NCBI GenBank assembly: GCA_005239175.1 | Contig: ML241294.1 | Coordinates: 507,275-571,274, forward strand | Direction: 5' to 3' | Length of the DNA stretch: 64,000 nt | Source of the DNA: a halophilic archaeon SHRA6 | GTDB taxonomy: Archaea > Halobacteriota > Halobacteria > Halobacteriales > Haloferacaceae | Shown: piece by piece, positions 1-64,000 of the stretch | Position numbering within the stretch: position 1 is the first letter of the stretch | Layout of the letters: the number at the start of each line of letters is the position of its first letter | Notes under the pieces: generated by a model | Databases searched by the model: none | What the model was told of the DNA's origin: nothing | Seen by the model: the letters and a program-made list of their open reading frames with translations, nothing else | Made by a program: the position numbers and the translations under genes

Positions 1-458
1 TGGGCGATCGCGCGCAGTCGTGGCTCGTCCGGCTGGCAGTTGTGATTCCGGCCGTCGTCACGATGGACGTCGTACTCGATCCCGCGGCGGTGTCGCTTGG
101 ATTCTGGGCCTACGAGGGTGGTGGCCTCTTCTACAATGTTCCGCTGTCGAACTACGCCGGCTGGATGCTGAGTGCGGCTGTCGCCGTCGGGGTGATGGAC
201 TATGCGTTCGAACAGCGCGCGCTCCGCGATCGTCTCGATCGGTGTGATTTCATGCTCGACGACATGGTCAGCTTCGTCATCTTGTGGGGGGCGATCAACG
301 CGTGGTTCGGCAACGCCGCGCCCGTTGTCGTCGCAGGAATCTTCGCCGCGGGGTTGATCCGGGCCGATCGGTTCGATGCCGGCCTGTTGCGCCCGAACAC
401 CGGCATCTATCTGCCCAACGCCGCCGAGTTTCGAGAGCGACCGGCCGCGAGAGAGTAG
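1..458 (+). CDS. cruF: Bisanhydrobacterioruberin hydratase CruF, C-terminal part (5' end outside window)
   Basis: The reading frame is open from the first base, so this is the last ~151 codons of a longer gene. The visible part has four hydrophobic stretches and the conserved carotenoid-hydratase (DUF422/CruF) pattern: an Asp-Pro-containing helix (VVLDPAA), then WAYEGGG, then VPLSNYAGW. CruF is a membrane enzyme that hydrates the C50 carotenoid ends in the last step of bacterioruberin synthesis; this role is known for the family. A GTG at 42 could be read as a start but it would cut off conserved sequence. crtB follows on the same strand, which supports a carotenoid cluster. Confidence 0.85.
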   Translation, partial: GDRAQSWLVRLAVVIPAVVTMDVVLDPAAVSLGFWAYEGGGLFYNVPLSNYAGWMLSAAVAVGVMDYAFEQRALRDRLDRCDFMLDDMVSFVILWGAINAWFGNAAPVVVAGIFAAGLIRADRFDAGLLRPNTGIYLPNAAEFRERPAARE

Positions 459-508
459 TCTTCCGGCCGCGGTAGACCTATACGGACTGACGACTGAGTA
501 TCGATCGA

Positions 509-661
509 ATGAGCGAGGACGGGCACGCGAACGACACTGAGACAGTCGATCGATCCGGGCGGCCCTGTCCGCTGTGTGGATCAGCAATGACACACCGACA
601 CTGCAAGTATGTTTGTCCACAACACGGCGTCGTGTACGACTGTTCAGATACATTCTACTAG
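509..661 (+). CDS. Small CPxCG-type zinc-finger protein (50 aa)
   Basis: An ATG-started 50-codon frame lies between cruF and crtB on the same strand. Residues 20-23 form CPLC and residues 32-37 form CKYVC, followed by PQHG and YDC, so there are five cysteines and several histidines that could make one zinc site. Haloarchaea encode many such one-domain zinc-finger proteins, often shorter than 70 residues. The N-terminal 19 residues are polar and acidic, typical of halophile proteins. Its role is unknown; the position suggests cotranscription with the carotenoid genes, which is inference. Confidence 0.7.
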   Translation: MSEDGHANDTETVDRSGRPCPLCGSAMTHRHCKYVCPQHGVVYDCSDTFY

Positions 662-802
662 CATTCTCGACCGGAATTTCAGCACCGCTGATATCGCCAG
701 CGGAAGAACTGTTATGACGCTGGCGAACGTACAAACAGGTACGTATGTGTTGCCGCCTGAAACGCGAGAGGCGACTGACGAGGGACCCCCACACCTCCAT
801 CC

Positions 803-1756
803 ATGGTTGACGACGACGACATCGCCCGAAGCAAAGCGATACAGCAACGAACCGGTAAGACGTTCCACGTAGCGACGCGGCTCCTCCCCGAGCGCGTCAG
901 GGAACCGACGTACGTTATGTACGCCTTTTTCCGCGTCGCCGACGAGGTCGTCGATGATCCCGGTGATCGAACGCCCGAAGAACAGCGAGCCGAACTCATC
1001 AAGCTCAAACGGGCCGCGCTCGGTGAGATCGAAGCCGAGGATCCAGTCATCGCCGCCTTTGCCGAAATGCGAGAGCGACACGGGATCGCCGACGGCGACG
1101 TCGAAGTCTTCATCGACGCAATGTTGGCTGACATCGAGACATCCCGGTATGAAACCTACGACGAGCTCGAGGCATACATGGACGGCTCTGCGTCGGCAGT
1201 CGGGCGGATGATGACCGCAGTGATGGAGCCCGAACAGCCCGAAACTGCACTCCCACACGCAACTGCGCTGGGAGAAGCCTTCCAGATGACGAACTTTCTG
1301 CGAGATGTCCGCGAAGATATCGTCGAACGCGATCGGATCTACCTGCCACAGGCGACGCTTGAGAAACACGACGTCTCCGAAGAAGAGCTGTTCAACTTCG
1401 AGATGAGCCCGCAATTTGCGGCAGTCATGAAAGACGAACTTCGCCGGACCGAGCGGCTCTACGAGGAGGGTGTTGCAGGGATCAAATACCTTCCAAAAGA
1501 CTGCCAGCTGGCAGTGTTGCTCGCAGCCGTGCTGTACGCCGATCACCACCGCGCGATCAGAACGCTCGATTACGACGTGCTGTCGACGACACCGCAGCTG
1601 AGCACCGCGCGGAAGCTCTACTTGGCGGCGAAAACGCGCTGGCGATGGGCCTGGAACAAAGACCCCGAAGCCGTCTTCAGTGAGGTCAGCTCGATCGGCC
1701 AATCCGGCGGTCGCCACCACGGCGCAGAGCCGGTCGAACGACTCCCGACGCGCTGA
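803..1756 (+). CDS. crtB: Phytoene synthase
   Basis: A 317-residue phytoene/squalene synthase family protein. It joins two geranylgeranyl diphosphates to make phytoene, the first committed step of carotenoid synthesis. Both aspartate-rich substrate/Mg motifs are present: DEVVD at residues 47-51 and DVRED at 168-172 within the NFLRDVRED block. The family start is marked by SFxxA-like FHVATRLLP and YVMYAFFR. The ATG at 803 gives the full expected length. It lies downstream of cruF and the small zinc-finger ORF with a gap of about 140 bp, so it may have its own promoter. Confidence 0.95.
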   Translation: MVDDDDIARSKAIQQRTGKTFHVATRLLPERVREPTYVMYAFFRVADEVVDDPGDRTPEEQRAELIKLKRAALGEIEAEDPVIAAFAEMRERHGIADGDVEVFIDAMLADIETSRYETYDELEAYMDGSASAVGRMMTAVMEPEQPETALPHATALGEAFQMTNFLRDVREDIVERDRIYLPQATLEKHDVSEEELFNFEMSPQFAAVMKDELRRTERLYEEGVAGIKYLPKDCQLAVLLAAVLYADHHRAIRTLDYDVLSTTPQLSTARKLYLAAKTRWRWAWNKDPEAVFSEVSSIGQSGGRHHGAEPVERLPTR

Positions 1757-1818
1757 CTAACGGACGACGATTCAGCGCAGGGAAATCGAACCGCAAAAGA
1801 TCGATCGTTACTGCCCGA

Positions 1819-4800
1819 TTAACACTCAGACCAGCCGCAGGACTCACACGTCTTACAGCCTTCTGAGAAGTACAGCGTCATATTGCCGCACTCTGGACAC
1901 TCGGGGCTTTCGCCTGCAGCGAGCAGGTCCTCGGTTGCGTCGGCCGATGGTTCAGCTGTGCCGGACGCGTCAGTTGTGGTCGACTCTGACACCGACGCAC
2001 CGCCGTCCGTCTCCGGTGGCTCCGCCGGCACCGCCTCAGTGTCTTCGAGCTCAGTGAGATTCTGCTGTTTCGGATACGGCTTGTCGATCTCACCGTCGAG
2101 ATACCGTTGCATTGCGGTTCCGATCGCATCCGGAATGGAGTTGATCTGTTCGCCTTTGTCCCAGGCGACCTTCGGACTCCGGATGCCCTTGAGCTCGCTT
2201 GCAATCTCTGCTGGATCGACGCCCGATCGCAGCGCTGTCGAGATTGTCTTCGCGAGCGCCTCGGTGAACGAGGCAGTGAAGCCGCCCGAGTTGCCAATGT
2301 TCGCGAACAGCTCGAATGGCCGTCCCTCGGCGTCCTCGTTGATGTTGACGTAGAGCTTCCCGTAGCCGGTGTCGATCCGCTGGGTCACCCCATAGAGCAC
2401 GTCTGGACGCGGCTGCTTCGTGCCGAGGCGCTCTTCGGAGCCATCGAAGAGGCTGTCAAGCTCCACGGAGAGCTCCGCACGAACCTCCTCACTGTCGAGG
2501 AAGCCCTCGATGCCGCCGAAGACTGCCTCGATCTGGGCGACGATCTGTTCGGCCGCCTCAGCGTCGTCAGCGAACTCGGTGTTCTTCGCTCGGGTCGTGA
2601 GCACCTGCTTCGATCGCGTGCCGTCGCGGTAGACGGTCACGCCCTTGCCGCCGTTGTCGTATATGTAGCGGTACACCTCGTCCATGTCTTCGATCGACGC
2701 GGAGTTCGGGAAGTTACACGTCTTCGAGATTGCCGAATCGACGCCCTCCTGGGCAGCACACTGCACGCCCGCGTGGTCGATTCCGCTGAGGTCGGAGGTG
2801 ACGACGAACAGCTCACCGATCGCGTCCGGGACGGTCTCAAGTCCCTCAACGCCGTCGAACTCGTTGTTCGCCATCTGGTCTTGGGCCTCACGCTTGACTG
2901 CCTCGACGTCAATGTCGTTGGCCTCCAGCACCCGCAGGAAGTAGTCGTCGAACTCGACGAGCATCTCGTCGCCCTGAACGTCGTCAGAGACGTTCTTGTA
3001 GTAGGCGACGTTGAAGATCGGCTCACAGCCACCCGTGGTATTCCCGACCATGCTGGTGGTGCCTGTCGGCGCGATCGTCGTCGTGTTGTGGTTGCGGATC
3101 GGGAAGCCGTCTGCCCACTCGTCGGCATCGAGGCCGGTGTGGTGTTCGAACCACTCGCGGTACTGCACCGGATCGGCGTACTTCGAATCCGCCCAGTCGG
3201 TGAACACGCCGCGCTCCTCAGCGAGGTTGTGCGAGGTCCACTTCGACTCGTGGTTGATGTGAGTCATGAGCTGGCGGGCGACTTCGTTGCCCTCCTCGGA
3301 GCCGTAGCGAACCCCGAGCTGGAGGTACAGCTGTGCCAGCCCCATGACGCCGAGGCCGATCTTTCGCATGTCCCGGACCTTCTGTTCGATCTCCGGCACC
3401 GGGAAGTCGCTCATCGTCACCACGTTCTCGAGGAATCGCGTGCCAAGGGCGATCCGCTCGTCGAACTCCTCGTAGTCGATCGCCTCCTGTAAGAACGCGG
3501 CCATCGCGTCCTCGAGTCCGTCGTACGCGTCGCCGTGTTCGTCGTACCACACCCGCCAGTCGGGCGCGTCGAAGTCGGCGACCGTTGAGAGGTTGATGTG
3601 CCCGAGATTACAGGCCTCGTACTCCTCTAACGGCTGTTCGCCGCAGTTGTGAACGACAAGCCCGTTGGCAACGAACGAGTGTGTCTCAGGTTCGGTGAGA
3701 TCGTAGACTGGCTCGTGCCCGTCGGCTTCGACCGAGTCGACGGTCGCCTCGAACGGTTCGCTGTATGGCCCACGATCGTAGCTGTCCAGCCGCGCTGCGA
3801 GTGCCTCGTTCTTCGAATCGAGCAGGAACCCGATCTCGTCGCGGAACCGACAGAGGTTGTCCTTTGCGATAACGAGATCGTGATCGGCCGCCCGCTCGTA
3901 CATTGCAGTCCCGCCGTTGCCGTCGGGCATCTCTTGGAGTCCTTCTTCGTGGCGATCCTCGTAGATCTTACTCGCGATACCGAAGTTGAGAAGCAGCCGC
4001 TGAACGCCTTTGAGAAGATCGACGCTCGTACTCGTCAACCGGACTGAATTGCCCTTTTCAGTCGTTCCTTGGACGCCACCGTCAGCAGTAAACAGCGCAC
4101 GGAGGAACCCACGTGCCATCGTTTCGCTACCGCGAAGAACCGCATCGGGTACCTGGTGTTTTGTTTCGGTAAGTCCCGCCTGCGCGGCGTACTCGTAGAG
4201 ACGCGTCGATCTAATCCGCTGTTCGATCGCTTGCGGGCCTCGATAGTCATCGCTACGGGCAATGTCGTTGACGCCGACTTCGTAGGTCCGATCGTTCACT
4301 GCGTCGCGAACGACGGTGTTTACGTCTGCGGCGAAATCGGCGGAAATCTCGCTGTCCTCGTCGTAGAAGTTGAGCACGGCCCGCTCTTCCCCGTGTTTGA
4401 GGTGCCCGTCACCGACGAGCCATCCGAGGACGCGTCCTTCTGCTGCGGAGCCGTGTTGGCCGAACTCGCCTTTTCGATTTTGGATGTACACCGTGTCGCC
4501 TGCATCAAGATGCTGTGCTTCGACCCATCCATCGTCAGTCATAACGCGGTGATCGGCCGTCAGGCGGAGTTCGTATCCTTCCCGCGTTGTGAGTTTGTAG
4601 ACGTCTTTCTCGCCGGTTTTGTAGACGCTACTTGCCTCCTTTATTCGATCATCACTCAGCCGTCCATCGACAACAATATCGCGGGCAACACCCTGTTCGT
4701 ACAGTTTTTCCGCCGGAACGAGCCCGGTTTCGGTGCTGATGAGTGTGTCGCCCGTGACACACGGGTTCGTCGCAAGAATCTCGTGATCCGGATGCTCTTC

Positions 4801-7455
4801 AACGTCGAACGAGTGCATTTTGTTCACCCGTTCGAGGTAGATGACGCCCGGCTCACCGTTTTCATATGCACCTTCGATCATATGCTCCCAGAGTTCGTTG
4901 GCAGGGATCGACAACACCTCGCCGACATCGACGTACTCGCCGAGGTCGAACATCTCGTAGATCTCTTTCGTCTCCGGCGTTGCGACGTGGGGTTCCTCCG
5001 TGCGTGGGTTCGTGAAGGTGAACACCTCGTCGTTGTACAGTGCCTCCATGAAGTCGTCTGTGACGCCGACAGAGATGTTGAAGTTCGAGAGATGCCCTTC
5101 GACAGCGTTACGGAGGTGTTTGGGCACTTTCCCGTCCTCGTCGATCAGTTCGCGGGCCTCTTCGAGCGCGTCCGCGAAGGAGGTGTGAGTGTAGTCGTCA
5201 GGATCGTTCAGCCGGAGGCTGTGTGCGAGTGAGACGTCTTTGTTCTTCGCGTGGATGAACTGGATGACGTCTGGGTGCGAAACGCGCATGACGCCCATCT
5301 GTGCGCCGCGCCGGGCGCCGCCCTGTGCGATAGTTTCGCACATGCGGTCGTACGTCCGCATAAATGTGATCGGCCCGGAGGCGATCCCGCCCGTCGATCC
5401 GACTGCGTCGCCGTAGGGACGGAGCTTCCAGAAGGCATACCCCATTCCGCCGCCGCTGTTGTGCGAGACGATCGAGTTCGCGACGTACTCGTGGTTGTCC
5501 GCGACGGTCACGTCGTACACCGTGTCGGGGCCAGCCGTCTCGATCGACTCGATCGACTGCTCCCAGACGGTGTCGCCGCGAACTGTCCCACAAGTCGTCT
5601 CGCCAACGTCGACAGCCTCAAGCTGTGAACGCATTGTCTCAGATCGGCTGTCGACGAACCCGATCGACTCAGCGTACCGCGAAAGGCCGAGTTCGTCGGT
5701 GACCGCGACCGAGTAGTAGTCTCGCTCGCCATGTTCCCAATCCCACTTGGTCGCGGGGATCCCGCTGCCGAGAAGCAGCTGTTGGACCGAATCGACAAGT
5801 GCTTCAGAGGCGCTGTACAGCCGTGGGTACAGGTCTTTCGTAAGCGTCCCGTCTGCTGAAAACAGTCCTTTGAGGAACGCCGCCACGACGTTTCGATCGG
5901 CCTGCGTGACGGCATCGGGAACCCGTGCATCTGCCGACGACGGCTTCGAGTCCCCGAAGTTCGCGAGCCAGAAGCGTTTGACCTCGTGGCTGTGGATGAC
6001 AACCTCGTAGCAGCCGTCGCTCCACGTCCAGTCCGCACCCGTATCGAATAGCTCTCGGCTGAGCCGATCGACTCGCTCGAGGGTTTCCTCCCGGGAAACG
6101 TGGAACCGGATTCCGTTCTCGTGGATCGAGCCGTCACCGATCCACAGCCCAACGAGCTCTGCGAGTTCCGCAGACAGCGTCGACGGCTGGGAGACCGTTT
6201 TGACCGCATCGCCGTTGGTTTCGAGCGATTGCGCCTGTCGGTAGCCACGGACGGTTTGGTCGTGAACGCCGAGTTCGGCCGCGATTTCGGCATCGCTGTG
6301 GCCAGCCTCGTACAGTGACAGGAACTTGTCCTCGTCGAAGCTCCGACCGCGCGATCGACCGCCGGACCCGTTTGCGGGCAGTCCGAGTTCGTCGGCGCGT
6401 CGTCGCTGGATGGTCGACGAGGAGGAGTCGAGCTCTTCGGCGATCGCGTAGTCGGAAAGTCCGGCCGCATGAAGCGTCTCGATCGCCTCGTTCGAGATGG
6501 TTCGTGTCTGGTGCCACTGCGGGCCCGCCTCGACAGTCTCAAGTGAGACTGCTGGGCGGTCGGCCGGCAACCAACCGAGCCGGACAGAGAGCGTATCGTC
6601 GACAGAAGCCTCGTCGATGCGGGTCCATTCGCCGTTAACAGCGAGACGGTGGTTTGGCGTACCAGTAATCTCAATTCCCGCCTCGGTCCGGATTGTCATC
6701 GTCGGCGCGTCGCCGTAGGCGTGGACTTCCTCAACCTGCTTCGTTCGATAGCCATCACCATCTCGCTGGAGGATTGAATCTCCGGGATCGACATCCGCAA
6801 TCGAAACGAGTCCCTTGCCCTCGACGGCGACGGTGGCATCGTCGGTGAGACACTGGAAGACCTCCGCAGCCTCGGTCATCGTCTCGTGGATGTCGGTGAT
6901 GTCGTCTTCCGGCGAATCGACGAAACAGGCCGAAAGCTGCTGGAGTTCGTCGCCAGCGTTCATGAGCGTCGGCGAGTTCGGCATGAACGAGAGCATCGTC
7001 ATCTGCTCTTCGAACCGATCGGCGACCGATTCGACGTGCTCGGCGACCGCCTCAGGCAGCTCCGGGACGATCGTCTCGTAAGAAAACTTGTTGACGTTGT
7101 ACACAGACAGCGTCGTTTCGGCGTCATCGCCGACGGCGACGCCTTTGCCGAAGACCTCCTCGGCGAGTTCGTCACGCCGTGGGTGGTCGGGTTTGAGCTG
7201 GTCGGGCGTGACGGTGATCTCGAGGTCGTGCTTTTCCGCCTCGAATACTGCCTCCGCGAGGGCGACGTTCTTTGCGACCCGCTCGAAGAGTTCCGCTTGG
7301 GTCTCGATGAGCTCCCCGTCGGCGTTCTTCCGGAGGTACCGGGCGGGGAGGATGTTGTGATACGCGTTGCCGGTCAGGCGGTCCTCCAGCGTGTCACCGG
7401 TTGTTCGTTTGATCGGCAGTTCCAACTCGTCCGCGGCAAGGTCGGCGTTACTCAC
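1819..7455 (-). CDS. nrdJ: Class II (B12-dependent) ribonucleoside-diphosphate reductase with two inteins
   Basis: The precursor is 1878 residues; removing two inteins (465 and 372 aa) leaves a host protein of about 1041 residues. Host motifs include SPTLMNAG, SGGGMGYAFW, ATNP/CGEQPL, NLGHINLS and APTGTTSM, all typical of the large subunit that reduces ribonucleotides to deoxyribonucleotides. No small (NrdB) subunit gene is nearby, and the C-terminal Cys motif CPECG...CESCGWSEC fits the adenosylcobalamin-dependent type. Starts at GTG 7455, overlapping the stop of a 25-codon ORF by four bases. Both insertion points are at strictly conserved active-site regions, as usual for inteins. Activity requires protein splicing. 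Confidence 0.95.
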   Translation of the reverse strand: MSNADLAADELELPIKRTTGDTLEDRLTGNAYHNILPARYLRKNADGELIETQAELFERVAKNVALAEAVFEAEKHDLEITVTPDQLKPDHPRRDELAEEVFGKGVAVGDDAETTLSVYNVNKFSYETIVPELPEAVAEHVESVADRFEEQMTMLSFMPNSPTLMNAGDELQQLSACFVDSPEDDITDIHETMTEAAEVFQCLTDDATVAVEGKGLVSIADVDPGDSILQRDGDGYRTKQVEEVHAYGDAPTMTIRTEAGIEITGTPNHRLAVNGEWTRIDEASVDDTLSVRLGWLPADRPAVSLETVEAGPQWHQTRTISNEAIETLHAAGLSDYAIAEELDSSSSTIQRRRADELGLPANGSGGRSRGRSFDEDKFLSLYEAGHSDAEIAAELGVHDQTVRGYRQAQSLETNGDAVKTVSQPSTLSAELAELVGLWIGDGSIHENGIRFHVSREETLERVDRLSRELFDTGADWTWSDGCYEVVIHSHEVKRFWLANFGDSKPSSADARVPDAVTQADRNVVAAFLKGLFSADGTLTKDLYPRLYSASEALVDSVQQLLLGSGIPATKWDWEHGERDYYSVAVTDELGLSRYAESIGFVDSRSETMRSQLEAVDVGETTCGTVRGDTVWEQSIESIETAGPDTVYDVTVADNHEYVANSIVSHNSGGGMGYAFWKLRPYGDAVGSTGGIASGPITFMRTYDRMCETIAQGGARRGAQMGVMRVSHPDVIQFIHAKNKDVSLAHSLRLNDPDDYTHTSFADALEEARELIDEDGKVPKHLRNAVEGHLSNFNISVGVTDDFMEALYNDEVFTFTNPRTEEPHVATPETKEIYEMFDLGEYVDVGEVLSIPANELWEHMIEGAYENGEPGVIYLERVNKMHSFDVEEHPDHEILATNPCVTGDTLISTETGLVPAEKLYEQGVARDIVVDGRLSDDRIKEASSVYKTGEKDVYKLTTREGYELRLTADHRVMTDDGWVEAQHLDAGDTVYIQNRKGEFGQHGSAAEGRVLGWLVGDGHLKHGEERAVLNFYDEDSEISADFAADVNTVVRDAVNDRTYEVGVNDIARSDDYRGPQAIEQRIRSTRLYEYAAQAGLTETKHQVPDAVLRGSETMARGFLRALFTADGGVQGTTEKGNSVRLTSTSVDLLKGVQRLLLNFGIASKIYEDRHEEGLQEMPDGNGGTAMYERAADHDLVIAKDNLCRFRDEIGFLLDSKNEALAARLDSYDRGPYSEPFEATVDSVEADGHEPVYDLTEPETHSFVANGLVVHNCGEQPLEEYEACNLGHINLSTVADFDAPDWRVWYDEHGDAYDGLEDAMAAFLQEAIDYEEFDERIALGTRFLENVVTMSDFPVPEIEQKVRDMRKIGLGVMGLAQLYLQLGVRYGSEEGNEVARQLMTHINHESKWTSHNLAEERGVFTDWADSKYADPVQYREWFEHHTGLDADEWADGFPIRNHNTTTIAPTGTTSMVGNTTGGCEPIFNVAYYKNVSDDVQGDEMLVEFDDYFLRVLEANDIDVEAVKREAQDQMANNEFDGVEGLETVPDAIGELFVVTSDLSGIDHAGVQCAAQEGVDSAISKTCNFPNSASIEDMDEVYRYIYDNGGKGVTVYRDGTRSKQVLTTRAKNTEFADDAEAAEQIVAQIEAVFGGIEGFLDSEEVRAELSVELDSLFDGSEERLGTKQPRPDVLYGVTQRIDTGYGKLYVNINEDAEGRPFELFANIGNSGGFTASFTEALAKTISTALRSGVDPAEIASELKGIRSPKVAWDKGEQINSIPDAIGTAMQRYLDGEIDKPYPKQQNLTELEDTEAVPAEPPETDGGASVSESTTTDASGTAEPSADATEDLLAAGESPECPECGNMTLYFSEGCKTCESCGWSEC
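3646..4761 (-). mobile_element. Intein 2 of nrdJ, with LAGLIDADG endonuclease
   Basis: Residues 899-1270 of the precursor (372 aa). It begins CVTGDTLIST, ends VVHN, and is followed by Cys of the host motif CGEQPLEEYE, a well-known RNR intein site. Block B is LTADHRVM; the endonuclease motifs are VLGWLVGDG (intein residues ~111-119) and LRALFTADG (~220-228). Splice residues C1, the block-B His, terminal HN and Cys+1 are all present. It has no HTH insertion and is about 90 residues shorter than intein 1. The two inteins are not obvious copies of each other. Confidence 0.93.
5458..6852 (-). mobile_element. Intein 1 of nrdJ, with LAGLIDADG endonuclease and two HTH modules
   Basis: Residues 202-666 of the precursor (465 aa). 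It starts with Cys (CLTDDATV) and ends in HN before a Ser extein residue, interrupting the host sequence EVFQ/SGGGMGYAF. Splicing block B is GTPNHRL; the C-terminal block is EYVANSIVSHN. A two-motif LAGLIDADG homing endonuclease is visible: LVGLWIGDG near intein residue 232 and LKGLFSADG near 327. Between the splicing N-block and the endonuclease are two helix-turn-helix-like stretches (see findings). All catalytic splice residues look intact, so it should splice. Confidence 0.93.
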
Positions 7456-7529
7456 GCGTCGGCCCCCTCGCCAGTACGGCGGATCTGTGGCGTGATTCGT
7501 CCACGTCGGGTGGTTGTTTGTGATGTCAT
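7452..7529 (-). CDS. 25-codon leader ORF overlapping nrdJ start
   Basis: An ATG at 7529 opens a frame of 25 codons rich in Thr and Arg, whose TGA overlaps the nrdJ GTG start (GTGA). The frame is in the correct register for translational coupling. No family is recognised. It could be a real small gene, a leader peptide that couples translation to nrdJ, or chance. A longer reading from an ATG at 7697 also exists, but its upstream part looks like AT-rich intergenic DNA. Confidence 0.4.
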   Translation of the reverse strand: MTSQTTTRRGRITPQIRRTGEGADA

Positions 7530-7937
7530 ATTGAACGAATATACTGTATCGGTGGTAGCCTCATAAGTGTTCAGCTTTGCTTGGAGTAGTCCAATTGAGA
7601 TTGATATTGATGGCTCTCGTTGGATTCCAGCGAACGGTGCGATCGTCCCCCACCGACGGCGATCGCTTGGCACTACGATACCTAGATGTGTACCCACATA
7701 AACGTACTCAGTGCGGAGTGAAAGTGGTCATGCAGTTCTTTTGAAATTACCGCATACCGTCAATGGATTTCGGACAATCGCTGCAAAATTTGTGGGTGAT
7801 AGTTATCCGTTTTTCAAGACAAGTCGGACCTGGTTAGTCAGTCTATTGGTGGAGATTGACGGAGTGACACCCAATATTGACTGTTCCATATCCGAATGTG
7901 TCATAGATTTATGTCTCTGGTGGGTGAATCTGGGTGT
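7530..7937. other. AT-rich intergenic region upstream of nrdJ and the small membrane gene
   Basis: About 400 bp of noticeably AT-richer DNA between divergent genes. On the minus strand, a TATA-like TTATGA lies about 35 bp and a second TATAT stretch about 15 bp before the leader ORF start. A plus-strand frame at 7711-7941 (76 codons) is present, but its composition is unlike halophile proteins (few acidic residues, many aromatic/Cys) and nothing in it is recognisable. I see no RNA gene. Confidence 0.5.
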
Positions 7938-8132
7938 ATGAACCCAACATCCCTCGTTCCGCTACAGCCGATCGTCCCGGGCGATCCCGCACAACTACTT
8001 ATCGTGCTCGTCGGCGTGTTGCTCGTCATCCTGATCGGGCGAGTCGTCTTAAAGATCGCCTGGCGGTTGGTGACGATCGCGGTCGTCGTCGTCGCGGTGC
8101 TGTTGCTCGTGACGACGCTCGGATTGCTCTGA
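7938..8132 (+). CDS. Small membrane protein (64 aa)
   Basis: From the ATG at 7938 the product has a short N-terminal segment ending in GDPAQ and then two closely spaced hydrophobic helices (LLIVLVGVLLVILIG and LVTIAVVVVAVLLLV) split by a basic RVVLKIAWR loop. It probably forms a helical hairpin in the membrane. No catalytic motif or family is recognised; similar short membrane proteins are common in haloarchaea. In-frame codons upstream to 7896 are possible but lack halophile-like composition. It stands alone, convergent with trpG. Confidence 0.65.
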   Translation: MNPTSLVPLQPIVPGDPAQLLIVLVGVLLVILIGRVVLKIAWRLVTIAVVVVAVLLLVTTLGLL

Positions 8133-8174
8133 TCAAGTCAAATCAAGTAATTGATCTGTTGTGGTTGCACTGGC

Positions 8175-8780
8175 TCACTGAGCGGCGACCATCGAAACGA
8201 AGTTCCCGATGAGGTCGTGGCCTGCGCCGGTCAGCACACTTTCTGGGTGGAACTGGACGCACTCGAGCGGATACTCGCGGTGTCTGATTCCCATCACCAG
8301 GGTTTCGCCCTCGTGGTCAGTCGTCGCCGAGATCTCGAAGCACTCGGGAATCTCAGTCGCAATTAGCGAGTGATACCGCCCGGCGTGGAACCCTGGATCG
8401 AGACCTTCAAAGACGCCCCGACCGTCGTGATCCATCGGAAACGCTTTGCCGTGGATCGGCTCGGGCGCGTGGCCGATCGCCCCGCCGTACTCGTACACGG
8501 CGGCTTCGAGCCCTAAACAGACCCCGAGTGTCGGCACCGTTGGACTCAACTCCGTGAGCACGTCGGCGGTGACGCCCACGTCGCGGTCGTTCTTTGGATG
8601 CCCCGGTCCCGGGCTGATGACGATCGCGTCAGGGTCGAACGTCTGAATCTCCTCGATCGAGGCGGTGTTTTTTACGACTGATGTCTCGATCGGCTCGTCG
8701 TCTGGGAGAACCTGTTCGGAGACGTACTCGACGAGGTTGTACGTGAACGAATCGAAGTTATCGACGAACTGGACTCTCAT
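8175..8780 (-). CDS. trpG: Anthranilate synthase component II (glutamine amidotransferase)
   Basis: A 201-residue class I glutamine amidotransferase. It releases ammonia from glutamine for TrpE in the first step of tryptophan synthesis. Seen: N-terminal VDNFDSFTYNLV, oxyanion region SPGPGHP, nucleophile Cys in GVCLGLEA, and the catalytic His-Glu pair in QFHPES. The nucleophile elbow reads CLGLEA rather than the more usual CLGHQ, a variant I associate with haloarchaeal TrpG. ATG 8780 overlaps the trpE stop by four bases, so the two subunits are probably translationally coupled. Last gene of the trpDFEG operon. Confidence 0.95.
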   Translation of the reverse strand: MRVQFVDNFDSFTYNLVEYVSEQVLPDDEPIETSVVKNTASIEEIQTFDPDAIVISPGPGHPKNDRDVGVTADVLTELSPTVPTLGVCLGLEAAVYEYGGAIGHAPEPIHGKAFPMDHDGRGVFEGLDPGFHAGRYHSLIATEIPECFEISATTDHEGETLVMGIRHREYPLECVQFHPESVLTGAGHDLIGNFVSMVAAQ

Positions 8781-10540
8781 CTGTCTCCCTCCACAGAGCT
8801 GGCGGCTGCGGGTTCGATATCAGCGTCGATCGCCTCTATCGCCGCGAGAACGCCGTTCATTTTCTGTTCAGTTTCTTCGTACTCGCTGGTCGGATCGCTG
8901 TCGGCGACGATCCCCGCGCCGGCCTGAACGGTGATCCGGTCGCTATCACCAACTGAGTCGCTGGTGTCACTGGGCGCGTCTCGGCCGTGATCGATCGTTG
9001 CAGTCCGGATGACGATCGCGAAATCCGCATCGCCGCTCCACGAGAAGTAGCCGACACCGCCGCCATAGACGCCGCGTGGACGCGCTTCGAGATCGTCGAT
9101 GATCTCCATCGCCCTGATTTTGGGTGCCCCCGTGAGTGTTCCCGCGGGGAACGTCACCCGGGCCGCGTCGAACGCGTCGACATCGCCAGCAAGCGTCCCC
9201 GTTACTGTTGATTCAATGTGTTGGACGTGGCTGTATTTTAAGACGTTCATGAACTCCTCGACCTCGACGGAACCGGGTTTCGAGACCCGTCGGACGTCGT
9301 TTCTGGCCAGGTCGACGAGCATCGTGTGTTCGGCGCGCTCTTTGTCGTCGGCGAGCATCTCGCCGGCCAGGCGCCGATCCTCGACGGGGCTTCCCCCTCG
9401 GGGGCATGTCCCCGCGATCGGGTTCGAAACGATCCGATCGCCCTGTACAGAGACGAGTGTCTCGGGGCTCGCACCAACGATCGAGAGGTTGTCGTGTGCA
9501 ATCAGATACATATACGGAGAGGGGTTGATCTCTCGCAACGCGTCGTAGAGTCCGATCGGGTCGATCTCGCCGGTGAGCTCGCGGGTCCGCGAAATAACAC
9601 CCTGATAGATATCCCCATCGCGAACGTGTGCTTTGGCTGTTCGAACGGCGTCCTCGTAGACTGACTGCTCGCCCGCGACCTCGTCCGTTCGGGTGAACCC
9701 ACCTGGCTCAGGTTCGCGCGCAGCTGCGAGGCGCTCAGCGACGCGGTCCAGTTCCGCCTCGATCGAGTCGTACACCGCGTCCGGGTCGTCGTCGGGACGG
9801 ACAATCGGGGTAAAGACGAGTTCAACGGTGTCGGCGACGTCGTCGAAAACGAGCGTTTTGGTGGTGAGTGCGAACTCCGCATCCGGAAGCGGGCTCTCGG
9901 GGCGCGATCGGCCAACTTCCTCGAGGTAGAGGTCGTACACTGCTTCGTACGCGAGATAGCCGACGAGTCCCCCCGAAAGCTGTTGGCGGTCGGTGGCTGG
10001 GAAGCCGCGGCGTTCGAGCGCTGGCAGTGTCTTACGGAGCCGATCGAGTATGTCAGGCTCGTCGCTGCCGTTGCTTGTGTCGCTAGTGTCGCTTGTATCG
10101 CTGGTGTCGCTATCGTTGCTGGTCTCACTATCGTTGCTGGTGTCGCTATCGTTGCTGGTCTCACTTCGATCGGCCCCGGAGAGTCGCTCAGCTACAAATT
10201 CGCCAGCCGGCCCCAGTGGCTCAAACGAGGTCTCCTCGGGCCGGACAGACACGATCGCATCCGGATCGTACCCGACGAACGAGTATCGGGCGTGTTTGCC
10301 CGGATCACTTCCGGAGCCGAACGCGCCGTCTGGATCGCTGGAGGCAACCTTCTCGGCGCTTTCGAGCAGGAAACTGTAGGGCTGATTCTCCGAGAGCGCT
10401 GCGTACGCCGCAAGCGGCGAAACGTCGGAGTCGATCGTCGCAGCGAGTCGGGCCACGATCGGCTCCGAACGATCTGCCAGTAGCGACCGAAACGCCGCGC
10501 GATCGCGATCGAGTCGCACGGACGGGACAGCGTTACTCAT
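8777..10540 (-). CDS. trpE: Anthranilate synthase component I
   Basis: From the ATG at 10540 the product is 587 residues. It converts chorismate plus ammonia to anthranilate. The C-terminal chorismate-binding domain is clear: GDIYQGVISR, SPYMYLI, NPIAGTCPRGG, ERAEHTMLVDLARND, FPAGTLTGAPK and GVGYFSW. The N-terminal domain holds LLESAEK (tryptophan-feedback region). Between roughly residues 125 and 162 is an acidic Ser/Thr/Asp repeat (units of SDT and SND) not expected in the fold, so it is likely a disordered loop. The start overlaps the trpF stop by eight bases (ATGAGTAA). Confidence 0.95.
   Translation of the reverse strand: MSNAVPSVRLDRDRAAFRSLLADRSEPIVARLAATIDSDVSPLAAYAALSENQPYSFLLESAEKVASSDPDGAFGSGSDPGKHARYSFVGYDPDAIVSVRPEETSFEPLGPAGEFVAERLSGADRSETSNDSDTSNDSETSNDSDTSDTSDTSDTSNGSDEPDILDRLRKTLPALERRGFPATDRQQLSGGLVGYLAYEAVYDLYLEEVGRSRPESPLPDAEFALTTKTLVFDDVADTVELVFTPIVRPDDDPDAVYDSIEAELDRVAERLAAAREPEPGGFTRTDEVAGEQSVYEDAVRTAKAHVRDGDIYQGVISRTRELTGEIDPIGLYDALREINPSPYMYLIAHDNLSIVGASPETLVSVQGDRIVSNPIAGTCPRGGSPVEDRRLAGEMLADDKERAEHTMLVDLARNDVRRVSKPGSVEVEEFMNVLKYSHVQHIESTVTGTLAGDVDAFDAARVTFPAGTLTGAPKIRAMEIIDDLEARPRGVYGGGVGYFSWSGDADFAIVIRTATIDHGRDAPSDTSDSVGDSDRITVQAGAGIVADSDPTSEYEETEQKMNGVLAAIEAIDADIEPAAASSVEGDR
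10053..10164 (-). repeat. Short tandem repeat inside trpE (Ser-Asp-Thr coding)
   Basis: About 110 bp made of variants of a 9-15 bp unit (gtcgctagt/gtcgctatcgttgct) read on the plus strand. In the trpE frame it encodes runs of SDT, SND and SET. The copies differ by single substitutions and by unit length, as in a slippage-prone minisatellite. Length stays in frame with trpE. Confidence 0.85.
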
Positions 10541-11186
10541 GAATCGGTACCTCAAGCTCGCGGCCCGCGTTTCGGACAAACGTCGCGACCGCCGTGTGGT
10601 CTTTTTCTCCACCCGAGGATTCGACCCCGGAGGCGACGTCAACTCCGAACGGCGCGGCGACGCCGACCGCCTCCGCAACGTTCTCGGGCGTGAGGCCGCC
10701 CGCAAGGATGACCGGTGTGGTGAGCGTTTCGGCGAGTTCGCCTGTCGCCTCCCAGTCGTGTGTCTCGCCGGTCCCACCCGCGCCGCTTTCGTCTGTCGAA
10801 TCGATCAACAGCGCGTCGACGACGCCATCAAGTTCGTGGGCCCGATCGACCTCGGTGTGATCGATCGCCTGGATCAGTTTGACGCCGGTTTCCGCGCGAA
10901 TGAATCCCAGTTCGTCGGCGTCGAAGGAGCCGTGTACCTGCAGCGCGTCCGGCTGGACAGTTCGAACCAGATCGACCGCCGACTCGGGATCCTCCGGCAT
11001 CGTCACGAGCGTCGCGGTGACGAACGGCGGGACGGCTGCAACGAGTTCTGCGGCGGTTCCGCGGTCGACCTCCCGAGGCGTGGTAACAGACACTTCGCTA
11101 ATAACGCCGATCGCGTCGGCACCGGCCTCGATCGCTGCTTGTAGGTCTGCGGCATTCGTGAGCCCACAGATCTTCACGCGCGCCAT
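10533..11186 (-). CDS. trpF: Phosphoribosylanthranilate isomerase
   Basis: 217 residues, a TIM-barrel isomerase acting at the third step of tryptophan synthesis (PRA to CdRP). The start MARVKICGLTN is the family signature with the catalytic Cys; LQVHGSFD and the glycine-rich phosphate loops LAGGLTPENV and GVDVASGVE are present, including the catalytic Asp of GVDV(A/S)S. The ATG abuts the trpD stop directly. A Ser/Asp/Gly-rich loop (DSTDESGAGGTGE) is a small halophile-type insertion. Second gene of the operon. Confidence 0.95.
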   Translation of the reverse strand: MARVKICGLTNAADLQAAIEAGADAIGVISEVSVTTPREVDRGTAAELVAAVPPFVTATLVTMPEDPESAVDLVRTVQPDALQVHGSFDADELGFIRAETGVKLIQAIDHTEVDRAHELDGVVDALLIDSTDESGAGGTGETHDWEATGELAETLTTPVILAGGLTPENVAEAVGVAAPFGVDVASGVESSGGEKDHTAVATFVRNAGRELEVPIHE

Positions 11187-12194
11187 CTACGCCTCCGCCG
11201 TCGCACCGCGAAGCGCGTCGAGCTTTTCGGCGGCCGCACCGGAGTCGATCGCCGCCGCGGCCTGCTCAACACCGGCTTCGATCGAATCGGCAAGCCCCGC
11301 AACGTAGATCGCCGCACCCGCGTTCGCGAGGATAACGTCGCGCTTCGGTCCGGTCACCTCCCCCGAGACGATCCCGGTAAGATCAGCAGCGTTCTCATCG
11401 GGGCTGCCGCCCTGAATCGCCGCGATCGGTGCGGTTGACAGGCCAAGATCCTCGGGCGTGAGCGTGAATGTCGACACCGTCTCTCCCTTGACTTCCGCAA
11501 CGGTTGTTGGTCCGTGAATAGCGATCTCGTCCGTACCGTCGCCGTGGACGACGAGCGCGTGTTCGACCGGCATGCGGGCAAGCGCATCCGCGATGAGCGG
11601 AACGAGATCGGCGTCGTAGACACCGAGTACCTGTGCCTGTGCGCCTGCAGGGTTTGTGAGCGGACCGAGGACGTTGAAGATTGTCCGCATTCCAAGTTCC
11701 TTTCGGGGGCCGATCACCGCCTTCATTGCAGGGTGAAACACCGGTGCAAGCATGAAGCCGATTCCATCCGCTTCGATCGCCGCCTCGACATCTCCGGGCT
11801 CGGCGTCGACGGTGACGCCCGCAGTTTCGAGGACGTCTGCGCTGCCAGACGACGACGATACAGAGTAGTTGCCGTGTTTGGCAACCGTCACGCCTGCGCC
11901 CGCGGCGACGATCGCACTCGTCGTCGAGACGTTGATCGTATCGTAGTCGTCCCCACCCGTCCCACAGGTGTCGACGAGCGGTGCTCTGTCAGGGGCGATC
12001 GTCCGTGCTGCCGCGCGCATGCCCTGTGCGAAGCCGGCGATCTCGTCTTCGGTCTCTCCCTTCGATCGAAGGGCTGCCAACAGCGCGCCGATCTGGGCCT
12101 CCGTGGCATCTTCGAATACGGCGGTCGCCGCGTCGCGAGCCTGCTCAAGTGTCAGATCCTGTCCGTCGGTCACGAGTTCGATGTATGTTTGCAT
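11187..12194 (-). CDS. trpD: Anthranilate phosphoribosyltransferase
   Basis: 335 residues, transferring phosphoribose from PRPP to anthranilate. Family motifs in order: GALLAALRSKGET, the diphosphate-binding DTCGTGGDD, NVSTTSAIVAAGAG with KHGNYSVSSSSGSADVLE, and FNVLGPLTNPAG. First gene of trpDFEG; the stop directly touches the trpF start. Upstream (12195-12270) an AT-rich stretch with CATATTTG about 48 bp before the ATG is a candidate promoter, which would imply a short leader. No leader peptide rich in Trp codons was seen. Confidence 0.95.
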   Translation of the reverse strand: MQTYIELVTDGQDLTLEQARDAATAVFEDATEAQIGALLAALRSKGETEDEIAGFAQGMRAAARTIAPDRAPLVDTCGTGGDDYDTINVSTTSAIVAAGAGVTVAKHGNYSVSSSSGSADVLETAGVTVDAEPGDVEAAIEADGIGFMLAPVFHPAMKAVIGPRKELGMRTIFNVLGPLTNPAGAQAQVLGVYDADLVPLIADALARMPVEHALVVHGDGTDEIAIHGPTTVAEVKGETVSTFTLTPEDLGLSTAPIAAIQGGSPDENAADLTGIVSGEVTGPKRDVILANAGAAIYVAGLADSIEAGVEQAAAAIDSGAAAEKLDALRGATAEA

Positions 12195-12278
12195 TGTCGG
12201 TTACCAATGTATGAGTTCGTCTTGTGATGTACAAATATGTTCATCAGTAAAAGCCTGTCGGGCTGCGTATACGGGCAC

Positions 12279-12374
12279 GATCAGCCCGATCGCGACTGGA
12301 AGAGCGATTTGATCAGCTCAATCGCGACCCGAGGAACGATTTGATCAGCTCGATCGTACCCGGGAGTCGAACTC
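12279..12374. repeat. Three tandem copies of a 32-bp intergenic repeat
   Basis: Three units beginning GATCAGCYCRATCG start at 12279, 12311 and 12343, exactly 32 bp apart, with several substitutions between copies. They fill the space between the trpD promoter region and the amidase start. No hairpin or coding function is evident. Confidence 0.8.
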
Positions 12375-12418
12375 GCTGCGTGGGGAATCGTCAAATCCCT
12401 CGACGGTGACGATCACGT

Positions 12419-13729
12419 ATGCGCACAGACACGCCGCTCGCCGCGGCGATCGCCGATCTCCGACACGGCGGAACGACGCCCGAAGAGTACACAGACCGCT
12501 GTTTCGATCGATTTTCCGATGTTGAGTCAGACGTTCACGCGTTCGTCTCCGAAGCCGACAGAACCGGGCGGATCAAACGACAGCTTCGGGCGATCGAATC
12601 CAGCGGAAGTGATGATCGGCCGTGGGATGATCGACCGGCGTTGTACGGTGTGCCGGTTGGCGTAAAGGATATTTTTCACGTCGACGGGCTGGAGACACAC
12701 GCCGGTTCGTCACTTCCATCCGAGGTACTAGCGGGGCCACAGGGGAGCGCGATCGACGCGCTGGACGCCGCGGGGGCAATTGTGTTTGGTAAAACCGTCA
12801 CGGCCGAGTTCGCACACTTCTCGCCCGGGCCAACGCGGAACCCTCACGATCTCGATCGGACGCCCGGTGGCTCCTCCAGCGGATCGGCTGCAGCGGTCGC
12901 CGCAGGAGTCGTGCCGCTCGCACTCGGGACGCAGACGATCGGCTCGGTGAACCGCCCGGCAGCGTTTTGCGGCGTTGTCGGGTTCAAACCCTCCTATGGT
13001 CGAATTCCCACAGATGGGGTGATCCCAGCGGCACCGTCGGTCGACCACGTTGGGACGTTCACGCAGGATATTGCTGGCGCGCGGGCCGCGGCTGCGGTGC
13101 TCTGTTCGGGGTGGCGATCGGAATCTGTCCCGCGGCGCGAACGGCCGACGATTGGGGTTCCGGCGGGCCCGTACGTCGAACAGGCCGAAGCTGTCGGACA
13201 GACGGCGTTCGCGGAGCACGTCGATCGGCTCGAGGCGGCGGGCTTTGACGTGACCCGACTCGAGGTCTTTCCAGATATCGAGGCCGTCAATCGGCGGCAC
13301 GAACGCCTGGTCGCCGCGGAGATGGCGATGGGCCACGAGCGCTGGTACCGCACGTACGGCGATCGGTACGCCGAAAAAACCGCTGCCGTGATCGAGAAGG
13401 GCCGGTCGATCGCCGCCGGCGAACTGGCGCAGGCCCGCGTGAGTCGAGTTGAGCTCCGCGAGCGGGTGTGCGATCAGATGGCCGAGGCAGACATCGACGT
13501 AATTGTGTCGCCTGCTGCGCCCGGCCCGGCCCCAGACGGGATCGAGACGACCGGCGATCCGATCATGAGCCTCCCGTGGACCCACAGCGGCCTGCCAACG
13601 GTGTCGATTCCGGCCTCCCGGACCGACGAGGGACTGCCGATCGGGCTCGGGTGCTCGGCGCGGTTTGGAGACGACGAGCGATTGTTGCGATGGTGTGAGC
13701 CGATCGCGGCGGCGCTCGACGGCGTCTGA
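12419..13729 (+). CDS. Amidase-signature family hydrolase
   Basis: 436 residues of the amidase-signature fold with the Ser-cisSer-Lys triad: Lys83 in GVPVGVKDIF, the cis-Ser in TPGGSSSGSAAAVAAG (150-156), and the nucleophile Ser176 in TIGSVNRPAAFCG. The more common GTDTGGS is GTQTIGS here. Such enzymes cleave amides and related C-N bonds; the substrate cannot be told from sequence. GatA of the tRNA amidotransferase is the closest housekeeping relative but no gatB/gatC lies nearby, so a catabolic or allophanate-hydrolase-like role is more likely. It is divergent from the trp operon. Confidence 0.85.
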   Translation: MRTDTPLAAAIADLRHGGTTPEEYTDRCFDRFSDVESDVHAFVSEADRTGRIKRQLRAIESSGSDDRPWDDRPALYGVPVGVKDIFHVDGLETHAGSSLPSEVLAGPQGSAIDALDAAGAIVFGKTVTAEFAHFSPGPTRNPHDLDRTPGGSSSGSAAAVAAGVVPLALGTQTIGSVNRPAAFCGVVGFKPSYGRIPTDGVIPAAPSVDHVGTFTQDIAGARAAAAVLCSGWRSESVPRRERPTIGVPAGPYVEQAEAVGQTAFAEHVDRLEAAGFDVTRLEVFPDIEAVNRRHERLVAAEMAMGHERWYRTYGDRYAEKTAAVIEKGRSIAAGELAQARVSRVELRERVCDQMAEADIDVIVSPAAPGPAPDGIETTGDPIMSLPWTHSGLPTVSIPASRTDEGLPIGLGCSARFGDDERLLRWCEPIAAALDGV

Positions 13730-13876
13730 TCGGCCGCTCCGGGCAGTTTCGAGAGCGATCGACGTGGGCGGCTCGATCGGTCTTGGCGGGCGAAAAATCC
13801 ACATGCGGCAGCACGATCGAAAGCTTCAATTACCTCCCCCGGATACGAGAAAACGCGACAGAACGCGAAACCGGAC

Positions 13877-13950
13877 GGGTTTGTGGTCTAGTCTGGTTAT
13901 GACACCTCCTTGACATGGAGGAGGCCGGCAGTTCAAATCTGCCCAAACCC
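13877..13950 (+). tRNA. tRNA-Val (GAC anticodon)
   Basis: Acceptor stem GGGTTTG pairs with CAAACCC; the anticodon arm CCTCC-TTGACAT-GGAGG gives anticodon GAC (Val); the T arm is GGCAG-TTCAAAT-CTGCC. The total is 74 nt without encoded CCA. No intron is seen. Its 3' half is repeated downstream (see repeat entry). Confidence 0.95.
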
Positions 13951-14160
13951 ACTCTCTGAATTCTCCAACGACGAGTGATGCGAAGTTGCTTGCAACCTCG
14001 AAAGCGATCGGCGAAGCTGCGAGCGAAGCGAGGAGTCCGTGAAATTGAGATGGGTGCTGGCAGATTTGAACCAGGGAGCGAACACAGTGAGCGACTGTGG
14101 TTCAAAATCTACTCAAACCCAGCTCAAAATCTGCCCAACCCCACTCTCTGATTTCTCATC
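13951..14160 (+). repeat. tRNA-Val 3'-end-derived repeats downstream of the tRNA
   Basis: The T-arm/3' end of tRNA-Val recurs at 14099-14121 and again at 14123-14157; the latter also repeats the flanking ACTCTCTGA..TTCTC that follows the true tRNA (13950-13966). An opposite-strand T-arm-like stretch at 14060-14072 and a perfect hairpin CACAGT-GAGCG-ACTGTG (14083-14099) lie between. The rest, to the kinase start at 14251, contains no recognisable gene. It could be scars of integration at the tRNA or a tRNA-associated repeat family. Confidence 0.8.
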
Positions 14161-14250
14161 GATCGGCGGTCCGTCAGGGCACATGCGACTGCGCAGTCCG
14201 GACGCACGATCATCAAGATATATTACCTATCGTATGGGAACGCTTGGACA

Positions 14251-15927
14251 GTGACCTGGCAGCCGACAGTATTCGCCATCCCGATGCTCCTTGCGGCCGG
14301 TGTAGCGGTAGTACTTGGACTCTACACCGGCTGGATCGCCCACACACGGGGATCGGATCGTATTGTAACGATCTTTGGGCTGATCGCCGTCGCAACCGTT
14401 CTGTGGGTCGGCGGGTCGGCGCTCAAACTGCTCCACACCGATCCGGCGACAAAGCTGCTGTTCTATCGGATCCTCCACATTGGCGCGATGCTCCTGCCGG
14501 CGCTTTTTGTGCTGTTCGTGGCCGCGTACACCGATCGCGACCGATGGTTTCGCCCAGCGGTGATCGGTGTTCTCTTTGCGATTCCACTGGGAATTATTGT
14601 GCTGTTGTTTTTCGAGCCACCCTCGCTCATGATCGCAGACGTCCGGGTAGTCGAAAATGGCCTTGTAATCCTCCGCGTGACTGATGGACCCGCGTTTTTT
14701 GTTTCGATTCTGTACAGTTTCGGGCTGACTGTCGCTGCGCTCGGACTTGTTGGGTATGAAGCGCATCAAATCGGCTCGGCCTACTATCCACAGGCAGGGT
14801 TGCTGGCGGTCGGCGTTCTCGCACCGATACTCATCAGCGTGCTCACGATCGCCGAACTCCCGCCATTTCTCCCCGATCGACCGAACTTTGTCCCGATATC
14901 TGGAGTGATCAGCACCAGCGCAATGGGAATCGCGATTCTCCGATACCGGCTGTTCAGACTCCCACCGATGGCGTACACGACGGCGATGCGATACTCGCCG
15001 GATGCGATGTTCGTCCTCGATCACACCGGCCGGATCGTCCACGCCAACCCAAGCGGTGAGGAGTTGCTCACGGCGTCCGATAGCGCGATCGGCGATCAGC
15101 TGACGGCCATCTTGCCGGCGTTTGGTTCCGACACCGAGACGGGCGATCGCTTCGAAATCGAATCTGCAGACGGTGGCTCGAAAGTGTTTGAGGCTGTCGT
15201 CGACCCATTGACTCGCGGCGGAAGCCATGTGGGCAGAGTCGTCGTGCTCAGAGACGTGACTGAAAGACAGCGCCAGCGAGAAAGGCTAAAGCGCCAGGCC
15301 GAGCGCCTCGACGCCTTCGCATCGACTGTGTCACACGACCTTCGAAATCCGCTCTCAGTCGCGCAAGGGTATCTTCAGATGATCGACACCGACGATCCAG
15401 AGACGGTGGAGATGATCGAGACAATCGAACGGAGCCACGATCGAATCGCCGACATCATCGACGACCTCCTGATGTTGTCCCGACAGGGGCGTCGGATCGA
15501 CGAGTTCGAGGCGGTGTCGCTTGCAGAGATCACAACCCTGTCGTGGGCCGGCGTCAACACGGCGGCGGCGACGGTCGAGGCCACAATCGACGACGATCAA
15601 ACAATCCAGGCCGATCCAGCGATGTTGCAACACGTCTTCGAGAACCTCTTTCGGAACAGCGTGGAACACGGTGGGAGTGGCGTGCACGTGCGCGTCGGTT
15701 GGCTCAAAGACGGATCAGGCTTCTACGTCGAGGATTCCGGACCAGGGATCGACCCGGATGATCGGGAGGCCGTACTCGAGCCGGGATACACGACGAGCGA
15801 TGACGGCACCGGATATGGCCTCGAGATTGTCCGGTCGATCGTCGAAGCACACGGCTGGGAGCTCGCGATCGAGGAGGGTGAGGCCGGTGGTGCTCGGTTT
15901 GAGATCTGGGGAGTACAGACGCAGTAG
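14251..15927 (+). CDS. Membrane sensor histidine kinase (7TM N-terminus, PAS, HisKA, HATPase)
   Basis: 558 residues from GTG 14251. Residues 1-235 hold about seven hydrophobic helices, matching the 7TM histidine-kinase N-terminal domain. A PAS-like domain follows (RYSPDAMFVLDHTGRIVHAN), then a dimerisation helix with the phosphorylated His in STVSHDLRNPLS, and an ATPase domain with N box ENLFRNSVEH, G1 box DSGPGID and G2 box GTGYGLEIV. It would autophosphorylate in response to an unknown signal and pass phosphate to a response regulator. No receiver-domain gene is adjacent, so the partner is elsewhere. Confidence 0.92.
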   Translation: MTWQPTVFAIPMLLAAGVAVVLGLYTGWIAHTRGSDRIVTIFGLIAVATVLWVGGSALKLLHTDPATKLLFYRILHIGAMLLPALFVLFVAAYTDRDRWFRPAVIGVLFAIPLGIIVLLFFEPPSLMIADVRVVENGLVILRVTDGPAFFVSILYSFGLTVAALGLVGYEAHQIGSAYYPQAGLLAVGVLAPILISVLTIAELPPFLPDRPNFVPISGVISTSAMGIAILRYRLFRLPPMAYTTAMRYSPDAMFVLDHTGRIVHANPSGEELLTASDSAIGDQLTAILPAFGSDTETGDRFEIESADGGSKVFEAVVDPLTRGGSHVGRVVVLRDVTERQRQRERLKRQAERLDAFASTVSHDLRNPLSVAQGYLQMIDTDDPETVEMIETIERSHDRIADIIDDLLMLSRQGRRIDEFEAVSLAEITTLSWAGVNTAAATVEATIDDDQTIQADPAMLQHVFENLFRNSVEHGGSGVHVRVGWLKDGSGFYVEDSGPGIDPDDREAVLEPGYTTSDDGTGYGLEIVRSIVEAHGWELAIEEGEAGGARFEIWGVQTQ

Positions 15928-16052
15928 CCGTTAAGCCCCGGTTACTATACATTTTATCAGACTATTATCAGGTCTTCCAGAGCCGATCGCTCCGGTCTGC
16001 GAGAATAGAAACAAAGTTCAAGACACTACGCGGAGTAGCATCAACTTGGATT

Positions 16053-17192
16053 ATGGATATCACTGATATCGTCGTCGAGGAATTTATTGAGGTTGATGTC
16101 GACGAGCGGATCGGCAAGGTCCGGTCGATCTTCGAATCGGAGAACCCCCGGGGCGTCATCGTGACCGACGACGGCGAGTACGCGGGCGTGATCGGCGAGA
16201 GCGAGCTGGTCAAATCGAGAATCGAACACGATACCAAAGCAAGCGTGCTGATGAAGCCCGCACCGCGGATCGAAGAACACGAAGACGTTCGCGAGACAGC
16301 ACGGCTGTTGATCGAAGGGGACGTTCGCATCGCCCCCGTCTACGCCGGCGAGAAGCTCATCGGGATCGTCACCACGGATACGATCCTCAAAGCAGTGCTC
16401 GATAACCTGGATGTACTCACCGTCGAGCAGGTCTACACCCGCGATCCGCTCACGGTGACGGATCAGTCCCATATCGGCCAGGCGATCAACCGCCTCCGTG
16501 AGAATGGCGTCTCTCGGCTGCCTGTGACCAACGACGCCGGCAAGCTGACCGGCATCCTCACCACCCACGACATCGTTGAGTTTGTCGTTCGTGACAACGA
16601 GCGCCAGGAGAAAGGCGATCGCAGCGGCGACGCCGATCGGATGCTTGATCTGCCTGTGTACAACCTCTCGACCTCACCTGTGCTCACTGTAACGCCAGAG
16701 ACGAGCGTCAAAACAGCGGTCGAGAAGATGCTCGACAACGACATCTCGGGGCTTGTTGTCACCCCCGAAGGCGAGGACGTCGTCGACGGCGTGATTACGA
16801 AAACCGACGTCCTTCGGGCGCTCACGTTCACCGAAGAGTCCCAGATGGATGTTCAGATTACGAACGTGGACCTGTTGGACACGATCGATCGCGGGGAGAT
16901 CACCGACTCGATCGCCCGTGTGGTCGACAAATACCAGCAGATGGATGTCCACCACGCACACGTTCGCTTCCACGAACACAAAGAGAAGCTCCGCGGCACA
17001 CCGTTGATCCAGTCGCAGATTCGCCTGCGGACCAGCCACGGCCAGGTTGCTGGCTCCGGGGAGGGCTACGGCGCAGATCACGCCTTCCACGTCGCCCTGG
17101 ATAAGCTCGAGCGGAATGTCCTCGAAATGAAGGGGGTCAACGCCGACGAAAAGTACCGTGGCCAGCTGTTGCGAAAGCTCGGCGAACTGTAA
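16053..17192 (+). CDS. Four-CBS protein with HPF/RaiA-like C-terminal domain
   Basis: 379 residues. Residues 1-260 contain four CBS motifs (two Bateman modules), with repeated patterns such as GVIVTDDGEYAGVIG, IAPVYAGEKLIGIVT, RLPVTNDAGKLTGILT and GLVVTPEGEDVVDGVIT; these normally bind adenine nucleotides. From about 265 the sequence changes to a ribosome-hibernation-factor-like pattern: VQITNVDLLDTID, an alternating-strand stretch around HHAHVRFHEHK, then GQVAGSGEGYGADHAFHVALDKLERNVLE, closely recalling the AAIDGLIDKLARQL end of bacterial HPF. I infer a nucleotide-sensing ribosome-binding factor. Convergent with radB (12 bp apart). ATG start fits an AT-rich promoter upstream. Confidence 0.8.
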   Translation: MDITDIVVEEFIEVDVDERIGKVRSIFESENPRGVIVTDDGEYAGVIGESELVKSRIEHDTKASVLMKPAPRIEEHEDVRETARLLIEGDVRIAPVYAGEKLIGIVTTDTILKAVLDNLDVLTVEQVYTRDPLTVTDQSHIGQAINRLRENGVSRLPVTNDAGKLTGILTTHDIVEFVVRDNERQEKGDRSGDADRMLDLPVYNLSTSPVLTVTPETSVKTAVEKMLDNDISGLVVTPEGEDVVDGVITKTDVLRALTFTEESQMDVQITNVDLLDTIDRGEITDSIARVVDKYQQMDVHHAHVRFHEHKEKLRGTPLIQSQIRLRTSHGQVAGSGEGYGADHAFHVALDKLERNVLEMKGVNADEKYRGQLLRKLGEL

Positions 17193-17204
17193 TCTGCGGT
17201 CGTG

Positions 17205-17903
17205 TCAGAACGCCTCGGTTGCGGACAGTCCGTTGTCGGTGATTTCGAAGGTCACCGACTCACCGACGGCCTTCGATCGGTGTTTTTCAAGCGTTGCCCG
17301 GCGGTTGCCCCCACGGAATCGATCAAGCCGGAGCACGACACCAGTCCAGTGTTCAAGTGTGTGTCCGCCGAGCCCACGGGTTCTGTCGGTGTCGGGGTCC
17401 GAAAACACCTGATTCGTGATGACGACCGCGATGTCGTGTTTGCGGGCGATCGACAGCAGGTGGGTGATCTGTCTGGCAACTGCACGGAGTGTTTCGCCGC
17501 CGGCAGCCTCTTCGGCTCGTTCGAGCCGGTAAAAGCCGGTGGCGCTGTCGAGGACGATGAGCTCAATCGATTCGGCAAACTCCGAGGCGTCCTGGACGGC
17601 TTCGGCCTGCTCGTCGAAGTCCATGGCTTCAGTGATCACAAGCCGCGAGGCGACATCTTCGACCGGTTCGTCCGTTTCAGCCGTGATAAGCTGGCTGAAT
17701 CGATCGATCGACAGCCCCTCGGTGTCGATGTAGAGCGCACGGCCACCAGCCGCAGCAACAGAGACAGCCGCCGACAGTGCAACGTTAGTTTTGCCGGCCG
17801 CTGGCGGGCCGTACACCTGCGAGACGGTGCCGCGCTCGAAGCCGCCGCCTAACAGCTCGTCGAGCGCCGCACACCCGGTCGACACTGGGGAATCGGAGGT
17901 CAC
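17205..17903 (-). CDS. radB: DNA repair and recombination protein RadB
   Basis: 232 residues from GTG 17903, the usual RadB size. It is a RecA-family RadA paralog thought to assist homologous recombination; it lacks the N-terminal HhH domain. Walker A is YGPPAAGKTN, Walker B IELIVLDSATGF, and the opening STGCAALDELLGGGFERG is typical of archaeal RecA paralogs. Longer in-frame starts to 18086 exist, but that extension reads across the promoter of the divergent gene and is Arg-rich, unlike the rest. Convergent neighbour is the CBS-HPF gene. Confidence 0.92.
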   Translation of the reverse strand: MTSDSPVSTGCAALDELLGGGFERGTVSQVYGPPAAGKTNVALSAAVSVAAAGGRALYIDTEGLSIDRFSQLITAETDEPVEDVASRLVITEAMDFDEQAEAVQDASEFAESIELIVLDSATGFYRLERAEEAAGGETLRAVARQITHLLSIARKHDIAVVITNQVFSDPDTDRTRGLGGHTLEHWTGVVLRLDRFRGGNRRATLEKHRSKAVGESVTFEITDNGLSATEAF

Positions 17904-18070
17904 GGTCCACCGTTCGATCGGCCCGCGCAAAAACACCGCGATCCATCTATTCGCAATCCAGCACAGACAATGTGTCCACCCACCGTCGACCCGTCTGATC
18001 GGTCCAGCGTCGCGCTCGATCTGGCGGCTCGATCGGTGTGATTTTTCCCTCGCCGATCCAATCAGCGAGC

Positions 18071-18910
18071 GTGATCGTCGTCGCAACGGCAGACTTCGAG
18101 CTCTACCACGAGGCGGTGACCGCCCTCCGTGAGCGGGGCGTAGCTTTCACGACGATCGACCCCGAGACGATCGACGCTGGGGACGAACTACCCGAGCGGA
18201 CGACCGTCGTGCTCACCACCCGCGTCGATCGTCTCGATCTGGGTGGCCGCCACGACATCGAACTCGTCTACGGAGACGCCGAGCGGATCCGCCCGGCGAT
18301 CGAGGAGGCCCTATCGATCCTCCGTGGCGGGGACGACCGACTTGTCATCGGCGTCGATCCGGGCACACGGCCGGGCATCGTCGTCACGGTCGGCGGAACC
18401 GTGACCGCCGCGTTTCAGGTGCCGCTCGCCGCAGCGGTCGATCGGATCCGCGAGGAGGTCGAAGACGCCGCGGACCCACTCGTTCGGATCGGTGACGGCG
18501 CGCGACTGCAGGGTGCCCAGATCGTCAACGATCTCCCCGATGTGGCGGTCGAACTTGTCGACGAAACCGGGACGACGCCGTATCTCGGCGCAGGAGCGCG
18601 GGGGATGGGCGACGTGCTCGCAGCGACGAATATTGCCCGGCTCGAGGGCGAACGGATCGATTCGATCGAGATCGACCCAACGGAGGGGGAACTCCAACGG
18701 ATCAAAAACGAGTCCAGACGGCGATCGGCTGGCGGGCGAACCATCTCAGAACCGCTCGCCAGACGAGTGGCTCACGGGGAGTTGACCGTCGACGAAGCGC
18801 TCTCCGAACACGAGACTGATAGTGAATCCACGAGCGAGGAGCACGAGTCAAGCGACGTACCCTCGAGCGAGGAGCACGAGTCAAGCGACGCACCCTCGAG
18901 CGACGAGTAA
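18071..18910 (+). CDS. RuvC/RNase H-fold-like protein of unknown function, divergent from radB
   Basis: 279 residues from GTG 18071 (an earlier in-frame GTG at 18038 adds 11 residues). The N-terminal ~95 residues form an alpha/beta segment of unknown type. From ~98 there is an RNase-H-fold start LVIGVDPGTRPGIVV (Asp of motif 1), an acidic IGDGARLQ segment, and GMGDVLAATNIAR, which recalls the last catalytic Asp helix of RuvC-type enzymes. It ends in an acidic tail with the repeat SEEHESSD. I do not recognise a named family. It sits head to head with radB about 170 bp apart, so a role in DNA repair is an inference from context and fold. Confidence 0.7.
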   Translation: MIVVATADFELYHEAVTALRERGVAFTTIDPETIDAGDELPERTTVVLTTRVDRLDLGGRHDIELVYGDAERIRPAIEEALSILRGGDDRLVIGVDPGTRPGIVVTVGGTVTAAFQVPLAAAVDRIREEVEDAADPLVRIGDGARLQGAQIVNDLPDVAVELVDETGTTPYLGAGARGMGDVLAATNIARLEGERIDSIEIDPTEGELQRIKNESRRRSAGGRTISEPLARRVAHGELTVDEALSEHETDSESTSEEHESSDVPSSEEHESSDAPSSDE

Positions 18911-18936
18911 GTCGATCGCGACGAGTAAGTCGATCG
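18901..18936 (+). repeat. 18-bp duplication across the stop codon
   Basis: CGACGAGTAAGTCGATCG is present twice in tandem, and the first copy contains the TAA stop of the preceding gene. A recent slippage duplication is the simplest explanation; it does not alter the protein. Confidence 0.85.
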
Positions 18937-18985
18937 CAGCTCGAACAAAATCCAGACGAGAGCGGTGACGATCGACCGCCGTCGA

Positions 18986-20503
18986 TCAGTCTCCAGTTGA
19001 ATCCTCGAGTCGGCGGTGAACGATCGCTTCAGCCCGGCGTGCGACCTCACGGACGGCGAGACCAGTCTCAGCGGCGACGGCAGCCACGTCGTCGTGTTCG
19101 GCACTCACGTCGTACACCTCCCCGTCCGTTGTCGACGCGAGCTTGACCGACACATCGAACCTCTCGCCGTCGATCTCTATTCGTGCAGTCTCGAAGGCGC
19201 GATCGGCCGTCCAGCGGTGGCCCGCGCCGTGTTCTCGAATGCCGAGTGTACCAGTCTCGACCGCGAGTCGGTGGGCGACGCGTTCGGCGTCGGCCGGGTG
19301 GACGATCACTTTCACCAAATGGCCCGGTCGAGATTTTTTCATCGTCGTTGGAACGATCGACACATCTCGGGCACCGGCATCTATCAGCGTCTCCTGCAGC
19401 GATCCAAGCGTCTCCGGAGTGGCATCGTCGAGATTCGTTTCGAGAACCGTGATCGGCTCCGTCGAAAGCCCGCCACCAGCGTGCCCGGAGATGGCTCTGA
19501 GTACGTTTGGATGACGATCGAATGTTCGTGTGCCGGCCCCGTAGCCGCTCGTTTCGACGTCGATCGACGGGAGCGTGTCGACACCGTCGGCGATCTCTGC
19601 GAGGATCGCCGCCCCTGTTGGGGTCAGAAGCTCTGCGTCGACCGGTCCGCCGACGATCGACCAGTCGGCGTCGGCGGCGATTTCGACGACCGCAGGGGCT
19701 GGGATTGGATAGCTCCCGTGGCTCATTTCGACGGTCCCGCCGCCGACGGCGATCGGCGTGGTGAGGACCTTGTCTGGATCAAGATCCGCCAGGAGCGCCA
19801 TGACTCCAGTCACGTCGGCGATCGCGTCGTCCGCACCCACCTCGTGAAAATGGATCGCCGAGAGCGACTCGCCGTGGATGGTCGCCTCGGCTTCGCCGAG
19901 CCGGCGGAAGGCCCCGATCGCCAAGTCGGTCACTGCAGCCGGGAGGTCGATCGATTCGACGATCTCGATGACTTCCTCGTAGTGGCGGTGTGGGCCGTGT
20001 CCTTCGGCGTTGTGTGAGTCGTGGTTGTCGACATGCTGTGAGTCGTGGTTGTCGACGTGCTGTGAGTCGTGGTTGTCGACGTGCTGTGAGTCGTGGTTGT
20101 CGACGTGCTGTGAGTCGTGGTTGTCGACGTGCTGTGAGTCGTGGTTGTCGACGTGCTGTGAGTCGTGGTTGTCGACATGCTGTGAGTCATGGTTGTCAAC
20201 GTGCTGTGAGTCATGATTGTCAACGTGCTGTGAGTCATGGTTGTCAACGTGCTGTGAGTCGTGGTTGTCAACGTGCTGTGAGTCGCGATTGTCGACGCGC
20301 TGTGGGTCGTGATCGTCTGTGAGGACAACCGAAACCGCCGTCGAGTCAATGCCGTTTTTCACCGTCGAGCCGACTCGAAACTCGACGTCAAGCGCTGCTT
20401 CGATCGGGTCAAGCGCCCCCCGGTCTGCGCCGATCGCGAGCAGCGCACCAAGCAGCATATCGCCGCTGGCCCCACTTCGGCCGTCAAACGCAAGCGTGTG
20501 CAT
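18986..20503 (-). CDS. larC: Nickel-pincer cofactor biosynthesis protein LarC
   Basis: 505 residues from the ATG at 20503 (MHTLAFDGRSGASGDMLLGA, the family N-terminus). LarC (DUF111) inserts nickel into the pyridinium thiocarboxylate cofactor of lactate racemase and related enzymes. Typical motifs include AIHFHEVGADDAIADV, TPTGAAIL and ETNLDDATPE. Between residues ~63 and ~165 is a His/Asp-rich repeat, mostly DSQHVDNH, followed by HNAEGHGPHRHYEEV. LarC proteins often carry a His-rich loop here, but this one is much expanded. No larA/larB/larE gene is adjacent. Confidence 0.9.
   Translation of the reverse strand: MHTLAFDGRSGASGDMLLGALLAIGADRGALDPIEAALDVEFRVGSTVKNGIDSTAVSVVLTDDHDPQRVDNRDSQHVDNHDSQHVDNHDSQHVDNHDSQHVDNHDSQHVDNHDSQHVDNHDSQHVDNHDSQHVDNHDSQHVDNHDSQHVDNHDSQHVDNHDSHNAEGHGPHRHYEEVIEIVESIDLPAAVTDLAIGAFRRLGEAEATIHGESLSAIHFHEVGADDAIADVTGVMALLADLDPDKVLTTPIAVGGGTVEMSHGSYPIPAPAVVEIAADADWSIVGGPVDAELLTPTGAAILAEIADGVDTLPSIDVETSGYGAGTRTFDRHPNVLRAISGHAGGGLSTEPITVLETNLDDATPETLGSLQETLIDAGARDVSIVPTTMKKSRPGHLVKVIVHPADAERVAHRLAVETGTLGIREHGAGHRWTADRAFETARIEIDGERFDVSVKLASTTDGEVYDVSAEHDDVAAVAAETGLAVREVARRAEAIVHRRLEDSTGD
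20011..20310 (-). repeat. 24-bp tandem repeat coding DSQHVDNH in larC
   Basis: Unit boundaries recur every 24 bp (GCTGTGAGTC at 20035, 20059, ... 20275 on the plus strand): eleven close copies plus degenerate units at both ends. Copies differ by silent or near-silent changes (cgacgtg / caacgtg / cgacatg). The unit is a multiple of three, so copy-number change keeps the larC frame. The encoded block supplies about two His per eight residues, a plausible metal-binding tract. Confidence 0.95.
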
Positions 20504-20609
20504 GAACAGGGGTTTGGTATCCGACGGCAAAACGGTCCCCATCGGGGATTCGCTCGCATCCAATCATGGGTGACGTGAGATCGAGTGACTGGACGTCGAG
20601 CCGAGGGAG

Positions 20610-20628
20610 TATATACACTTATGTGTAT
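20610..20628 (+). promoter_or_regulatory. TATA-like box overlapped by palindrome, upstream of regulator gene
   Basis: TATATAC overlaps the inverted repeat ATACAC-TTAT-GTGTAT (20613-20628), 27 bp before the ATG at 20655. The placement fits a leaderless promoter with an operator on top of the TATA box, and the gene it precedes encodes an HTH protein, so autoregulation is a reasonable guess. Confidence 0.6.
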
Positions 20629-20654
20629 TCCTCTACCATCCCGAATACATTGGC

Positions 20655-21428
20655 ATGAACGAGGCAGTATCGGCGATCGAATACGTCACGCGATCAATCC
20701 ACCGAGTACGCGTGCTGGAGCAGCTCCGAAGCGGCGAACGGACGCGAGGAGAGCTCGAAGCCTCAATCGACGCGTCCAGCCGGACGATTCGCCGCGTCAC
20801 CGACGGGCTCAGTGAGGCCGGCTGGGTCCAACAGACCACAGCAGGGTTTGCGTTGACGCCGACCGGAACCGTGTTTGCCGAGGAATTCGCAGAGACACTG
20901 TCGAAGACCGAGACGCTGTTGGAGCTCCAGCCGTTCTTTCGGTGGTTCCCCAGAGACGTCTGTTCGCTGTCCCCGGAGGCATTCGAGGACGCAACCGTTA
21001 CTGTTCGGAAGCCGCACTCGCCGTACGAGCCGGTCGATCGGGCACTGAATCGAGTCTCGGGGACGGACACGATCCGAACGATCGCACCGATCAACGCCCC
21101 GTTCTACAACGAAACGTACTACAAGGCGATCATGGAGGACAGCGCCTCCGTGGTGACGGTGCTGTCCGAGGACGTGCTGTCGATGCTCCAACGCGACGGC
21201 GATGCGCTCGAAGATGTTATGCAGACCGGTCGTGTGGAGATCTACGTGTATCCCGACCCGATATCGTTCGGCCTACTCATCACCGACGAGGTCGTTGCGA
21301 TCGGTGCCTACGACGACGATGGGACCATGCAGGCGCTTGTCGAGTCTGCAGACGAGACCATCAGACAATGGGCGATCGATACGTTTGAGAAGTACCGCAA
21401 GGCAGCGACTGAAATCGAGTCGGCCTAA
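20655..21428 (+). CDS. HTH transcriptional regulator with FilR1-type (DUF1724) domain
   Basis: 257 residues. Residues ~8-75 form a winged helix (ELEASIDASSRTIRRVTDGL, GWVQQT.AGFALT). Residues ~115-255 resemble the DUF1724/FilR1 middle domain of archaeal regulators, with TIAPINAPFYNETYYKAI and VEIYVYPDPISFGLLITDE. Haloarchaea have many such regulators and specific targets are seldom known. A palindrome lies over its own TATA box. It is flanked by larC (divergent) and cdc48 (same direction, 367 bp downstream). Confidence 0.85.
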   Translation: MNEAVSAIEYVTRSIHRVRVLEQLRSGERTRGELEASIDASSRTIRRVTDGLSEAGWVQQTTAGFALTPTGTVFAEEFAETLSKTETLLELQPFFRWFPRDVCSLSPEAFEDATVTVRKPHSPYEPVDRALNRVSGTDTIRTIAPINAPFYNETYYKAIMEDSASVVTVLSEDVLSMLQRDGDALEDVMQTGRVEIYVYPDPISFGLLITDEVVAIGAYDDDGTMQALVESADETIRQWAIDTFEKYRKAATEIESA

Positions 21429-21795
21429 CTGAGGCGACCTAATCGAACCCGACCAGGTGGCCAATTGACAGAGTATGTCGAAACGACAGCTGCTGTCACA
21501 ACGACGGAAAATGACTTTAATAGCTAACGTGTTCTGGTTGTGAACGCAGCGACCGGCGATCATGGATGGAGAATCCCCACTGGCGTCCCCTCCCTGCGAT
21601 CACGCCACGCCGCCCCCGTGATCTGCCGTCGTGTTGCAAACTACAGGTGCGCTTTCGCCAACCATTAGTATCGCCGCCCCTCACAGTATGGTAGATGATG
21701 ACAACCCGTGACGATCGCCCGTGCCGGCGATCCCTACGAACAAAGGACTTATTTCCGGACCAGCCGGATCCTCGGCTACAAACGAGGTGGTCTCA
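21429..21795. other. Intergenic region before cdc48
   Basis: 367 bp with no convincing gene on either strand. A short frame begins at the ATG in agtATGtcgaaacg (~21474) but stops after 22 codons. GGACTTATTTCC at about 21743-21754 is a TATA-like candidate for cdc48, roughly 45 bp before its start. An in-frame extension of cdc48 back to 21721 is not conserved-looking. Confidence 0.5.
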
Positions 21796-24021
21796 ATGAA
21801 CGAAGTGCAACTGGAGGTGGCGAAAGCGTACCCGAACGACTCAGGGCGCGGGATCGCTCGCCTCGATCCGGACACGCTGTTGCACCTGAAGCTCTCGCCC
21901 GGCGATATTATCGAGATCGACGGCGCAGAGCTGACGGCGGCGAAAGTGTGGCGAGCGGATAGACAGGACTGGAATACCGATACGGTTCGAATCGACGGCT
22001 TCACCCGGCAAAACGCCGATGTGGGTATCGGCGAGCGGGTGACGATTCGGAAAGCCGACGCCGAAAAGGCTGAAAAGCTCGTGTTGGCCCCACCCGAGGA
22101 GGCGAGCGTCCAGTTCGGCTCAGACGCCGCTGGCATGGTCAAACGCCAGATCCTCAAGCGGCCAGTCGTCGAACGTGACATCGTTCCCGTGATGTCGAGT
22201 ACGAACCATCCGTTCATGCGATCGCCCGGTCAGGCGATCCCGCTTATTGCCGTCGAAACCGAGCCAGAGGGCGTCTGTCTCGTGACCGAGGACACCGAGG
22301 TGGAACTGCGCGAGGAGCCGATCAGCGGCTTCGAAAAGACTGGCGGTGGGATCACCTACGAGGACATCGGTGGGCTGCAAAACGAGATCCAGCGAGTCCG
22401 TGAGATGGTCGAGCTGCCGATGAAACACCCCCAGATCTTCCAGAAGCTGGGGATCGAACCGCCACAAGGCGTCCTGTTGCACGGGCCACCCGGCACCGGG
22501 AAGACACTCCTCGCGAAGGCCGTCGCCAACGAGACCTCCGCGAGTTTCTTCTCGATCGCGGGCCCCGAGATCATCTCAAAGTACTACGGCGAGAGCGAAC
22601 AACAGCTTAGAGAGATCTTCGAGGACGCAAAGGACGATTCGCCCTCAATCATCTTCATCGACGAGCTCGACTCGATCGCGCCCAAACGCGAAGACGTGAC
22701 CGGCGAGGTCGAACGCCGGGTTGTCGCCCAGCTGCTGACGATGATGGACGGTCTCGAAGCCCGCGGGCAGGTCATCGTCATCGCTGCGACGAACCGCGTC
22801 GACTCGGTCGATCCCGCCCTCCGGCGGCCCGGCCGGTTCGATCGCGAAATTGAGATTGGCGTCCCTGATGAGGTCGGTCGCAAGGAGATCCTCCAGATTC
22901 ACACCCGCGGCATGCCACTGTCGGACGACGTCTCCTTGGACCACCTCGCCGACGAGACCCACGGCTTCGTGGGTGCGGACATCGAGAGCCTCACGAAAGA
23001 GGCCGCCATGAAGGCGCTGCGGCGGTACCTCCCCGAGATCGACCTTGATGAAGAGGACATTCCGCCGAGCCTGATCGATCGGATGATCGTCAAACGCGAG
23101 GACTTCAACGGCGCGCTCTCAGAGGTCGAACCCTCCGCGATGCGTGAGGTGCTCGTCGAGCTCCCGAAGATCACGTGGGACGACGTGGGCGGGCTCTCGG
23201 AGCCGAAACAGCAGGTCAAAGAGAGTGTCGAGTGGCCGCTGACGAACCCCGAGAAGTTCGAACGGATGGGCATCGAAGCGCCCAAAGGCGTGCTCTTGTA
23301 CGGCCCGCCGGGGACTGGCAAGACGCTCATGGCGAAGGCGGTCGCCAGCGAGACGAATGCCAACTTCATTTCGGTGCGTGGCCCGCAGCTACTCTCGAAG
23401 TGGGTCGGCGAGTCCGAGAAGGCGATCAGACAGACCTTCCGGAAGGCCAGACAGGTCAGCCCGACGATCATCTTCTTCGACGAGCTCGACAGCCTCGCGC
23501 CCTCGCGGGGCCAAGAGATGGGCAACAACGTCTCCGAGCGGGTCGTCAACCAGTTACTTACCGAGTTAGATGGCCTCGAAGACATGGGCAACGTGATGGT
23601 CATCGGCGCAACGAACCGCCCGGACATGATCGATCCTGCGCTCATCCGCTCGGGACGGTTCGATCGGCTCGTCATGATCGGCCAGCCCGACGAGGAGGGC
23701 AGAGAGCAGATCCTCAAGATCCACACCGCCAACGTGCCGCTGGCGGCGGACGTGAGTCTCAGAGAGATCGCCGAGATTACCGACGGCTACGTCGGCTCAG
23801 ATCTCGAATCGATCGCCCGCGAGGCGGCGATCGAGGCGCTGCGCGAAGAAGACACTGCTGAGGAGGTCGAGATGCGACACTTCCGCAAGGCGATGGAGTC
23901 GGTGCGGCCGACGATCAACGACGAGATCATGACCTACTACGAGGAGATCGAACAGCAGTTCAAAGGCGGCGGTCGCGACGCCTTTGGCGAGCCGCGCGGC
24001 GGTCGAATCGGCTTCCAGTAA
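21796..24021 (+). CDS. cdc48: Cdc48/VCP-type AAA+ ATPase
   Basis: 741 residues: an N-domain (1-185, starting [19 protein letters not shown]) and two AAA modules. D1 has Walker [14 protein letters not shown] and Walker [16 protein letters not shown]2 has [13 protein letters not shown] and [14 protein letters not shown]; both have arginine-finger regions ([19 protein letters not shown]). The hexamer unfolds proteins using ATP and, in archaea, feeds substrates to the proteasome. Start ATG 21796 gives the standard N-domain. Haloarchaea usually carry more than one paralog; this one cannot be assigned to a specific substrate. Confidence 0.95.
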
Positions 24022-24036
24022 CGCCCGTTTGCTTCC

Positions 24037-24780
24037 TCAGTCTTCTGCGGGATCGACAGTCTCAATTCGATCGTCGAGCCACTTGACCGCGGCCGCGACG
24101 GCTGTTTCGTCTGTGCCGCTTACTTTGATCCGATTCGGCTTTGGCCGACGAGCGGGATAGCTGCCCGCGATCACGTCAAACCGCTCGTGTAACTCGGTGA
24201 AGGTATCGCCCATCGCCCCCTCTGGAACGGGGGTATACAGCGTCCGTGTCACCCGATCGCCCCCAAACGTCTCTGCAACCTGGCCGAACATCGCTCGCAT
24301 CTCGTCTGGAATTCCCGGCAGCACATAGACGTTTTCGAGCACACACCCTGGCGAGAGGCCGACCTCGTTGAGAAGCGGCCGCGCACCTGCAGGAATCGAC
24401 GCCTGTGCATCCGGATCAACCCGCAGGTCGTACCGCTCGACCAACTCGGGATGTTCCTCTCGGTAGGCGGCCATCGTTTCGAGGACGTCCTCGCGGGCAG
24501 CGTCGTTGACTTCGACCGTCCGATCGAACGCCGCCGCGACCGCGTCCATTGTCACATCGTCGTGGGTGCCGCCAAGCCCACCAGTGGTGATGACCGCATC
24601 GAACAGTTGTGTCCACTCTCGGACCGTCTCAGCGATGAGCGATCGATCGTCTGGAACCACGAGGATCCGCTCGACGGACGCGCCACGCCCGGAGAGCTGT
24701 CTGGCGAGCCAACTCCCGTTTGTGTTCTCAGTATCGCCCGACAGGAGTTCGTCGCCAATCGTGAGCAGCCCAATCTCCAT
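24037..24780 (-). CDS. MoCF (molybdopterin-binding/CinA N-terminal) domain protein
   Basis: 247 residues from the ATG at 24780. The MoCF-biosynthesis fold is clear: GLLTIGDELLSGDTENTN, TTGGLGGTHDDVT, VLPGIPDEM. This domain occurs in MogA/MoaB and at the N-terminus of CinA, but here there is no C-terminal deamidase domain, so it is a standalone MoCF protein often labelled competence/damage-inducible. Substrate is uncertain (molybdopterin or nicotinamide-type nucleotide). Convergent with cdc48, 15 bp apart; phoU lies upstream on the same strand. Confidence 0.8.
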   Translation of the reverse strand: MEIGLLTIGDELLSGDTENTNGSWLARQLSGRGASVERILVVPDDRSLIAETVREWTQLFDAVITTGGLGGTHDDVTMDAVAAAFDRTVEVNDAAREDVLETMAAYREEHPELVERYDLRVDPDAQASIPAGARPLLNEVGLSPGCVLENVYVLPGIPDEMRAMFGQVAETFGGDRVTRTLYTPVPEGAMGDTFTELHERFDVIAGSYPARRPKPNRIKVSGTDETAVAAAVKWLDDRIETVDPAED

Positions 24781-24863
24781 ACCGGACACACGGTGAGCGT
24801 CGAAAAGAACGTTTGCCAATCGGTCAACCGTTCGACTGCGGATGCGACAAGACTACCTGTAGC

Positions 24864-25535
24864 TCAGTAGATCAACTCATCGTTGTTTTCGATCATGTAC
24901 AGCGTCCGGGCGGCGATATTGACCGTGTGGTCGCCGACCCGTTCGAGATCCCGGATCGTCAACAACAGCCGCGAGACGTCCGCCATCAGTGTGGTGATGT
25001 CCTCACTATCGGCGCGCTCGGTGTCGATCAGGTCACGAACGACGATTTCGCTCGCGGTCTCACAGAGTTCGTCAAGATCGTCGTCGGCCTCTGCAACCTC
25101 ATAGCAGATCTGTGGGCGATCGCCCGCGTAGGCAGTCATGGCGCTATCGAGCATGTCGAGCGTCTTGTCACCAATCAGCTGGATGTCGACATCGGGGAAT
25201 ACGTCCTGTTCGGCCTCTGTTGCGTACTCGCCGAGGTTCGTCGCCAGATCAGCGATTCGTTCGAGATCGGTGATGATCTTGAACGAGGCCGCGATGAACC
25301 GGAGGTCGCTCGCGACTGGCTGCTGGAGCGCGATGAGATTCGTACAGTCCTGTTCGAGTTCGAGGTACATCTCGTTCACCTCGGCATCGCCTTCAATAAC
25401 CTGTTGGGCGAGCGCCTCGTCTTTCCGCTCGAGCGCATCGAGGCCGTCGCGGAGCCGCTCGGCGACCACCTCACTCATATATAATACGTCGTCACGGAGG
25501 GCCTCTAGATCAGCCTGATACTCGTTTCGTGGCAT
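24864..25535 (-). CDS. phoU: Phosphate uptake regulator PhoU
   Basis: 223 residues with two three-helix PhoU repeats; the metal-binding signatures appear as DLERIADLATNLGEY and DLERVGDHTVNIAART. PhoU links Pst transport to phosphate signalling and prevents uncontrolled uptake. Start at ATG 25535 (MPRNEYQADLEALRDD); the 28-residue in-frame extension upstream is basic and not PhoU-like. It is the last gene of pstSCAB-phoU, 96 bp after pstB. Confidence 0.93.
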   Translation of the reverse strand: MPRNEYQADLEALRDDVLYMSEVVAERLRDGLDALERKDEALAQQVIEGDAEVNEMYLELEQDCTNLIALQQPVASDLRFIAASFKIITDLERIADLATNLGEYATEAEQDVFPDVDIQLIGDKTLDMLDSAMTAYAGDRPQICYEVAEADDDLDELCETASEIVVRDLIDTERADSEDITTLMADVSRLLLTIRDLERVGDHTVNIAARTLYMIENNDELIY

Positions 25536-25631
25536 ACTTATCCTACGTCGATCGAGCCGACGCAAAAGCGTTGTCCTCAGAACCGAACTGTGAGATATAT
25601 AGACGCCTGTTCGGTCCAATGAATCGCGTGA

Positions 25632-26507
25632 TCAGCCAAACTTTCCAGTAATGTAGTCTTCGACTTCCTGGCTCTCGGGGTTTTCGAAGATTTTCGCCGT
25701 ATCGTCGAACTCTGCGAGGTTCCCGCCGGTGAGGAACACCGCAGTCTTGTCGGAAATCCGTGCAGCCTGCTGCATGTTGTGGGTGACGATGACGACGGTG
25801 TACTCTTCTGCGAGATCGGCGATCAGATCCTCGATCTTCGAGGTTGCGACCGGGTCAAGCGCAGAGGCCGGCTCGTCCATCAAAATGACGTCTGGGTCAA
25901 CTGCGATCGCCCGGGCGATACACAGCCGCTGTTGTTGGCCGCCAGAGAGGTCCAATCCCGAGCTGTCGAGTTGGTCTTTGACCTCGTCCCACAGCGCTGC
26001 GCCCTTGAGCGCCCGCTCGACGCGCTCGTCGAGGTTTCGGGTGTCGCCCTGGATTTTCGGTCCGTAGGCGACGTTGTCGTAGATCGACTTCGGGAAGGGG
26101 TTTGGAGCCTGAAACACCATCCCGATTCGACGCCGGAGGACGACCGGATCGACATCGTCGTCGTAGACGTTCTTGCCCTCGAAGAGCAGCTCTCCTTCGA
26201 CACGAGCCGCGTCGATCAGGTCGTTCATCCGGTTGATGCACCGCAAGAATGTGGACTTCCCACAGCCGGACGGGCCAACCATTGCCGTCACTCGGTTTTT
26301 CGGAATGTCCATCGTGACGCTGTTGAGCGCGCGCTCATCGTTGTAGTAGACGCTGACGTCTCGCGCTTGGATGACCGGTTCGGTCGTCCCAGCGTCTGTC
26401 GCGAGCCGGCCGGCGTCGAGCGCCTCGCTGCCGGGGCTGGGTGAAATAAGCGTCTCTGTCGCGCTGTTCGTGTCGGATTCGGATGGCTCCATTGGTTCGT
26501 GTGCCAT
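25632..26507 (-). CDS. pstB: Phosphate ABC transporter ATP-binding protein
   Basis: 291 residues. Walker [10 protein letters not shown], signature [15 protein letters not shown], Walker [14 protein letters not shown] and switch His in VIVTHNM are all intact. The PstB-specific [11 protein letters not shown] after Walker A and the FQAPNPFP Q-loop are present. It powers phosphate import on the cytoplasmic face of the PstA/PstC pore. The N-terminal ~45 residues are an acidic Ser/Thr-rich extension beyond bacterial PstB. Starts 2 bp after the pstA stop. Confidence 0.96.
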
Positions 26508-26509
26508 AA

Positions 26510-28198
26510 TTACTGGTTCCGCTGATATTTATTTCGAATGATGATCGCTGCGGCGTTCATGCCCAAGAGCACGACCAACAACGTCACCACGCCTGCGGCC
26601 ATTACGCCGTATCTGAAGTCTGCTTGCGGGTAGTTGACGACCCACGAGTGGATCTGTTTCGGCATCGCGCTGAACTTCGAGAAGATCCCACCAGGCGGCC
26701 GGTAGATCGTCGTCGCCGCGCCGATCAAGATGAGCGGCGCGGTCTCGCCGATCGCCCGACCCAGCGCCAAGATCGTTCCGGTGAGGATACCGGGCATCGC
26801 CTGGGGCAACACGACGTTTCGCGTCGTCTGCCACCGCGTCGCACCCATCCCGTAGGACGCCTGCCGCATCGAGTCCGGCACCGCGCGGATCGCCTCCTGT
26901 GCGGAGATGATGACGATCGGGAGGATCAACAATCCGATCGTGAAGCCACCGACGATCACCGTCCCTAACGGCAGCCCGATGAACCGGACGATGAGCGCCA
27001 GCCCGAGCATGCCGTAGACGACAGACGGAACACCCGCGAGGTTCCCGATGTTGATCTTGATGAGCCGGACAAGCTGGCCGAGCCAGCCGGAGTTCGGCGC
27101 ATACTCCTCGAGATAGATCGCCGCGCCCACACCAACCGGGAACGCCGAGGCGGCGATCACGAGAATCATCAACACCGAGCCGACGAGCGCTGGGTAGATC
27201 CCCGCATCCTCAGCGGTTCGCGAGTGGACCGACGTGAGAAAGCCCCAATCGAGCCACGCGTCAGGGCGAGCGAATCCGAGCGTTTCCGTCGTAACGATCG
27301 CAGCAGCCAGCCCGCCGATGATGACTGCTGGCAAGACCAGTCCGACGATCGCCGACGGGTCGTGGGTTCGCACGCCGTCGAGGTACACGCCGATCGGCAT
27401 CCCGACGGTCACGAATATCACGACTGCCGCCTCGGCGTTCCAGCCAAGTGTCGCGGCGATCGCGCCGGCAGCGAGCGACCCCGCGACCACCGCCCCGAGC
27501 ACGACTGTCCAAGGCGTCTCAATTTCGCGATGATTGCCAACTCGTCTGGCAGCGATCGCGCCGGCCAAGGGACCGAGCGTCACCGCGAGTGCGGTCCACT
27601 CGAGTGGGATGAATGGCGCGACAAGAATGAACGCCCAGATCGGCGAGAGCAGCGCGGGGGTCCCGAGCGGCTCGATCGCCGGGATCCCGGTCACGGTAAT
27701 GATCGCCAGTGCGACGAATACTGCCGCCTGCTCAATAATGTTCATTCGAGGCCGTTTTTGCAAATAGCCATAGAACGCGGCCGCCCCGATCGCCACCGAA
27801 ATCGACACCGCAAACCAGGTGATCGATCCGTATGTTTTGACGATCACGATAACGAGTCCGGCCGCAACAAAGAGTCCACCGAGGATCATCCCGAATGTGT
27901 TACTGCCAACCGTCCGAGCGGTCGGGTTCACCCGTCCGAGTACCAGCCACGTTGCGACCGAGGGCACAACGAACAGCCCGAAGAACGTCAGATGCCAGAC
28001 TGGGTCGGCGGTAAACGGCTCGATCGCGTCGATCGAAACGTAGATCAAAAGCACCGCCACCATCAGAATGCCAAACAGCGTCGCAAACAGCGTCGTGTAC
28101 TCGAAGGCGACGCCGCGGATCCGGCTTACGCTTGATTCGCCACCCCACCAGGATTGTTCCTCAGCATCGGTCGATACCTCAGGGGTTTCGGTCGCCAC
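26510..28198 (-). CDS. pstA: Phosphate ABC transporter permease PstA (long form)
   Basis: 562 residues from GTG 28198, about twice the length of bacterial PstA. The last ~250 residues are the permease core: [32 protein letters not shown] and the EAA-type loop [20 protein letters not shown]. The first ~290 residues carry about nine additional hydrophobic segments. Such long PstA forms are, to my recollection, common in haloarchaea, so this may be family-normal rather than a local fusion. The function of the extra helices is unknown. Confidence 0.93.
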
Positions 28199-28231
28199 GT
28201 CAGCTCACCTCCCGAGCAACAACGGCTCCAG

Positions 28232-29188
28232 TCATTGGTACTCCTCCCGGAACCGGTTGGCGACGATATCGCTTGTGAGGTTCATCAAAAAGGTCATTGT
28301 AAACAGAAGCAGTCCGATCGCGAACAGCGAGTAAAAGGCGGTCGTCCCGCCGGCGAGGTCGCTTAATCCGAGATTGATGATCGCCGCCGTCATCGTCGAC
28401 CCGGAGTTCGTCGCGATGTAGGCGATCTCGGCAGGAACGTCGGCAATACTCTCTGGAGCAAACATTCGTGCGCGCATTCCCATCGCGACCGTGACGATCA
28501 TGGTCTCACCGATCGCCCGCGAGAGCGCGAGGATGAACGACGCGAAGATTCCCGAGACCGCCGCGGGAATGACGACGCCGGTCGACACCTCGAACTTGGT
28601 GGCACCCATCCCGTAGCCGGCCTGCCGCAGCGAATCGGGAACCGCGCTCATCGCGTCTTCTGAAAGGCTCGACACCATTGGGATAATCATGATGCCGACC
28701 ATGAGCGACGCGCTGAGGACGTTGAACGTGCTGAGCTCGATCCCGATGAACTCGAGCGCGGGCGTGATGTACACGAGCGCGAAGTAGCCGTACACGACCG
28801 TTGGGATCCCCGCAAGAACCTCAAGGGCCGGTTTGAGGATCGATCGGGTCCGATCGCTCGCGTACTCGCTCAGATAGACCGCGGCAGAGACGCCGATCGG
28901 CACCGCGATTACCGCGGCCAGAAACGTCACCGCGAGCGTCCCCGTCACGAGCGGAAGCACGCCGAACTCGATCGGGTTGATCGACGGGCTCCACCGCGTC
29001 CCAGTGAGGAACGCGATCACAGAGACCTCGCTGAAAAACCGGAGCGCATCAAACAGCAGCGTCCCGATGATGGCGAGCGTCACCGCGATAGACAACGCCG
29101 CACACAGGAAAAACACCGTCCCGTAGATCCGCTCTCTCGTCGAGCGGACCTCCGTGCCGGTTAGCTCCGGTGATGAATCATAGGCCAT
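28232..29188 (-). CDS. pstC: Phosphate ABC transporter permease PstC
   Basis: 318 residues, six predicted membrane helices. The core has YLSEYASDRTRSILKPALE, AGIPTVVYGYFAL and the EAA loop DSLRQAGYGMGATKFEV, nearly the same as in PstA. With PstA it forms the phosphate channel. The gene begins 52 bp after pstS and ends 33 bp before pstA, so the operon reads pstS-C-A-B-phoU. Confidence 0.95.
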   Translation of the reverse strand: MAYDSSPELTGTEVRSTRERIYGTVFFLCAALSIAVTLAIIGTLLFDALRFFSEVSVIAFLTGTRWSPSINPIEFGVLPLVTGTLAVTFLAAVIAVPIGVSAAVYLSEYASDRTRSILKPALEVLAGIPTVVYGYFALVYITPALEFIGIELSTFNVLSASLMVGIMIIPMVSSLSEDAMSAVPDSLRQAGYGMGATKFEVSTGVVIPAAVSGIFASFILALSRAIGETMIVTVAMGMRARMFAPESIADVPAEIAYIATNSGSTMTAAIINLGLSDLAGGTTAFYSLFAIGLLLFTMTFLMNLTSDIVANRFREEYQ

Positions 29189-29240
29189 GTTGTATGGAAT
29201 TTCTTACGAATAAAAATATGTGCGGATTTCAGTTTCAGAG

Positions 29241-30290
29241 TTAGTTGACCGTGTCGTCGATCTTCGAGACGTTCTCTGCGGCCTGGTCGTCACTAGCGGG
29301 CACGTACCCGACATCGGAAACGAACGAGGTGTTGACCCGCTCCATGTAGAACCGCAGGAACTCCTCGACCTGTGGTTTCTCTTGAAGATACTCTTCGTTC
29401 ACGTAAATGAAAAGCGGCCGAGCCATTGGGTAGCTGCCGTCCTTGGCGTTATCAAGTCCGGGTGCCGTACAGCCGCTGCCGCCGTCGATCTCGAGGCCTT
29501 TGATGCTGTCCTCGTTTTCGTCGTAGTACGCGAAGCCGAAAAAGCCCATTGCGTACTGGTTACCCTGGATAAGCTGAACGATCGTGTTGTCGTCTTCGGT
29601 CGGCTCGTAGTCGCTGCGGATTGACCCAGCCTCGCCGATGATGTTCTCAGTGAACCAATCGAAGGTCCCGGAGGTGTCGGCCGGACCGCCGAGTTCGAAC
29701 TCCTCGTCGGGCCAGTCAGGATCAACATCCGCCCACGTCTCTGCGCCGTCGGGCTGCCAGATCTCGGCCAGCTGTTCGACGGTCATGCAGTCGACCCAGT
29801 CGGCCTCGTTGTTAACGGCCATGGTGAGTGCGTCCCCGCCAACCTGGAATTCGATCGGTTCGACGCCGTTCTCACGGCACTTTTCGAGCTCTTCTTCCTT
29901 GATTGGGCGCGATGCCCCGTTGATGTCCGAGTCACCGAGCGAGAAGAAATTCTCGAAGCCGCCACCCGAACCCGTCGACTCAAGCGAGATGTTGACGTCG
30001 TCGTATTCGGCCTGGAACTCCTCGGCCATGGCCTCGTTGATCGGGAACACGGTACTGCTGCCGGTGATGCTGATGTCTCCGGAGACGCTACCGCCGTCGT
30101 CGCCGTTGCCACCGTTGCCGTCGTCTCCGTTGCCGTTGCCGCCGTTTCCATTGCCGCCGTTGCCGTTACCACCGTTGCCGTTCCCACCATCGTTCGCCGT
30201 ACACCCGGCGATCCCGATCGCGGTCGCTGCCCCTGTGGTTGCAATAAAATTACGACGCGAGACGATGGACCGATCGTTCTGGTTTGCCAT
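29241..30290 (-). CDS. pstS: Phosphate-binding lipoprotein PstS
   Basis: 349 residues from ATG 30290. The N-terminus has a twin-arginine motif (SRRNF) followed by a hydrophobic stretch and lipobox GIAGC, so it is a Tat-exported lipoprotein, the usual halophile route. Residues ~36-70 are a Gly/Asn-rich linker (repeats of GGNGN), then the PstS fold with ITGSSTVFPI, STGSGGGFENF and an RPIKEEEL segment. It captures phosphate outside the cell and delivers it to PstCA. Confidence 0.95.
   Translation of the reverse strand: MANQNDRSIVSRRNFIATTGAATAIGIAGCTANDGGNGNGGNGNGGNGNGGNGNGDDGNGGNGDDGGSVSGDISITGSSTVFPINEAMAEEFQAEYDDVNISLESTGSGGGFENFFSLGDSDINGASRPIKEEELEKCRENGVEPIEFQVGGDALTMAVNNEADWVDCMTVEQLAEIWQPDGAETWADVDPDWPDEEFELGGPADTSGTFDWFTENIIGEAGSIRSDYEPTEDDNTIVQLIQGNQYAMGFFGFAYYDENEDSIKGLEIDGGSGCTAPGLDNAKDGSYPMARPLFIYVNEEYLQEKPQVEEFLRFYMERVNTSFVSDVGYVPASDDQAAENVSKIDDTVN
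30075..30190 (-). repeat. GGNGN linker repeat in pstS
   Basis: About 115 bp of repeated ccgttgccgccgtt-like units on the plus strand, encoding Gly/Asn/Asp repeats right after the lipid-anchored Cys. It is in frame and acts as a flexible tether between the membrane anchor and the binding domain. Confidence 0.85.
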
Positions 30291-30617
30291 CACTGTTTGG
30301 TGGATTCCTGAGGGATAAATACGATGCTATTACTTCTATATAGTTCTACGTTTTGCTCCGTAATTTTCTCGAATAAGAACCAGTTGTCTGTAGATACATG
30401 CGCAACTCTATCTTTTTCAGAGTAATAGACACATACCTACTGTCTGAATAAACTAATCTGCGTATATTTTCAATCAATTCAGCGTATGCCATTTTCATAT
30501 CTAGCTGTCGAAAAAATAATTATCAGTAATTACCACACATACTGGCAGATCGTTTTGATGACGGGGATATTGTTCGAAGGGACAACGTTATAAATATCTT
30601 GAGCCAAATATATAGAT
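30291..30617. promoter_or_regulatory. AT-rich divergent promoter region pstS / abrB-phoU
   Basis: 327 bp clearly richer in A+T than the flanks. On the plus side TTATAAAT (30588-30595) is centred 26 bp before the ATG at 30618, a good leaderless promoter. On the minus side there are several TATA-like candidates (AACTATATAG, GTATTTATCC) 20-55 bp before pstS. No gene is visible in the rest; extensive space suggests regulator binding sites for phosphate control, though I cannot define a specific box. Confidence 0.65.
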
Positions 30618-31616
30618 ATGGAGACCCGGAAGGTGCAAGTCACTGGCGGATCGACGTACACGGTCTCGATTCCAAAGAGCTGGGCGACCGAAAACGGGGT
30701 CAACGCGGGCAGCGTGGTCGAGTTCTATCCAGAAAGCGACTCGCTATTTATGACGCCAAAGACCGAGGAGGATCGGACCGAGGGCACACTCGACATTACT
30801 GACCTTCACGAACAGGAGCTCATGCGCGCGGTGATGACGATGTACGTCAGCGGCTTCGATATCATCGCGCTCGAAAGCAGCACGATCACGACCGATCAAC
30901 GCCGGACGATCCGGCAGGCAACCCAGAGCCTCGTCGGGCTCGAGGTGCTCGAAGAGACTGCCGATCGGATCGTCATCCGCGATCTGCTCGACTCCTCGGA
31001 GCTGTCGATCCACAACGCGGTCACCCGGATGCGGCTCATTTCTCTGTCGATGCTCGACGATGCGCTAACTGCGCTCGCAGACCTCGACACCGAACTTGCC
31101 GAGGACGTAATCCAGCGTGACGAGGACGTCGATCGGCTCTGGATGGTCGTCTCGCGCATCTTCCGATCGACCCTCCGCACCCCAAAAGCCGCAGAAGAGC
31201 TCGGCCTGCCGCGGGAGGTCTGTTTCGACTACCACTCGAGCGCCCGTCAGCTCGAACGGATCGGCGACCACGCGACCAAAATCGCCCACCTCACAAAGAA
31301 CATCGAGCAACCAGTCCCCGAAGAAGTGATCGACGCCCTCGAAGAACTGCACGCCGACGCCGTCGACGTGATCGACAAGGGGATGGACGCCCTCTTTACC
31401 GACGAGAGCAGCGAGGCAACCCAGCTCGCAAACGAGGCCCGTGAGGCGGTCCAGGAGATCGACGCACACGCCCGAACGATCGACGAACTGCTCCGTGACC
31501 TCGATCCGGCCCGCGCACAGCATCTCGGACTGATCGTCGATTCGGTTTCTCGCAGTGCCGACTACGGCGGCAACATCGCCGAAACCGCCTTACAAAAGGC
31601 TGCACCGACCCCGTGA
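30618..31616 (+). CDS. AbrB-like / PhoU-domain phosphate regulator
   Basis: 332 residues. Residues 1-45 (METRKVQVTGGSTYTVSIPK, SWATENGV, GSVVEFY) form a SpoVT/AbrB-type DNA-binding hairpin; residues ~110-330 are PhoU-like helices with the signature QLERIGDHATKIAHL. This architecture is typical of archaeal phosphate regulators that sense via PhoU and bind DNA directly. It is divergent from pstS across a shared AT-rich promoter region, so it likely controls the pst operon. It is a second PhoU protein in the locus, distinct from the one at 24864. Confidence 0.92.
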   Translation: METRKVQVTGGSTYTVSIPKSWATENGVNAGSVVEFYPESDSLFMTPKTEEDRTEGTLDITDLHEQELMRAVMTMYVSGFDIIALESSTITTDQRRTIRQATQSLVGLEVLEETADRIVIRDLLDSSELSIHNAVTRMRLISLSMLDDALTALADLDTELAEDVIQRDEDVDRLWMVVSRIFRSTLRTPKAAEELGLPREVCFDYHSSARQLERIGDHATKIAHLTKNIEQPVPEEVIDALEELHADAVDVIDKGMDALFTDESSEATQLANEAREAVQEIDAHARTIDELLRDLDPARAQHLGLIVDSVSRSADYGGNIAETALQKAAPTP

Positions 31617-31631
31617 TCGAGGTGCAATTTC

Positions 31632-32456
31632 CTACTCAGCACCCATCCCGCCCGCCGCGTGCCGGTAGACAAACTCCCGGAGTAGCTTCCCGCCGAGCGC
31701 TGCGGCCTGGCCGTCGTCGCGATCGTTGACCTCCACGATATCAAACCCATCGCAGGCGGGCGCAACGGCGCGGACGACGTCGCGCATTTCCCGTGCAGAC
31801 AGCCCGAACGGCTCCATCGTCCCCGTCCCGGGCGCGACCGAGGGATCGGCGCCGTCAATATCGACCGAGAGGTAGACCGATCGCCCCTCGAAGCGTGGCG
31901 GATCCGCGAGCCACGATCGCACGTCCTCGGGAGCGACAACTGTCACGTCGTCTTCGGCGGCGCGATCCCACTCCTCAGGAGAGCCGGTTCGCGCGCCGAG
32001 AATGATCGCTTCGTCGGCAGTGTCGAGCACATGTCGTGTCACGCACGCGTGGCTCCACTCGTTGCCGTCGTACTCAGTCCGGAGGTCGAGGTGGGCGTCG
32101 AGACAGACGAAGACATCTGGCTCGACCGCCTCGACGCCGGCAGCGGTGACGGTGTGTTCACCGCCGATCGTCACCGGGATCGCGTCGTCCCACACCGCAG
32201 CACGGAGCTCGCTGGCGAGGTGATCGAGGTACTCGCGAGCGTCGTCCCACGCGTGGACATCGCCAGCGTCGTGAACCGCGAGGTCGGAAAAAAACGAGTC
32301 GGTGAATCGGTCGTAATCGTCGTACGTTGCCGCGAAGCGGCGGACCCGATCGGGTCCGAACCGCGTCCCGGGTTGGAACGTTGTCGAGATGTCCAACGGT
32401 GCGCCGACGATTACGTAGATGGCCACGTCCCGTTCGGCGGTCGCACCGGGGAACAT
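31632..32456 (-). CDS. speB: Agmatinase (ureohydrolase)
   Basis: 274 residues of the arginase/agmatinase fold. Mn-binding motifs: GGEH (98-101), DAHLDLR (120-126), SVDIDGADP (197-205). The start directly follows the aIF5A stop (eIF5A stop 32457, speB start 32456), so they are an operon. In haloarchaea an agmatinase-like gene next to aIF5A has been tied to hypusine/deoxyhypusine formation on aIF5A through an agmatine intermediate. Thus its physiological substrate could be protein-bound aminopropyl-agmatine rather than free agmatine; this is established for relatives and inferred here. Confidence 0.9.
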   Translation of the reverse strand: MFPGATAERDVAIYVIVGAPLDISTTFQPGTRFGPDRVRRFAATYDDYDRFTDSFFSDLAVHDAGDVHAWDDAREYLDHLASELRAAVWDDAIPVTIGGEHTVTAAGVEAVEPDVFVCLDAHLDLRTEYDGNEWSHACVTRHVLDTADEAIILGARTGSPEEWDRAAEDDVTVVAPEDVRSWLADPPRFEGRSVYLSVDIDGADPSVAPGTGTMEPFGLSAREMRDVVRAVAPACDGFDIVEVNDRDDGQAAALGGKLLREFVYRHAAGGMGAE

Positions 32457-32831
32457 CTACACAACCTTGCGCTGTCCCTCGTACTCGAGGTATTCGATCT
32501 CGTCGCCGTTCGAGAAGTCCTCGCCCTCGGGGATCCGCATTGTGAACGTCTCGTAGGTGTCGAGGTCCATAACCTGCGCGTCGTCGCCGGTGACGGAGAC
32601 GACCTGCCCGCCCTTCCGCTCGATAATTGGGACCCATACCTTCGCGTCGACCGGCTGGCTCAGGCTCCGTTTTTTGTCGTCGAAGACGCCCTTGCCCTCG
32701 ACACGAGCCTTCGCGCTGCCGTGTTTGCCCGGCTTTGCGGTGCTGTAGTGGTTGATTTTACACGGCGAATCGTCCATCATCACGTAGCTTCCCTCCTGCA
32801 GTTCGCGAACCTGCTTTTGTTCTCGTGGCAT
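32457..32831 (-). CDS. Translation factor aIF5A
   Basis: 124 residues from ATG 32831, the normal archaeal length. The hypusination site is Lys36 in KPGKHGSAK. It is an SH3-like N-domain plus an OB-fold C-domain; the factor binds the ribosomal E-site region and relieves stalls such as poly-proline. Directly upstream of, and touching, speB, which supports a shared role in the hypusine pathway. A long in-frame extension upstream to 33155 covers the divergent promoter and is rejected. Confidence 0.96.
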
Positions 32832-32957
32832 ATCCACAGATTCCGCTGCAGGTGGTATAAATGGATTGATACCGTCCGGTTCTCTCGTACCGCAGGAACG
32901 TTTCCACCACGGAGATTCGCCGAAACAACAATGTAGACGATCGTTCAACACGGCACC

Positions 32958-33569
32958 ATGTCGATCGTACTGGGCGGATTCATCGGGCTCGCGATCGTGT
33001 TCACGGCGGCCATGTTCTGGCTGCTCATACAGGCGACGGAGAATGCGAGCGAGCAGAAGTCGGACGCAAACGTGGCGCTGTCGGCGTCGTTCGACACGGT
33101 ACTCGAACTCGCTGAGCCGCCGACGATCGATTCGGTTCATCACGTCAACGACCACCTCGACGGTGACTCAATCTTCGTGGTGACGGTCGAGTTCGACCTC
33201 GACACTGATCACGAGCCCGATCGCCAGACTGCGTACGAGTTGGCCGCGAAGGCCGTGCGATCGGTTCGATCGGCGTTCGCTTCGGATCACGTGCGAAGCT
33301 ACGATGTGGTGTTCCGCTACGGTGACGCCTCGTGGGGTGGACTTGGATCGAAGCCCGGGCGACGGATCGCCGTGACGCTCGAACTAGCCGACCGGCTCGA
33401 TCGCGAGCCGTCGTTCGACGCCGCGGCGCTCCAAGCGGCGATCGAGACGGCCGACAACGGCGACAGCGAGATCCCGCCGATCGCGTGGGGCGAGCCGCTC
33501 CGCTACAATGGGGGCGGACAATCGACGGTCGTTGCCGGATCGACTGCGGCGACAACCATCACGAACTAA
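32958..33569 (+). CDS. Membrane-anchored protein of unknown function
   Basis: 203 residues: one N-terminal hydrophobic helix (residues 4-24, [20 protein letters not shown]), then a mixed alpha/beta soluble part that is likely outside or at the membrane face, ending in a Thr/Ala-rich tail (STAATTITN). No catalytic or metal motif is recognised. Divergent from aIF5A with a 126-bp gap and followed by a T-rich stretch that may terminate it. Composition is normal for the genome, so it is a real gene, not a shadow. Confidence 0.7.
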
Positions 33570-33630
33570 TATTCTTATTATCTCGTTTTTGAGCGTTTTG
33601 AGGGCTCTAGCGAGGGTTTTTGACTTTTCA
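33570..33630 (+). terminator. Possible T-rich terminator
   Basis: Several T runs (about ttattatctcgttttt, gcgtttt, ggtttttgactttt) follow the stop at 33569. Archaeal termination often uses T tracts without a hairpin. The same stretch might also hold the promoter of the DoxX-like gene, so the call is tentative. Confidence 0.4.
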
Positions 33631-33651
33631 GCCCGTATCAATAGATGAGTA

Positions 33652-34152
33652 ATGAGCCTCTCAGAAACGACCGAGCGGGACGGCCGCGCTGGCGGCACCG
33701 ATCGGCTGGAATCAGCGAAAGAGCGGTTCGATCAGGTCGATCGCCGGATCGCTGACACCATGGATCGGCTTGGGATTCCAACGCTGCGTGTCGCGCTCGG
33801 AATCGTATTCATCTGGTTCGGCGGGCTGAAGGTCATCGGCGGCAGCCCGGCGGCAGATCTCGTTGCGGCCACCGTCTACGTCGTCCCCCCGGAGCAGTTC
33901 GTCCCGATACTCGGCGTCTGGGAGGTGTTAATCGGGCTCTGTCTGTTGTACCGGCCGTTGATCCGCGTCGGGATCCTGTTGTTGTTCCTGCAGATGCCAG
34001 GGACGTTCCTCCCGATCGTGTTGCTGCCCGAGGTCGTCTTCGTGACGTTTCCACACGAACTCACCGTCGAGGGCCAGTACATCATCAAGAACCTCGTTAT
34101 TATTGGCGCGGCGCTGGTGGTTGGTGGAACCGTTCGGGCTGACGAAGAGTAG
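33652..34152 (+). CDS. DoxX-like membrane protein
   Basis: 166 residues. About 40 polar residues are followed by four hydrophobic helices (LRVALGIVFIWFGGLKVIG; VPILGVWEVLIGLCLLY; RVGILLLFLQMPGTFLPIVL; IIKNLVIIGAALVVGG). The spacing and the FGGLKV...WEVLIG pattern match DoxX/DUF417-type proteins, whose biochemical role is often oxidoreductive or unknown. It may be anchored quinone- or thiol-related, but this cannot be shown. It stands alone. Confidence 0.7.
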   Translation: MSLSETTERDGRAGGTDRLESAKERFDQVDRRIADTMDRLGIPTLRVALGIVFIWFGGLKVIGGSPAADLVAATVYVVPPEQFVPILGVWEVLIGLCLLYRPLIRVGILLLFLQMPGTFLPIVLLPEVVFVTFPHELTVEGQYIIKNLVIIGAALVVGGTVRADEE

Positions 34153-34154
34153 TG

Positions 34155-34325
34155 TCGATCGCTGCTACGATCGTGGATCCAGGGCGATCGCTGCCACGAT
34201 CGTTGATTCTGGCTAATCGCCGCTACAACGGTTGGTGCTGGTCGATCGTTGATTCTGGTCGATCGCTGCCACGACAACTGACTCTGGCCGATCGCGCTGT
34301 TCCCGGCGATCGCCGTGCGATAGCA
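34155..34325. repeat. Degenerate ~29-30 bp GATCGCTGCYACGATCG repeats
   Basis: At least five imperfect units of the form GATCGCTGCCACGATCGTTGATTCTGGTC fill the space between the DoxX-like gene and the DUF393 gene, some truncated. All share GATCG boundaries and the CTGG end. They look like a decayed minisatellite. Confidence 0.7.
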
Positions 34326-34340
34326 GACGATATATGTCTG
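34324..34340 (+). promoter_or_regulatory. Palindrome over TATA box of DUF393 gene
   Basis: CAGAC-GATATAT-GTCTG: the TATA-like core sits in the centre of perfect 5-bp arms, about 28 bp before the ATG at 34360. Placement fits a leaderless promoter with an operator on top. Confidence 0.55.
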
Positions 34341-34359
34341 TTCAGCCCGTAGTAATTCC

Positions 34360-34794
34360 ATGACTGTGTACGACTCTGTCCTTATTTTCGACGGCGAGTG
34401 TCCCTACTGCTCTGTCGCGGCCCGGGCGCTCAACCAGATTGACGACATTGGTGCGATCTCGTGGTACGACGACGCTGCCCAGGCGTTCCTCAAGTCACAG
34501 TTCGGTGCGACGCCCTTCGCGATGGTGCTCGTCGACGTGACCAAACGACGAGTGTACGGCGGCCGCGCAGCCGCAAAGGAACTGGCCGAGCGAGCTGGCA
34601 TGCCATCGCTTGTCGGCTCGCTAGTGAGAGACAATTACGATACGATCGCTCACGTCGTCGGTGTCGCCAGCAACCGCGGGCGCGATCCCGACGACCTCCA
34701 CGAGGAGTACCGCCTGAGCAAGGACGGCAAGGCGGCATTCGATCGGCTTGCCGCAGCCGCCAGCGATCGAACGACTCCACCAGTGAAGACGTGA
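34360..34794 (+). CDS. DCC-family thiol-disulfide oxidoreductase (DUF393)
   Basis: 144 residues. The DUF393 signature is at the N-terminus: FDGECPYCSVAAR with Cys14 and Cys17 of the CPYC pair, preceded by a hydrophobic strand (YDSVLIF). Family members have a thioredoxin-like redox Cys pair, but substrates are mostly unknown. A palindrome overlaps its promoter, which suggests regulation. It is followed by a convergent universal stress gene. Confidence 0.85.
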   Translation: MTVYDSVLIFDGECPYCSVAARALNQIDDIGAISWYDDAAQAFLKSQFGATPFAMVLVDVTKRRVYGGRAAAKELAERAGMPSLVGSLVRDNYDTIAHVVGVASNRGRDPDDLHEEYRLSKDGKAAFDRLAAAASDRTTPPVKT

Positions 34795-34852
34795 GACAGC
34801 CACCAGTCAAGAGACAGTACTGCTCAGTTCGGACGCACTGATCGGTCGATCG

Positions 34853-35287
34853 CTACGGAACGAGGACGACAGGGACTGATTCTTCTTCCAGCACCTTTCC
34901 GGCCGTGCTGTCGGCAAAGGAGGCGTCGGCGAACGTGTTGTCGGCGTATCCCATCACGACAGTATCGATATCTTCGGCCTGAACCGTTTCGCGGATTCGC
35001 TCTTTCACCTGGCTCATCGACGTGATGTCGGTTACAGACTCGATCGATACCTCAACGGACACCCCGAGCTCGTCGGCAAGGCTTTGGATCTCGACTGCAC
35101 CCATGTTCTCTTCGATGTTGATCGTATCCGCTGAGAGGTGGATCGCCGTCACCTGCAGGTCGTCGTCACCCCCGAACGTCTCAAGCGCGTATCTGACGAC
35201 CCGCTCGCTCGCCGGCGAAAACCCAAACGCCGCCTGCGGAACGAGACTCTCGACAGGGACGATGTCGAATGGGACCAGTACGTGCAT
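34853..35287 (-). CDS. Universal stress protein family (UspA)
   Basis: 144 residues from ATG 35287 (MHVLVPFDIVP), the standard UspA start; a 15-residue extension to ATG 35332 is also possible. UspA-type fold: VPFD start, ASERVVRYALETFG helix, and ends with GYADNTFADASFADSTAGKV and VPVVLVP. The usual ATP-binding G-2x-G-9x-G(S/T) motif is not obvious. Such proteins respond to stress; the molecular role here is unknown. Confidence 0.8.
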   Translation of the reverse strand: MHVLVPFDIVPVESLVPQAAFGFSPASERVVRYALETFGGDDDLQVTAIHLSADTINIEENMGAVEIQSLADELGVSVEVSIESVTDITSMSQVKERIRETVQAEDIDTVVMGYADNTFADASFADSTAGKVLEEESVPVVLVP

Positions 35288-35370
35288 ACCGCTCGGTAGC
35301 TCCTCAGGGTACAAACGTCTAACGGCTGTCATGATTTTGTGAGTGATCGTCCACCGACGCCTGTGGAGAC

Positions 35371-35389
35371 ACATATATCTATTATATGT
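35371..35389. promoter_or_regulatory. Perfect palindrome between usp and eamA (divergent)
   Basis: ACATATA-TCTAT-TATATGT, 7-bp arms with a 5-bp spacer, lies between two divergent genes and overlaps TATA-like sequence for both (TATATGTATAAG on the plus strand). It could be a bidirectional operator. Regulators nearby: a Bat-type HTH gene downstream of eamA. Confidence 0.6.
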
Positions 35390-35430
35390 ATAAGCCCTGC
35401 GGCGAAACCGATCGGACCCCAAACACGTGT

Positions 35431-36402
35431 GTGCACGATCGAACGATCGGCCTCGTGCTTGTGGTGGCCGCAGCGGCGTGTTTTGGCACGCTCGGAATCT
35501 TTGGCAAGCTCGCGATCGGCGTTGGGCTGTCAACGGGAACGCTACTCGTGTGGCGGTTCGCCTTCGCAACGGTGTGCCTGTGGGCGCTGCTTTGGGCCGG
35601 CCGCCGGTCAATACGGCTGCCAAGGCGAACCGCGGCGATCGAAATCGGGCTCGGGGTCGTCTACGCTGGGATGTCGGTCACGTACTTTGAGAGTCTTGCG
35701 TGGCTGTCAGCCGGGATCGCTGCGATCGTCTTATTCACGTATCCGGTGCAGGTGACTGTCGCATCGGCGATCGCCCGGACAGAACCGTTCACCGCGGCCA
35801 AGGCGGTTGGTCTCTGCTGTTCGCTGGTTGGGGTCTGGCTCGTCGTTACCGACGGACCCATTGCGGTCGCCGCGATCGGCCTCGTGCTCGTCGCCGCCGC
35901 TTCGGTTTGTTACACCGCGTACACGATGGGAACCCGCGCCATGGTCGCAACGGTCGACCCGCTGGTGCACAGCGGGTACGTATTCGTCGGGGTCACGGGG
36001 ACACTGTTTGGGTACGCGACTCTGACGGGATCGATCGACATTCCTACCACCGTCGATTCGTGGGCAGTAATCCTGGGGATCACGGCGATCGGGACCGTCG
36101 TTCCGATCGTGCTATTCACCGAAGGGCTCGTCCGGATCGACGCAGGATCGGCCAGCATCGCAAGTACGAGCGAGCCGCTAACGACGGTGCTTCTCGGGAT
36201 CGTCTTGCTCGGCGAACGCGTCACCGGCCAGATTGCCCTCGGAGCCATCCTGATCTGTGTAGCCGTCGCCGTGACTGCACCGCCGGTCGAAGCCGCTGTC
36301 CGTTGGCGGTTCGATCGTGCCGCCCAGCTAGTCCGCCGTCGTGTGGGCCGGACCGAAGCACCGATACCCGACGGGGGCGAACCGACAGAGCAGGATCGAT
36401 GA
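35431..36402 (+). CDS. EamA/DMT-family transporter
   Basis: About 323 residues from GTG 35431, with ten predicted helices, two EamA repeats (ACFGTLGIFGKLAIG; GIAAIVLFTYPVQVTVASA; TSEPLTTVLLGIVLLGE). Exports or imports small metabolites; substrate unknown. An ATG at 35386 exists but lies inside the TATA-like/palindrome region, so I prefer the internal GTG. The last four bases overlap the start of the next gene (ATGA), implying an operon with the Bat-type regulator. Confidence 0.85.
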   Translation: MHDRTIGLVLVVAAAACFGTLGIFGKLAIGVGLSTGTLLVWRFAFATVCLWALLWAGRRSIRLPRRTAAIEIGLGVVYAGMSVTYFESLAWLSAGIAAIVLFTYPVQVTVASAIARTEPFTAAKAVGLCCSLVGVWLVVTDGPIAVAAIGLVLVAAASVCYTAYTMGTRAMVATVDPLVHSGYVFVGVTGTLFGYATLTGSIDIPTTVDSWAVILGITAIGTVVPIVLFTEGLVRIDAGSASIASTSEPLTTVLLGIVLLGERVTGQIALGAILICVAVAVTAPPVEAAVRWRFDRAAQLVRRRVGRTEAPIPDGGEPTEQDR

Positions 36403-37064
36403 GCGATATCACCGCCACCCTCCGGCTCGAATCGCCGACCCTCGCGCTCACAGAGACCGTCGCATACGACCCGAGCGCAACGGTTCGCCCGCTGACCGGA
36501 TCGGGGACAGTTCCAGCGCGTGAGGGATACCTGTTTGCGGTCCAGTCTGGGGATTTCGATCGCTTCGAGGCAGGGCTTGAGCGCGACCCGACGATCGAGG
36601 CGTTCGAACGCGTGACTGACACCGACGACGGGGCCGTGTACCGGTTCACATACGACCCGTCGGCGACGATCGTCTCGCCCATCATCTCGGCGGTTGATGG
36701 CATCTCGATCGAGTGGATAAACGACGGGACCGCCTGGGTGGTGCGGCTCTGGCTGCCCGATCGGGCGGCGCTGTCGGCCCTCTGGGAGTACGCCCGAGAG
36801 CAGGGGATCGAGTGTACAATTCGGCGGGTAACTGACCGGACCGAGCCGTCAGGACCCGCGCTGGGACTGACAGACCCCCAGCGTGAGGCGCTCACAACTG
36901 CGCTGGCGATGGGATACTTCGAGGAACCGCGAGCAGCCTCGCTCACCGAGGTCGCCGACGAACTGGGGATTTCACAGCCGGCAGCCGGCGGTCGGCTCCG
37001 GCGAGGAGTCAAACGGATTCTCACCTCGACGATCGGCGACGAACTGACAGAGGAATCAGCCTGA
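36399..37064 (+). CDS. Bat-type HTH_10 regulator
   Basis: 221 residues. C-terminal HTH_10 of the bacterio-opsin-activator kind: LTDPQREALTTALAMGYFEEPR, then LTEVADELGISQPAAGGRLRRG (roughly 160-215). The N-terminal ~150 residues are a haloarchaeal ligand/sensor-like alpha/beta domain of unknown signal. It overlaps the transporter stop by four bases, so it probably regulates or responds to that transporter. Convergent with the UbiB-like gene, 17 bp apart. Confidence 0.88.
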   Translation: MSDITATLRLESPTLALTETVAYDPSATVRPLTGSGTVPAREGYLFAVQSGDFDRFEAGLERDPTIEAFERVTDTDDGAVYRFTYDPSATIVSPIISAVDGISIEWINDGTAWVVRLWLPDRAALSALWEYAREQGIECTIRRVTDRTEPSGPALGLTDPQREALTTALAMGYFEEPRAASLTEVADELGISQPAAGGRLRRGVKRILTSTIGDELTEESA

Positions 37065-37081
37065 GCCTGCGTGCAGAGCAG

Positions 37082-38755
37082 CTACCGGTTTCTGTCCTCT
37101 TCGCGGCGCTGTCGCATGCCCTGTCTGGTAAACTGCGGACGCGCCCGGAGCCCACGAGGCTCGCGGAACGATCGCCAGAGGAAAAACACCATTGGCACCG
37201 TGAGTCCGAGGATGGCGACCGAGATCCGCCACTCGTTGGTGAACGCGTAGATGATCGACGCCGACAACAGCCCAACTGCGACGAGAATCGAGTACGAGAT
37301 CCGTTTGGCAAGCTTGTCAAGGACGTGGTTTTCATCGTCCAGCTGGACGTTGACCGTGAGGTTCTCACGCTGGACCGTGTCGAGCACGTCGTCGAGTTTC
37401 GGCGGCACAGTAAACAGCGCCTGCGTCGTCTTTTGGACCTGCTGGCCGGCCTCTTTGGCCAGCCGCTTTGCAGTGTCCTCGCGGTAGCCCTGTTCGGTGA
37501 GGTAGTCCGTCGCAACCGAGATGAAATCGAACTCTGGGTCGAGCGTGACGCACACCCCTTCAACGACTGTTGCCACCCGCAGGACGAGCGCGAGGTTGCG
37601 CGGCAGCCGCAGCGGGAACTCGTAAATGGTCGACTCCACCTGATCGATAATCTGGTTGACGCGGTACTGTTCGATGTCCTCACCGCGGGCATCGGCGATC
37701 GCGAGTTCCATCACGTTGGCCATGACCTGGCGATCGGCTTCGGGGCTGAGTGTGCCCATCTCGACGAGCGTATCCAGGATAGCTTCGATGTCCTGGTTGG
37801 CGACCGCGATGTAGAACTCGATGATTTTGTCCTGAATAAACGGGGTGACCGTGCCGCTCATCCCGAAGTCATAGAAGATGATCCGCCCCTCGTCGTCGAC
37901 TGCGAGGTTCCCCGGATGGGGATCGGCGTGAAACACGCCGTCTTCGATCATCATTTGCAGGTAGACCCGTTGTAGCTCCGTTGCGAGTTCAGTGCGATCG
38001 ATTCCTTTCTCGTCGAGGGTATCAAGATCGTTGATTTTTGTTCCCGGAAGGTACTCCATCGTTAGTACGCGGGCGCTTGAAGCCTCATCGACCGTCGATG
38101 GAATTCGCATCCGATCGTTGTCAGCGAAGTTCCCCTGGATCTCGACGAGAATTCGGCGCTCGCGGCCGTAGTCCATCTCCTCGCGGATCGTCTTCGCAAA
38201 CTCGTCGGCGAGGCTGTCCAGCGAGAACGCTTGTCCTTCGCCCATGAATCGAACGAGGATCGGGATCGACCAGCGTAACACCTTCAAATCTGCCTCGACG
38301 AGGTCTTCGATGCCAGGCCGACGAACCTTGATCGCGACCTGCTCGTCGTCGTATGTTGCAAGATACACCTGCCCGAGGCTCGCACCGCTTATCGGGTCGG
38401 TGTCGAAGTCGTCGAAGGTCTCCTCGACGGGGCCGAGATCTTCCTCGAGTACCTGTTTCGACTCCGCCCACGGCGCTGGTGGTACGTCGTCTTGGAGGCT
38501 CGATAGCACCTCGATGTACTGTTTTGGGAGGATGTCCGGGCGCGTCGAAAGCAGCTGACCGAGCTTGATGAAGGTTGGCCCAAGCGTCAAGAGCGTGTCT
38601 AAGAGGACCTCTGCGCGGTGTTGTTGCATCTCGACGGTAACCCGCCGGCTTGGTCCCGCAACGAGGAACCGGTTGCGATCGCGGAGGTACGCGAAGATGA
38701 GCGGGAAGAACCCGTAGAGGACGACGATAAAGCGCCAGTAGGCACGTAGATTCAC
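37082..38755 (-). CDS. UbiB/ABC1-type atypical kinase
   Basis: 557 residues. Family KxGQ-type motif is FIKLGQLLSTRPDILP; other kinase-like features are VAIKVRRPG, GVFHADPHPGN and YDFGMSG. The C-terminal ~50 residues have two hydrophobic helices, so it is membrane-bound. In bacteria and mitochondria UbiB/COQ8 supports quinone synthesis; in haloarchaea quinone is menaquinone and its role is not established. Convergent with the HTH gene. Confidence 0.9.
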   Translation of the reverse strand: MNLRAYWRFIVVLYGFFPLIFAYLRDRNRFLVAGPSRRVTVEMQQHRAEVLLDTLLTLGPTFIKLGQLLSTRPDILPKQYIEVLSSLQDDVPPAPWAESKQVLEEDLGPVEETFDDFDTDPISGASLGQVYLATYDDEQVAIKVRRPGIEDLVEADLKVLRWSIPILVRFMGEGQAFSLDSLADEFAKTIREEMDYGRERRILVEIQGNFADNDRMRIPSTVDEASSARVLTMEYLPGTKINDLDTLDEKGIDRTELATELQRVYLQMMIEDGVFHADPHPGNLAVDDEGRIIFYDFGMSGTVTPFIQDKIIEFYIAVANQDIEAILDTLVEMGTLSPEADRQVMANVMELAIADARGEDIEQYRVNQIIDQVESTIYEFPLRLPRNLALVLRVATVVEGVCVTLDPEFDFISVATDYLTEQGYREDTAKRLAKEAGQQVQKTTQALFTVPPKLDDVLDTVQRENLTVNVQLDDENHVLDKLAKRISYSILVAVGLLSASIIYAFTNEWRISVAILGLTVPMVFFLWRSFREPRGLRARPQFTRQGMRQRREEDRNR

Positions 38756-38773
38756 CAGAGCAACCCCCCGGCG

Positions 38774-39127
38774 TTAGTCGTCGATCGGAATCGGTTTACC
38801 ATCCTCATCGAGCCGCTTTGGAATGCGGATCTCAAGGACGCCACGTTCCATCGAGGCAGTGGCGGCTTCGCCGTCGGCGTCGTGTGGCAGTGGTAACTCG
38901 GCGTCAACAAACAGCGGCCGGTTCTCTTCGACGTACTGAAACTCCATCGGCACGGCCTTCTCTCGACGTGCGTCAATTCTAATTCGGCCGCTTTCGGCGA
39001 TCAGATCGGCAGTTTCGGCGGTTACCCCGGGGAGATCAAGGACAACCAGGTACGACTCGTCGGACTCCAACAGATCCGCGAACACCGCATCGGGGAGGTC
39101 GCGAAGCGCGTCGCGCAGTACAGACAT
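38774..39127 (-). CDS. hsp20: Hsp20-family small heat-shock protein
   Basis: 117 residues from ATG 39127. The alpha-crystallin domain is recognisable by the strands SYLVVLDLPGVTAETADLIA, the basic RIRIDARRE and the closing GVLEIRIPKR (the last in place of GVL.(V/I).(V/L)PK). Prevents protein aggregation. It lies 18 bp after the UbiB-like gene start, divergent from moeA with a 162-bp spacer. The extension to 39280 is not Hsp20-like. Confidence 0.85.
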   Translation of the reverse strand: MSVLRDALRDLPDAVFADLLESDESYLVVLDLPGVTAETADLIAESGRIRIDARREKAVPMEFQYVEENRPLFVDAELPLPHDADGEAATASMERGVLEIRIPKRLDEDGKPIPIDD

Positions 39128-39261
39128 ACAGCAATATATGGCTGCTGGGTCGAAAAAGGCCGCGATCGTGTGATGACCCCACACGTCAACCCACGAACGG
39201 CTCACCTCAACGTACGGACAGCCCATATCACAGTCGTGTCTCACGCGACGCCGCCGGAGAC

Positions 39262-39267
39262 TTATAT
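39262..39267 (+). promoter_or_regulatory. TATA box of first moeA
   Basis: TTATAT (core of CTTATATCC) is centred about 25 bp before the ATG at 39290, the ideal spacing for a leaderless haloarchaeal transcript. Confidence 0.65.
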
Positions 39268-39289
39268 CCGCAGTGGCCAAGGAGTATAC

Positions 39290-40510
39290 ATGACCACATC
39301 AGATCGACGGGAGTCGGGATTCAAATCCCGAACGCCAGTCGCGACCGCACGTGAGCGGCTGCTTGAGGCTGTCACCCCCCACGAACGGTCCGAAACGGTT
39401 CGCCTCCAGGCGGCTGACGGCCGCGTACTCGCTGAGTCGGTAACGGCCCCGAACCCCGTGCCAGGCTACGACCGCGCCGCGATGGACGGCTACGCCGTCC
39501 GCGCCGAGGATACCTTCGGGGCGTCCGATCGATCGCCGACAGTCCTCACCGAGACAGAAGACTCAGTTGGCCCTCGAGAGGCCCGTCGGGTCCACACCGG
39601 CAGCGCGGTCCCAGACGGCGCAGACGCGGTCGTGATGATCGAAGAGACCGAATCGATTGGAACCGACGTGGAGGTATTCGACGGAGTCGCCCGCGGCGAA
39701 AACGTCGGTGATGCCGGCGAAGACGTCGAGGCCGGCCAGACGCTGTATCAACCCGGTCACCGGCTCCGACCGTCGGATCTCGGGTTGCTCAAATCCGTCG
39801 GGATCTTCGAGGTCGAGGTCTACGAGCCACCGAGCGTCGGCGTGGTGCCGACCGGTGAGGAACTCGTCCAGACCGATCCCGCCCCCGGCGAGGTAATCGA
39901 GACGAACGGCTTGACCGTCTCTCGGTTCGCCGATCGCTGGGGGGCAACCGCAACCTATCGCAATATCGTCACCGACGATCGCGCGGCACTCCGGGCGGCG
40001 ATTCAGCGCGATCTCACGAAAGACGTGATTGTCACGACCGGTGGCTCCTCAGTCGGCGAACGAGACCTCATTCCGGATGTCGTCGACGATCTCGGTGAGG
40101 TCCTCGTCCACGGCGTTGCGTTGAAGCCCGGTCACCCGGTCGCACTCGGCGTCGTCGAGGAGACGCCCGTGATCATGCTGCCGGGATATCCGGTCGCGTG
40201 TATCGTCAACGCCGTGCAGTTCCTCCGGCCGGCGCTCAAGCGGGCAGGATCGCTGCCGATCGAGCCGCTGCCGACACGGGAAGCGACCCTGGAGAAAAAG
40301 ATCCCGAGCGAGCCGGGGACGCGGACATTTGCGCGGGTGCGAACCGAATCGACAGCCGACGGAGTGGTTGCAACGCCGACGCGCGCCAGCGGCTCTGGTG
40401 TCCTTTCGAGTGTCGCGCTCGCAGACGGCTGGGTCGTCGTCCCCGAGGACAGGGAGGGATACGGCGCAGGTGAGACCGTTACGGTCGAAGATTGGGAGGC
40501 ATTGCCATGA
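39290..40510 (+). CDS. moeA: Molybdopterin molybdenumtransferase MoeA
   Basis: 406 residues from ATG 39290. MoeA inserts Mo into molybdopterin-AMP. Motifs: PGYDRAAMDGYAVRA, HTGSAVPDGADAVVMIEE, the G3 region PTGEELVQ with TTGGSSVGERD, and VALKPGHPVALG, MLPGYPVA. It is followed directly by a second MoeA-type gene in the same operon (ATGA overlap at 40507-40510). Confidence 0.95.
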   Translation: MTTSDRRESGFKSRTPVATARERLLEAVTPHERSETVRLQAADGRVLAESVTAPNPVPGYDRAAMDGYAVRAEDTFGASDRSPTVLTETEDSVGPREARRVHTGSAVPDGADAVVMIEETESIGTDVEVFDGVARGENVGDAGEDVEAGQTLYQPGHRLRPSDLGLLKSVGIFEVEVYEPPSVGVVPTGEELVQTDPAPGEVIETNGLTVSRFADRWGATATYRNIVTDDRAALRAAIQRDLTKDVIVTTGGSSVGERDLIPDVVDDLGEVLVHGVALKPGHPVALGVVEETPVIMLPGYPVACIVNAVQFLRPALKRAGSLPIEPLPTREATLEKKIPSEPGTRTFARVRTESTADGVVATPTRASGSGVLSSVALADGWVVVPEDREGYGAGETVTVEDWEALP

Positions 40511-42408
40511 CAGAGCGTCGTGAGTTCAAAAATCTCATCTCGCCCGAGCGCGCCCACGAGACGATCGCCTCGCTCGATATCGATCCAGGAACAGAGACCG
40601 TCCCCCTGCGGGAGGCTCGTGGTCGTGTCCTCGCCGAACGGATCGACGCGACGCTCGACGTGCCCGGCTTCGATCGGGCCTCGATGGACGGCTACGCGGT
40701 CCGAGCGCGTGATACCTTCGGCGCAGATGAGGCCGATCCGGTCACACTCTCGCTTGTGGGTGCGGTCCACGCCGGCGAAGCACCGTCAGTGACTGTCGAG
40801 TCGGGCACGTGCGCAGAGATTTCGACCGGCGCAGTGATGCCACCCGGCGCGGACGCAGTCGTGATCGTCGAGCGAACCGAGACGACCGACGACGGGGATA
40901 TCGAGGTCGGAACCTCGGTCGCACCGGGCGACAGCGTCATGGCCGCCGGCGCGGATATCGCAGCCGGGGCACGGGCGATCGGCCCCGGAACCACAATCAC
41001 GCCGCGTGAGATCGGCCTGCTCGCGGCGGTCGGCTGTGAGTCGATCCCCGTTCAGGAGCGCCCGCGCGTCGGAATCGTCTCCACGGGCGATGAACTCGTC
41101 CGACCGGGCGAAGAACTCGACAGCGGCCGCGGACAGATATACGACGTCAACAGCGACACGATCGCCGCGGGGGTCGAAGAGGCCGGCGGCAAGCCTGTGT
41201 TGTATCCCCACGCCGGTGACGACTACGCCGAGATGGAGCGGCTGCTCAGGCAAGCCGCCGACGAGTGCGATTTAGTGCTGTCGTCCGGCTCAACGTCCGC
41301 CAGCGCGGTGGACGTGATCTACCAGGTGATCGAAGATCGCGGGGAGCTGCTCGTCCACGGCGTGTCGGTCAAACCAGGAAAGCCGATGCTGATCGGCCGT
41401 ATGGATCGAAGCGACGGCGGCACCGCCGCGTACATCGGGCTGCCAGGCTACCCGGTGTCAGCGCTATCGATCTTCCGGACATTCGTCGCGCCGGCAATCC
41501 GCGAGGCTGCCGGATTGGCGGCCGCAGCCGCCCCGACGACGACCGCAACGATGGCGACCGTCGAGCGGTACACCGAGGGGCGAACCCGCCTGTTGCCCGT
41601 TGGACTTGTCGAGGACGCTACTGGAGCGCTCCTTGCGTACCCCGTCGACAAGGGCTCGGGCGCAACGACGAGTCTTGTCGAGGCTGACGGGATCGTCACA
41701 GTCGACGCCTCGACGAGCTACCTCGACAGCGGCGAGCGCGTCACTGTCGAGCTATTCTCCGCGGCGGTGCGTCCGCCCTCGTTGTTCGGCGTCGGCGAGG
41801 ACGACCCAGCACTCAACCGCTTGCTCGATCGCCTCGACCACCCCCGATATCTGCCGGTTGGGAGCCGCGAAGGATCTCGACGGCTCAGAAACGGAGTCCC
41901 CGACGTGGCGGTCGTTGCAGGTCCCACCCAACACGATCTTGATGCGGAGCCGATCGGCGAGTGGTCCCGCGAGTGGGGCCTCCTCGTCCCCGAGGGCAAC
42001 CCCGACGACGTGACCGGGATCGACTCGCTCGTCAAAGACGAACTCCGGTTTGTCAACCGCGAGCAGAACTCCGGGCTCCGCACGAGTCTCGCGAATACGA
42101 TCGCTGAGTACGCTGAGGAGAATGAAACCGAACGCCACACCGTCGTCGAGTCGATCGACGGCTTCGACTTCGGGGTCAAGGCGTTCGAAAGCCCCGCCCG
42201 ACGGGTGCTAGCTGGAACCGCCGACGTGGGTGTTGGCCTGCGTGAAACCGCTGAACGACTTGGACTCGGATTCGTCAGCCTCGGCACACAGCCGGTTGCG
42301 GTGCTCGCGAACCCCGATCGGCTGTCAAAACCCGGCGTGGAGTCGTTCGAAACGACGATCGCCAACGCTGGGGAGCTGTTTGATTCGCTCGCCGGATACG
42401 AAAAGTAG
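40507..42408 (+). CDS. MoeA paralog fused to a periplasmic-binding-like (LysR substrate) domain
   Basis: 633 residues. The first ~400 are MoeA-like (VPGFDRASMDGYAVRA, STGDELVRPGE, LSSGSTSASAVD, VHGVSVKPGKP, GLPGYPVSALS). The last ~220 (from about 415) look like a PBP-like domain: LFGVGEDDPALNRLLDRL, VAVVAGPTQHD, LVPEGNPDDV, RFVNREQNSG and a GTADVGVGLR binding-site loop. This two-domain form is known in archaea and may sense molybdate/tungstate or another ligand for cofactor maturation. In many archaea one MoeA serves Mo and another W. Start overlaps the upstream moeA stop. Confidence 0.9.
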   Translation: MTERREFKNLISPERAHETIASLDIDPGTETVPLREARGRVLAERIDATLDVPGFDRASMDGYAVRARDTFGADEADPVTLSLVGAVHAGEAPSVTVESGTCAEISTGAVMPPGADAVVIVERTETTDDGDIEVGTSVAPGDSVMAAGADIAAGARAIGPGTTITPREIGLLAAVGCESIPVQERPRVGIVSTGDELVRPGEELDSGRGQIYDVNSDTIAAGVEEAGGKPVLYPHAGDDYAEMERLLRQAADECDLVLSSGSTSASAVDVIYQVIEDRGELLVHGVSVKPGKPMLIGRMDRSDGGTAAYIGLPGYPVSALSIFRTFVAPAIREAAGLAAAAAPTTTATMATVERYTEGRTRLLPVGLVEDATGALLAYPVDKGSGATTSLVEADGIVTVDASTSYLDSGERVTVELFSAAVRPPSLFGVGEDDPALNRLLDRLDHPRYLPVGSREGSRRLRNGVPDVAVVAGPTQHDLDAEPIGEWSREWGLLVPEGNPDDVTGIDSLVKDELRFVNREQNSGLRTSLANTIAEYAEENETERHTVVESIDGFDFGVKAFESPARRVLAGTADVGVGLRETAERLGLGFVSLGTQPVAVLANPDRLSKPGVESFETTIANAGELFDSLAGYEK

Positions 42409-42422
42409 CGTTCGGTTCGGGG

Positions 42423-42734
42423 TCACTCCTCGTCGATCGCGTCCATCCCGCCCGGAGAGAGGTCTTCGAGCCGGGCGGCCAACGTCGCCGCGTCGCCGGC
42501 GACGGTCGAGGGTTCGACACCCGCCTGATTCGCGACGATCCGAACATGAGCGGCCAACAGCGACAGCGCCTGGAGTCCTTCGTCTTCGGGATCGTCAGCG
42601 GTCTGTGCGAAGGTGGTGTCGATCGACTCACCGTCGCGAACAATGCCAAGGTAGAACGCGGAGACATCGTCGTCAGCCAGTGCCTCGCGAGCGGCGGCGC
42701 GATCGGCCGCAAACGAATCGTCGGTGTCAGTCAT
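42423..42734 (-). CDS. Small conserved-looking protein of unknown function
   Basis: 103 residues, very acidic, beginning MTDTDDSFAADRAAAREALA and with two predicted helices rich in Ala/Leu (LQALSLLAAHVRIVANQAG). Nothing catalytic is seen. Convergent with the MoeA-PBP gene (14 bp). Codon use matches the neighbourhood. Not recognised. Confidence 0.6.
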   Translation of the reverse strand: MTDTDDSFAADRAAAREALADDDVSAFYLGIVRDGESIDTTFAQTADDPEDEGLQALSLLAAHVRIVANQAGVEPSTVAGDAATLAARLEDLSPGGMDAIDEE

Positions 42735-42813
42735 ACGATTGGTACGGGGTGGAAGCGTGAAAAAGCCCCGGCGACGAAACCGTCACCGACGATTTACCGA
42801 GGGCGCGCAGGTG

Positions 42814-43650
42814 TTAGTCCGGTCGTGGCAGCGCAATGTACAGCGCGTCGACGATGCTGAACGGGTCGTAGACCGACTGGTGGCACTGACAGTACACACC
42901 GTCCTCGGCGTCGTACCGAGCGGACTCTTCGGTCTGTTTGTACCCCGGGACACAACAGAAGTGCGTACACTTGTTGATGTATGCCATCACGCCCTGATCG
43001 GTACTCGCAGCGAGCCACTCGTTGTCCTGAGCGGCCTCTTCAATCAGCGGCGATCGAAGGATCGCAATCGGGATGACGCTCTCTGCGCCCTCCGAACGCC
43101 AGGTCCCGGTTGCCGGCTTGCCGACGCCGTCTTCGCCGATGCCGTTGCCCCAGTCCTCGTAGTCATCGAAGTCGCTGACGTTGAAGCGATCGCCCTGATC
43201 TTTCATCTGGCTCTGCCACTCGTACGCCGAGCCGGAATCTGCCTTGAAGTAGTTGTCAGAATCGAAGTTCGGATCTAAGCCCCCGTAGGACTGTTGTCCA
43301 CAGTACTGGAACCATTCCTGTGAGTAGGTAACGCCGCCGATTTCCTCCCGTGCGACCTCGATTTCAACACCCTGGACCGTCTCCGTCTGGACTTCCGGCC
43401 AGACGCCTTTGATGAACCCCTCGTCGTCAATCTCGATCGGAATCTGGGGCATTCCCCGCGGGGCAGGACCGTCGACCAACTCAATCACTTTCGCTGTGAC
43501 AGGCCCGCCGCCGGCACCGGGCTGGGTCGTGAGCGACTGGACGCTGATTGTGCCGGTGACACCGAGCCCGGCCAGCGTCGCACCGCCGACGACGCCTTTG
43601 ACGAACCGCCGCCGTCCTGATTCTGCGGGATACTTGTCCTCTGCGCTCAT
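42814..43650 (-). CDS. Rieske iron-sulfur protein
   Basis: 278 residues from ATG 43650. Tat-type N-terminus with RRR then a hydrophobic helix (GRRRFVKGVVGGATLAG), so it is exported folded with its [2Fe-2S] cluster. Rieske ligands are Cys228 and His230 (KCTHFCC) and Cys254/His257 (YCQCHQS), with Cys233 and Cys256 for the disulfide. Resembles the Rieske subunit of quinol oxidising complexes. No cytochrome b gene is adjacent, so its complex is unknown. Divergent from ppc. Confidence 0.9.
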   Translation of the reverse strand: MSAEDKYPAESGRRRFVKGVVGGATLAGLGVTGTISVQSLTTQPGAGGGPVTAKVIELVDGPAPRGMPQIPIEIDDEGFIKGVWPEVQTETVQGVEIEVAREEIGGVTYSQEWFQYCGQQSYGGLDPNFDSDNYFKADSGSAYEWQSQMKDQGDRFNVSDFDDYEDWGNGIGEDGVGKPATGTWRSEGAESVIPIAILRSPLIEEAAQDNEWLAASTDQGVMAYINKCTHFCCVPGYKQTEESARYDAEDGVYCQCHQSVYDPFSIVDALYIALPRPD

Positions 43651-43788
43651 ACCAGAATCTTGGTCCGGCCGCTCAAAAGCATGACGAAGTGCGGAACCGA
43701 CGCACAGCCTCGGGAATTTACTCCCATGCGAGGCAATTATGTGGACGAATGAGCGGCCTTTTACGATCGGGAGACAGTATACCATGAT

Positions 43789-46482
43789 ATGCCACTGCAC
43801 AATCGAAGCGTACGCCAGGACGTACGTGAACTCGGTGCGCTCGTGGGGGAGGTGTTGGCCGATCAAGCGTCGACGGAGTCGTTTGAGACTGTCGAGTCGC
43901 TCAGAGAGGCCGCGATCGACTACCGAAACGGCGAATTGGACTCCCGAAAGCGGCTCCACTCGACGTTCGAGCGGATCCCGCCCGAAGAGGAAAGCGTTGT
44001 TGCCCGAGCGTTTGCAACGTACTTCGAGCTCATCAACCTCGCGGAGGAGCGCGAACGGGTGCGCGCGGTGAGAGAGTCGACACAAGATAAGTCACTCACC
44101 GACAGTCTCGATCGAACCGTCGAGACCCTCGCCGAGGAAGGTGCAAGCGAGGAAACCGTCCAGTCGATTCTCGAAGATGTACTGATCGAACCAACGTTCA
44201 CCGCACACCCAACAGAGGCACGACGCGGAACGGTCAAAGCGAAACTCCGATCGATCGCGGGCCACCTCGAAACCCTCGACGAGCGGAACCTGACCGATCG
44301 AGAGGAAGACCGCGTCTGGGAGCAGATCGACGCGGAGGTGACGAGCCTCTGGGGGACCAGACAGGTTCGCAACCGACCGCCAGAACCCCAAGACGAGGCA
44401 CGAAACGTCCAGTGGTACCTCGAGAACACCCTGTTCGACGTCGTCGGCGAAGTGTACAGCGAGTTCGAGTCGACAATCGCCGAGGAGTACGAGTCGATCG
44501 ACCTCCCGAAGCTCTTTGAGTTCCGATCGTGGGCGGGGTCGGACCGCGACGGCAACCCCTTCGTCACTGTTGAGGTGACCGACGACACGCTGTCTCGCCA
44601 GCGCGAGGTCGTCATCGAAAAGTACCGGACGGCACTCAAACGGCTCTCCGCTGTCGTGAGCCAGGACGGCGATCGCTATCCGACGACTGACGCGTTCGTC
44701 GCCTCACTGGAGGCTGACAAAGAGCGGTTCCCACGCATCGTCGAGGAAGCTCGCGAGCGGTACCCAGAGGAGCCGTATCGCCAGAAGCTTCGGCTCATGC
44801 GCGAACGCCTCGATCGCGTCGGCGACGTTCGACCGCATGGCTACGAGACGGCCGAGGAACTCATGGAAGACCTCCGGGTCGTCAACGAGAGCCTCCGCAC
44901 GTACGGCGGTCGAGAGGTCTCAGATGCGTTTATCGAGCCGCTGCGCCGGCAGGTCAGTACGTTTGGCTTCTCGCTTGCGAACCTCGACCTGCGGGATCAT
45001 CGAAAGAACCACACCGAAGCGATCGCCGACGCGCTCGAAAACGAAGGGATCGATTACCGGTCGCTTGAGGAAGACGAGCGCGTCGAACTCCTGACTGAGG
45101 CGATCCTCCAGGACGATCCGATCATCGATCTCGAAGATCCTGGTGAACTGGGCGACACCGCCGAACGCGTGCTCGACCGCTTCGTCGCGCTTGGCGAGTG
45201 GCAAAAGGAGTACGGCGTGGCCGCGATCGACACCTACTGTATCTCGATGACAGACGAACCGAGCCACGTCCTCGAGGTGTTGTTCCTCGCCGACCAGGTT
45301 GGCGTCGTCTCGTTGCCAGATCACTGTGGGATCGACGTGGCTCCGCTGCTCGAGACGGAGTACGCGCTCAACGGAGCCGAACGGATCATGGGAACGCTCT
45401 TCGAGAACGAGGCGTACTCGATGGCCCTCGACGCCCGTGGAAACACCCAGGAGATCATGCTCGGGTACTCCGACTCGAACAAGGAAAACGGCTTCTTGGC
45501 GGCCAACTGGGACCTCTACAAGAATCAAAAACGGCTCGCGTCGATCACCAACGAGCACGACGTAACGATGCGGCTGTTCCACGGCCGCGGCGGCTCGATC
45601 TCTCGCGGGGGCGGGCCGATGAACGAGGCGATGCTCGCGCTGCCAAACGAGACGGTGACCGGCCAGATCAAGTTCACCGAACAGGGCGAAGCGATCGCGG
45701 AAAAGTACGGCAGCCCGCGGATCGCAGAACGAGAACTCGAACAGATGCTCGACGCACAGGTCCGTGCGCGCCAGAACGCCCTCGAAGAGCCGATCGAACA
45801 GGTTCCAGACGAGTGGATGGACGCGATGGACACGATGGCCGCAGCCGCCAGACAGACCTACCGGAACCTCCTGCAGCGGTCGGGATTCGTCCGGTACTTC
45901 GAGCAGGCGACGCCAATCACCGTCATCGAGGATCTCAACCTCGGCTCACGGCCGGCCTCTCGATCTGGCGAGCGAACCGTCGAGGATCTACGGGCGATCC
46001 CGTGGGTGTTCTCGTGGACGCAGTCGCGGTGCATCCTCCCCGGCTGGTACTCGATCGCCAGCGGGATCAACGCCTATCTCGAAGACGGCGGCGACATCGA
46101 GACGCTCCAAAACATGTACGAGGAGTGGGCGTTCTTCCGGACGACGCTCGACAACGCGACCCAGGCACTCGCGCGGACCGAGATGGAGATCGCCGCCGAA
46201 TACGCCGATCTCGCCGACGAGAAGCTCCGCGAGGAGTTCTTCCCGGAGCTGAAATCTGAATACGAGGAAACAGTCGACCTCGTATTGGAGATCACCGACC
46301 GCGATCGACTGTTACAACGCGACTGGCTCCAGGAGAGCCTCGATCGACGGAATCCGTACGTCGATCCGCTCAACATCCTCCAGACGCACCTGCTGGATCA
46401 GACCCACCGCACGGAGGCCGAGGAACGAACCCTTCGGCTCACGGTCAACGGGATCGCGGCGGGGATGAAAAACACCGGATAG
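43789..46482 (+). CDS. ppc: Phosphoenolpyruvate carboxylase
   Basis: 897 residues of bacterial-type PEPC. Catalytic His in FTAHPTEARR (138-147), GYSDSNKENGFLAANW, the PEP-binding FHGRGGSISRGGGP and QxR-type FTEQGEAI are present. It forms oxaloacetate from PEP and bicarbonate, an anaplerotic reaction. ATG 43789 lies about 25 bp from an AT-rich GACAGTATACC box. Divergent from the Rieske gene and convergent with the cupin gene. Confidence 0.95.
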   Translation: MPLHNRSVRQDVRELGALVGEVLADQASTESFETVESLREAAIDYRNGELDSRKRLHSTFERIPPEEESVVARAFATYFELINLAEERERVRAVRESTQDKSLTDSLDRTVETLAEEGASEETVQSILEDVLIEPTFTAHPTEARRGTVKAKLRSIAGHLETLDERNLTDREEDRVWEQIDAEVTSLWGTRQVRNRPPEPQDEARNVQWYLENTLFDVVGEVYSEFESTIAEEYESIDLPKLFEFRSWAGSDRDGNPFVTVEVTDDTLSRQREVVIEKYRTALKRLSAVVSQDGDRYPTTDAFVASLEADKERFPRIVEEARERYPEEPYRQKLRLMRERLDRVGDVRPHGYETAEELMEDLRVVNESLRTYGGREVSDAFIEPLRRQVSTFGFSLANLDLRDHRKNHTEAIADALENEGIDYRSLEEDERVELLTEAILQDDPIIDLEDPGELGDTAERVLDRFVALGEWQKEYGVAAIDTYCISMTDEPSHVLEVLFLADQVGVVSLPDHCGIDVAPLLETEYALNGAERIMGTLFENEAYSMALDARGNTQEIMLGYSDSNKENGFLAANWDLYKNQKRLASITNEHDVTMRLFHGRGGSISRGGGPMNEAMLALPNETVTGQIKFTEQGEAIAEKYGSPRIAERELEQMLDAQVRARQNALEEPIEQVPDEWMDAMDTMAAAARQTYRNLLQRSGFVRYFEQATPITVIEDLNLGSRPASRSGERTVEDLRAIPWVFSWTQSRCILPGWYSIASGINAYLEDGGDIETLQNMYEEWAFFRTTLDNATQALARTEMEIAAEYADLADEKLREEFFPELKSEYEETVDLVLEITDRDRLLQRDWLQESLDRRNPYVDPLNILQTHLLDQTHRTEAEERTLRLTVNGIAAGMKNTG

Positions 46483-46530
46483 CGCCCCACGGCCCGCAGG
46501 GGAGCCACGGGACACCGTCTTCGCGGGCTA

Positions 46531-46872
46531 TCAGGACGGCAGCGGACAGAGGCTCGCGGTGAACGCAACGACTTCGTCGGTCTCATTTTTTGCGCCGTGA
46601 GCTACACCGCGATCGTGCAGAATCACGCCCGGGGCGTCGATCGCCGCTTCGGTTTCGCCGTCACCGTCGTCTTGAACCACAGTGACTGTCCCAGAGACGA
46701 TGTGAAAGACGTTCGTGCTGTCTGCGTGTTCGTGTGTGTCCAGCTCCGCACCCGGACCCAACGCAAATAGCTTGACGAGCACATCCTCACGAACCACCAG
46801 TTCGGCGGTTTCGATGTCGCCGTCGTCGGGGTCCAGTTCAGCCAGCGCGTTCTCGAGTCGATCGAGTGTCAT
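46531..46872 (-). CDS. Cupin-domain protein
   Basis: 113 residues from ATG 46872. Single cupin domain: ALGPGAELDTHEHADSTNVFHIVSG (His pair typical of metal site), then GVILHDRGVAHGAKNETDEVVAF. It could bind a metal and act on a small ligand or sense one. No substrate is predicted. Neighbours do not help; convergent with ppc. Confidence 0.8.
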   Translation of the reverse strand: MTLDRLENALAELDPDDGDIETAELVVREDVLVKLFALGPGAELDTHEHADSTNVFHIVSGTVTVVQDDGDGETEAAIDAPGVILHDRGVAHGAKNETDEVVAFTASLCPLPS

Positions 46873-47044
46873 ACCCACAGATCCGATCGACGGCTACAAA
46901 AGATCGACGGGTCGATCAGGCCGCGAACAGCCCGTACGCTCACTGGTCAGTACGAGCGCGGTTTTACAAAAAGTGTATCCAGAATCCGAGGGCCGTGTCC
47001 GTGTCAGCGGGATGTCCAACAGAGTAGTCAGCGATCGCAGCTAC

Positions 47045-47944
47045 TTACCGGCCGCCGGCATTCGAGTCTTCGGGGGCGTTACCGTGACGATCGTCGGCTT
47101 CATCGTCATCGTCTTCTTCATCCTCTTCGTCTTCTTCATCCTCTTCGTCTTCTTCATCCTCTTCGTCTTCTTCATCCTCTTCGTCTTCAGCATCGGCTTC
47201 TTCGCCCTCCTCAGCGTCCTCTTCGTCTTCCTCGGCGTCCTCTTCGTCTTCAGCATCGGCTTCTTCGTCCTCCTCAGCGTCCTCTTCGTCTTCCTCGGCG
47301 TCCGCTTCATCTTCAGCATCGTCTTCTTCGCCCTCCTCGGCGTCGTCGTCTTCCGTATCGTCGCTGTCAGACGCGGCATCACTCACAGCCGGACCGAGTC
47401 GATCGAGGTCACCATCTAGGAACGAATTGATGAGTTGGTGAATCTGGCTCACGTGATCGGGGACCTGGTCTGGCATATCGCTCGGCGGTCCAGCGTGGTC
47501 CGGGCGATCGGACGCGGTTTCGTTGTCCTCGTCAGTTTCGTTCTCGTCGCTTTCCTCGCTCTCGTCACCCTCGTCGCTCTCATCGTCAACCTCGACGAGC
47601 TCGCCGTCTTCGATCGCGTACGTTAGCTCGGTCGTCTCCCCGTCAGCTGTGATCGAGACCGTCACCGATTCGTCATCGGTCACGTTGGCAGGCACGTCGA
47701 ACGCGATCGTCCCGTTCTCGTCGGTCGTGCCGACCTGCTCACCGTTCACGCTCACGTTCGCGTCTTCAAGTGCACTATCGTTCTCCGTTATCGTGGCGGT
47801 CACGGTGCCGTTCTCGTAGCTCGCGTCGATTGACAGCTGTTCTGTGTCGTCGTCTGCCGCAGCGGTCTGTGCCGCGCCAGCCGCCGATGCGGCGACGAGC
47901 AACAGTGCGGCCAAGCCGATCGCAAGCAGTTGTGTTCGTTTCAT
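47045..47944 (-). CDS. Secreted, highly acidic repeat protein
   Basis: 299 residues from ATG 47944. Cleavable signal (MKRTQLLAIGLAALLLVAAS...AGAAQ), then an ~90-residue beta-type domain (YENGTVTATITENDSALED, VSVNGEQVGTTDENG; Ig-like/carboxypeptidase-regulatory-type), a Glu/Asp/Ser linker (DDESDEGDESEESDE), and an approximately 90-residue Glu/Asp repeat (AEEDEED / DEEDAEED) near the end. No membrane anchor follows. Extracellular and likely disordered and cation-binding. It may be a surface or matrix protein; no homolog is named. Confidence 0.75.
   Translation of the reverse strand: MKRTQLLAIGLAALLLVAASAAGAAQTAAADDDTEQLSIDASYENGTVTATITENDSALEDANVSVNGEQVGTTDENGTIAFDVPANVTDDESVTVSITADGETTELTYAIEDGELVEVDDESDEGDESEESDENETDEDNETASDRPDHAGPPSDMPDQVPDHVSQIHQLINSFLDGDLDRLGPAVSDAASDSDDTEDDDAEEGEEDDAEDEADAEEDEEDAEEDEEADAEDEEDAEEDEEDAEEGEEADAEDEEDEEDEEDEEDEEDEEDEEDEEDDDDEADDRHGNAPEDSNAGGR
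47100..47345 (-). repeat. Glu/Asp-coding trinucleotide repeats
   Basis: About 245 bp of repeats of (c/t)tcttcgtc on the plus strand, including near-perfect hexamer runs at 47110-47190 and larger 30-60 bp near-duplicates between 47190 and 47300. In frame with the acidic protein; typical slippage-prone tract. Confidence 0.9.
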
Positions 47945-48164
47945 TGCAGTCGAACCCTGTCGGTCACACCCCTTTAATCGAATAAGCCGTCGCGTCGGAT
48001 TCATCGATGTTAGGCCGTATTTCAGCCGATTAATCCGAATTAAACCGGATTTTGGATACAAACAGCGGCGGTGCGGCGTTGGTCCGCCATTCGGTCACCC
48101 GACGAGTGTCGCGCGCGTTAACTGATCGATACCCCGTACTGACCAGCGCGACAACCCAGCGCGG

Positions 48165-48497
48165 CTACGCAGTCCCGAGCAACTCCTCGGCGACGATCGC
48201 CGGGGCCAACAGCGCTGGATCGACAGCCAAATCCGCCTGTCCCCGTGCGAACTCCGGGAGGCTCTCGTCGGCGTACACGACGATCCGGACATCGGCATTT
48301 AGCTCCTTTGCGACCGGGATCCCTGTCGCCTCCGAGACATCGGTGAACACGAGGATCGACGCGTTTTCGATCCCCGCCGATTCGAGGGTGGCAGTGGAGA
48401 CGACATCTTGAATTCGGGTGATCGACGCCCCTTCGGCTGCCAGCGCGTCGCCGATTCCGTTGACGTCGGGGCCGGCGATGATTGCTTGCACGGTCAT
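48165..48497 (-). CDS. Small partner protein downstream of guaA (haloarchaeal DUF, unknown)
   Basis: 110 residues from ATG 48497, overlapping the guaA stop by four bases (ATGA). It is an alpha/beta protein ([49 protein letters not shown]) of Rossmann-like look. I recall haloarchaeal genes of this kind next to guaA (labelled DUF7126-like) but give that from memory. Overlap suggests cotranslation with GMP synthase, perhaps an accessory or regulator. No active site visible. Confidence 0.65.
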
Positions 48498-49411
48498 TCG
48501 TACTCGATTGTCGCCGGTGGTTTGTGTGTCACGTCGTAGACGACCCGAGCGACGTTGTCGTTCGTTCCCGTAATCCGGCTCTGGATGCGCTGAAGGACGT
48601 CCCACGGCAACTCCTGGGCGCGGGCGGTCATCCCGTCACGGGACTCCACCGATCGCACCGAGACGATCCACCCGTGAACTCGGTTGTCGCCCTTGACGCC
48701 GGTTCCCTTCCCGATGACCGCAGCGAACGCCTGCCAGGGGTCGTGGTCCGCAAGTTCGTCCTCGACGACGTGACACGCCTCGCGGGCGACCGCGACCTTC
48801 TCGGGTGTCACCTCCCCAAGCACCCGAACTGCGAGCCCCGGCCCGGGGAACGGCATCCGCTCGGAGATAATCTCCTCCAATCCGAGTTCGCGGGCGACCT
48901 CGCGGACCTCGTCCTTGTAGAGGTCACGAACGGGTTCGACAATTCCCTCGAAATCGACGATCTCGGGGAGCCCGCCGACGTTGTGGTGTGATTTGATGCC
49001 GCCCTCGCTTTCGATCCGATCGGGATAGATCGTCCCCTGGACGAGATACGTCGCATCGAGTTCCTTGGCTTCGCGTTCGAACTCGCGGATGAACCCTTCA
49101 CCGATGACCGATCGCTTCTCCTCGGGGTCGGTCACGCCTTCGAGGGCCTCAAAGAACCGATCGCGGGCGTCGATGATCTGGAGGCTCTCCATGAACGAGA
49201 AGGTCTCTGCGATCTGGTCTGTTTCGCCTTTTCGCATGAGTCCCGTGTCGATGTAAATCGGGGTGAGGTTGTCACCGATCGCCTCGTAGGCGAGCGTTGC
49301 GGCGACTGAGGAGTCGACCCCGCCCGACAGGGCGATGATCGCTCGTTCGTCGCCGATCTGTGCTTCGATCTCTGCGGTTGCCTCGTCAATGAATTCGTCT
49401 ACGTCTACCAT
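48494..49411 (-). CDS. guaA: GMP synthase ATP-pyrophosphatase subunit (GuaA subunit B)
   Basis: 305 residues. N-type ATP pyrophosphatase with the PP-loop [15 protein letters not shown] and the GMP-synthase C-terminal dimer region ([26 protein letters not shown]). In archaea GMP synthase is split; the glutaminase subunit is encoded elsewhere, not in this window. It aminates XMP to GMP. Follows pyrG after 21 bp and overlaps the next small gene. Confidence 0.95.
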
Positions 49412-49432
49412 GATGTGATCTGATCGTCGATG

Positions 49433-51103
49433 TTACAGCTGAATCTCTGTGCTCGCATCGTCCGCCGTGGTGGCTGGCTCCTCGGCCTGTTCGAGCACCG
49501 CCTCGATGAACCCGACGAACGGCGGACTCGCCCGATCGGGGCGCGAGCGGAACTCCGGGTGGAACTGGGTGCCGAAAAAGAACGGGTGGCCGTCTCGTTC
49601 GAGAATTTCCATCCGCCGGCCGGCGGTCCCCGAGAAGGTCAGCCCGTCGGCAGCCAGTTCGTCGATGTATTCGGGATTGACCTCGTAGCGGTGGCGGTGT
49701 CGCTCGACACAGTGCTCTGCATTGTACACCGACTCGGCGAGCGTGCCTGGCTCGATCGTCGTCTCGTGCGCGCCGAGGCGCATCGTCCCACCCATGTCGT
49801 CCAGTTCGTGTTGCTCGGGAAGTAGATCGATCACGGGATACGGGGTGTCGGCGTCGAGTTCGGCAGAGTGTGCATCTGTCCACCCGAGGACGTTCCGCGC
49901 GTGTTCGACCACGGCCATCTGGAAGCCGAGACACAGTCCGAGAAACGGAACATCATTTTCGCGAGCGTAGCGGATCGCTTCGATTTTTCCCTCCGTGCCG
50001 CGGGAGCCGAAGCCGCCGGGAACGACGACGCCGTCAGCCTCTTGGAGTCGTTCTGTGTGGTGATCGCGCATCTCGTCAGAGTCGACCCACAGCACGTCCA
50101 CCTCGGTTCGACACTCGATTCCAGCGTGTTTCAGCGCCTCGTAGATCGACATGTACGCGTCCTCGAGCGCGTACTTGCCGACAAGCGCCACATCGACGGA
50201 TTTGGTCCGATCGCGCGTGACGAGCTCGCGCCATCGCTGTGAGCGATCGGCCGCCGGCAGCGCTTCGTCGGCGATCTCGAGTCGGTCCATCACGTACTCG
50301 TCGAGCCCCTCTTCTTCGACCATCAGCGGAACGTGATAGATGTCTGGAACGTCGGGGTTCGAAAACACGGCCTCAGTCGGCACGTCACAAAACCGCGCAA
50401 TCTTCGTTTTCGTCTTTGGCTCGAGTTTCTCCCCACAGCGACCGACGAGAATGTCAGGTTGGAGCCCGATCGATCGCAGCTCTTTCACCGAGTGTTGGGT
50501 CGGTTTCGTCTTCTGCTCGCCGTTTTTCGAGTACGGAACAAGCGTCACGTGCGTAAAGAGGATGTCTTCGGGATCCTCCTCGCTTGCGAACTGTCTGAGC
50601 GCCTCCAAAAACGGCATCGACTCGATGTCCCCCACAGTGCCGCCAATCTCGACGATGCAGACGTCTGTCCCCTCGGCGGCCTCACGGATGCGCCGCTTGA
50701 TGTCGTCGGTGACGTGCGGGATGATCTGGACGGTCTTGCCGAGGTAGTCGCCGGCGCGCTCGGCTTCGATCACGCTCTGGTATGTTTTCCCGGTGGTGAC
50801 GTTGTGATCGGAGGTCATGTCGATCCCGAGGAAGCGCTCGTAGTTCCCCAGATCGAGATCGACCTCACCGCCGTCTTTCAGAACGTACACCTCGCCGTGC
50901 TCGTAGGGATTCATTGTCCCTGCGTCAACGTTGAGGTACGGATCGACCTTCACCGCGGTGACGTCGAACCCAGCGTTCGCGAGCAGTCGGCCAGTGCTCG
51001 CGGCTGTGATTCCCTTGCCGAGTCCGGACATCACCCCTCCCGTTACAAAAACGAACTTGCGACCCAGTGTCGGGTCGTACCCCGTGTCGGGTTCCGTCGG
51101 CAT
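49433..51103 (-). CDS. pyrG: CTP synthase
   Basis: 556 residues from ATG 51103. N-terminal synthase domain ([34 protein letters not shown]) and a C-terminal class I glutaminase ([23 protein letters not shown] with the nucleophile Cys, GTQFHPEF). It makes CTP from UTP. First of pyrG-guaA-small gene; linking two nucleotide-triphosphate amination steps in one operon. Confidence 0.96.
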
Positions 51104-51284
51104 ACTGACTGTGTGCAAGGATAGGGCAAAACGGTTTCGAACGACACAGGCTGTACCGAACGAACTGTGTGGAATTGTCGCACTGTCGAAGGCCTGGTTC
51201 TTTTTTATCGATCGGAGGTTGGCCCACGAGAACACTCGCTGAGACTTCCGTGCTGTCGGAGGCACAGCCGAGACGACGAGTACG

Positions 51285-52337
51285 CTACCGGTTGGTTCGC
51301 TCAACGCCGTCGAGGGGTAAGACGAGATCGGAGCCAAACGCCCCCGCTGGCGTCTGGTAGCCGGCTGGCGCGTCTGCAGAGAGTGTCCTGTCGGCAATCT
51401 CGAGCGCTGCGTCAACCGTCACGTCGTAGGGATCAGGCGTCGACAGCAGGGATTCGACGGTCTCGTGCGTCTCGGCGCTCCAGGCTTCTGCCCAGATCGT
51501 GACCTGCGAGTCGGCCCGTTCGGTCGCCGTTGGGCCCTCAACGAACCGATCGACGAGCGAATCGAGGACCGACTGGACGGCGTCAGTACGAACGATCGGC
51601 CCCAGTCGATCGGCGACCCGCATGGCAGTCCGTGCGACGTCCGGCAATGCCATGTAGACGCGAACGTTGGGAATGCCCGTCGTCCGGAAGGCTGTCGAGA
51701 CATCACCCCACGGGAACGCTGTGACCGTCTGTGTATCCCATCCAAAATCAACAGTGCGGGTGCGATCGGCCGCCGGCACCGCCCGGAGGGCACCGTCTTC
51801 ACGGATCGCTCCGCCGTCACCCAGCCCGCGAAGCGCCGTCTTGGTCGTTCCCGGCGAGATCGAGCCGCCGGCCGCAATTGCAAGCGAAAGGTGGGTCGCC
51901 TCGGGGAGCCGATCGGCGACGTGGGCGGCCAGACAGTCCGTGGGAACGACGTCGAAACCGCAACCCGGCAGAAGCGTTACGTCTGCCGCCGCCGCGCGCT
52001 CGGTCCGCCGCGCAAGTCGCTCAAACACCTCGAGCTCGCCGGTGATGTCGAGGTAGTCAGTCTCGGTCCGGATACAGGCGTCTGCCAACGGCTCAGCAGT
52101 GTCGACGAACGGTCCAGCGCAGTTGAGAGCCACATCTGCATCCTCGAGGTGACTGTCGATCCGATCGGGATCCTCGAGGGCGAACGATCGGCTCTGCAGC
52201 CCAAGTTCCTCGCCGAGTTGGTGGACCTTCGTTGCATCCCGGCCGGCGAGGATCGGCTCGCCGCCACGGTCGATCGCTTTCCGGGCGATCAGCTCACCGG
52301 TGTAGCCGTACGCGCCATAAATGAGGAGAGAATCCAT
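51285..52337 (-). CDS. Saccharopine-dehydrogenase-like oxidoreductase
   Basis: 350 residues from ATG 52337. Rossmann start [19 protein letters not shown] with GYTG in place of strict GxGxxG, then [28 protein letters not shown] and [16 protein letters not shown]. This pattern matches the saccharopine dehydrogenase/trans-acting enoyl reductase superfamily. Substrate unknown; true lysine catabolism is not implied. It stands alone. Confidence 0.8.
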
Positions 52338-52392
52338 ACATGAGGGTTCGGCGCCCGGAAAAATAAACGACGGTGATTCTTGAGAGAGAACG

Positions 52393-53256
52393 TCAGGCCT
52401 GCGGATCAATCGATTCGAGTGTCGCGACCGCCTCATCGGTGAGTGTCAGCTGCGAGGCCGCAACGTTCGATTCGAGGTGTTCGACGCTCGAGGTTCCCGG
52501 AATCGGGAGGATCACATCCGAGTGTTCGAGCAGCCACGCGAGTGCGACCTGCCGGCGGGAGGCGTCGTGGCGATCGGCGATCGAATCGAGCGGCCCGGCG
52601 ACGCCCTCGTCATCGACGGTGTACATTGGCCCCCACGGAATGAACCCGACGCCGTGGGATTCACACGCCGCCAGCACGTCCTCGTCCTCGCGATACCCCA
52701 CGTTGTAGCGGTTCTGGACGGTCGCGATGTCGACGATCTCCATCGCGGTTTCGAGCTGTTCGACGGTGACGTTCGAGAGCCCAACATGATCGATCTGGCC
52801 GGCGTCTTTCATTTCCGCGAACGCGTGGACCGACGCCTCGAAGTCAACGTCAGGATCCGGGCGGTGGAACTGGTAGAGGTCGATCGACTCGGCGCCGAGG
52901 CGATCGAGACTACACAGGACCTGGTTGTGCAAGAACTTGGGATCTCCATGGGGAAGCCAGTCACCGTTTCGGTGTCTGCAGAGTCCGGCTTTCGAGGCCA
53001 CGACCGCCTCTCCGTCGGCTAATTCCTCCCCAAGGAGGCGTTCGCTCACGCCCGGGCCGTAGGAGTCGGCGGTGTCGATGAAATCCACGCCGAGGTCGAT
53101 CGCCCGACGAATCACCTGCCTGGCGGCGGCCTCGTTGGCGGGTCGGCCGATGATATCTGGGCCGGTGAGCCGCATCGCGCCGAACCCCAGCCGGTGGACG
53201 GTCAGTTCGCCGCCGATATCGAACGTATCGCTTGCGTTGATCGTGTGTTCGGCCAT
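52393..53256 (-). CDS. Aldo/keto reductase (first)
   Basis: 287 residues from ATG 53256. NADPH-dependent TIM barrel: GFGAMRLTGPD, DFIDTADSYGPGVSE with catalytic Asp/Tyr, SKAG Lys, QFHRPDPD His, NRYNVGYRED, and the C-terminal ILPIPGTSSVEHLESN. Probably reduces a short-chain aldehyde or ketone; substrate unknown. It is the left neighbour of the transposon; a second AKR of a different subgroup lies on the right side. Confidence 0.9.
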   Translation of the reverse strand: MAEHTINASDTFDIGGELTVHRLGFGAMRLTGPDIIGRPANEAAARQVIRRAIDLGVDFIDTADSYGPGVSERLLGEELADGEAVVASKAGLCRHRNGDWLPHGDPKFLHNQVLCSLDRLGAESIDLYQFHRPDPDVDFEASVHAFAEMKDAGQIDHVGLSNVTVEQLETAMEIVDIATVQNRYNVGYREDEDVLAACESHGVGFIPWGPMYTVDDEGVAGPLDSIADRHDASRRQVALAWLLEHSDVILPIPGTSSVEHLESNVAASQLTLTDEAVATLESIDPQA

Positions 53257-53367
53257 CACCAGCAGGTACGCGAGCACCGGGCAAAAATCGGGAGGGTTTC
53301 GTAACTGCTACAAAAAACGGGCGTGATTGGGAGTGTTCGGTAACAAACCTAACCCAAACATTTATTT

Positions 53368-53391
53368 TATATTGAGTATAAATCCAATATA
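53368..53391. promoter_or_regulatory. Inverted repeat directly before the DUF2080-like start
   Basis: TATATTG and CAATATA are exact inverse arms separated by 10 bp (agtataaatc), ending at the base before the ATG at 53392. It may be the left-end hairpin of the transposon, or an operator for the AbrB-like ORF it precedes. Confidence 0.55.
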
Positions 53392-53544
53392 ATGGCCGAG
53401 TTCACGTTTGAGGGTCGAGAAGCCCTTGAGAAAGAAGCAAAACCTATTGGCGGTGGTGCACACGTCCTTGTGCCGAAAGACTGGATTGGCGAAAAAGTCG
53501 CAGTCATCCGCCTCGAACAGCAAGAAACTGAAGACGACGACTAA
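53392..53544 (+). CDS. DUF2080-type small protein of transposon (50 aa)
   Basis: 50 residues, MAEFTFEGREALEKEAKPIG then GGAHVLVPKDWIGEKVAVIR, ending in an acidic tail QQETEDDD. The central part has the swapped-hairpin look of AbrB-like DNA-binding modules (short strands around VPKDW). Such ORFs accompany haloarchaeal tnpB genes, labelled DUF2080 transposon-encoded. Seven bases separate it from tnpB. It may control tnpB or bind the element ends; no experiment is known to me. Confidence 0.8.
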   Translation: MAEFTFEGREALEKEAKPIGGGAHVLVPKDWIGEKVAVIRLEQQETEDDD

Positions 53545-53550
53545 CACCGT

Positions 53551-55344
53551 ATGGCGTCCACGCACCTCTCACTCCCAATCCATCTTCAGTTCGAGGAGCG
53601 AGAGCGCCACGTTCGACTAGACACACTCACGGCCAACGTAGCCAACGCTCTCATCGAAAAATACTGGACGCCCGAACACCTCGCCGGGATTGACGACTAC
53701 TCGTATCAAGCGTGGAAATACTTTGACGCGAGCGAAGCGTTCGCAGACGTTGAATTGTACCTCCCATCGCGGTACAAACGGTGTGTGATGCAAAAAGTCG
53801 GTGAAACACTCCGAAGCCACGCCGACAAACGCAAAGCGTTCCAATCCATTCATTCCGTTCTCTCCAACCGAAAGATTCGGAGCATCGAAACCCGGCGAAT
53901 CAAAGAACAACTTTGGAACGCAGAGGAATACATCAAATCAGGGTACGTTGACCTGCTCATCGGCCAACTCAACTCGTACTACGACCGTCACGGGCGATTC
54001 CCCGAGTCATATTTCGATATGCAAAAGTGTCCCACGTACTCGAAAGGCGTTCTTCCGTACTCCGCAGACGACGGGCCAACGAGTGGACAGAGTGTAAAAT
54101 ACGACTACGACGAAGACACGGAAACACTCACAGTCAAACTCAAAACACCGGACATACTTGAACCCGGGTCTCGTGGTGATTGGACGTGGACGAAACACGA
54201 ACTTGAGGGATACAAAGCGTTCCACGAATTGCTCGACCACGGCAGTCTCTCCGCCCCCTCGTTCCACCCCACACAGACCAAAACTGGGGAAGATTACTAC
54301 GAACTCTCGTTCCCTGTCGAAGTCGAACACGCAGAGAAACCAGACGACGTGGAAACCGTCTTAGCAATTGATGGTGGTCTCCGAAAAGACGCGACTGCAG
54401 TCGTCGTGAACGACGATGGAGAGCAACTCTCTGTCCCGTACTTCATCCAGAATACAGAGCGAGAACGGATGCGGAACCTCGCTCGGGAACGCAATCACCT
54501 CAACGCCAAATTAGCATATCTACGGCGAGAAGGACGTGACCACACGGACTCGTTCAAACACGTGCAGGCAGAGTACGAGCGTGTGAACAACAAGATTCGC
54601 CACAAGCGAGAGCAGTTGGTTCACGACGTATCTAACCAGGTTCTTGCTCTTGGGTTGGTGTACGATGTGGATGCGATTGTTCACGAAGACCTGCGGAGCC
54701 TCAGCCCACCTCGTGGCGAAGGGCAACTATCGTGGGAACTTTCGTCGTGGGCACGACGAGAAATCATTTCGAAAATCGAGTACCGAGCAGACATTACCGG
54801 GTTGCACGTGGAGCGAGTGCATCCGGGTAACACAAGTCGTGAGTGTCCTCGATGTGGCTCGACAGGCCACACGACGAAATCACCGGAGCACTCGTTCGAG
54901 GTGTGGTGGGGCGGGCACTTCAGGTGTGACAACACTCGGTGTGGCTTCCAAGCCGACCGTGACTACGTTGGCGCGGTGAACGTCGCTCGCGTGTTCTTCA
55001 GCAGTTCGGCAACGCTGAACCACGATTTCACGTCCTCGTATATCGGGGACGTTGAAATCGTGCCAGCAAGCCGTTCCGCTGGTGAGCAACGCACTGCGTT
55101 GCGATCCTCGTCAGACCGAGATTCTGACGCTGGCCCGCGTCTCACGTTCGGTAACGCTCCCGTAGCGTATCTCGGACAGTCGGAGCAAGAGGTGACTGCT
55201 GGTGGCGGGTCGTGCTTCATAGCGCCCGCTGTCACCCCGACAGAGACGAAAAACAACAGTAGTAACCCTGATTCTGCATCAAGCCCAGCGATGCTTGGCG
55301 TGACCCGTTTGACACGAGTCACTACCAATTGCTACCGAAAATAG
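53551..55344 (+). CDS. tnpB: TnpB RNA-guided nuclease of IS1341-type element
   Basis: 597 residues. RuvC catalytic residues: Asp in LAIDGGLRKDATAV (near 272), Glu in AIVHEDLRSLSPP (near 374), Asp in RDYVGAVNVAR (near 474) after a zinc ribbon with CPRCG (near 434) and C..N..C. N-terminal ~260 residues are the recognition part. The last ~110 residues (after NVARVFF) are not RuvC-like and coincide with the region expected for the omega-RNA. The full nuclease core looks intact. Family known as guided by omega-RNA; target-adjacent motif unknown. Confidence 0.92.
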   Translation: MASTHLSLPIHLQFEERERHVRLDTLTANVANALIEKYWTPEHLAGIDDYSYQAWKYFDASEAFADVELYLPSRYKRCVMQKVGETLRSHADKRKAFQSIHSVLSNRKIRSIETRRIKEQLWNAEEYIKSGYVDLLIGQLNSYYDRHGRFPESYFDMQKCPTYSKGVLPYSADDGPTSGQSVKYDYDEDTETLTVKLKTPDILEPGSRGDWTWTKHELEGYKAFHELLDHGSLSAPSFHPTQTKTGEDYYELSFPVEVEHAEKPDDVETVLAIDGGLRKDATAVVVNDDGEQLSVPYFIQNTERERMRNLARERNHLNAKLAYLRREGRDHTDSFKHVQAEYERVNNKIRHKREQLVHDVSNQVLALGLVYDVDAIVHEDLRSLSPPRGEGQLSWELSSWARREIISKIEYRADITGLHVERVHPGNTSRECPRCGSTGHTTKSPEHSFEVWWGGHFRCDNTRCGFQADRDYVGAVNVARVFFSSSATLNHDFTSSYIGDVEIVPASRSAGEQRTALRSSSDRDSDAGPRLTFGNAPVAYLGQSEQEVTAGGGSCFIAPAVTPTETKNNSSNPDSASSPAMLGVTRLTRVTTNCYRK

Positions 55345-55345
55345 G
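55150..55345 (+). ncRNA. Candidate omega-RNA (right-end RNA) of the TnpB element
   Basis: The 3' end of tnpB has a strong hairpin: GGTGAC (55191-55196) with GTCACC (55231-55236) and inner GCGGG (55205-55209) with CCCGC (55225-55229). Another hairpin is GTGAC-c-CGT...ACG-a-GTCAC at 55300-55322. This is where TnpB guide RNA scaffolds are usually encoded, with the guide following the element end. Boundaries and the guide are inferred, not seen. Confidence 0.45.
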
Positions 55346-55350
55346 AACGG

Positions 55351-55815
55351 TTACTGCGATGGCAATTGGGATGGGTCCTTCTCGTATGCCGCATCGTAGC
55401 GACGGACGATCACGGCGATCCACCACAGCTTCAGTGCTGAGGCGACGATCGACCCGACTGCGGCCCCGATCGGTCGACACACCCAGGCGGCCACGAGCGC
55501 GTACGCGAACGCGACCGCGCCGCCCGCGTTGTAGACATTAGGATAGTCAAGACCGATCGTCCCGTTTCGCTGCTCACGAACCCACCAGCGTTCTGCGAGC
55601 ACTGCGCGGGTCATCCACGCCTCGTGGGATTCCGGCGGCGAAAAGATCACAGGGTTGACAATCGTCCAGACGAGTGCCGCAGTGAGCAGACGGAAGTCTC
55701 GCCGGTAAACCGCGTAGACGATCAGCGGACCGGTCGGCACACGCGTCCAACCGCTTTTGGGATTCGCGTGTCGGGACCAGAGCGTTTCTTCGAGCGATCG
55801 AGCAGTGAAGTTCAT
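55351..55815 (-). CDS. DUF6653-like membrane protein
   Basis: 154 residues from ATG 55815. N-terminus polar (MNFTARSLEETLWSRHANPK), then three to four helices (LLTAALVWTIVNPVIF; NAGGAVAFAYALVAAWVC; AVGSIVASALKLWWIAVIV). The pattern WSRHANPKSGWTRV and NPVIFSPPE is one I associate with haloarchaeal DUF6653 proteins; the label is from memory. Function unknown. It ends 6 bp from the end of tnpB and is on the opposite strand. Confidence 0.65.
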   Translation of the reverse strand: MNFTARSLEETLWSRHANPKSGWTRVPTGPLIVYAVYRRDFRLLTAALVWTIVNPVIFSPPESHEAWMTRAVLAERWWVREQRNGTIGLDYPNVYNAGGAVAFAYALVAAWVCRPIGAAVGSIVASALKLWWIAVIVRRYDAAYEKDPSQLPSQ

Positions 55816-55938
55816 ATGTAAGGTAGTTTCGCTCAGGTCATAACGATACCGCGGACCCATCCGCAGTAGTCGACCCGATCGCCCGCACGGATCCCCGGAA
55901 CCGGAGGTTTCACACACGATGTCATAGAACATGAGAAT

Positions 55939-56739
55939 ATGGCCTTCGATCGATTCGGACTGGGGACGTATCGCAACGACGACCACGACCAGTGTGCAAA
56001 AAGCGTCGAGACCGCGATCGAAGTCGGCTATCGCCATATCGACACCGCCCAGGGATACGACAACGAGGCGGCCGTTGGCGAGGGAATCGCCCGAACGGAT
56101 GTCGATCGCGAGGAGCTCTTCGTCGCGACGAAACTCGCCACCGAAAACCTCGCGTACGACGACGTGATCGAGACGACAGCACAGAGCGCCGATCGCCTCG
56201 GCCTCGACACGATCGACCTGATGTACGTTCACTGGCCGATCAACACCTACGATCCCGACGAGACGATCCCTGCACTCAACGAACTCGTCGATCGTGGGCT
56301 CGTCAAACACGTCGGGCTCTCGAACTTCCGACCGGATCAGCTCGACGCCGCGATCGATCGTCTCGAGGTCCCGCTCTTTGCGCACCAGGTCGAGATGCAT
56401 CCACTACTCCCACAGGCCGAGTTGCGTGAGTACGCCCGCGAGGACGACCACTGGCTCGTCGCGTACTGTCCGATCGCTCGCAACCGCGTGACCGACGTCC
56501 CAGAGATTGTCGAAATCGCCGATGAACACGACGCCTCCCCCGCCCAGATCAGCCTCGCGTGGCTACTCGAAAAAGAGCAGGTCGCACCGATTCCTAAAGC
56601 GACGGGCGAGGCCCACATTCGCGAAAACCTCGAAAGCCGTCAGCTCGAACTGACCGACGCGGAGGTTGCGCAGATCGACGCGATCGACAGAACCGAGCGG
56701 ATCGTCGACTTCGAGGCCGCCCCATGGAATCATGGGTGA
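55939..56739 (+). CDS. Aldo/keto reductase (second)
   Basis: 266 residues. Family motifs: FGLGTYRNDD, GYRHIDTAQGYDNE with catalytic Asp and Tyr, KLATEN Lys, YVHWPINTY His, VGLSNF, HQVEMHPLLPQ and IPKATGEAHI. It is closer to the 2,5-diketo-D-gluconate reductase type than the AKR at 52393, so they are not recent copies. Substrate unknown. It is on the opposite side of the transposon to the first AKR. Confidence 0.9.
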   Translation: MAFDRFGLGTYRNDDHDQCAKSVETAIEVGYRHIDTAQGYDNEAAVGEGIARTDVDREELFVATKLATENLAYDDVIETTAQSADRLGLDTIDLMYVHWPINTYDPDETIPALNELVDRGLVKHVGLSNFRPDQLDAAIDRLEVPLFAHQVEMHPLLPQAELREYAREDDHWLVAYCPIARNRVTDVPEIVEIADEHDASPAQISLAWLLEKEQVAPIPKATGEAHIRENLESRQLELTDAEVAQIDAIDRTERIVDFEAAPWNHG

Positions 56740-56829
56740 GACAGGTGTTGACTCCTCGATTCGAAGCCATCCAGTATCCGGCGTCATAGTTAATAGTTAC
56801 CACGAACCACATAGAAGCGACCCTCTCAC

Positions 56830-57774
56830 ATGAACCGAACCCTCCGATCGGCCGCTGCCGCGGCAAAACGCCCGTTGCTGTTCCTCGGCTGGGCAGTCGT
56901 CCTGAGCGTGCTGTTCCCGAAGATCGCCCCGAGCTGGGTGTTTCACATGCTTCCCGGAGTGGTCAGCGTTAACCACGCGATCGGCGAGTCGATCCGTCGA
57001 GAAGGCGTTGCAGCCGTGCTCGCGTTTCTGGGGTATCTTCGGGAGGTTCGCACAGCGATCGAGAATGAAAGACAAACGCTGGCTGTCGAGCGGGATGCCT
57101 TCGAGGCGTTTGCAGATCGCGTCACATCAATTCCGGTGGCTGGAGAGCCGATACCGGCCGGCTCAGCGCTTCCATCCGGAGAGAACGCCGGCAAGAAGCA
57201 ACTCAAGCAGGTCCGCGATCGATACAGAGAGACTGTTATGTCGGTTTCTCACTACGACGAGGAGTACGGCGAAAACCTCTTTGAACACATGAGCGAAGAG
57301 CTGTCGCCCGAAGCGGCGATCGCTGTCGTTGACGGCGCAGGACTCTCTGCACAGCTCAAAGAGCTCCTCATCGTGCAGGCACGGCTCGCCGCACATAGCC
57401 GCGAAGAGCTACTGGACACGATCGACACCGAGCGTCAGTCGGTTCGATCGGCCGTCTCGTCACTTCAATCGTCCGATTCGGTTCTCGAAGAAACCGAGGA
57501 CGAATCACTCAGAGAGCGATCGTTTTCGGAACTCATGGCGGCCGAACAGGAGCTCTCACAGACGATGAACGCTGTCGACGAAACGATTCAGGATCGACAG
57601 ACCGACATCCAGCAGGTCGAACGGCGCTCGCCTGCGGTCGACCGATCGACGTTCCACCGCTATCTCTACCGTGGGCTCGAGCCCACGTTTCCGGTGTTGG
57701 ACGCGCTGTTGGATCGCTACGAGACGATCCGCGATCGTCGACGAGCAGTCATTCGTGCGATCACGCGTCGGTAA
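56830..57774 (+). CDS. Membrane-anchored coiled-coil protein (haloarchaeal DUF7260-like)
   Basis: 314 residues. An N-terminal hydrophobic helix (ACA-rich, LLFLGWAVVLSVLFPKI) is followed by a long Glu/Gln/Arg-rich region from ~80 to ~270 (RTAIENERQTLAVERDAFEAF; LIVQARLAAHSREELLDTID), likely coiled coil. No enzymatic motif is seen. I recall similar haloarchaeal proteins named DUF7260 but state this from memory. Downstream is a convergent superoxide dismutase gene. Confidence 0.7.
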   Translation: MNRTLRSAAAAAKRPLLFLGWAVVLSVLFPKIAPSWVFHMLPGVVSVNHAIGESIRREGVAAVLAFLGYLREVRTAIENERQTLAVERDAFEAFADRVTSIPVAGEPIPAGSALPSGENAGKKQLKQVRDRYRETVMSVSHYDEEYGENLFEHMSEELSPEAAIAVVDGAGLSAQLKELLIVQARLAAHSREELLDTIDTERQSVRSAVSSLQSSDSVLEETEDESLRERSFSELMAAEQELSQTMNAVDETIQDRQTDIQQVERRSPAVDRSTFHRYLYRGLEPTFPVLDALLDRYETIRDRRRAVIRAITRR

Positions 57775-57848
57775 CGGCTCTCCCAATCAGCGCCAGCGCA
57801 GCCGCTCGTCAATCGGCGTCAAAAAAATATGGACCTGGAGCCTCGTGG

Positions 57849-58448
57849 CTACTCGAAGAGTTCGACGGCCTGCTCGTAGCGCGCGGACGGTTCTTCCCAG
57901 TCGACGACGTTGAAGAACGCCTCGATGAAGTCGCCGCGGGCCGGGCCGTAGTCGTGGTAGTACGAGTGCTCCCAGACGTCGAGCGCGAGGATCGGGTGAC
58001 CGCCCCAGATCGCACCCTGGTCGTGCTTGTCGACGACCACGTTGCGGAGCTGGTTCGAGAACGTGTCGTAGACGAGCAGGGCCCAGCCGGATGCGTTTCC
58101 GCCTGCAGCCTCAAACTCGCCCTTCCACGCCTCGTAGGAGCCGAAGTCTTCCTCGATCCGATCGGCGAGCGCACCGGTCGGCTCGTCACCGCCCTCCGGG
58201 GACATGTTCTGCCAGAAGAGATCGTGCAGGATGTGTCCCGAGGAGTTGTGCGTGACGTTGCGAATCGCGCCGGCAGAAGAGCCGAAATCGCCGTTTTCGC
58301 GATTCTCTGCGAGGGTCTCGTCGGCGGCGTTCCACCCGTTCACGTAGCTCTGGTGATGGGTGTCGTGGTGCCACGTGAGGACCTGTTCGGAGATGTGCGG
58401 CTCGAGTGCGTCGTAGTCGTACGGTAGTGGATCAAGTTCGTAGCTCAT
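57849..58448 (-). CDS. sod: Superoxide dismutase (Mn/Fe)
   Basis: 199 residues. The metal ligands are His27 (LTWHHDTHH), His74 (HILHDLFW), Asp156 and His160 (LDVWEHSYY). It dismutates superoxide in the cytoplasm. Gene is monocistronic. A Shine-Dalgarno-like GGAGG lies at 58455-58459 on the minus strand, six bases before the ATG, unlike most leaderless genes around it. Confidence 0.95.
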   Translation of the reverse strand: MSYELDPLPYDYDALEPHISEQVLTWHHDTHHQSYVNGWNAADETLAENRENGDFGSSAGAIRNVTHNSSGHILHDLFWQNMSPEGGDEPTGALADRIEEDFGSYEAWKGEFEAAGGNASGWALLVYDTFSNQLRNVVVDKHDQGAIWGGHPILALDVWEHSYYHDYGPARGDFIEAFFNVVDWEEPSARYEQAVELFE

Positions 58449-58452
58449 GGGT

Positions 58453-58459
58453 TATTCCT
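58453..58459 (-). promoter_or_regulatory. Shine-Dalgarno before sod
   Basis: On the minus strand the sequence GGAGGAATAACCCATG places a GGAGG about nine bases before the start. This implies sod mRNA has a 5' leader and is an exception to the leaderless starts seen at moeA and the AbrB-PhoU gene. Confidence 0.6.
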
Positions 58460-58636
58460 CCATTCTATTACATGGTTGGGAACCTGTTAAAGGTTGAGGA
58501 GCCATATGGTAGCACGCCCCACAAAATAGACGGAGATCGGGTCAAGACCGGTCGTATCCCGAGAATATCGAGACGGGGGAGGAATGCCTAGTTCGATCTT
58601 GCGTAACCGATTTTGGCAACATATATCAAAATAACG

Positions 58637-59254
58637 TTAGTTTCCGTGGTACGGCTCGGTTCGGCGCTCGTACTCCATGGTCGTCGCGACTGAGTCAGCG
58701 ATCGAGGCGCCGAACTCTCGTTCGACGATGTGCAACGCCAGGTCGATACCAGAAGTGACGCCACCGGCAGTGAGGATGTCTCCGTCGTCGACCACGCGCT
58801 GGTAGATGACTTCAGCGTCCGTCGCTTCGAGTTCCTCGATCGCACTGCCGTGGGTCACGGCTCGTCGTCCGTCGGTTACGCCCGCGGTTGCGAGCAACAT
58901 TCCGCCGGTGCAGACCGCGGCGATCGTCACGCCGGCGTCGTGGTATGCAGCCACTGCATCGGGGATGTCACCCTTCTGTGCCTCCGCCCACGCGCTCGCG
59001 TCGGGACGCTTTGCGGCCCAACCGCCGCCGGGGACGACGAGCAGGTCGGGCCGATCGGATGCATCCGGCGCTGGAAGCACACCGTCGACGCCAACCCGTA
59101 GCCCGTGACTTGCGGTTACCATCTCGCGATCGTCCAGCGTATACAGCGTCACCGTCGCGTCTGCGCCCGCGCCGATCGCGTTTTCGAACACCTCGAAGGG
59201 GCCGATCGCGTCGATCTCGTCGAAGCCCTCGTAGAGCACGATTCCGATATCCAT
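58637..59254 (-). CDS. DJ-1/PfpI family protein
   Basis: 205 residues from ATG 59254. Flavodoxin-like fold: IGIVLYEGFDEIDAIGPFEVF, VVPGGGWAAKRPD, nucleophile elbow AVCTGGMLLA with Cys, and DGDILTAGGVTSG. Family members are amidotransferase-like, chaperone or glyoxalase types; the AVCTGG and missing catalytic His near it do not settle which. Function unknown. It follows phr on the same strand, past a repeat. Confidence 0.88.
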   Translation of the reverse strand: MDIGIVLYEGFDEIDAIGPFEVFENAIGAGADATVTLYTLDDREMVTASHGLRVGVDGVLPAPDASDRPDLLVVPGGGWAAKRPDASAWAEAQKGDIPDAVAAYHDAGVTIAAVCTGGMLLATAGVTDGRRAVTHGSAIEELEATDAEVIYQRVVDDGDILTAGGVTSGIDLALHIVEREFGASIADSVATTMEYERRTEPYHGN

Positions 59255-59290
59255 ACGATCGGTAACGCAGGCTTCGAGCAAAAGTTGGTC

Positions 59291-59460
59291 GTCTCCGGGC
59301 GTACGTCGAGCCCAGCTGTCGCCGTCGAACACAGTCGTCTCCGGTCAGACAGCGGTCAGCCATCCCCGTCGAACACAGGCGTCTCCGGTCAGACAGCGGT
59401 CAGCCATCGCCGTCGAATACAGCCGTCTCCGGTCAGACAGCGGTCAGTCGTCGCCGCGGG
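59291..59460. repeat. ~44-bp tandem repeat between phr and the DJ-1 gene
   Basis: Units beginning CGTCTCCGG start at about 59291, 59336, 59380 and 59424, i.e. near 44 bp apart; copies two to four share CGGTCAGACAGCGGTCAG. The fourth copy runs into the last codons of phr (stop at 59444). A minisatellite that has spread into the gene end. Confidence 0.85.
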
Positions 59461-60865
59461 CTGCCTCAAACATCGCGATCGCGGCCTCCCGCCGCTCGCT
59501 GTGGTCGACGATCGGCTCGGGATACTCGGGGGCGGCGTTGTACCGCTGGGTCGGCGATGCGTCGTGCCATGAGTGGATAATCTCCGGATCCGCATCGGCG
59601 AGTTCGGGGACGTACCGTTTGATGTACGCGGCGTCGGGATCGTACCGTTCGCCCTGGGTCATTGGGTTGAAAATCCGAAAGTACGGCTGGGCGTCCGTGC
59701 CAGTTGAGGCCGCCCACTGCCAGCCGCCGTTGTCGTTGGCGGTGTCGTGGTCGACGAGTTTCTCGCGGAACCACGCGTATCCCGCTCGCCAGTCGATGAG
59801 GAGGTCTTTCGTGAGAAACGAGGCGACGATCATCCGGACGCGATTGTGCATGTACGCCTCCTCGCGGAGCTGTCGCATTCCGGCGTCGACGATCGGATAG
59901 CCGGTCTCGCCGTCTTTCCACGCCTGCAGCGCCTCAGGGTCCTCGCGCCACTCGATCGGCTGCTCGTAGGATTTGTAGTTTTGGGTGACGACCTCGGGAT
60001 TGTCCCAGAGGACGTGGGTGTAAAACTCCCGCCACGCGAGTTGGGACTGAAACTCCTCGACCGACTCGGCCTCATCGCCGGTCGCCTTTTCGGCGGCGCG
60101 TTCAGTCGCGGCGTACAGCTCGCGGATGCCGATCGTCCCAAATTTGAGGTCTGCTGACAGCCGAGAGGTCGCGCCTCGATCGGGGTAGTCACGATCTTCT
60201 GCGTAGCGAAAAATTCCGTCCCCACAGAACGTTGCGGCGCGTTCGCGGGCGGCGTCGGTTCCGGCGGGCTGAATCGTTGCCTCGGGCTCCGAAAAGCCAA
60301 GCGCCGATAGTGTCGGAACCGGTTCTGTCTTGACAGCGGCCAGCGGCTCGGCTTCCGTGGAGGCGAGCGCATCCGGCGCAGGCTCAGGGTATGGGTCGGC
60401 CTTTTCGCGATCGTGCCACTTGCGGCCGAAATACGTAAACACCGAGTAGATGTCTCCAGCGTTGGTCGTAATCGACCCCGGCTCGTGGTGGATCGCGTCG
60501 TGGTAGGTTTCGACAGACAAGCCAGCCGTTTTACAGGCACTCCTGACGCGCTCGTCGCGATCGCGGCCCAGACCGCTGTAATCTTCGTTCCAGACGACAG
60601 TATCGGCGTCAAGTTCCGAGGCGAGTGTCGGGAGTACGGTCGCCGGATCGCCGTGGCGGATGAGCAGATCGCTTCCGGCCGCACGATAGCGTCCCCGAAG
60701 CGACGCGAGGGCGTCGAGCATGAAGGCGACGCGCGGTGAACTGCCGTGCTCGAGCACACCTGTGTCAAACACGAATACCGGTGCGACCTCGCCCGATCGG
60801 GTCGCCGCAGCCAACCCGCGATTGTCGGCCGTCCGAAGGTCCCGCCGGTGCCAAAACAGCTGCAT
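59444..60865 (-). CDS. phr: Deoxyribodipyrimidine photolyase
   Basis: 473 residues from ATG 60865 (MQLFWHRRDLRTADNRGL). N-terminal antenna domain, then FAD domain with QLAWREFYTHVLW, DAGMRQLREEAYMHNRVRM and NDNGGWQWAASTGTDAQPYFRIFNP. Repairs CPD dimers using blue light. Consistent with the carotenoid genes. The C-terminus is encoded within a tandem repeat unit. Confidence 0.95.
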   Translation of the reverse strand: MQLFWHRRDLRTADNRGLAAATRSGEVAPVFVFDTGVLEHGSSPRVAFMLDALASLRGRYRAAGSDLLIRHGDPATVLPTLASELDADTVVWNEDYSGLGRDRDERVRSACKTAGLSVETYHDAIHHEPGSITTNAGDIYSVFTYFGRKWHDREKADPYPEPAPDALASTEAEPLAAVKTEPVPTLSALGFSEPEATIQPAGTDAARERAATFCGDGIFRYAEDRDYPDRGATSRLSADLKFGTIGIRELYAATERAAEKATGDEAESVEEFQSQLAWREFYTHVLWDNPEVVTQNYKSYEQPIEWREDPEALQAWKDGETGYPIVDAGMRQLREEAYMHNRVRMIVASFLTKDLLIDWRAGYAWFREKLVDHDTANDNGGWQWAASTGTDAQPYFRIFNPMTQGERYDPDAAYIKRYVPELADADPEIIHSWHDASPTQRYNAAPEYPEPIVDHSERREAAIAMFEAARGDD

Positions 60866-60931
60866 AGAGTCCGTTAGGACTGCGCACATAAGATGGTTCG
60901 AGTTGCCGATCGATCGACGTGCTTCGGGCGA

Positions 60932-61489
60932 TCAGATCCGGCGGCGGCGGTTCAAAAGGCTCTGGTACCCTGCCGCAGACAAAAGCACCGTGGCCATCCC
61001 AAAGAGGTACGATTCAGAGTCAATGAGCGAAAACGGGTATACGCCGGTGGAGACGGCGATCGACAGCGCCATAAATACGCCCCCGAGTCCGAGATAGAAC
61101 TCTCCCCACGTGAGCTCGTTTTTGTCGACCATCTCGAGGTAGATATCGACTTCGCTGATTTTGTCAGTGAGCGACACCGTTCCACGATCCTTATTATAGT
61201 CGATGAGCCCCGCCTTGGCCAGTTTCGGGAGATGTGACTGGTACAGGGACGTATATACACGCTTTCGCTGTTTGTATGTGACCTCGACAGTCTCGATCCC
61301 ATTTTCCCAAGCGGCAACATGTTCGGCAATGTCGCGGACGGTACTCTGTCCGTCGATCTGTTTGAGATAGCTGATCGTGAGGCGACGACGTTCGTTGCCC
61401 AGCATCTGAAAAATGATATCCCGAGAAACCTCTCCAGTCGAGGCCTCTACAGGCGGCTGTACGGCTTTTTGGACAACGGCTTTCGTCAT
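60932..61489 (-). CDS. Winged-helix membrane protein (DUF7344-like)
   Basis: 185 residues. Residues ~25-110 form a winged HTH with RDIIFQMLGNERRRLTISYL, VRDIAEHVAAWENG and QSHLPKLAKAGLIDY. Two C-terminal hydrophobic helices (FYLGLGGVFMALSIAVSTGV; YLFGMATVLLSAAGYQSLL) anchor it, so it is a membrane-tethered regulator. The label DUF7344 is from memory. Common in haloarchaea; target unknown. Confidence 0.75.
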   Translation of the reverse strand: MTKAVVQKAVQPPVEASTGEVSRDIIFQMLGNERRRLTISYLKQIDGQSTVRDIAEHVAAWENGIETVEVTYKQRKRVYTSLYQSHLPKLAKAGLIDYNKDRGTVSLTDKISEVDIYLEMVDKNELTWGEFYLGLGGVFMALSIAVSTGVYPFSLIDSESYLFGMATVLLSAAGYQSLLNRRRRI

Positions 61490-61616
61490 TTATCGGTTCA
61501 CCTGAGTATCATCTAATAATTACTCTCTCAGGTATTAGGCATTGCTACGCGATTACACGTCGATTCTATGAATATCGATGTTTGAATCATACGTCTGTTG
61601 ATACGAATAAAGGATT
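61490..61616. other. Intergenic, AT-richer, before tRNA-derived repeats
   Basis: Contains the likely promoter of the minus-strand wHTH gene; no gene is visible. Confidence 0.45.
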
Positions 61617-61897
61617 CGAGGGATGGGATTCGAACCACGATCGCTCGCTACGCTCGCTCCCTGATTCAAATCTATCCTGTTCGACACACAGTGCTCGCTG
61701 GCGCTCGCACACAAGACGAGAGGGATAGAATTCGAACCACGATCGCTAATTCGAGCCATGATCGCTAATTCAAATCTATCCTGACTGACGCGCGATGCGA
61801 GGGATGGGATTCGAACCACGGTCGCTCGCTACGCTCGCTCCCTGATTCGAACCCATCCTGATCGATTCGCGGTGCTCGCTAGCGCTCGCACACGCGA
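61617..61897 (-). repeat. Tandem tRNA-Leu 3'-end-derived repeats downstream of tRNA-Leu
   Basis: Copies of the tRNA-Leu T-arm/acceptor end (plus strand: CGAGGGATGGGATTCGAACC) start at 61617, 61717 (diverged) and 61798; the true tRNA end starts at 61900. Steps are 100, 81 and 102 bp. Two of the units carry a GTCGCTCGCTACGCTCGCTC stretch and a second GATTCGAACC/GATTCAAATC, giving two T-arm-like motifs each. The same layout exists beside tRNA-Val. No protein is encoded. Confidence 0.85.
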
Positions 61898-61982
61898 TGC
61901 GAGGGATGGGATTCGAACCCATGGACCCCTACGGGAGCGGGTCTTAAGCCCGCCGCTTTTGGCCTAGCTCAGCCACCCTCGC
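61898..61982 (-). tRNA. tRNA-Leu (TAA anticodon)
   Basis: Minus strand, acceptor GCGAGGG (61976-61982) pairs with CCCTCGC (61899-61905), discriminator A at 61898; anticodon loop CTTAAGA gives TAA; the long variable arm (CTCCCGTAGGGGT) and T arm GGGTTCGAATCCC confirm class II tRNA-Leu. Length 85 nt, no intron or CCA. Confidence 0.95.
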
Positions 61983-62056
61983 GCATATGTGTCAACCCGA
62001 TCGGCCCACAAACCAATTTCGCTTTCCGGCGTCGCCGTCGGAGTCGTGTCAGCCCG

Positions 62057-62395
62057 TCACCAATCGACACTCAACGTCCCGTCGCCGTGGGGATCTGGCG
62101 CGATCTCCTGGTCTGTCCGGCGATCGACGATGTGGATGATTCCGTCCCCCTTTTTCGCCGGACACAGCGTCGCGGCCTTGATGTTTGCGTCGAGTTCGTC
62201 TTCGCCGATGAAGAACGATCGCGGCTTTGCCAGCCCCGTTTCGATATCCATCTCCCAGTTGTCGGCCGCCTCTGCACACCGCCCCGCCCCGAAGCACTTG
62301 TTGGCCTCGAATATGATCTTGTAGGGCTTGTCCTCGATCGGCGGCGCGTCGGCGGATCCGATGTCGCTCGGGCGTTGCTGGCGATCCTCGCTCAT
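62057..62395 (-). CDS. Small ferredoxin-like Fe-S protein
   Basis: 112 residues from ATG 62395. The motif ANKCFGAGRCAEA and later TLCPAKKGDG supply three cysteines in the CX5C...CP spacing expected for a single [3Fe-4S] or [4Fe-4S] cluster rather than a plant-type [2Fe-2S]. An acidic N-terminal 22 residues is a halophile feature. Electron carrier; partner unknown. It stands downstream of the acetyltransferase on the same strand. Confidence 0.75.
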   Translation of the reverse strand: MSEDRQQRPSDIGSADAPPIEDKPYKIIFEANKCFGAGRCAEAADNWEMDIETGLAKPRSFFIGEDELDANIKAATLCPAKKGDGIIHIVDRRTDQEIAPDPHGDGTLSVDW

Positions 62396-62477
62396 ACCCA
62401 GGCGTACGTTTCTGTGGCTTTTTCGTCTGTCGGTTGCCCCCGATCGCGATTGCGATCGGCTGTCCGGGGAGGGAGCG

Positions 62478-62966
62478 CTATCGAGACGACAAACCGTCGA
62501 GACGCTTTCGCATCCGCACGTGATCGATCCCGTCCTCCACAAACACGTCGCTTTCAGTTTCGTACCCGAGTTTGGCGTAAAATGCCTCGGCATGAACCTG
62601 TGAGTGCAACAGGAGGAAATCGTAGCCGCGATCGGTCGCCAGCGATTCCGCGCGATCCATCAGCGCCGCTCCCCAGCCGCGCCCTCGTGCAGCTTGTCGG
62701 ACTGCCACCCGCTCGATTTTGCCCCCGCGGCCCGCCTCACCGTTGATTTCGCGCAACCGCATCGTCCCGACTGGCTGGCCCTCATCAACCGCGAGCAGGT
62801 GTGTCGTTCCCGCGCGTTCGTCGTATCGATCGTACTCGTCCGCTGGCGAGACACCTTGTTCGTCGACGAACACCTCCTGACGGATCCTAAACGCCGCCTG
62901 CTTGTCTACAACCGTCTCGACAATGAACACGCCGTGGCGATCGCCGGTCGACTCGTCCGTAGCCAT
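62478..62966 (-). CDS. GNAT acetyltransferase
   Basis: 162 residues from ATG 62966. GNAT core: RQEVFVDEQGVSPADEYD, GTMRLREI, and the acetyl-CoA loop VAVRQAARGRGWGAALM; the end HAEAFYAKLGYETESD is the usual C-terminal. The acceptor substrate is unknown. A GTG at 62972 that overlaps the next gene's stop is an alternative start. Confidence 0.85.
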   Translation of the reverse strand: MATDESTGDRHGVFIVETVVDKQAAFRIRQEVFVDEQGVSPADEYDRYDERAGTTHLLAVDEGQPVGTMRLREINGEAGRGGKIERVAVRQAARGRGWGAALMDRAESLATDRGYDFLLLHSQVHAEAFYAKLGYETESDVFVEDGIDHVRMRKRLDGLSSR

Positions 62967-62968
62967 AC

Positions 62969-64000
62969 TCACTGCTCGTCGGCGGCCGCCTGAGCAACCA
63001 GCGAATCGTAGCGCGCGCCCGTCTGTTTCAGCGTTTCTGTCGAGTAGAGCCGCTCGTGATCGAACGGGAGGTACTCGGCGGCCAGTTCGTCGATCTTCTC
63101 ATCGACTGCGTCGGCTTCCCGGCCGTGGATCATGGTGAACAGATTGTACGGCCAATCCTGTTCGGGCCGCCGAGGGCGGTGATAACACAGTGTCACGTAC
63201 GGCAGACTTCCGACAGCCTCGCCGTAGTTGTCTAACTCGTCGTCGGGCACGTCCCAGACAACCATGCAGTTGTTCTGAAACCCGGTCACGATGTGGTTGA
63301 CGATACAGCCGATCCGCTTGATGCACCCGTCGGCCAGGAGGCGTTCGATCGCCGCAAGGACGGCTTCGACCGGCACGTCGATCGCGTCGGCGATGTCGTC
63401 GTAGGGCGTCAACGACAGCGGAAAGCCGTCCTGAATCGCCAGGAGGACATCTGCCTCCGTTTGGGTCAGATCGCCAGTCGCGTCTTCGGAGATCCGCGTG
63501 GCGTCGACGGTCGTTGATTCGACGCTCTCGCGGGCGAACCGATCGTCGTTGACGACGGGAAACTCGAGATCGATGTAGTAGTCGGTCAACATTGGCAGCG
63601 CCAACACCGAACAGCCGGTCCGCGATTCGATCTCCGCAAGGATCTCATCGCGCGTCTCCCGCGAGCCAGCGGTGACGACGAACCACATGTTCCACTCGTG
63701 ATCGCGCCGGTAGTTGTGGTTGACCTGCCGGTAGCCGTTTATCACCTCGGCAATCTCCGCAAATCGATCATCGGGCGCTTGTACTGCCGCAAGCGTTGAA
63801 CTGCCGATCACTGGCGGGTTCAACACCGCCCCAAAGCGCCGGAAGACGCCGGCCTCACGTAACTGTTCGACGCGCGCAAGCGCTTCATCCTCGCTGACGC
63901 CCAGCTCCGCGCCAACCCGCGCGAACGGATGGCGCTCGATCGGAAAGCCGCTCTGATAGCTGTCGATCAGCTTTGCATCGACGTCGTCGATCGACTCGCG
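62969..64000 (-). CDS. Siroheme decarboxylase AhbA-AhbB type fusion (5' end outside window)
   Basis: At least 343 residues, open to the window end. Two related Lrp/AsnC-like wHTH plus ferredoxin-like modules: one with PFARVGAELGVSEDEALARV, REAGVFRRFGAVLN, GYRQVNHNYRR; the second with LLADGCIKRIGCIVNH and NNCMVVWDVPDDE. In the alternative heme route (via siroheme) two AhbA/B subunits decarboxylate siroheme; haloarchaea often fuse them. It is likely involved in heme biosynthesis rather than transcription. 5' missing. Confidence 0.85.
   Translation of the reverse strand, partial: RESIDDVDAKLIDSYQSGFPIERHPFARVGAELGVSEDEALARVEQLREAGVFRRFGAVLNPPVIGSSTLAAVQAPDDRFAEIAEVINGYRQVNHNYRRDHEWNMWFVVTAGSRETRDEILAEIESRTGCSVLALPMLTDYYIDLEFPVVNDDRFARESVESTTVDATRISEDATGDLTQTEADVLLAIQDGFPLSLTPYDDIADAIDVPVEAVLAAIERLLADGCIKRIGCIVNHIVTGFQNNCMVVWDVPDDELDNYGEAVGSLPYVTLCYHRPRRPEQDWPYNLFTMIHGREADAVDEKIDELAAEYLPFDHERLYSTETLKQTGARYDSLVAQAAADEQ

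Follow-up and report, generated by a model that had tools for sequence, protein, structure and literature searches.

Behind a tRNA-Val gene of a haloarchaeon the end of the gene is repeated, which raises the question of whether this repeat belongs to a family that copies the end of the local tRNA, and what kind of element such a family would be. The window, the whole stretch of DNA analysed here, comprises 64,000 nucleotides (G000:C2:507275-571274) within a 3.36-Mb genome. The source of the copied end is the tRNA-Val(GAC) gene at 13877..13952 on the plus strand (ARAGORN; Rfam tRNA, 65.6 bits), and direct and inverted repeats define a copied source tract that runs from G53TTC of the T-loop through the 3' end and 14 nt into the flank (13931..13965, plus strand). 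In agreement with a preliminary description of this DNA, the tRNA 3' end and its flank recur downstream, 13935-13965 being found again, 94% identical over 31 nt, at 14127-14157. This direct repeat makes up the second 3'-end copy of tRNA-Val, 3' flank included (14122..14157, plus strand), which is missing in the congener G001. The additional, shorter copy noted in that description, 20 nt at 14102-14121, lies in a first, diverged copy of the same end (14100..14121, plus strand, direct repeat). The end of tRNA-Val scored 18 downstream of its own gene, compared to a maximum of 14 among the ends of the other 43 tRNAs.

Between the gene and these copies, a GA-rich stretch read from the sequence as trailer or first part of the unit (13952..14050, plus strand) is almost identical in G001; we dropped it as a candidate hairpin because its fold is not significant (z = +1.0). 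Further downstream, the inverted T-arm GGCAGATTTGAAC (14059..14071, plus strand) complements the local T-loop and the 3' strand of the T-stem with locus-specific pairing, and belongs to an inverted repeat (13931-13951 / 14051-14071) with 86% identity over 21 nt. It is joined to the class A hairpin core CAGGGAGCGAACACAGTGAGCGACTGTG (14072..14099, plus strand), identified by pattern and model matches and by folding, which has tandem G.A pairs and a bulged G. The Val hairpin folds with z = -3.8 as RNA and -2.5 as DNA. At this locus the tRNA alone reached its Rfam gathering score, the remaining weak matches falling far below theirs. Across the whole window, tandem-G.A hairpins numbered 6 and 7 per strand compared to 3.8 in shuffles, and we therefore make no strong claim for them window-wide.

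A corresponding arrangement stands behind tRNA-Leu(TAA) (61898..61982, minus strand; ARAGORN), whose copied source tract, taken from the sequence, runs from the T-loop to the 3' end (61898..61918, minus strand). The array, likewise on the minus strand, consists of two clear units and one degenerate one in the layout found behind tRNA-Val. Unit 1 contains a class A hairpin that includes the T-arm part of the copied end (61803..61857; supported by its fold and by a covariance model score of 74.7 bits, for a sequence that is itself a member of the model's input) and an exact copy of the tRNA 3' end (61796..61816; 22/22 identity). Unit 2 is a degenerate hairpin (61723..61780; 27.4 bits, E = 1.8e-4). 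In unit 3, a class A hairpin (61622..61676; 68.8 bits) is accompanied by a tRNA 3'-end copy at 61615..61635, and the flank past this copy is common to G001. The array includes a direct repeat of 126 nt with 87% identity. The Leu unit folds with z = -3.9. The layout common to the two loci, as first described, holds in that the cores are similar (GGGAGCGAACACAGTGAGCGAC and GGGAGCGAGCGTAGCGAGCGAC) and their arrangement is the same. Its purely antisense character does not hold: an antisense T-arm is combined with sense end copies, and the units lie downstream on the tRNA's own strand, the description having read the reverse strand.

Copies of tRNA ends across haloarchaeal genomes

For each tRNA predicted by ARAGORN, we compared the last ~26 nt with 700 nt of flank, at a cut-off score of at least 16. 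Downstream and on the same strand, 21 of the 44 tRNAs of this genome had a copy of their own end, compared to 2.5% (range over the comparisons 2.1-2.5%) when the ends of other tRNAs were used as control. Upstream, the count was 1 of 44, and this case was the tandem tRNA-Asp pair. Downstream own-end copies were also found for 20 of 43 tRNAs in G001 and, in other haloarchaeal families, for 16 of 26 (G028), 11 of 24 (G034) and 3 of 22 (G039). The earlier proposal, in which a family of repeats takes its copies from the end of the local tRNA, was thus borne out genome-wide and in these relatives. Two non-halophilic relatives in the phylum gave 0 of 21 (G254) and 1 of 24 (G255). The single case in the latter (L216), at tRNA-Ala(CGC), is a larger tandem duplication with flank included.

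Within this genome, seven of nine core copies at no more than 2 mismatches adjoin tRNA genes, and tRNA 3' regions hold 14 of 15 covariance model matches. At G000:C4:57062-57101 (L012, L070) a class A core with decayed arms stands alone, no tRNA having been found nearby, and a similar GA-rich core occurs in a different palindrome (CCTCCGGCC...GGCCGGAGG) away from tRNA at G000:C3:606114-606135 (L016). A strict core pattern searched in 40 relatives matched 8 of the 40 genomes and yielded 24 cores, four of them in G000. Each of these has a tRNA on its own strand 21-305 nt upstream, apart from the one at L087 (G022, tRNA-Gly(TCC)), where the core is inverted and lies between two arms of T-loop sequence, as though these had recombined with each other. 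Among named genera, the core occurs for example in Halalkalirubrum, Halorarius, Halomarina, Salinigranum, Halegenticoccus, Halogranum, Halomicrococcus and Halobellus.

The covariance model of the hairpin (R1, 55 positions) matched in 178 of 194 haloarchaeal genomes, representing 63 of 64 genera, with E-values that are favourable by construction for sequences within the model. None of 82 non-haloarchaeal genomes of the phylum sample gave a match. The internal GTCGCTC...CTCCCTG part singled out in the preliminary description thus does have counterparts elsewhere, its core being conserved in these 178 genomes and in many named genera. Among the best 30 model loci, 25 were placed downstream of a tRNA by script; for four further ones (L253, L263, L264, L273), which the orientation rule of the script misjudged, the tRNA likewise shares the minus strand with the unit at a distance of about 45-110 nt, and one (L279) has no ARAGORN tRNA. 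At L293 (G192:C3:195000-199500), an array of the tRNA-Val type occurs without a nearby ARAGORN tRNA, which may have been lost or decayed. Family f17 holds most of the haloarchaeal genomes without a model match and has few matches otherwise.

Unit anatomy and array dynamics

A unit begins with a trailer, often with a tandem-G.A hairpin, followed by an arm that can pair with the local T-loop and T-stem over ~11 nt, a core with a variable tip, which belongs to class A, B or C, and the tRNA-end copy. This copy starts at G53TTC and reaches the 3' end of the tRNA, where a T-rich terminator-like flank is often attached; the repeated part is mostly the T-loop onward only. Units stand behind the tRNA in its orientation, single or in tandem, and the spacer is 52-244 bp (median 93). 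Terminator-like T-runs follow 61% of tRNAs, 49% of first copies and 8% of random sites. The class A core is YCAGGGAGC-tip-GCGACCGTG; class B includes AGTCGCAGC...CGTCTC; class C is short and in reverse orientation, with its boundary at the T-stem. The several core classes, and the occurrence of units in dynamic arrays, go beyond the preliminary description. In the tRNA-Leu(CAA) array (L066, G000:C2:148236-154236) we observed a degenerate second whole tRNA-Leu with a GA-rich insert in the variable arm, and a similar arrangement is present in G011 (L083).

That copying is local, as had been suggested, is supported by the inverted arm, which follows the local tRNA over about 11 nt. In 81 distinct units, complementarity of the arm to the unit's own copy, compared to the expectation for other tRNAs, was 0.95/0.59, 0.91/0.69, 0.88/0.58, 0.70/0.44 and 0.58/0.23 at T-arm positions; because arm placement used positions 1-11 of the unit's own copy, the own values are biased upward, and the contrast counts as evidence of inexact size. 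From about position 12 onward, complementarity was at background level in these units. The arm thus complements the T-loop and T-stem only, a further point beyond the preliminary description, and an antisense copy of the entire tRNA 3' end was rejected, as pairing past the T-stem is background and the duplex energy of the acceptor part gave z = -0.6. Single units (Leu, Lys) are exceptions that do pair in the acceptor part. A retroelement primer-binding site was also rejected from reading the sequence, because the arm lacks the complement of CCA and pairing stops at the T-stem.

The class A hairpin was 92.5% paired in 18 units, with a covariation score of 0.256 compared to 0.138 in shuffles, and its tip pair 24-30, which is non-tRNA sequence, was AU, GC and CG in 9, 7 and 2 of the 18 and never unpaired; these counts can be inflated by related rows.

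Alignment of G000 with G001, a comparison of two species in which gains are not separable from losses, showed that at Arg-CCT, Lys-TTT, Ser-TGA and Gln-TTG the whole units that differ adjoin the tRNA. Leu-TAA has three units in G000 and one in G001, and the distal flank is the same in both. The core class is swapped at Leu-GAG and Lys-TTT while both flanks stay nearly identical, and two units at Ser-TGA are present in different order. The tRNA-Arg(TCT) of G001 has T at position 71, the same as an array copy in G000, and then carries the unit that in G000 comes after that T71 copy. Behind a tRNA-Lys we found four identical 111-bp units (L285), behind a tRNA-Ser the array A-B-C-B-C (L297), and behind a tRNA-Leu the array A-B-A-B' (L288). 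Over 27 arrays, with copies below 15/22 left out, identity to the tRNA averaged 21.3/22 in the first copy and 19.4 in the last (p = 0.0013).

Possible origins of the arrays

We consider it reasonably probable that the units form recombining, non-coding arrays of tRNA 3'-end cassettes, a haloarchaeal repeat family that is itself probably selfish or passive. We infer that the units would multiply and reshuffle through recombination at G^TTCRA, the T-arm sequence, and at its inverted counterpart. Exchange at the T-arm would rebuild a complete tRNA 3' end with its terminator, so the process would be near-neutral to the host and tolerated. The copy adjoining the tRNA, as the one from which the working tRNA end comes, would stay intact, and distal copies would decay. 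The hairpin may be kept because it helps the unit spread or promotes exchange, rather than by host need. The activity could come from a recombinase that acts on the strand in its folded form, or from general recombination between short repeats combined with template switching; both fit, and they are not separated, since conversion limited by T-arm homology would yield the same boundaries. That expectation also counts against cassettes as such, as does the fact that the hairpin is conserved class-wide and keeps one orientation, which could reflect host function.

If the cassette arrays are real, about half of the tRNA genes in G000 and in several other haloarchaea head small arrays that grow, shrink and reshuffle between sister species and can replace the tRNA end itself. 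The evolution of tRNA genes would then have a source that has gone unrecognised, one that might also explain why recombination targets T-arms and tRNA ends. At minimum, the units are a class-wide repeat family. A stronger form, which we regard as tentative and somewhat doubtful, is a widespread integron-like system in which a recombinase acting on folded T-arm hairpins builds and shuffles the non-coding arrays, each insertion rebuilding the tRNA end and terminator. Five tyrosine-recombinase genes were found in G000, none of which adjoins any of the 44 tRNAs. The arrays would also offer a clean test case for hairpin-recognising recombination in archaea outside viruses.

The identical tandem units, and the end copies kept identical to the tRNA, would also follow if ordinary homologous or microhomology recombination between the repeated ends had copied, converted and deleted an ancestral partial tRNA duplication, while correction templated by the hairpin kept the arms complementary; no dedicated element would then be involved. 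Deletions between short direct repeats are documented in a haloarchaeon (PMC3119063). Such passive duplication, however, leaves unexplained why one core stands behind unrelated tRNAs in nearly all haloarchaeal genomes, why a matched inverted arm is present, and why adjacent units differ in core class, and we judge it fairly unlikely. A host role for the hairpin as RNA, in transcription termination or 3' processing of the tRNA or in control by competing for the T-arm strand, would account for the fixed orientation, the nearby tRNA, the RNA fold (z about -3.8), the covarying tip and the class-wide spread. About half of the tRNAs in the same genome, however, have no unit, presence and core class vary between congeners, and a T-rich terminator-like sequence precedes the hairpin; we think such a role unlikely.

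Another candidate reading is that the units are att sites left behind by viruses or plasmids that use tRNA 3' ends for integration. A review of archaeal integrases and the tRNAs they target (PMC8371274) and a report on Haloquadratum (PMC3119063) describe integrases that prefer tRNA 3' ends, with partial duplication of the tRNA; the latter covers provirus tRNA att duplications together with repeat-mediated deletions. Known cases, however, span many kilobases and carry an integrase, whereas the spacers here are 52-244 bp (median 93) with no integrase near. At the sensitivity used, no match was found in plasmids, phages or viral contigs, and a phage search with the initiator-tRNA end for a provirus attP gave unrelated matches only. 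An inverted arm with a conserved hairpin is also unexpected for an att site. With no integrase nearby and no carrier match, we rejected att remnants as the main reading and consider them very improbable. Similarity by chance through the universal T-arm consensus might be suspected because the T-loop GTTCRA is common to nearly all tRNAs in this genome. It is refuted, and its probability is negligible, since own-end matches are clearly above what other tRNA ends or the upstream flanks give, and since the pairing is T-stem-specific and the core is conserved.

Comparison with known systems

We found no account of such arrays in the open-access literature, subscription journals lying outside the search, and none of the known kinds compared here accommodates them, so the arrays appear new. 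Like tRNA-derived SINEs, they are repeats with tRNA sequence, but they are not dispersed, and contain the end of the local tRNA only, downstream of that tRNA only. CRISPR arrays and casposon target-site duplications have a similar repeat-spacer layout, and casposons may use tRNA 3' ends; here, however, the repeat is the host tRNA end, and the spacers are a few hairpin classes that may recur. REP/BIME palindromes are also short, conserved, imperfect hairpins in intergenic DNA. Their dispersal was not seen here, where units are anchored at tRNA 3' ends with arms matching the adjoining tRNA. If ordinary recombination suffices, the arrays would be better classed as a variant of palindromic repeats.

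The att duplications of proviruses and plasmids likewise repeat the tRNA 3' end downstream, but the arrays have no cargo or integrase, a spacing of 52-244 bp, many tRNAs per genome, and an inverted arm with a conserved hairpin. In integron arrays, each unit ends in an attC hairpin, imperfect and with a bulged base and a variable tip, and the junction is at G/TT. The arrays described here share exchangeable units behind a fixed anchor with differences adjoining that anchor, a folded hairpin site with unpaired bases and a variable tip, and a junction at G/TT, a resemblance without sequence homology to attC. They differ in their non-coding units, many anchors and absence of a linked integrase, and in that each unit carries a copy of the local tRNA end.

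What the first reader, a model, noticed from the sequence alone, without database searches (positions are those of the whole stretch)
53330..55345. TnpB element with candidate omega-RNA and a DUF2080-like partner
A complete TnpB with intact RuvC residues has no TnpA, and a 50-residue AbrB-like ORF seven bases upstream. Two clear stem-loops lie in the last 160 bp of tnpB, where an omega-RNA would be. A conserved upstream small protein with TnpB could be a regulator of the guided nuclease, a pairing with little functional description that I know of.
Basis: partly seen in the sequence, partly recalled or inferred. Interest (0 to 1): 0.6.

Follow-up and report, generated by a model that had tools for sequence, protein, structure and literature searches.

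The report
IS607-type TnpB element without recombinase
A small jumping-gene relative in a salt-loving archaeon keeps the RNA-guided DNA cutter TnpB and both transposon ends, but where its close kin carry their own transposase it carries a tiny DUF2080 protein that probably works as its switch.

Summary
The window carries a DUF2080 gene (53392-53544) and an intact 597-aa TnpB (53551-55344) with all RuvC and zinc residues conserved.

Relatives show what it is: an IS607-type element, not IS200/IS605. In the TnpB clade of 41 sequences, 28 have an IS607 serine transposase directly upstream, 12 have DUF2080 there, none has both and one has neither. Both classes share the same left end (GGG(T)-NN-CGTAAC) and right end (GAAAAT..GAACGGT). 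DUF2080 has therefore replaced the transposase, with interchange on the tree. An empty site in a congener fixes the ends (53298-55351), the GGGT flank and the guide start.

DUF2080 most likely represses its own operon. Across 40 non-redundant DUF2080 promoters a palindrome of varying sequence sits 16 bp before the start codon. DUF2080 subtypes move between TnpB subclades together with their promoter. The window's own palindrome is weak, and binding is untested. The element is mobile, presumably through an IS607 transposase in trans (one full copy is in the same genome). TnpB, omega-RNA, IS607 and the DUF2080-TnpB link are known; the swap and operator are the new parts.

The parts
53294..53297 (+). 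GGGT flank at the left junction (TAM-like, part of the host target; the GG is shared with the right end)
   Evidence: Empty site L093 reads GGGAGGG-TTACTGCG; GGG precedes the left end in 48 of 48 readable left ends
53298..53330 (+). Left end of the element, NN-CGTAACTGCTACAAAAA
   Evidence: Shared by DUF2080-type and serine-transposase-type relatives
53367..53392 (.). Candidate operator TTATATTG-N10-CAATATAA between TATA-like sequence and start codon (its last base overlaps the A of the ATG)
   Evidence: Weak on its own (p 0.08-0.2; 3 of 8 pairs at centre -16); other DUF2080 promoters show a palindrome centred at -16
53392..53544 (+). DUF2080 family protein, 50 aa, putative DNA-binding autoregulator
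   Evidence: NF033496 54.4 bits, PF09853; 73 of 81 DUF2080 loci have a tnpB frame starting within 100 nt downstream
53551..55344 (+). tnpB, RNA-guided nuclease, 597 aa; nuclease part to about residue 483, C-terminal tail 484-597 is mostly the frame read through the RNA region
   Evidence: tail has pLDDT about 20 in a poor model
55059..55351 (+). omega-RNA scaffold (8 covarying helices), ending at the right end
55337..55351 (+). Right end GAAAATAGGAACGGT
   Evidence: Same motif in both classes; ACGGT in all 49 of 54 rows where it was read; empty-site junction
55352..55371 (+). Guide region TACTGCGATGGCAATTGGGA (host flank)
   Evidence: GGGT + first 18 guide bases matches the empty site in G199 with 0 mismatches; the own right end differs by one base in the GGGT

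Best explanation
This is an IS607-type transposable element that has lost its serine transposase and carries in the same slot a DUF2080 gene in an operon with tnpB and its omega-RNA. Shown by sequence comparison: the swap, the shared ends, the target rule (GGG(T), guide = right flank), the RNA fold and recent movement. Inferred: an IS607 transposase from another copy moves it in trans; TnpB loaded with the omega-RNA cuts GGGT-marked empty alleles so that the element is kept or copied back; the right-end CGGT spares the donor copy; and DUF2080, as a small DNA-binding dimer, represses the shared promoter so that the nuclease stays at low dose.
For: Partner exclusivity: of 41 clade members 28 have a serine transposase, 12 DUF2080, 0 both, 1 neither; the transposase is IS607 by an equivalog model (223 vs cut-off 110 bits). 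Identical ends in both classes. Empty sites for two copies. Mobility: a 99.4%-identical truncated copy lies at a different place in congener G199, where the window's site is empty. RNA fold: 98.5% of cells paired vs 92.0 +- 0.4 shuffled, covariation score 0.305 vs 0.190 +- 0.006, 0 of 500. Operator: in 40 non-redundant DUF2080 promoters symmetry peaks at -16 (0.53, mean over centres 0.29, sd 0.07); 170 of 320 pairs vs 103.6 +- 11.1 with arms permuted, 0 of 5000; no such peak in 10 transposase promoters. DUF2080 and TnpB do not co-evolve strictly: L022 DUF2080 is 90% like the window's but its TnpB 91% like L023's; L036 the reverse, and it carries the ATGTATAT palindrome of its DUF2080 subtype. 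Purifying selection on DUF2080.
Against: The window's own promoter has only 3 of 8 pairs at -16; its palindrome is centred at -12.5 and is not significant alone. The palindrome signal shrinks with stricter thinning (77 of 184 vs 57.0 +- 7.3 at under 60% identity). Operator and DUF2080 are adjacent, so their joint inheritance is also expected from block recombination. AbrB kinship is only moderate. Some related elements have no small partner, so DUF2080 is not essential to every TnpB element. No expression, binding or cleavage data.
Confidence: 0.55

Rival explanations
1. DUF2080 is an antitoxin-like protein that binds TnpB (or the loaded complex) and restrains it directly; promoter control is secondary.
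For: A DUF2080-domain protein (SpnP2, D146) is listed among validated antitoxins against nuclease toxins in PMC10440598 (passages seen); DUF2080 is almost always next to tnpB (75 of 81 loci).
Against: DUF2080 subtypes are exchanged between TnpB subclades (L022, L036) and pair with TnpBs of several lineages, which argues against a finely matched interface.
Confidence: 0.2
2. DUF2080 helps transposition: it binds the element ends and recruits or steers a transposase supplied in trans.
For: It stands in the slot of the transposase; the left end holds a conserved palindromic core GTAACWGYTAC.
Against: The same left-end core is present in elements that have their own transposase and no DUF2080, so it need not be a DUF2080 site; DUF2080 also occurs in elements with the unrelated Y1 transposase (20 of 81 loci).
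Confidence: 0.12
3. DUF2080 is a passenger carried along by recombination with no role in the element.
For: Related elements do without it.
Against: Low dN/dS, interleaved presence on the tree, fixed position directly before tnpB in 73 of 81 loci within 100 nt.
Confidence: 0.06
4. The element is an ordinary IS1341/IS605-type tnpB relic, moved by a Y1 transposase.
For: The NCBIfam model TIGR01766 (IS200/IS605 accessory) is hit below its cut-off; DUF2080 is common in Y1 elements.
Against: Ends, flank and closest TnpB relatives are those of IS607-transposase elements; no Y1 gene was found next to any member of the clade.
Confidence: 0.05

Closest known systems
IS607 family (IS607, IS1535, ISC1926)
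   Same: TnpB plus, in close relatives, an IS607 serine transposase (NF033518); (G)GG target, GG at the ends, no target duplication (literature passages PMC6188088)
   Different: This copy has no transposase; DUF2080 fills its place
Haloarchaeal IS1341-type tnpB-only elements and PATEs
   Same: tnpB without tnpA; small copy numbers (PMC3119063 passages)
   Different: Ends are IS607-type, not IS605 near-terminal hairpins; origin and likely helper transposase can be named
OMEGA TnpB with omega-RNA (ISDra2 and kin; haloarchaeal sotRNA RF02656/RF02657)
   Same: RuvC nuclease, RNA at the 3' end of tnpB that runs into the flank
   Different: RNA matches no Rfam family, in the window or in 12 related loci; it lies inside a long C-terminal reading frame
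SpnP2/DUF2080 antitoxin of the NetFlax network (PMC10440598)
   Same: DUF2080 domain in a two-gene unit with a nuclease
   Different: There the partner is a toxin of the type-II toxin-antitoxin kind; here it is TnpB

Membership tests
IS607 family element | IS607 serine transposase gene (MerR-type HTH + resolvase domain) | tested here: not met
   Absent from the window element; present in 28 of 41 clade members and in L002 of the same genome
IS607 family element | GG core at both junctions, (G)GG target, no target duplication | tested here: met
   Empty site and junctions, left flanks; feature taken from PMC6188088 passages
IS607 family element | Ends homologous to transposase-bearing members | tested here: met
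OMEGA TnpB nuclease | RuvC catalytic triad and zinc ribbon intact | tested here: met
   30 of 30 sequences identical; PF07282 above cut-off; NF040570 below its cut-off
OMEGA TnpB nuclease | Structured RNA ending at the right end and running into the flank | tested here: met
   Structure by covariation; the transcript itself is not testable here
OMEGA TnpB nuclease | RNA-guided cleavage at a TAM | not testable with these tools
   Only the sequence correlate (GGGT + guide at the empty site)
Rfam sotRNA RF02656/RF02657 | Covariance-model match | tested here: not met
   No match in the window nor in 12 related loci
AbrB/MazE (PF04014) superfamily | Profile similarity / swapped-hairpin fold | tested here: inconclusive
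   hhalign probability 43.8%, score 22.1 vs at most 14.2 in 30 shuffles; no Pfam MazE hit, no AbrB hit in PDB sequences, AF2 pLDDT 59.7
DUF2080 (PF09853 / NF033496) | Score above curated cut-off | tested here: met
   25.8 vs 21.5 and 54.4 vs 22 bits
Type II toxin-antitoxin pair | One protein neutralises the other | not testable with these tools
   Arrangement only; antitoxin autoregulation would predict the palindrome seen
IS200/IS605 element | Y1 (HUH) transposase or IS605-type ends | tested here: not met
   No Y1 hit beside any clade member; ends are IS607-type

The most novel reading that the evidence does not exclude
DUF2080 with its own palindromic operator is a portable control cassette for RNA-guided nucleases: it plugs in front of tnpB in at least three transposon chassis (IS607-derived, Y1/IS605, transposase-less), holds TnpB and omega-RNA at a low dose, and with TnpB forms an addiction-like retention unit that survives after the element gives up its own transposase and is moved by helpers. 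In a sister clade a ribbon-helix-helix-like small protein seems to have taken the same slot.
Probability: 0.35. Interest if true: 0.75.

Novelty: new variant of a known kind. Interest (0 to 1): 0.52.

Why it matters
Haloarchaeal genomes hold many tnpB genes without any transposase; PMC3119063 called this unusual if TnpB were only an accessory protein and suggested stringent copy-number control (passages). This locus offers a concrete answer that can be tested: such elements can be former IS607 elements, moved in trans, with a small regulator in place of the transposase. If DUF2080 represses tnpB, it would be a dedicated transcriptional control of an OMEGA nuclease and a natural off-switch for TnpB; my searches of the held library listed no paper describing one.

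Tried and rejected
IS200/IS605 reading: rejected, because ends, flank and relatives are IS607-type. Rfam scan of the window at the gathering score and of 53200-55700 at E up to 5: no omega-RNA match. Thermodynamic fold of the window RNA alone: not significant. AlphaFold of DUF2080 (pLDDT 59.7) and of TnpB (41.8): too poor for a fold search, so none was run. PDB profile searches with DUF2080: no hit from 5 sequences, only chance-level hits from 14. Viral contigs: no relative of this TnpB; three DUF2080 loci, not followed. Empty site for the transposase-bearing copy L090: left flank found in G199 but no right match, so not usable. A control stretch -120..-81 of DUF2080 promoters also showed some symmetry (Fisher p 0.001); part of it is probably the palindromic left-end core, but this was not separated. 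A first hhalign run against MazE domains (probability 3.4) used wrongly oriented rows and was replaced. Rows dropped before the 41-row count: duplicates of one place seen in two collections; truncated copies L026/L068, L054, L055; fragments L056 and L086-L089. The number of pairs with a change on both sides (9) equals the shuffle mean (8.6), so that measure gives no support, nor does the number of further pair types (41 vs 41.3); the other three do. Three DUF2080 loci (L112, L183, L185) were left out of the promoter set because a start codon could not be set by rule. PADLOC: TnpB hits Cas12f-type models, DUF2080 none.

Full report
Where it is. The window lies in an unnamed haloarchaeal genome (G000, 3.36 Mb, 5 contigs). 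The nearest genome available, G199, is listed as the same genus; its contig C42 has the same length (163,745) as NZ_SRSG01000037.1 of Halalkalirubrum salinum N1521, so the host is probably a Halalkalirubrum.

The observation. A 50-aa ORF (53392-53544) scores 54.4 bits with NF033496 'DUF2080 family transposase-associated protein' (cut-off 22) and 25.8 with PF09853 (cut-off 21.5). Six bases after its stop starts a 597-aa TnpB. The TnpB hits PF07282 above its cut-off and NF040570 guided_TnpB below its cut-off. The RuvC residues D274, E379 and D469/D471 and the four zinc cysteines are identical in 30 of 30 aligned sequences (which of the aspartates is catalytic is recalled).

What it is. The genome has two further copies of this TnpB at 84% identity, and nine distant TnpBs. 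One copy (L003/L091) has DUF2080 upstream. The other (L002/L090) has instead a 209-aa protein that is an IS607 family transposase by an equivalog model, 223 vs cut-off 110 bits. I collected relatives from named genomes (14 loci) and from 391 genomes of the class (41 with a match at E <= 1e-60). In the clade of 41 non-redundant TnpBs around the window, 28 have the serine transposase directly upstream, 12 have DUF2080, none has both, and one (L028) has neither. No Y1 transposase was found next to any of them. On a TnpB tree of 61 rows the DUF2080 label needs 8 changes, and well-supported branches force at least 5; a transposase-bearing copy (L061) nests among DUF2080 copies, two of them from the same genome. 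The exchange has therefore probably happened more than once; its direction is not resolved in each case.

The ends. Both classes share the left end NN-CGTAACTGYTACAAAA, preceded by GGG in 48 of 48 left ends that could be read (GGGT 40, GGGG 4, GGGC 2, AGGG 2; 6 of 54 rows had no readable left end). Both share the right end GAAAAT..GAACGGT; all 49 of 54 rows in which it was read end in ACGGT. L028, outside that set, ends in ACGGC. In congener G199 the site is empty and reads CGGGAGGG-TTACTGCGATGGC, against window left CGGGAGGGT-TTCGTAAC and right GGAACGGT-TACTGCGATGGC. A second copy, L091, also has an empty site in G199, with one base difference in the flank (GGGAT). This fits the IS607 rule of a GG exchange at a (G)GG target without duplication (PMC6188088, passages). 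The element is thus about 53298-55351. Because the window site is empty in G199, while a copy 99.4% identical over 1109 nt lies at another place there (truncated), the DUF2080 form has moved recently. The transposase that moves it is inferred, not shown.

The RNA. In 35 sequences the stretch from column 20 to the right end (window 55059-55351) holds 8 helices and 45 pairs. Of the cells, 98.5% pair, against 92.0 +- 0.4% after shuffling 3' letters and at most 42.6% when partners are slid. The covariation score is 0.305 vs 0.190 +- 0.006 (0 of 500); 111 cells changed on both sides vs 39.2 +- 5.8. The structure was derived from the same alignment, and the region is also coding, so part of the contrast with slid versions is built in. 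No Rfam family matches, including the known haloarchaeal sotRNA/omega-RNA families (named in PMC12558985, passages). The guide then starts at 55352. GGGT plus the first 18 guide bases occurs once in G199 without mismatch (the empty site) and once in G000 with one mismatch, at the element's own right end, where the first G of GGGT is C. That difference would spare the donor copy; this is inference.

DUF2080. In 145 genomes of the class, 60 have a DUF2080 match. Of 81 DUF2080 loci examined, 75 have a TnpB-like ORF downstream on the same strand, 73 of them within 100 nt; 20 also have a Y1 transposase on the opposite strand; none has a serine transposase. The protein is under purifying selection. 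Immediately before its start codon, many promoters hold a palindrome whose sequence differs between lineages, for example ATGTATAT-cta-ATATACAT, GTTTAAAT-aga-ATTTAAAC, CTATATG-N5-CATATAG, GTATCTACA-t-TGTAGATAC. In 40 promoters less than 75% identical, symmetry peaks at centre -16 (0.53, mean over centres 0.29, sd 0.07): 170 of 320 pairs vs 103.6 +- 11.1 after permuting arms between sequences, 0 of 5000. Ten non-redundant transposase promoters show no such peak. With stricter thinning the excess remains but falls: 111 of 232 vs 73.9 +- 9.3 (under 65% identity) and 77 of 184 vs 57.0 +- 7.3 (under 60%). The window's own promoter is a weak case: 3 of 8 pairs at -16 and an 8-bp palindrome with a 10-bp gap centred at -12.5, p 0.08-0.2. 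Two swaps are telling. L022 has a DUF2080 90% like the window's but a TnpB 91% like L023's. L036 has a DUF2080 90% like L023's, with that subtype's palindrome, but a TnpB 85% like the window's. DUF2080 thus travels with its promoter rather than with a TnpB subclade.

How it probably works. The operon is transcribed from the promoter before DUF2080. DUF2080 binds the palindrome and holds expression down. TnpB takes up the RNA made from the 3' part of its own message and scans for GGGT followed by the flank sequence, that is, the empty allele. Cutting it favours return or retention of the element, as shown for other TnpB elements (recalled). The swap, ends, RNA fold and mobility are supported by calls above; repression, RNA production, cleavage and trans mobilisation are inferred.

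Kin of DUF2080. AbrB/MazE similarity is suggested by hhalign (probability 43.8%, score 22.1, best of 30 column shuffles 14.2) but not by Pfam, PDB profile or structure prediction. One paper lists a DUF2080-domain protein as a validated antitoxin of a nuclease toxin (PMC10440598, passages only). In a distant sister clade (20 rows: 11 with DUF2080, 9 without), three of the seven loci without DUF2080 whose upstream DNA was inspected have another small ORF resembling a ribbon-helix-helix protein in the same slot (L059, L070, L085); the resemblance is by eye and its fold was not confirmed (no fitting Pfam hit). Six of the 11 distant DUF2080 loci show the same left end.

What is new. Searches of the held paper library for DUF2080 (1 paper), TnpB with AbrB (1 paper, listing only, on another topic), 'transposase-associated protein' with TnpB (0) and regulator terms (listings only) brought up no description of this pairing or of DUF2080 replacing an IS607 transposase; most subscription papers are not held. 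The TnpB, the IS607 chassis and the DUF2080 label are known; the replacement, the shared ends, the unlisted RNA fold and the operator candidate are the additions. I rate it a new variant of a known kind.

Noticed in passing
window 55077-55127; also L038, L042, L063, L044, L065, L046, L024: A 51-nt in-frame insertion inside the RNA/C-terminal tail, flanked by GCTGG repeats and holding its own hairpin; present in some relatives (twice as long in L024) and absent in others, in both DUF2080- and transposase-bearing elements.
   Followed up: partly
L059, L070, L085 (also L207-L209): Small ribbon-helix-helix-like ORF (STNVNIELEQEDFEFLKEYKDEMGWTWEGLL...) upstream of tnpB, where others have DUF2080; L059 and L070 show the IS607-type left end; distant relatives of it elsewhere are not next to tnpB.
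   Followed up: partly
window 53300-53310: The left-end core GTAACWGYTAC is itself palindromic and common to both element classes; it may be the transposase site.
   Followed up: no
L013 (G000:C1:515482): A Y1/IS200-type transposase divergent from DUF2080 and a 425-aa TnpB in the same genome: apparently a complete IS605-type element with the same partner.
   Followed up: partly
L189: A protein with two tandem DUF2080-like units and no tnpB downstream.
   Followed up: no
L267, L268, L269: DUF2080 relatives in viral contigs.
   Followed up: no
L026/L068 in G199: Copy of the window element 99.4% identical over 1109 nt at a different site, with the rest of tnpB lost.
   Followed up: partly
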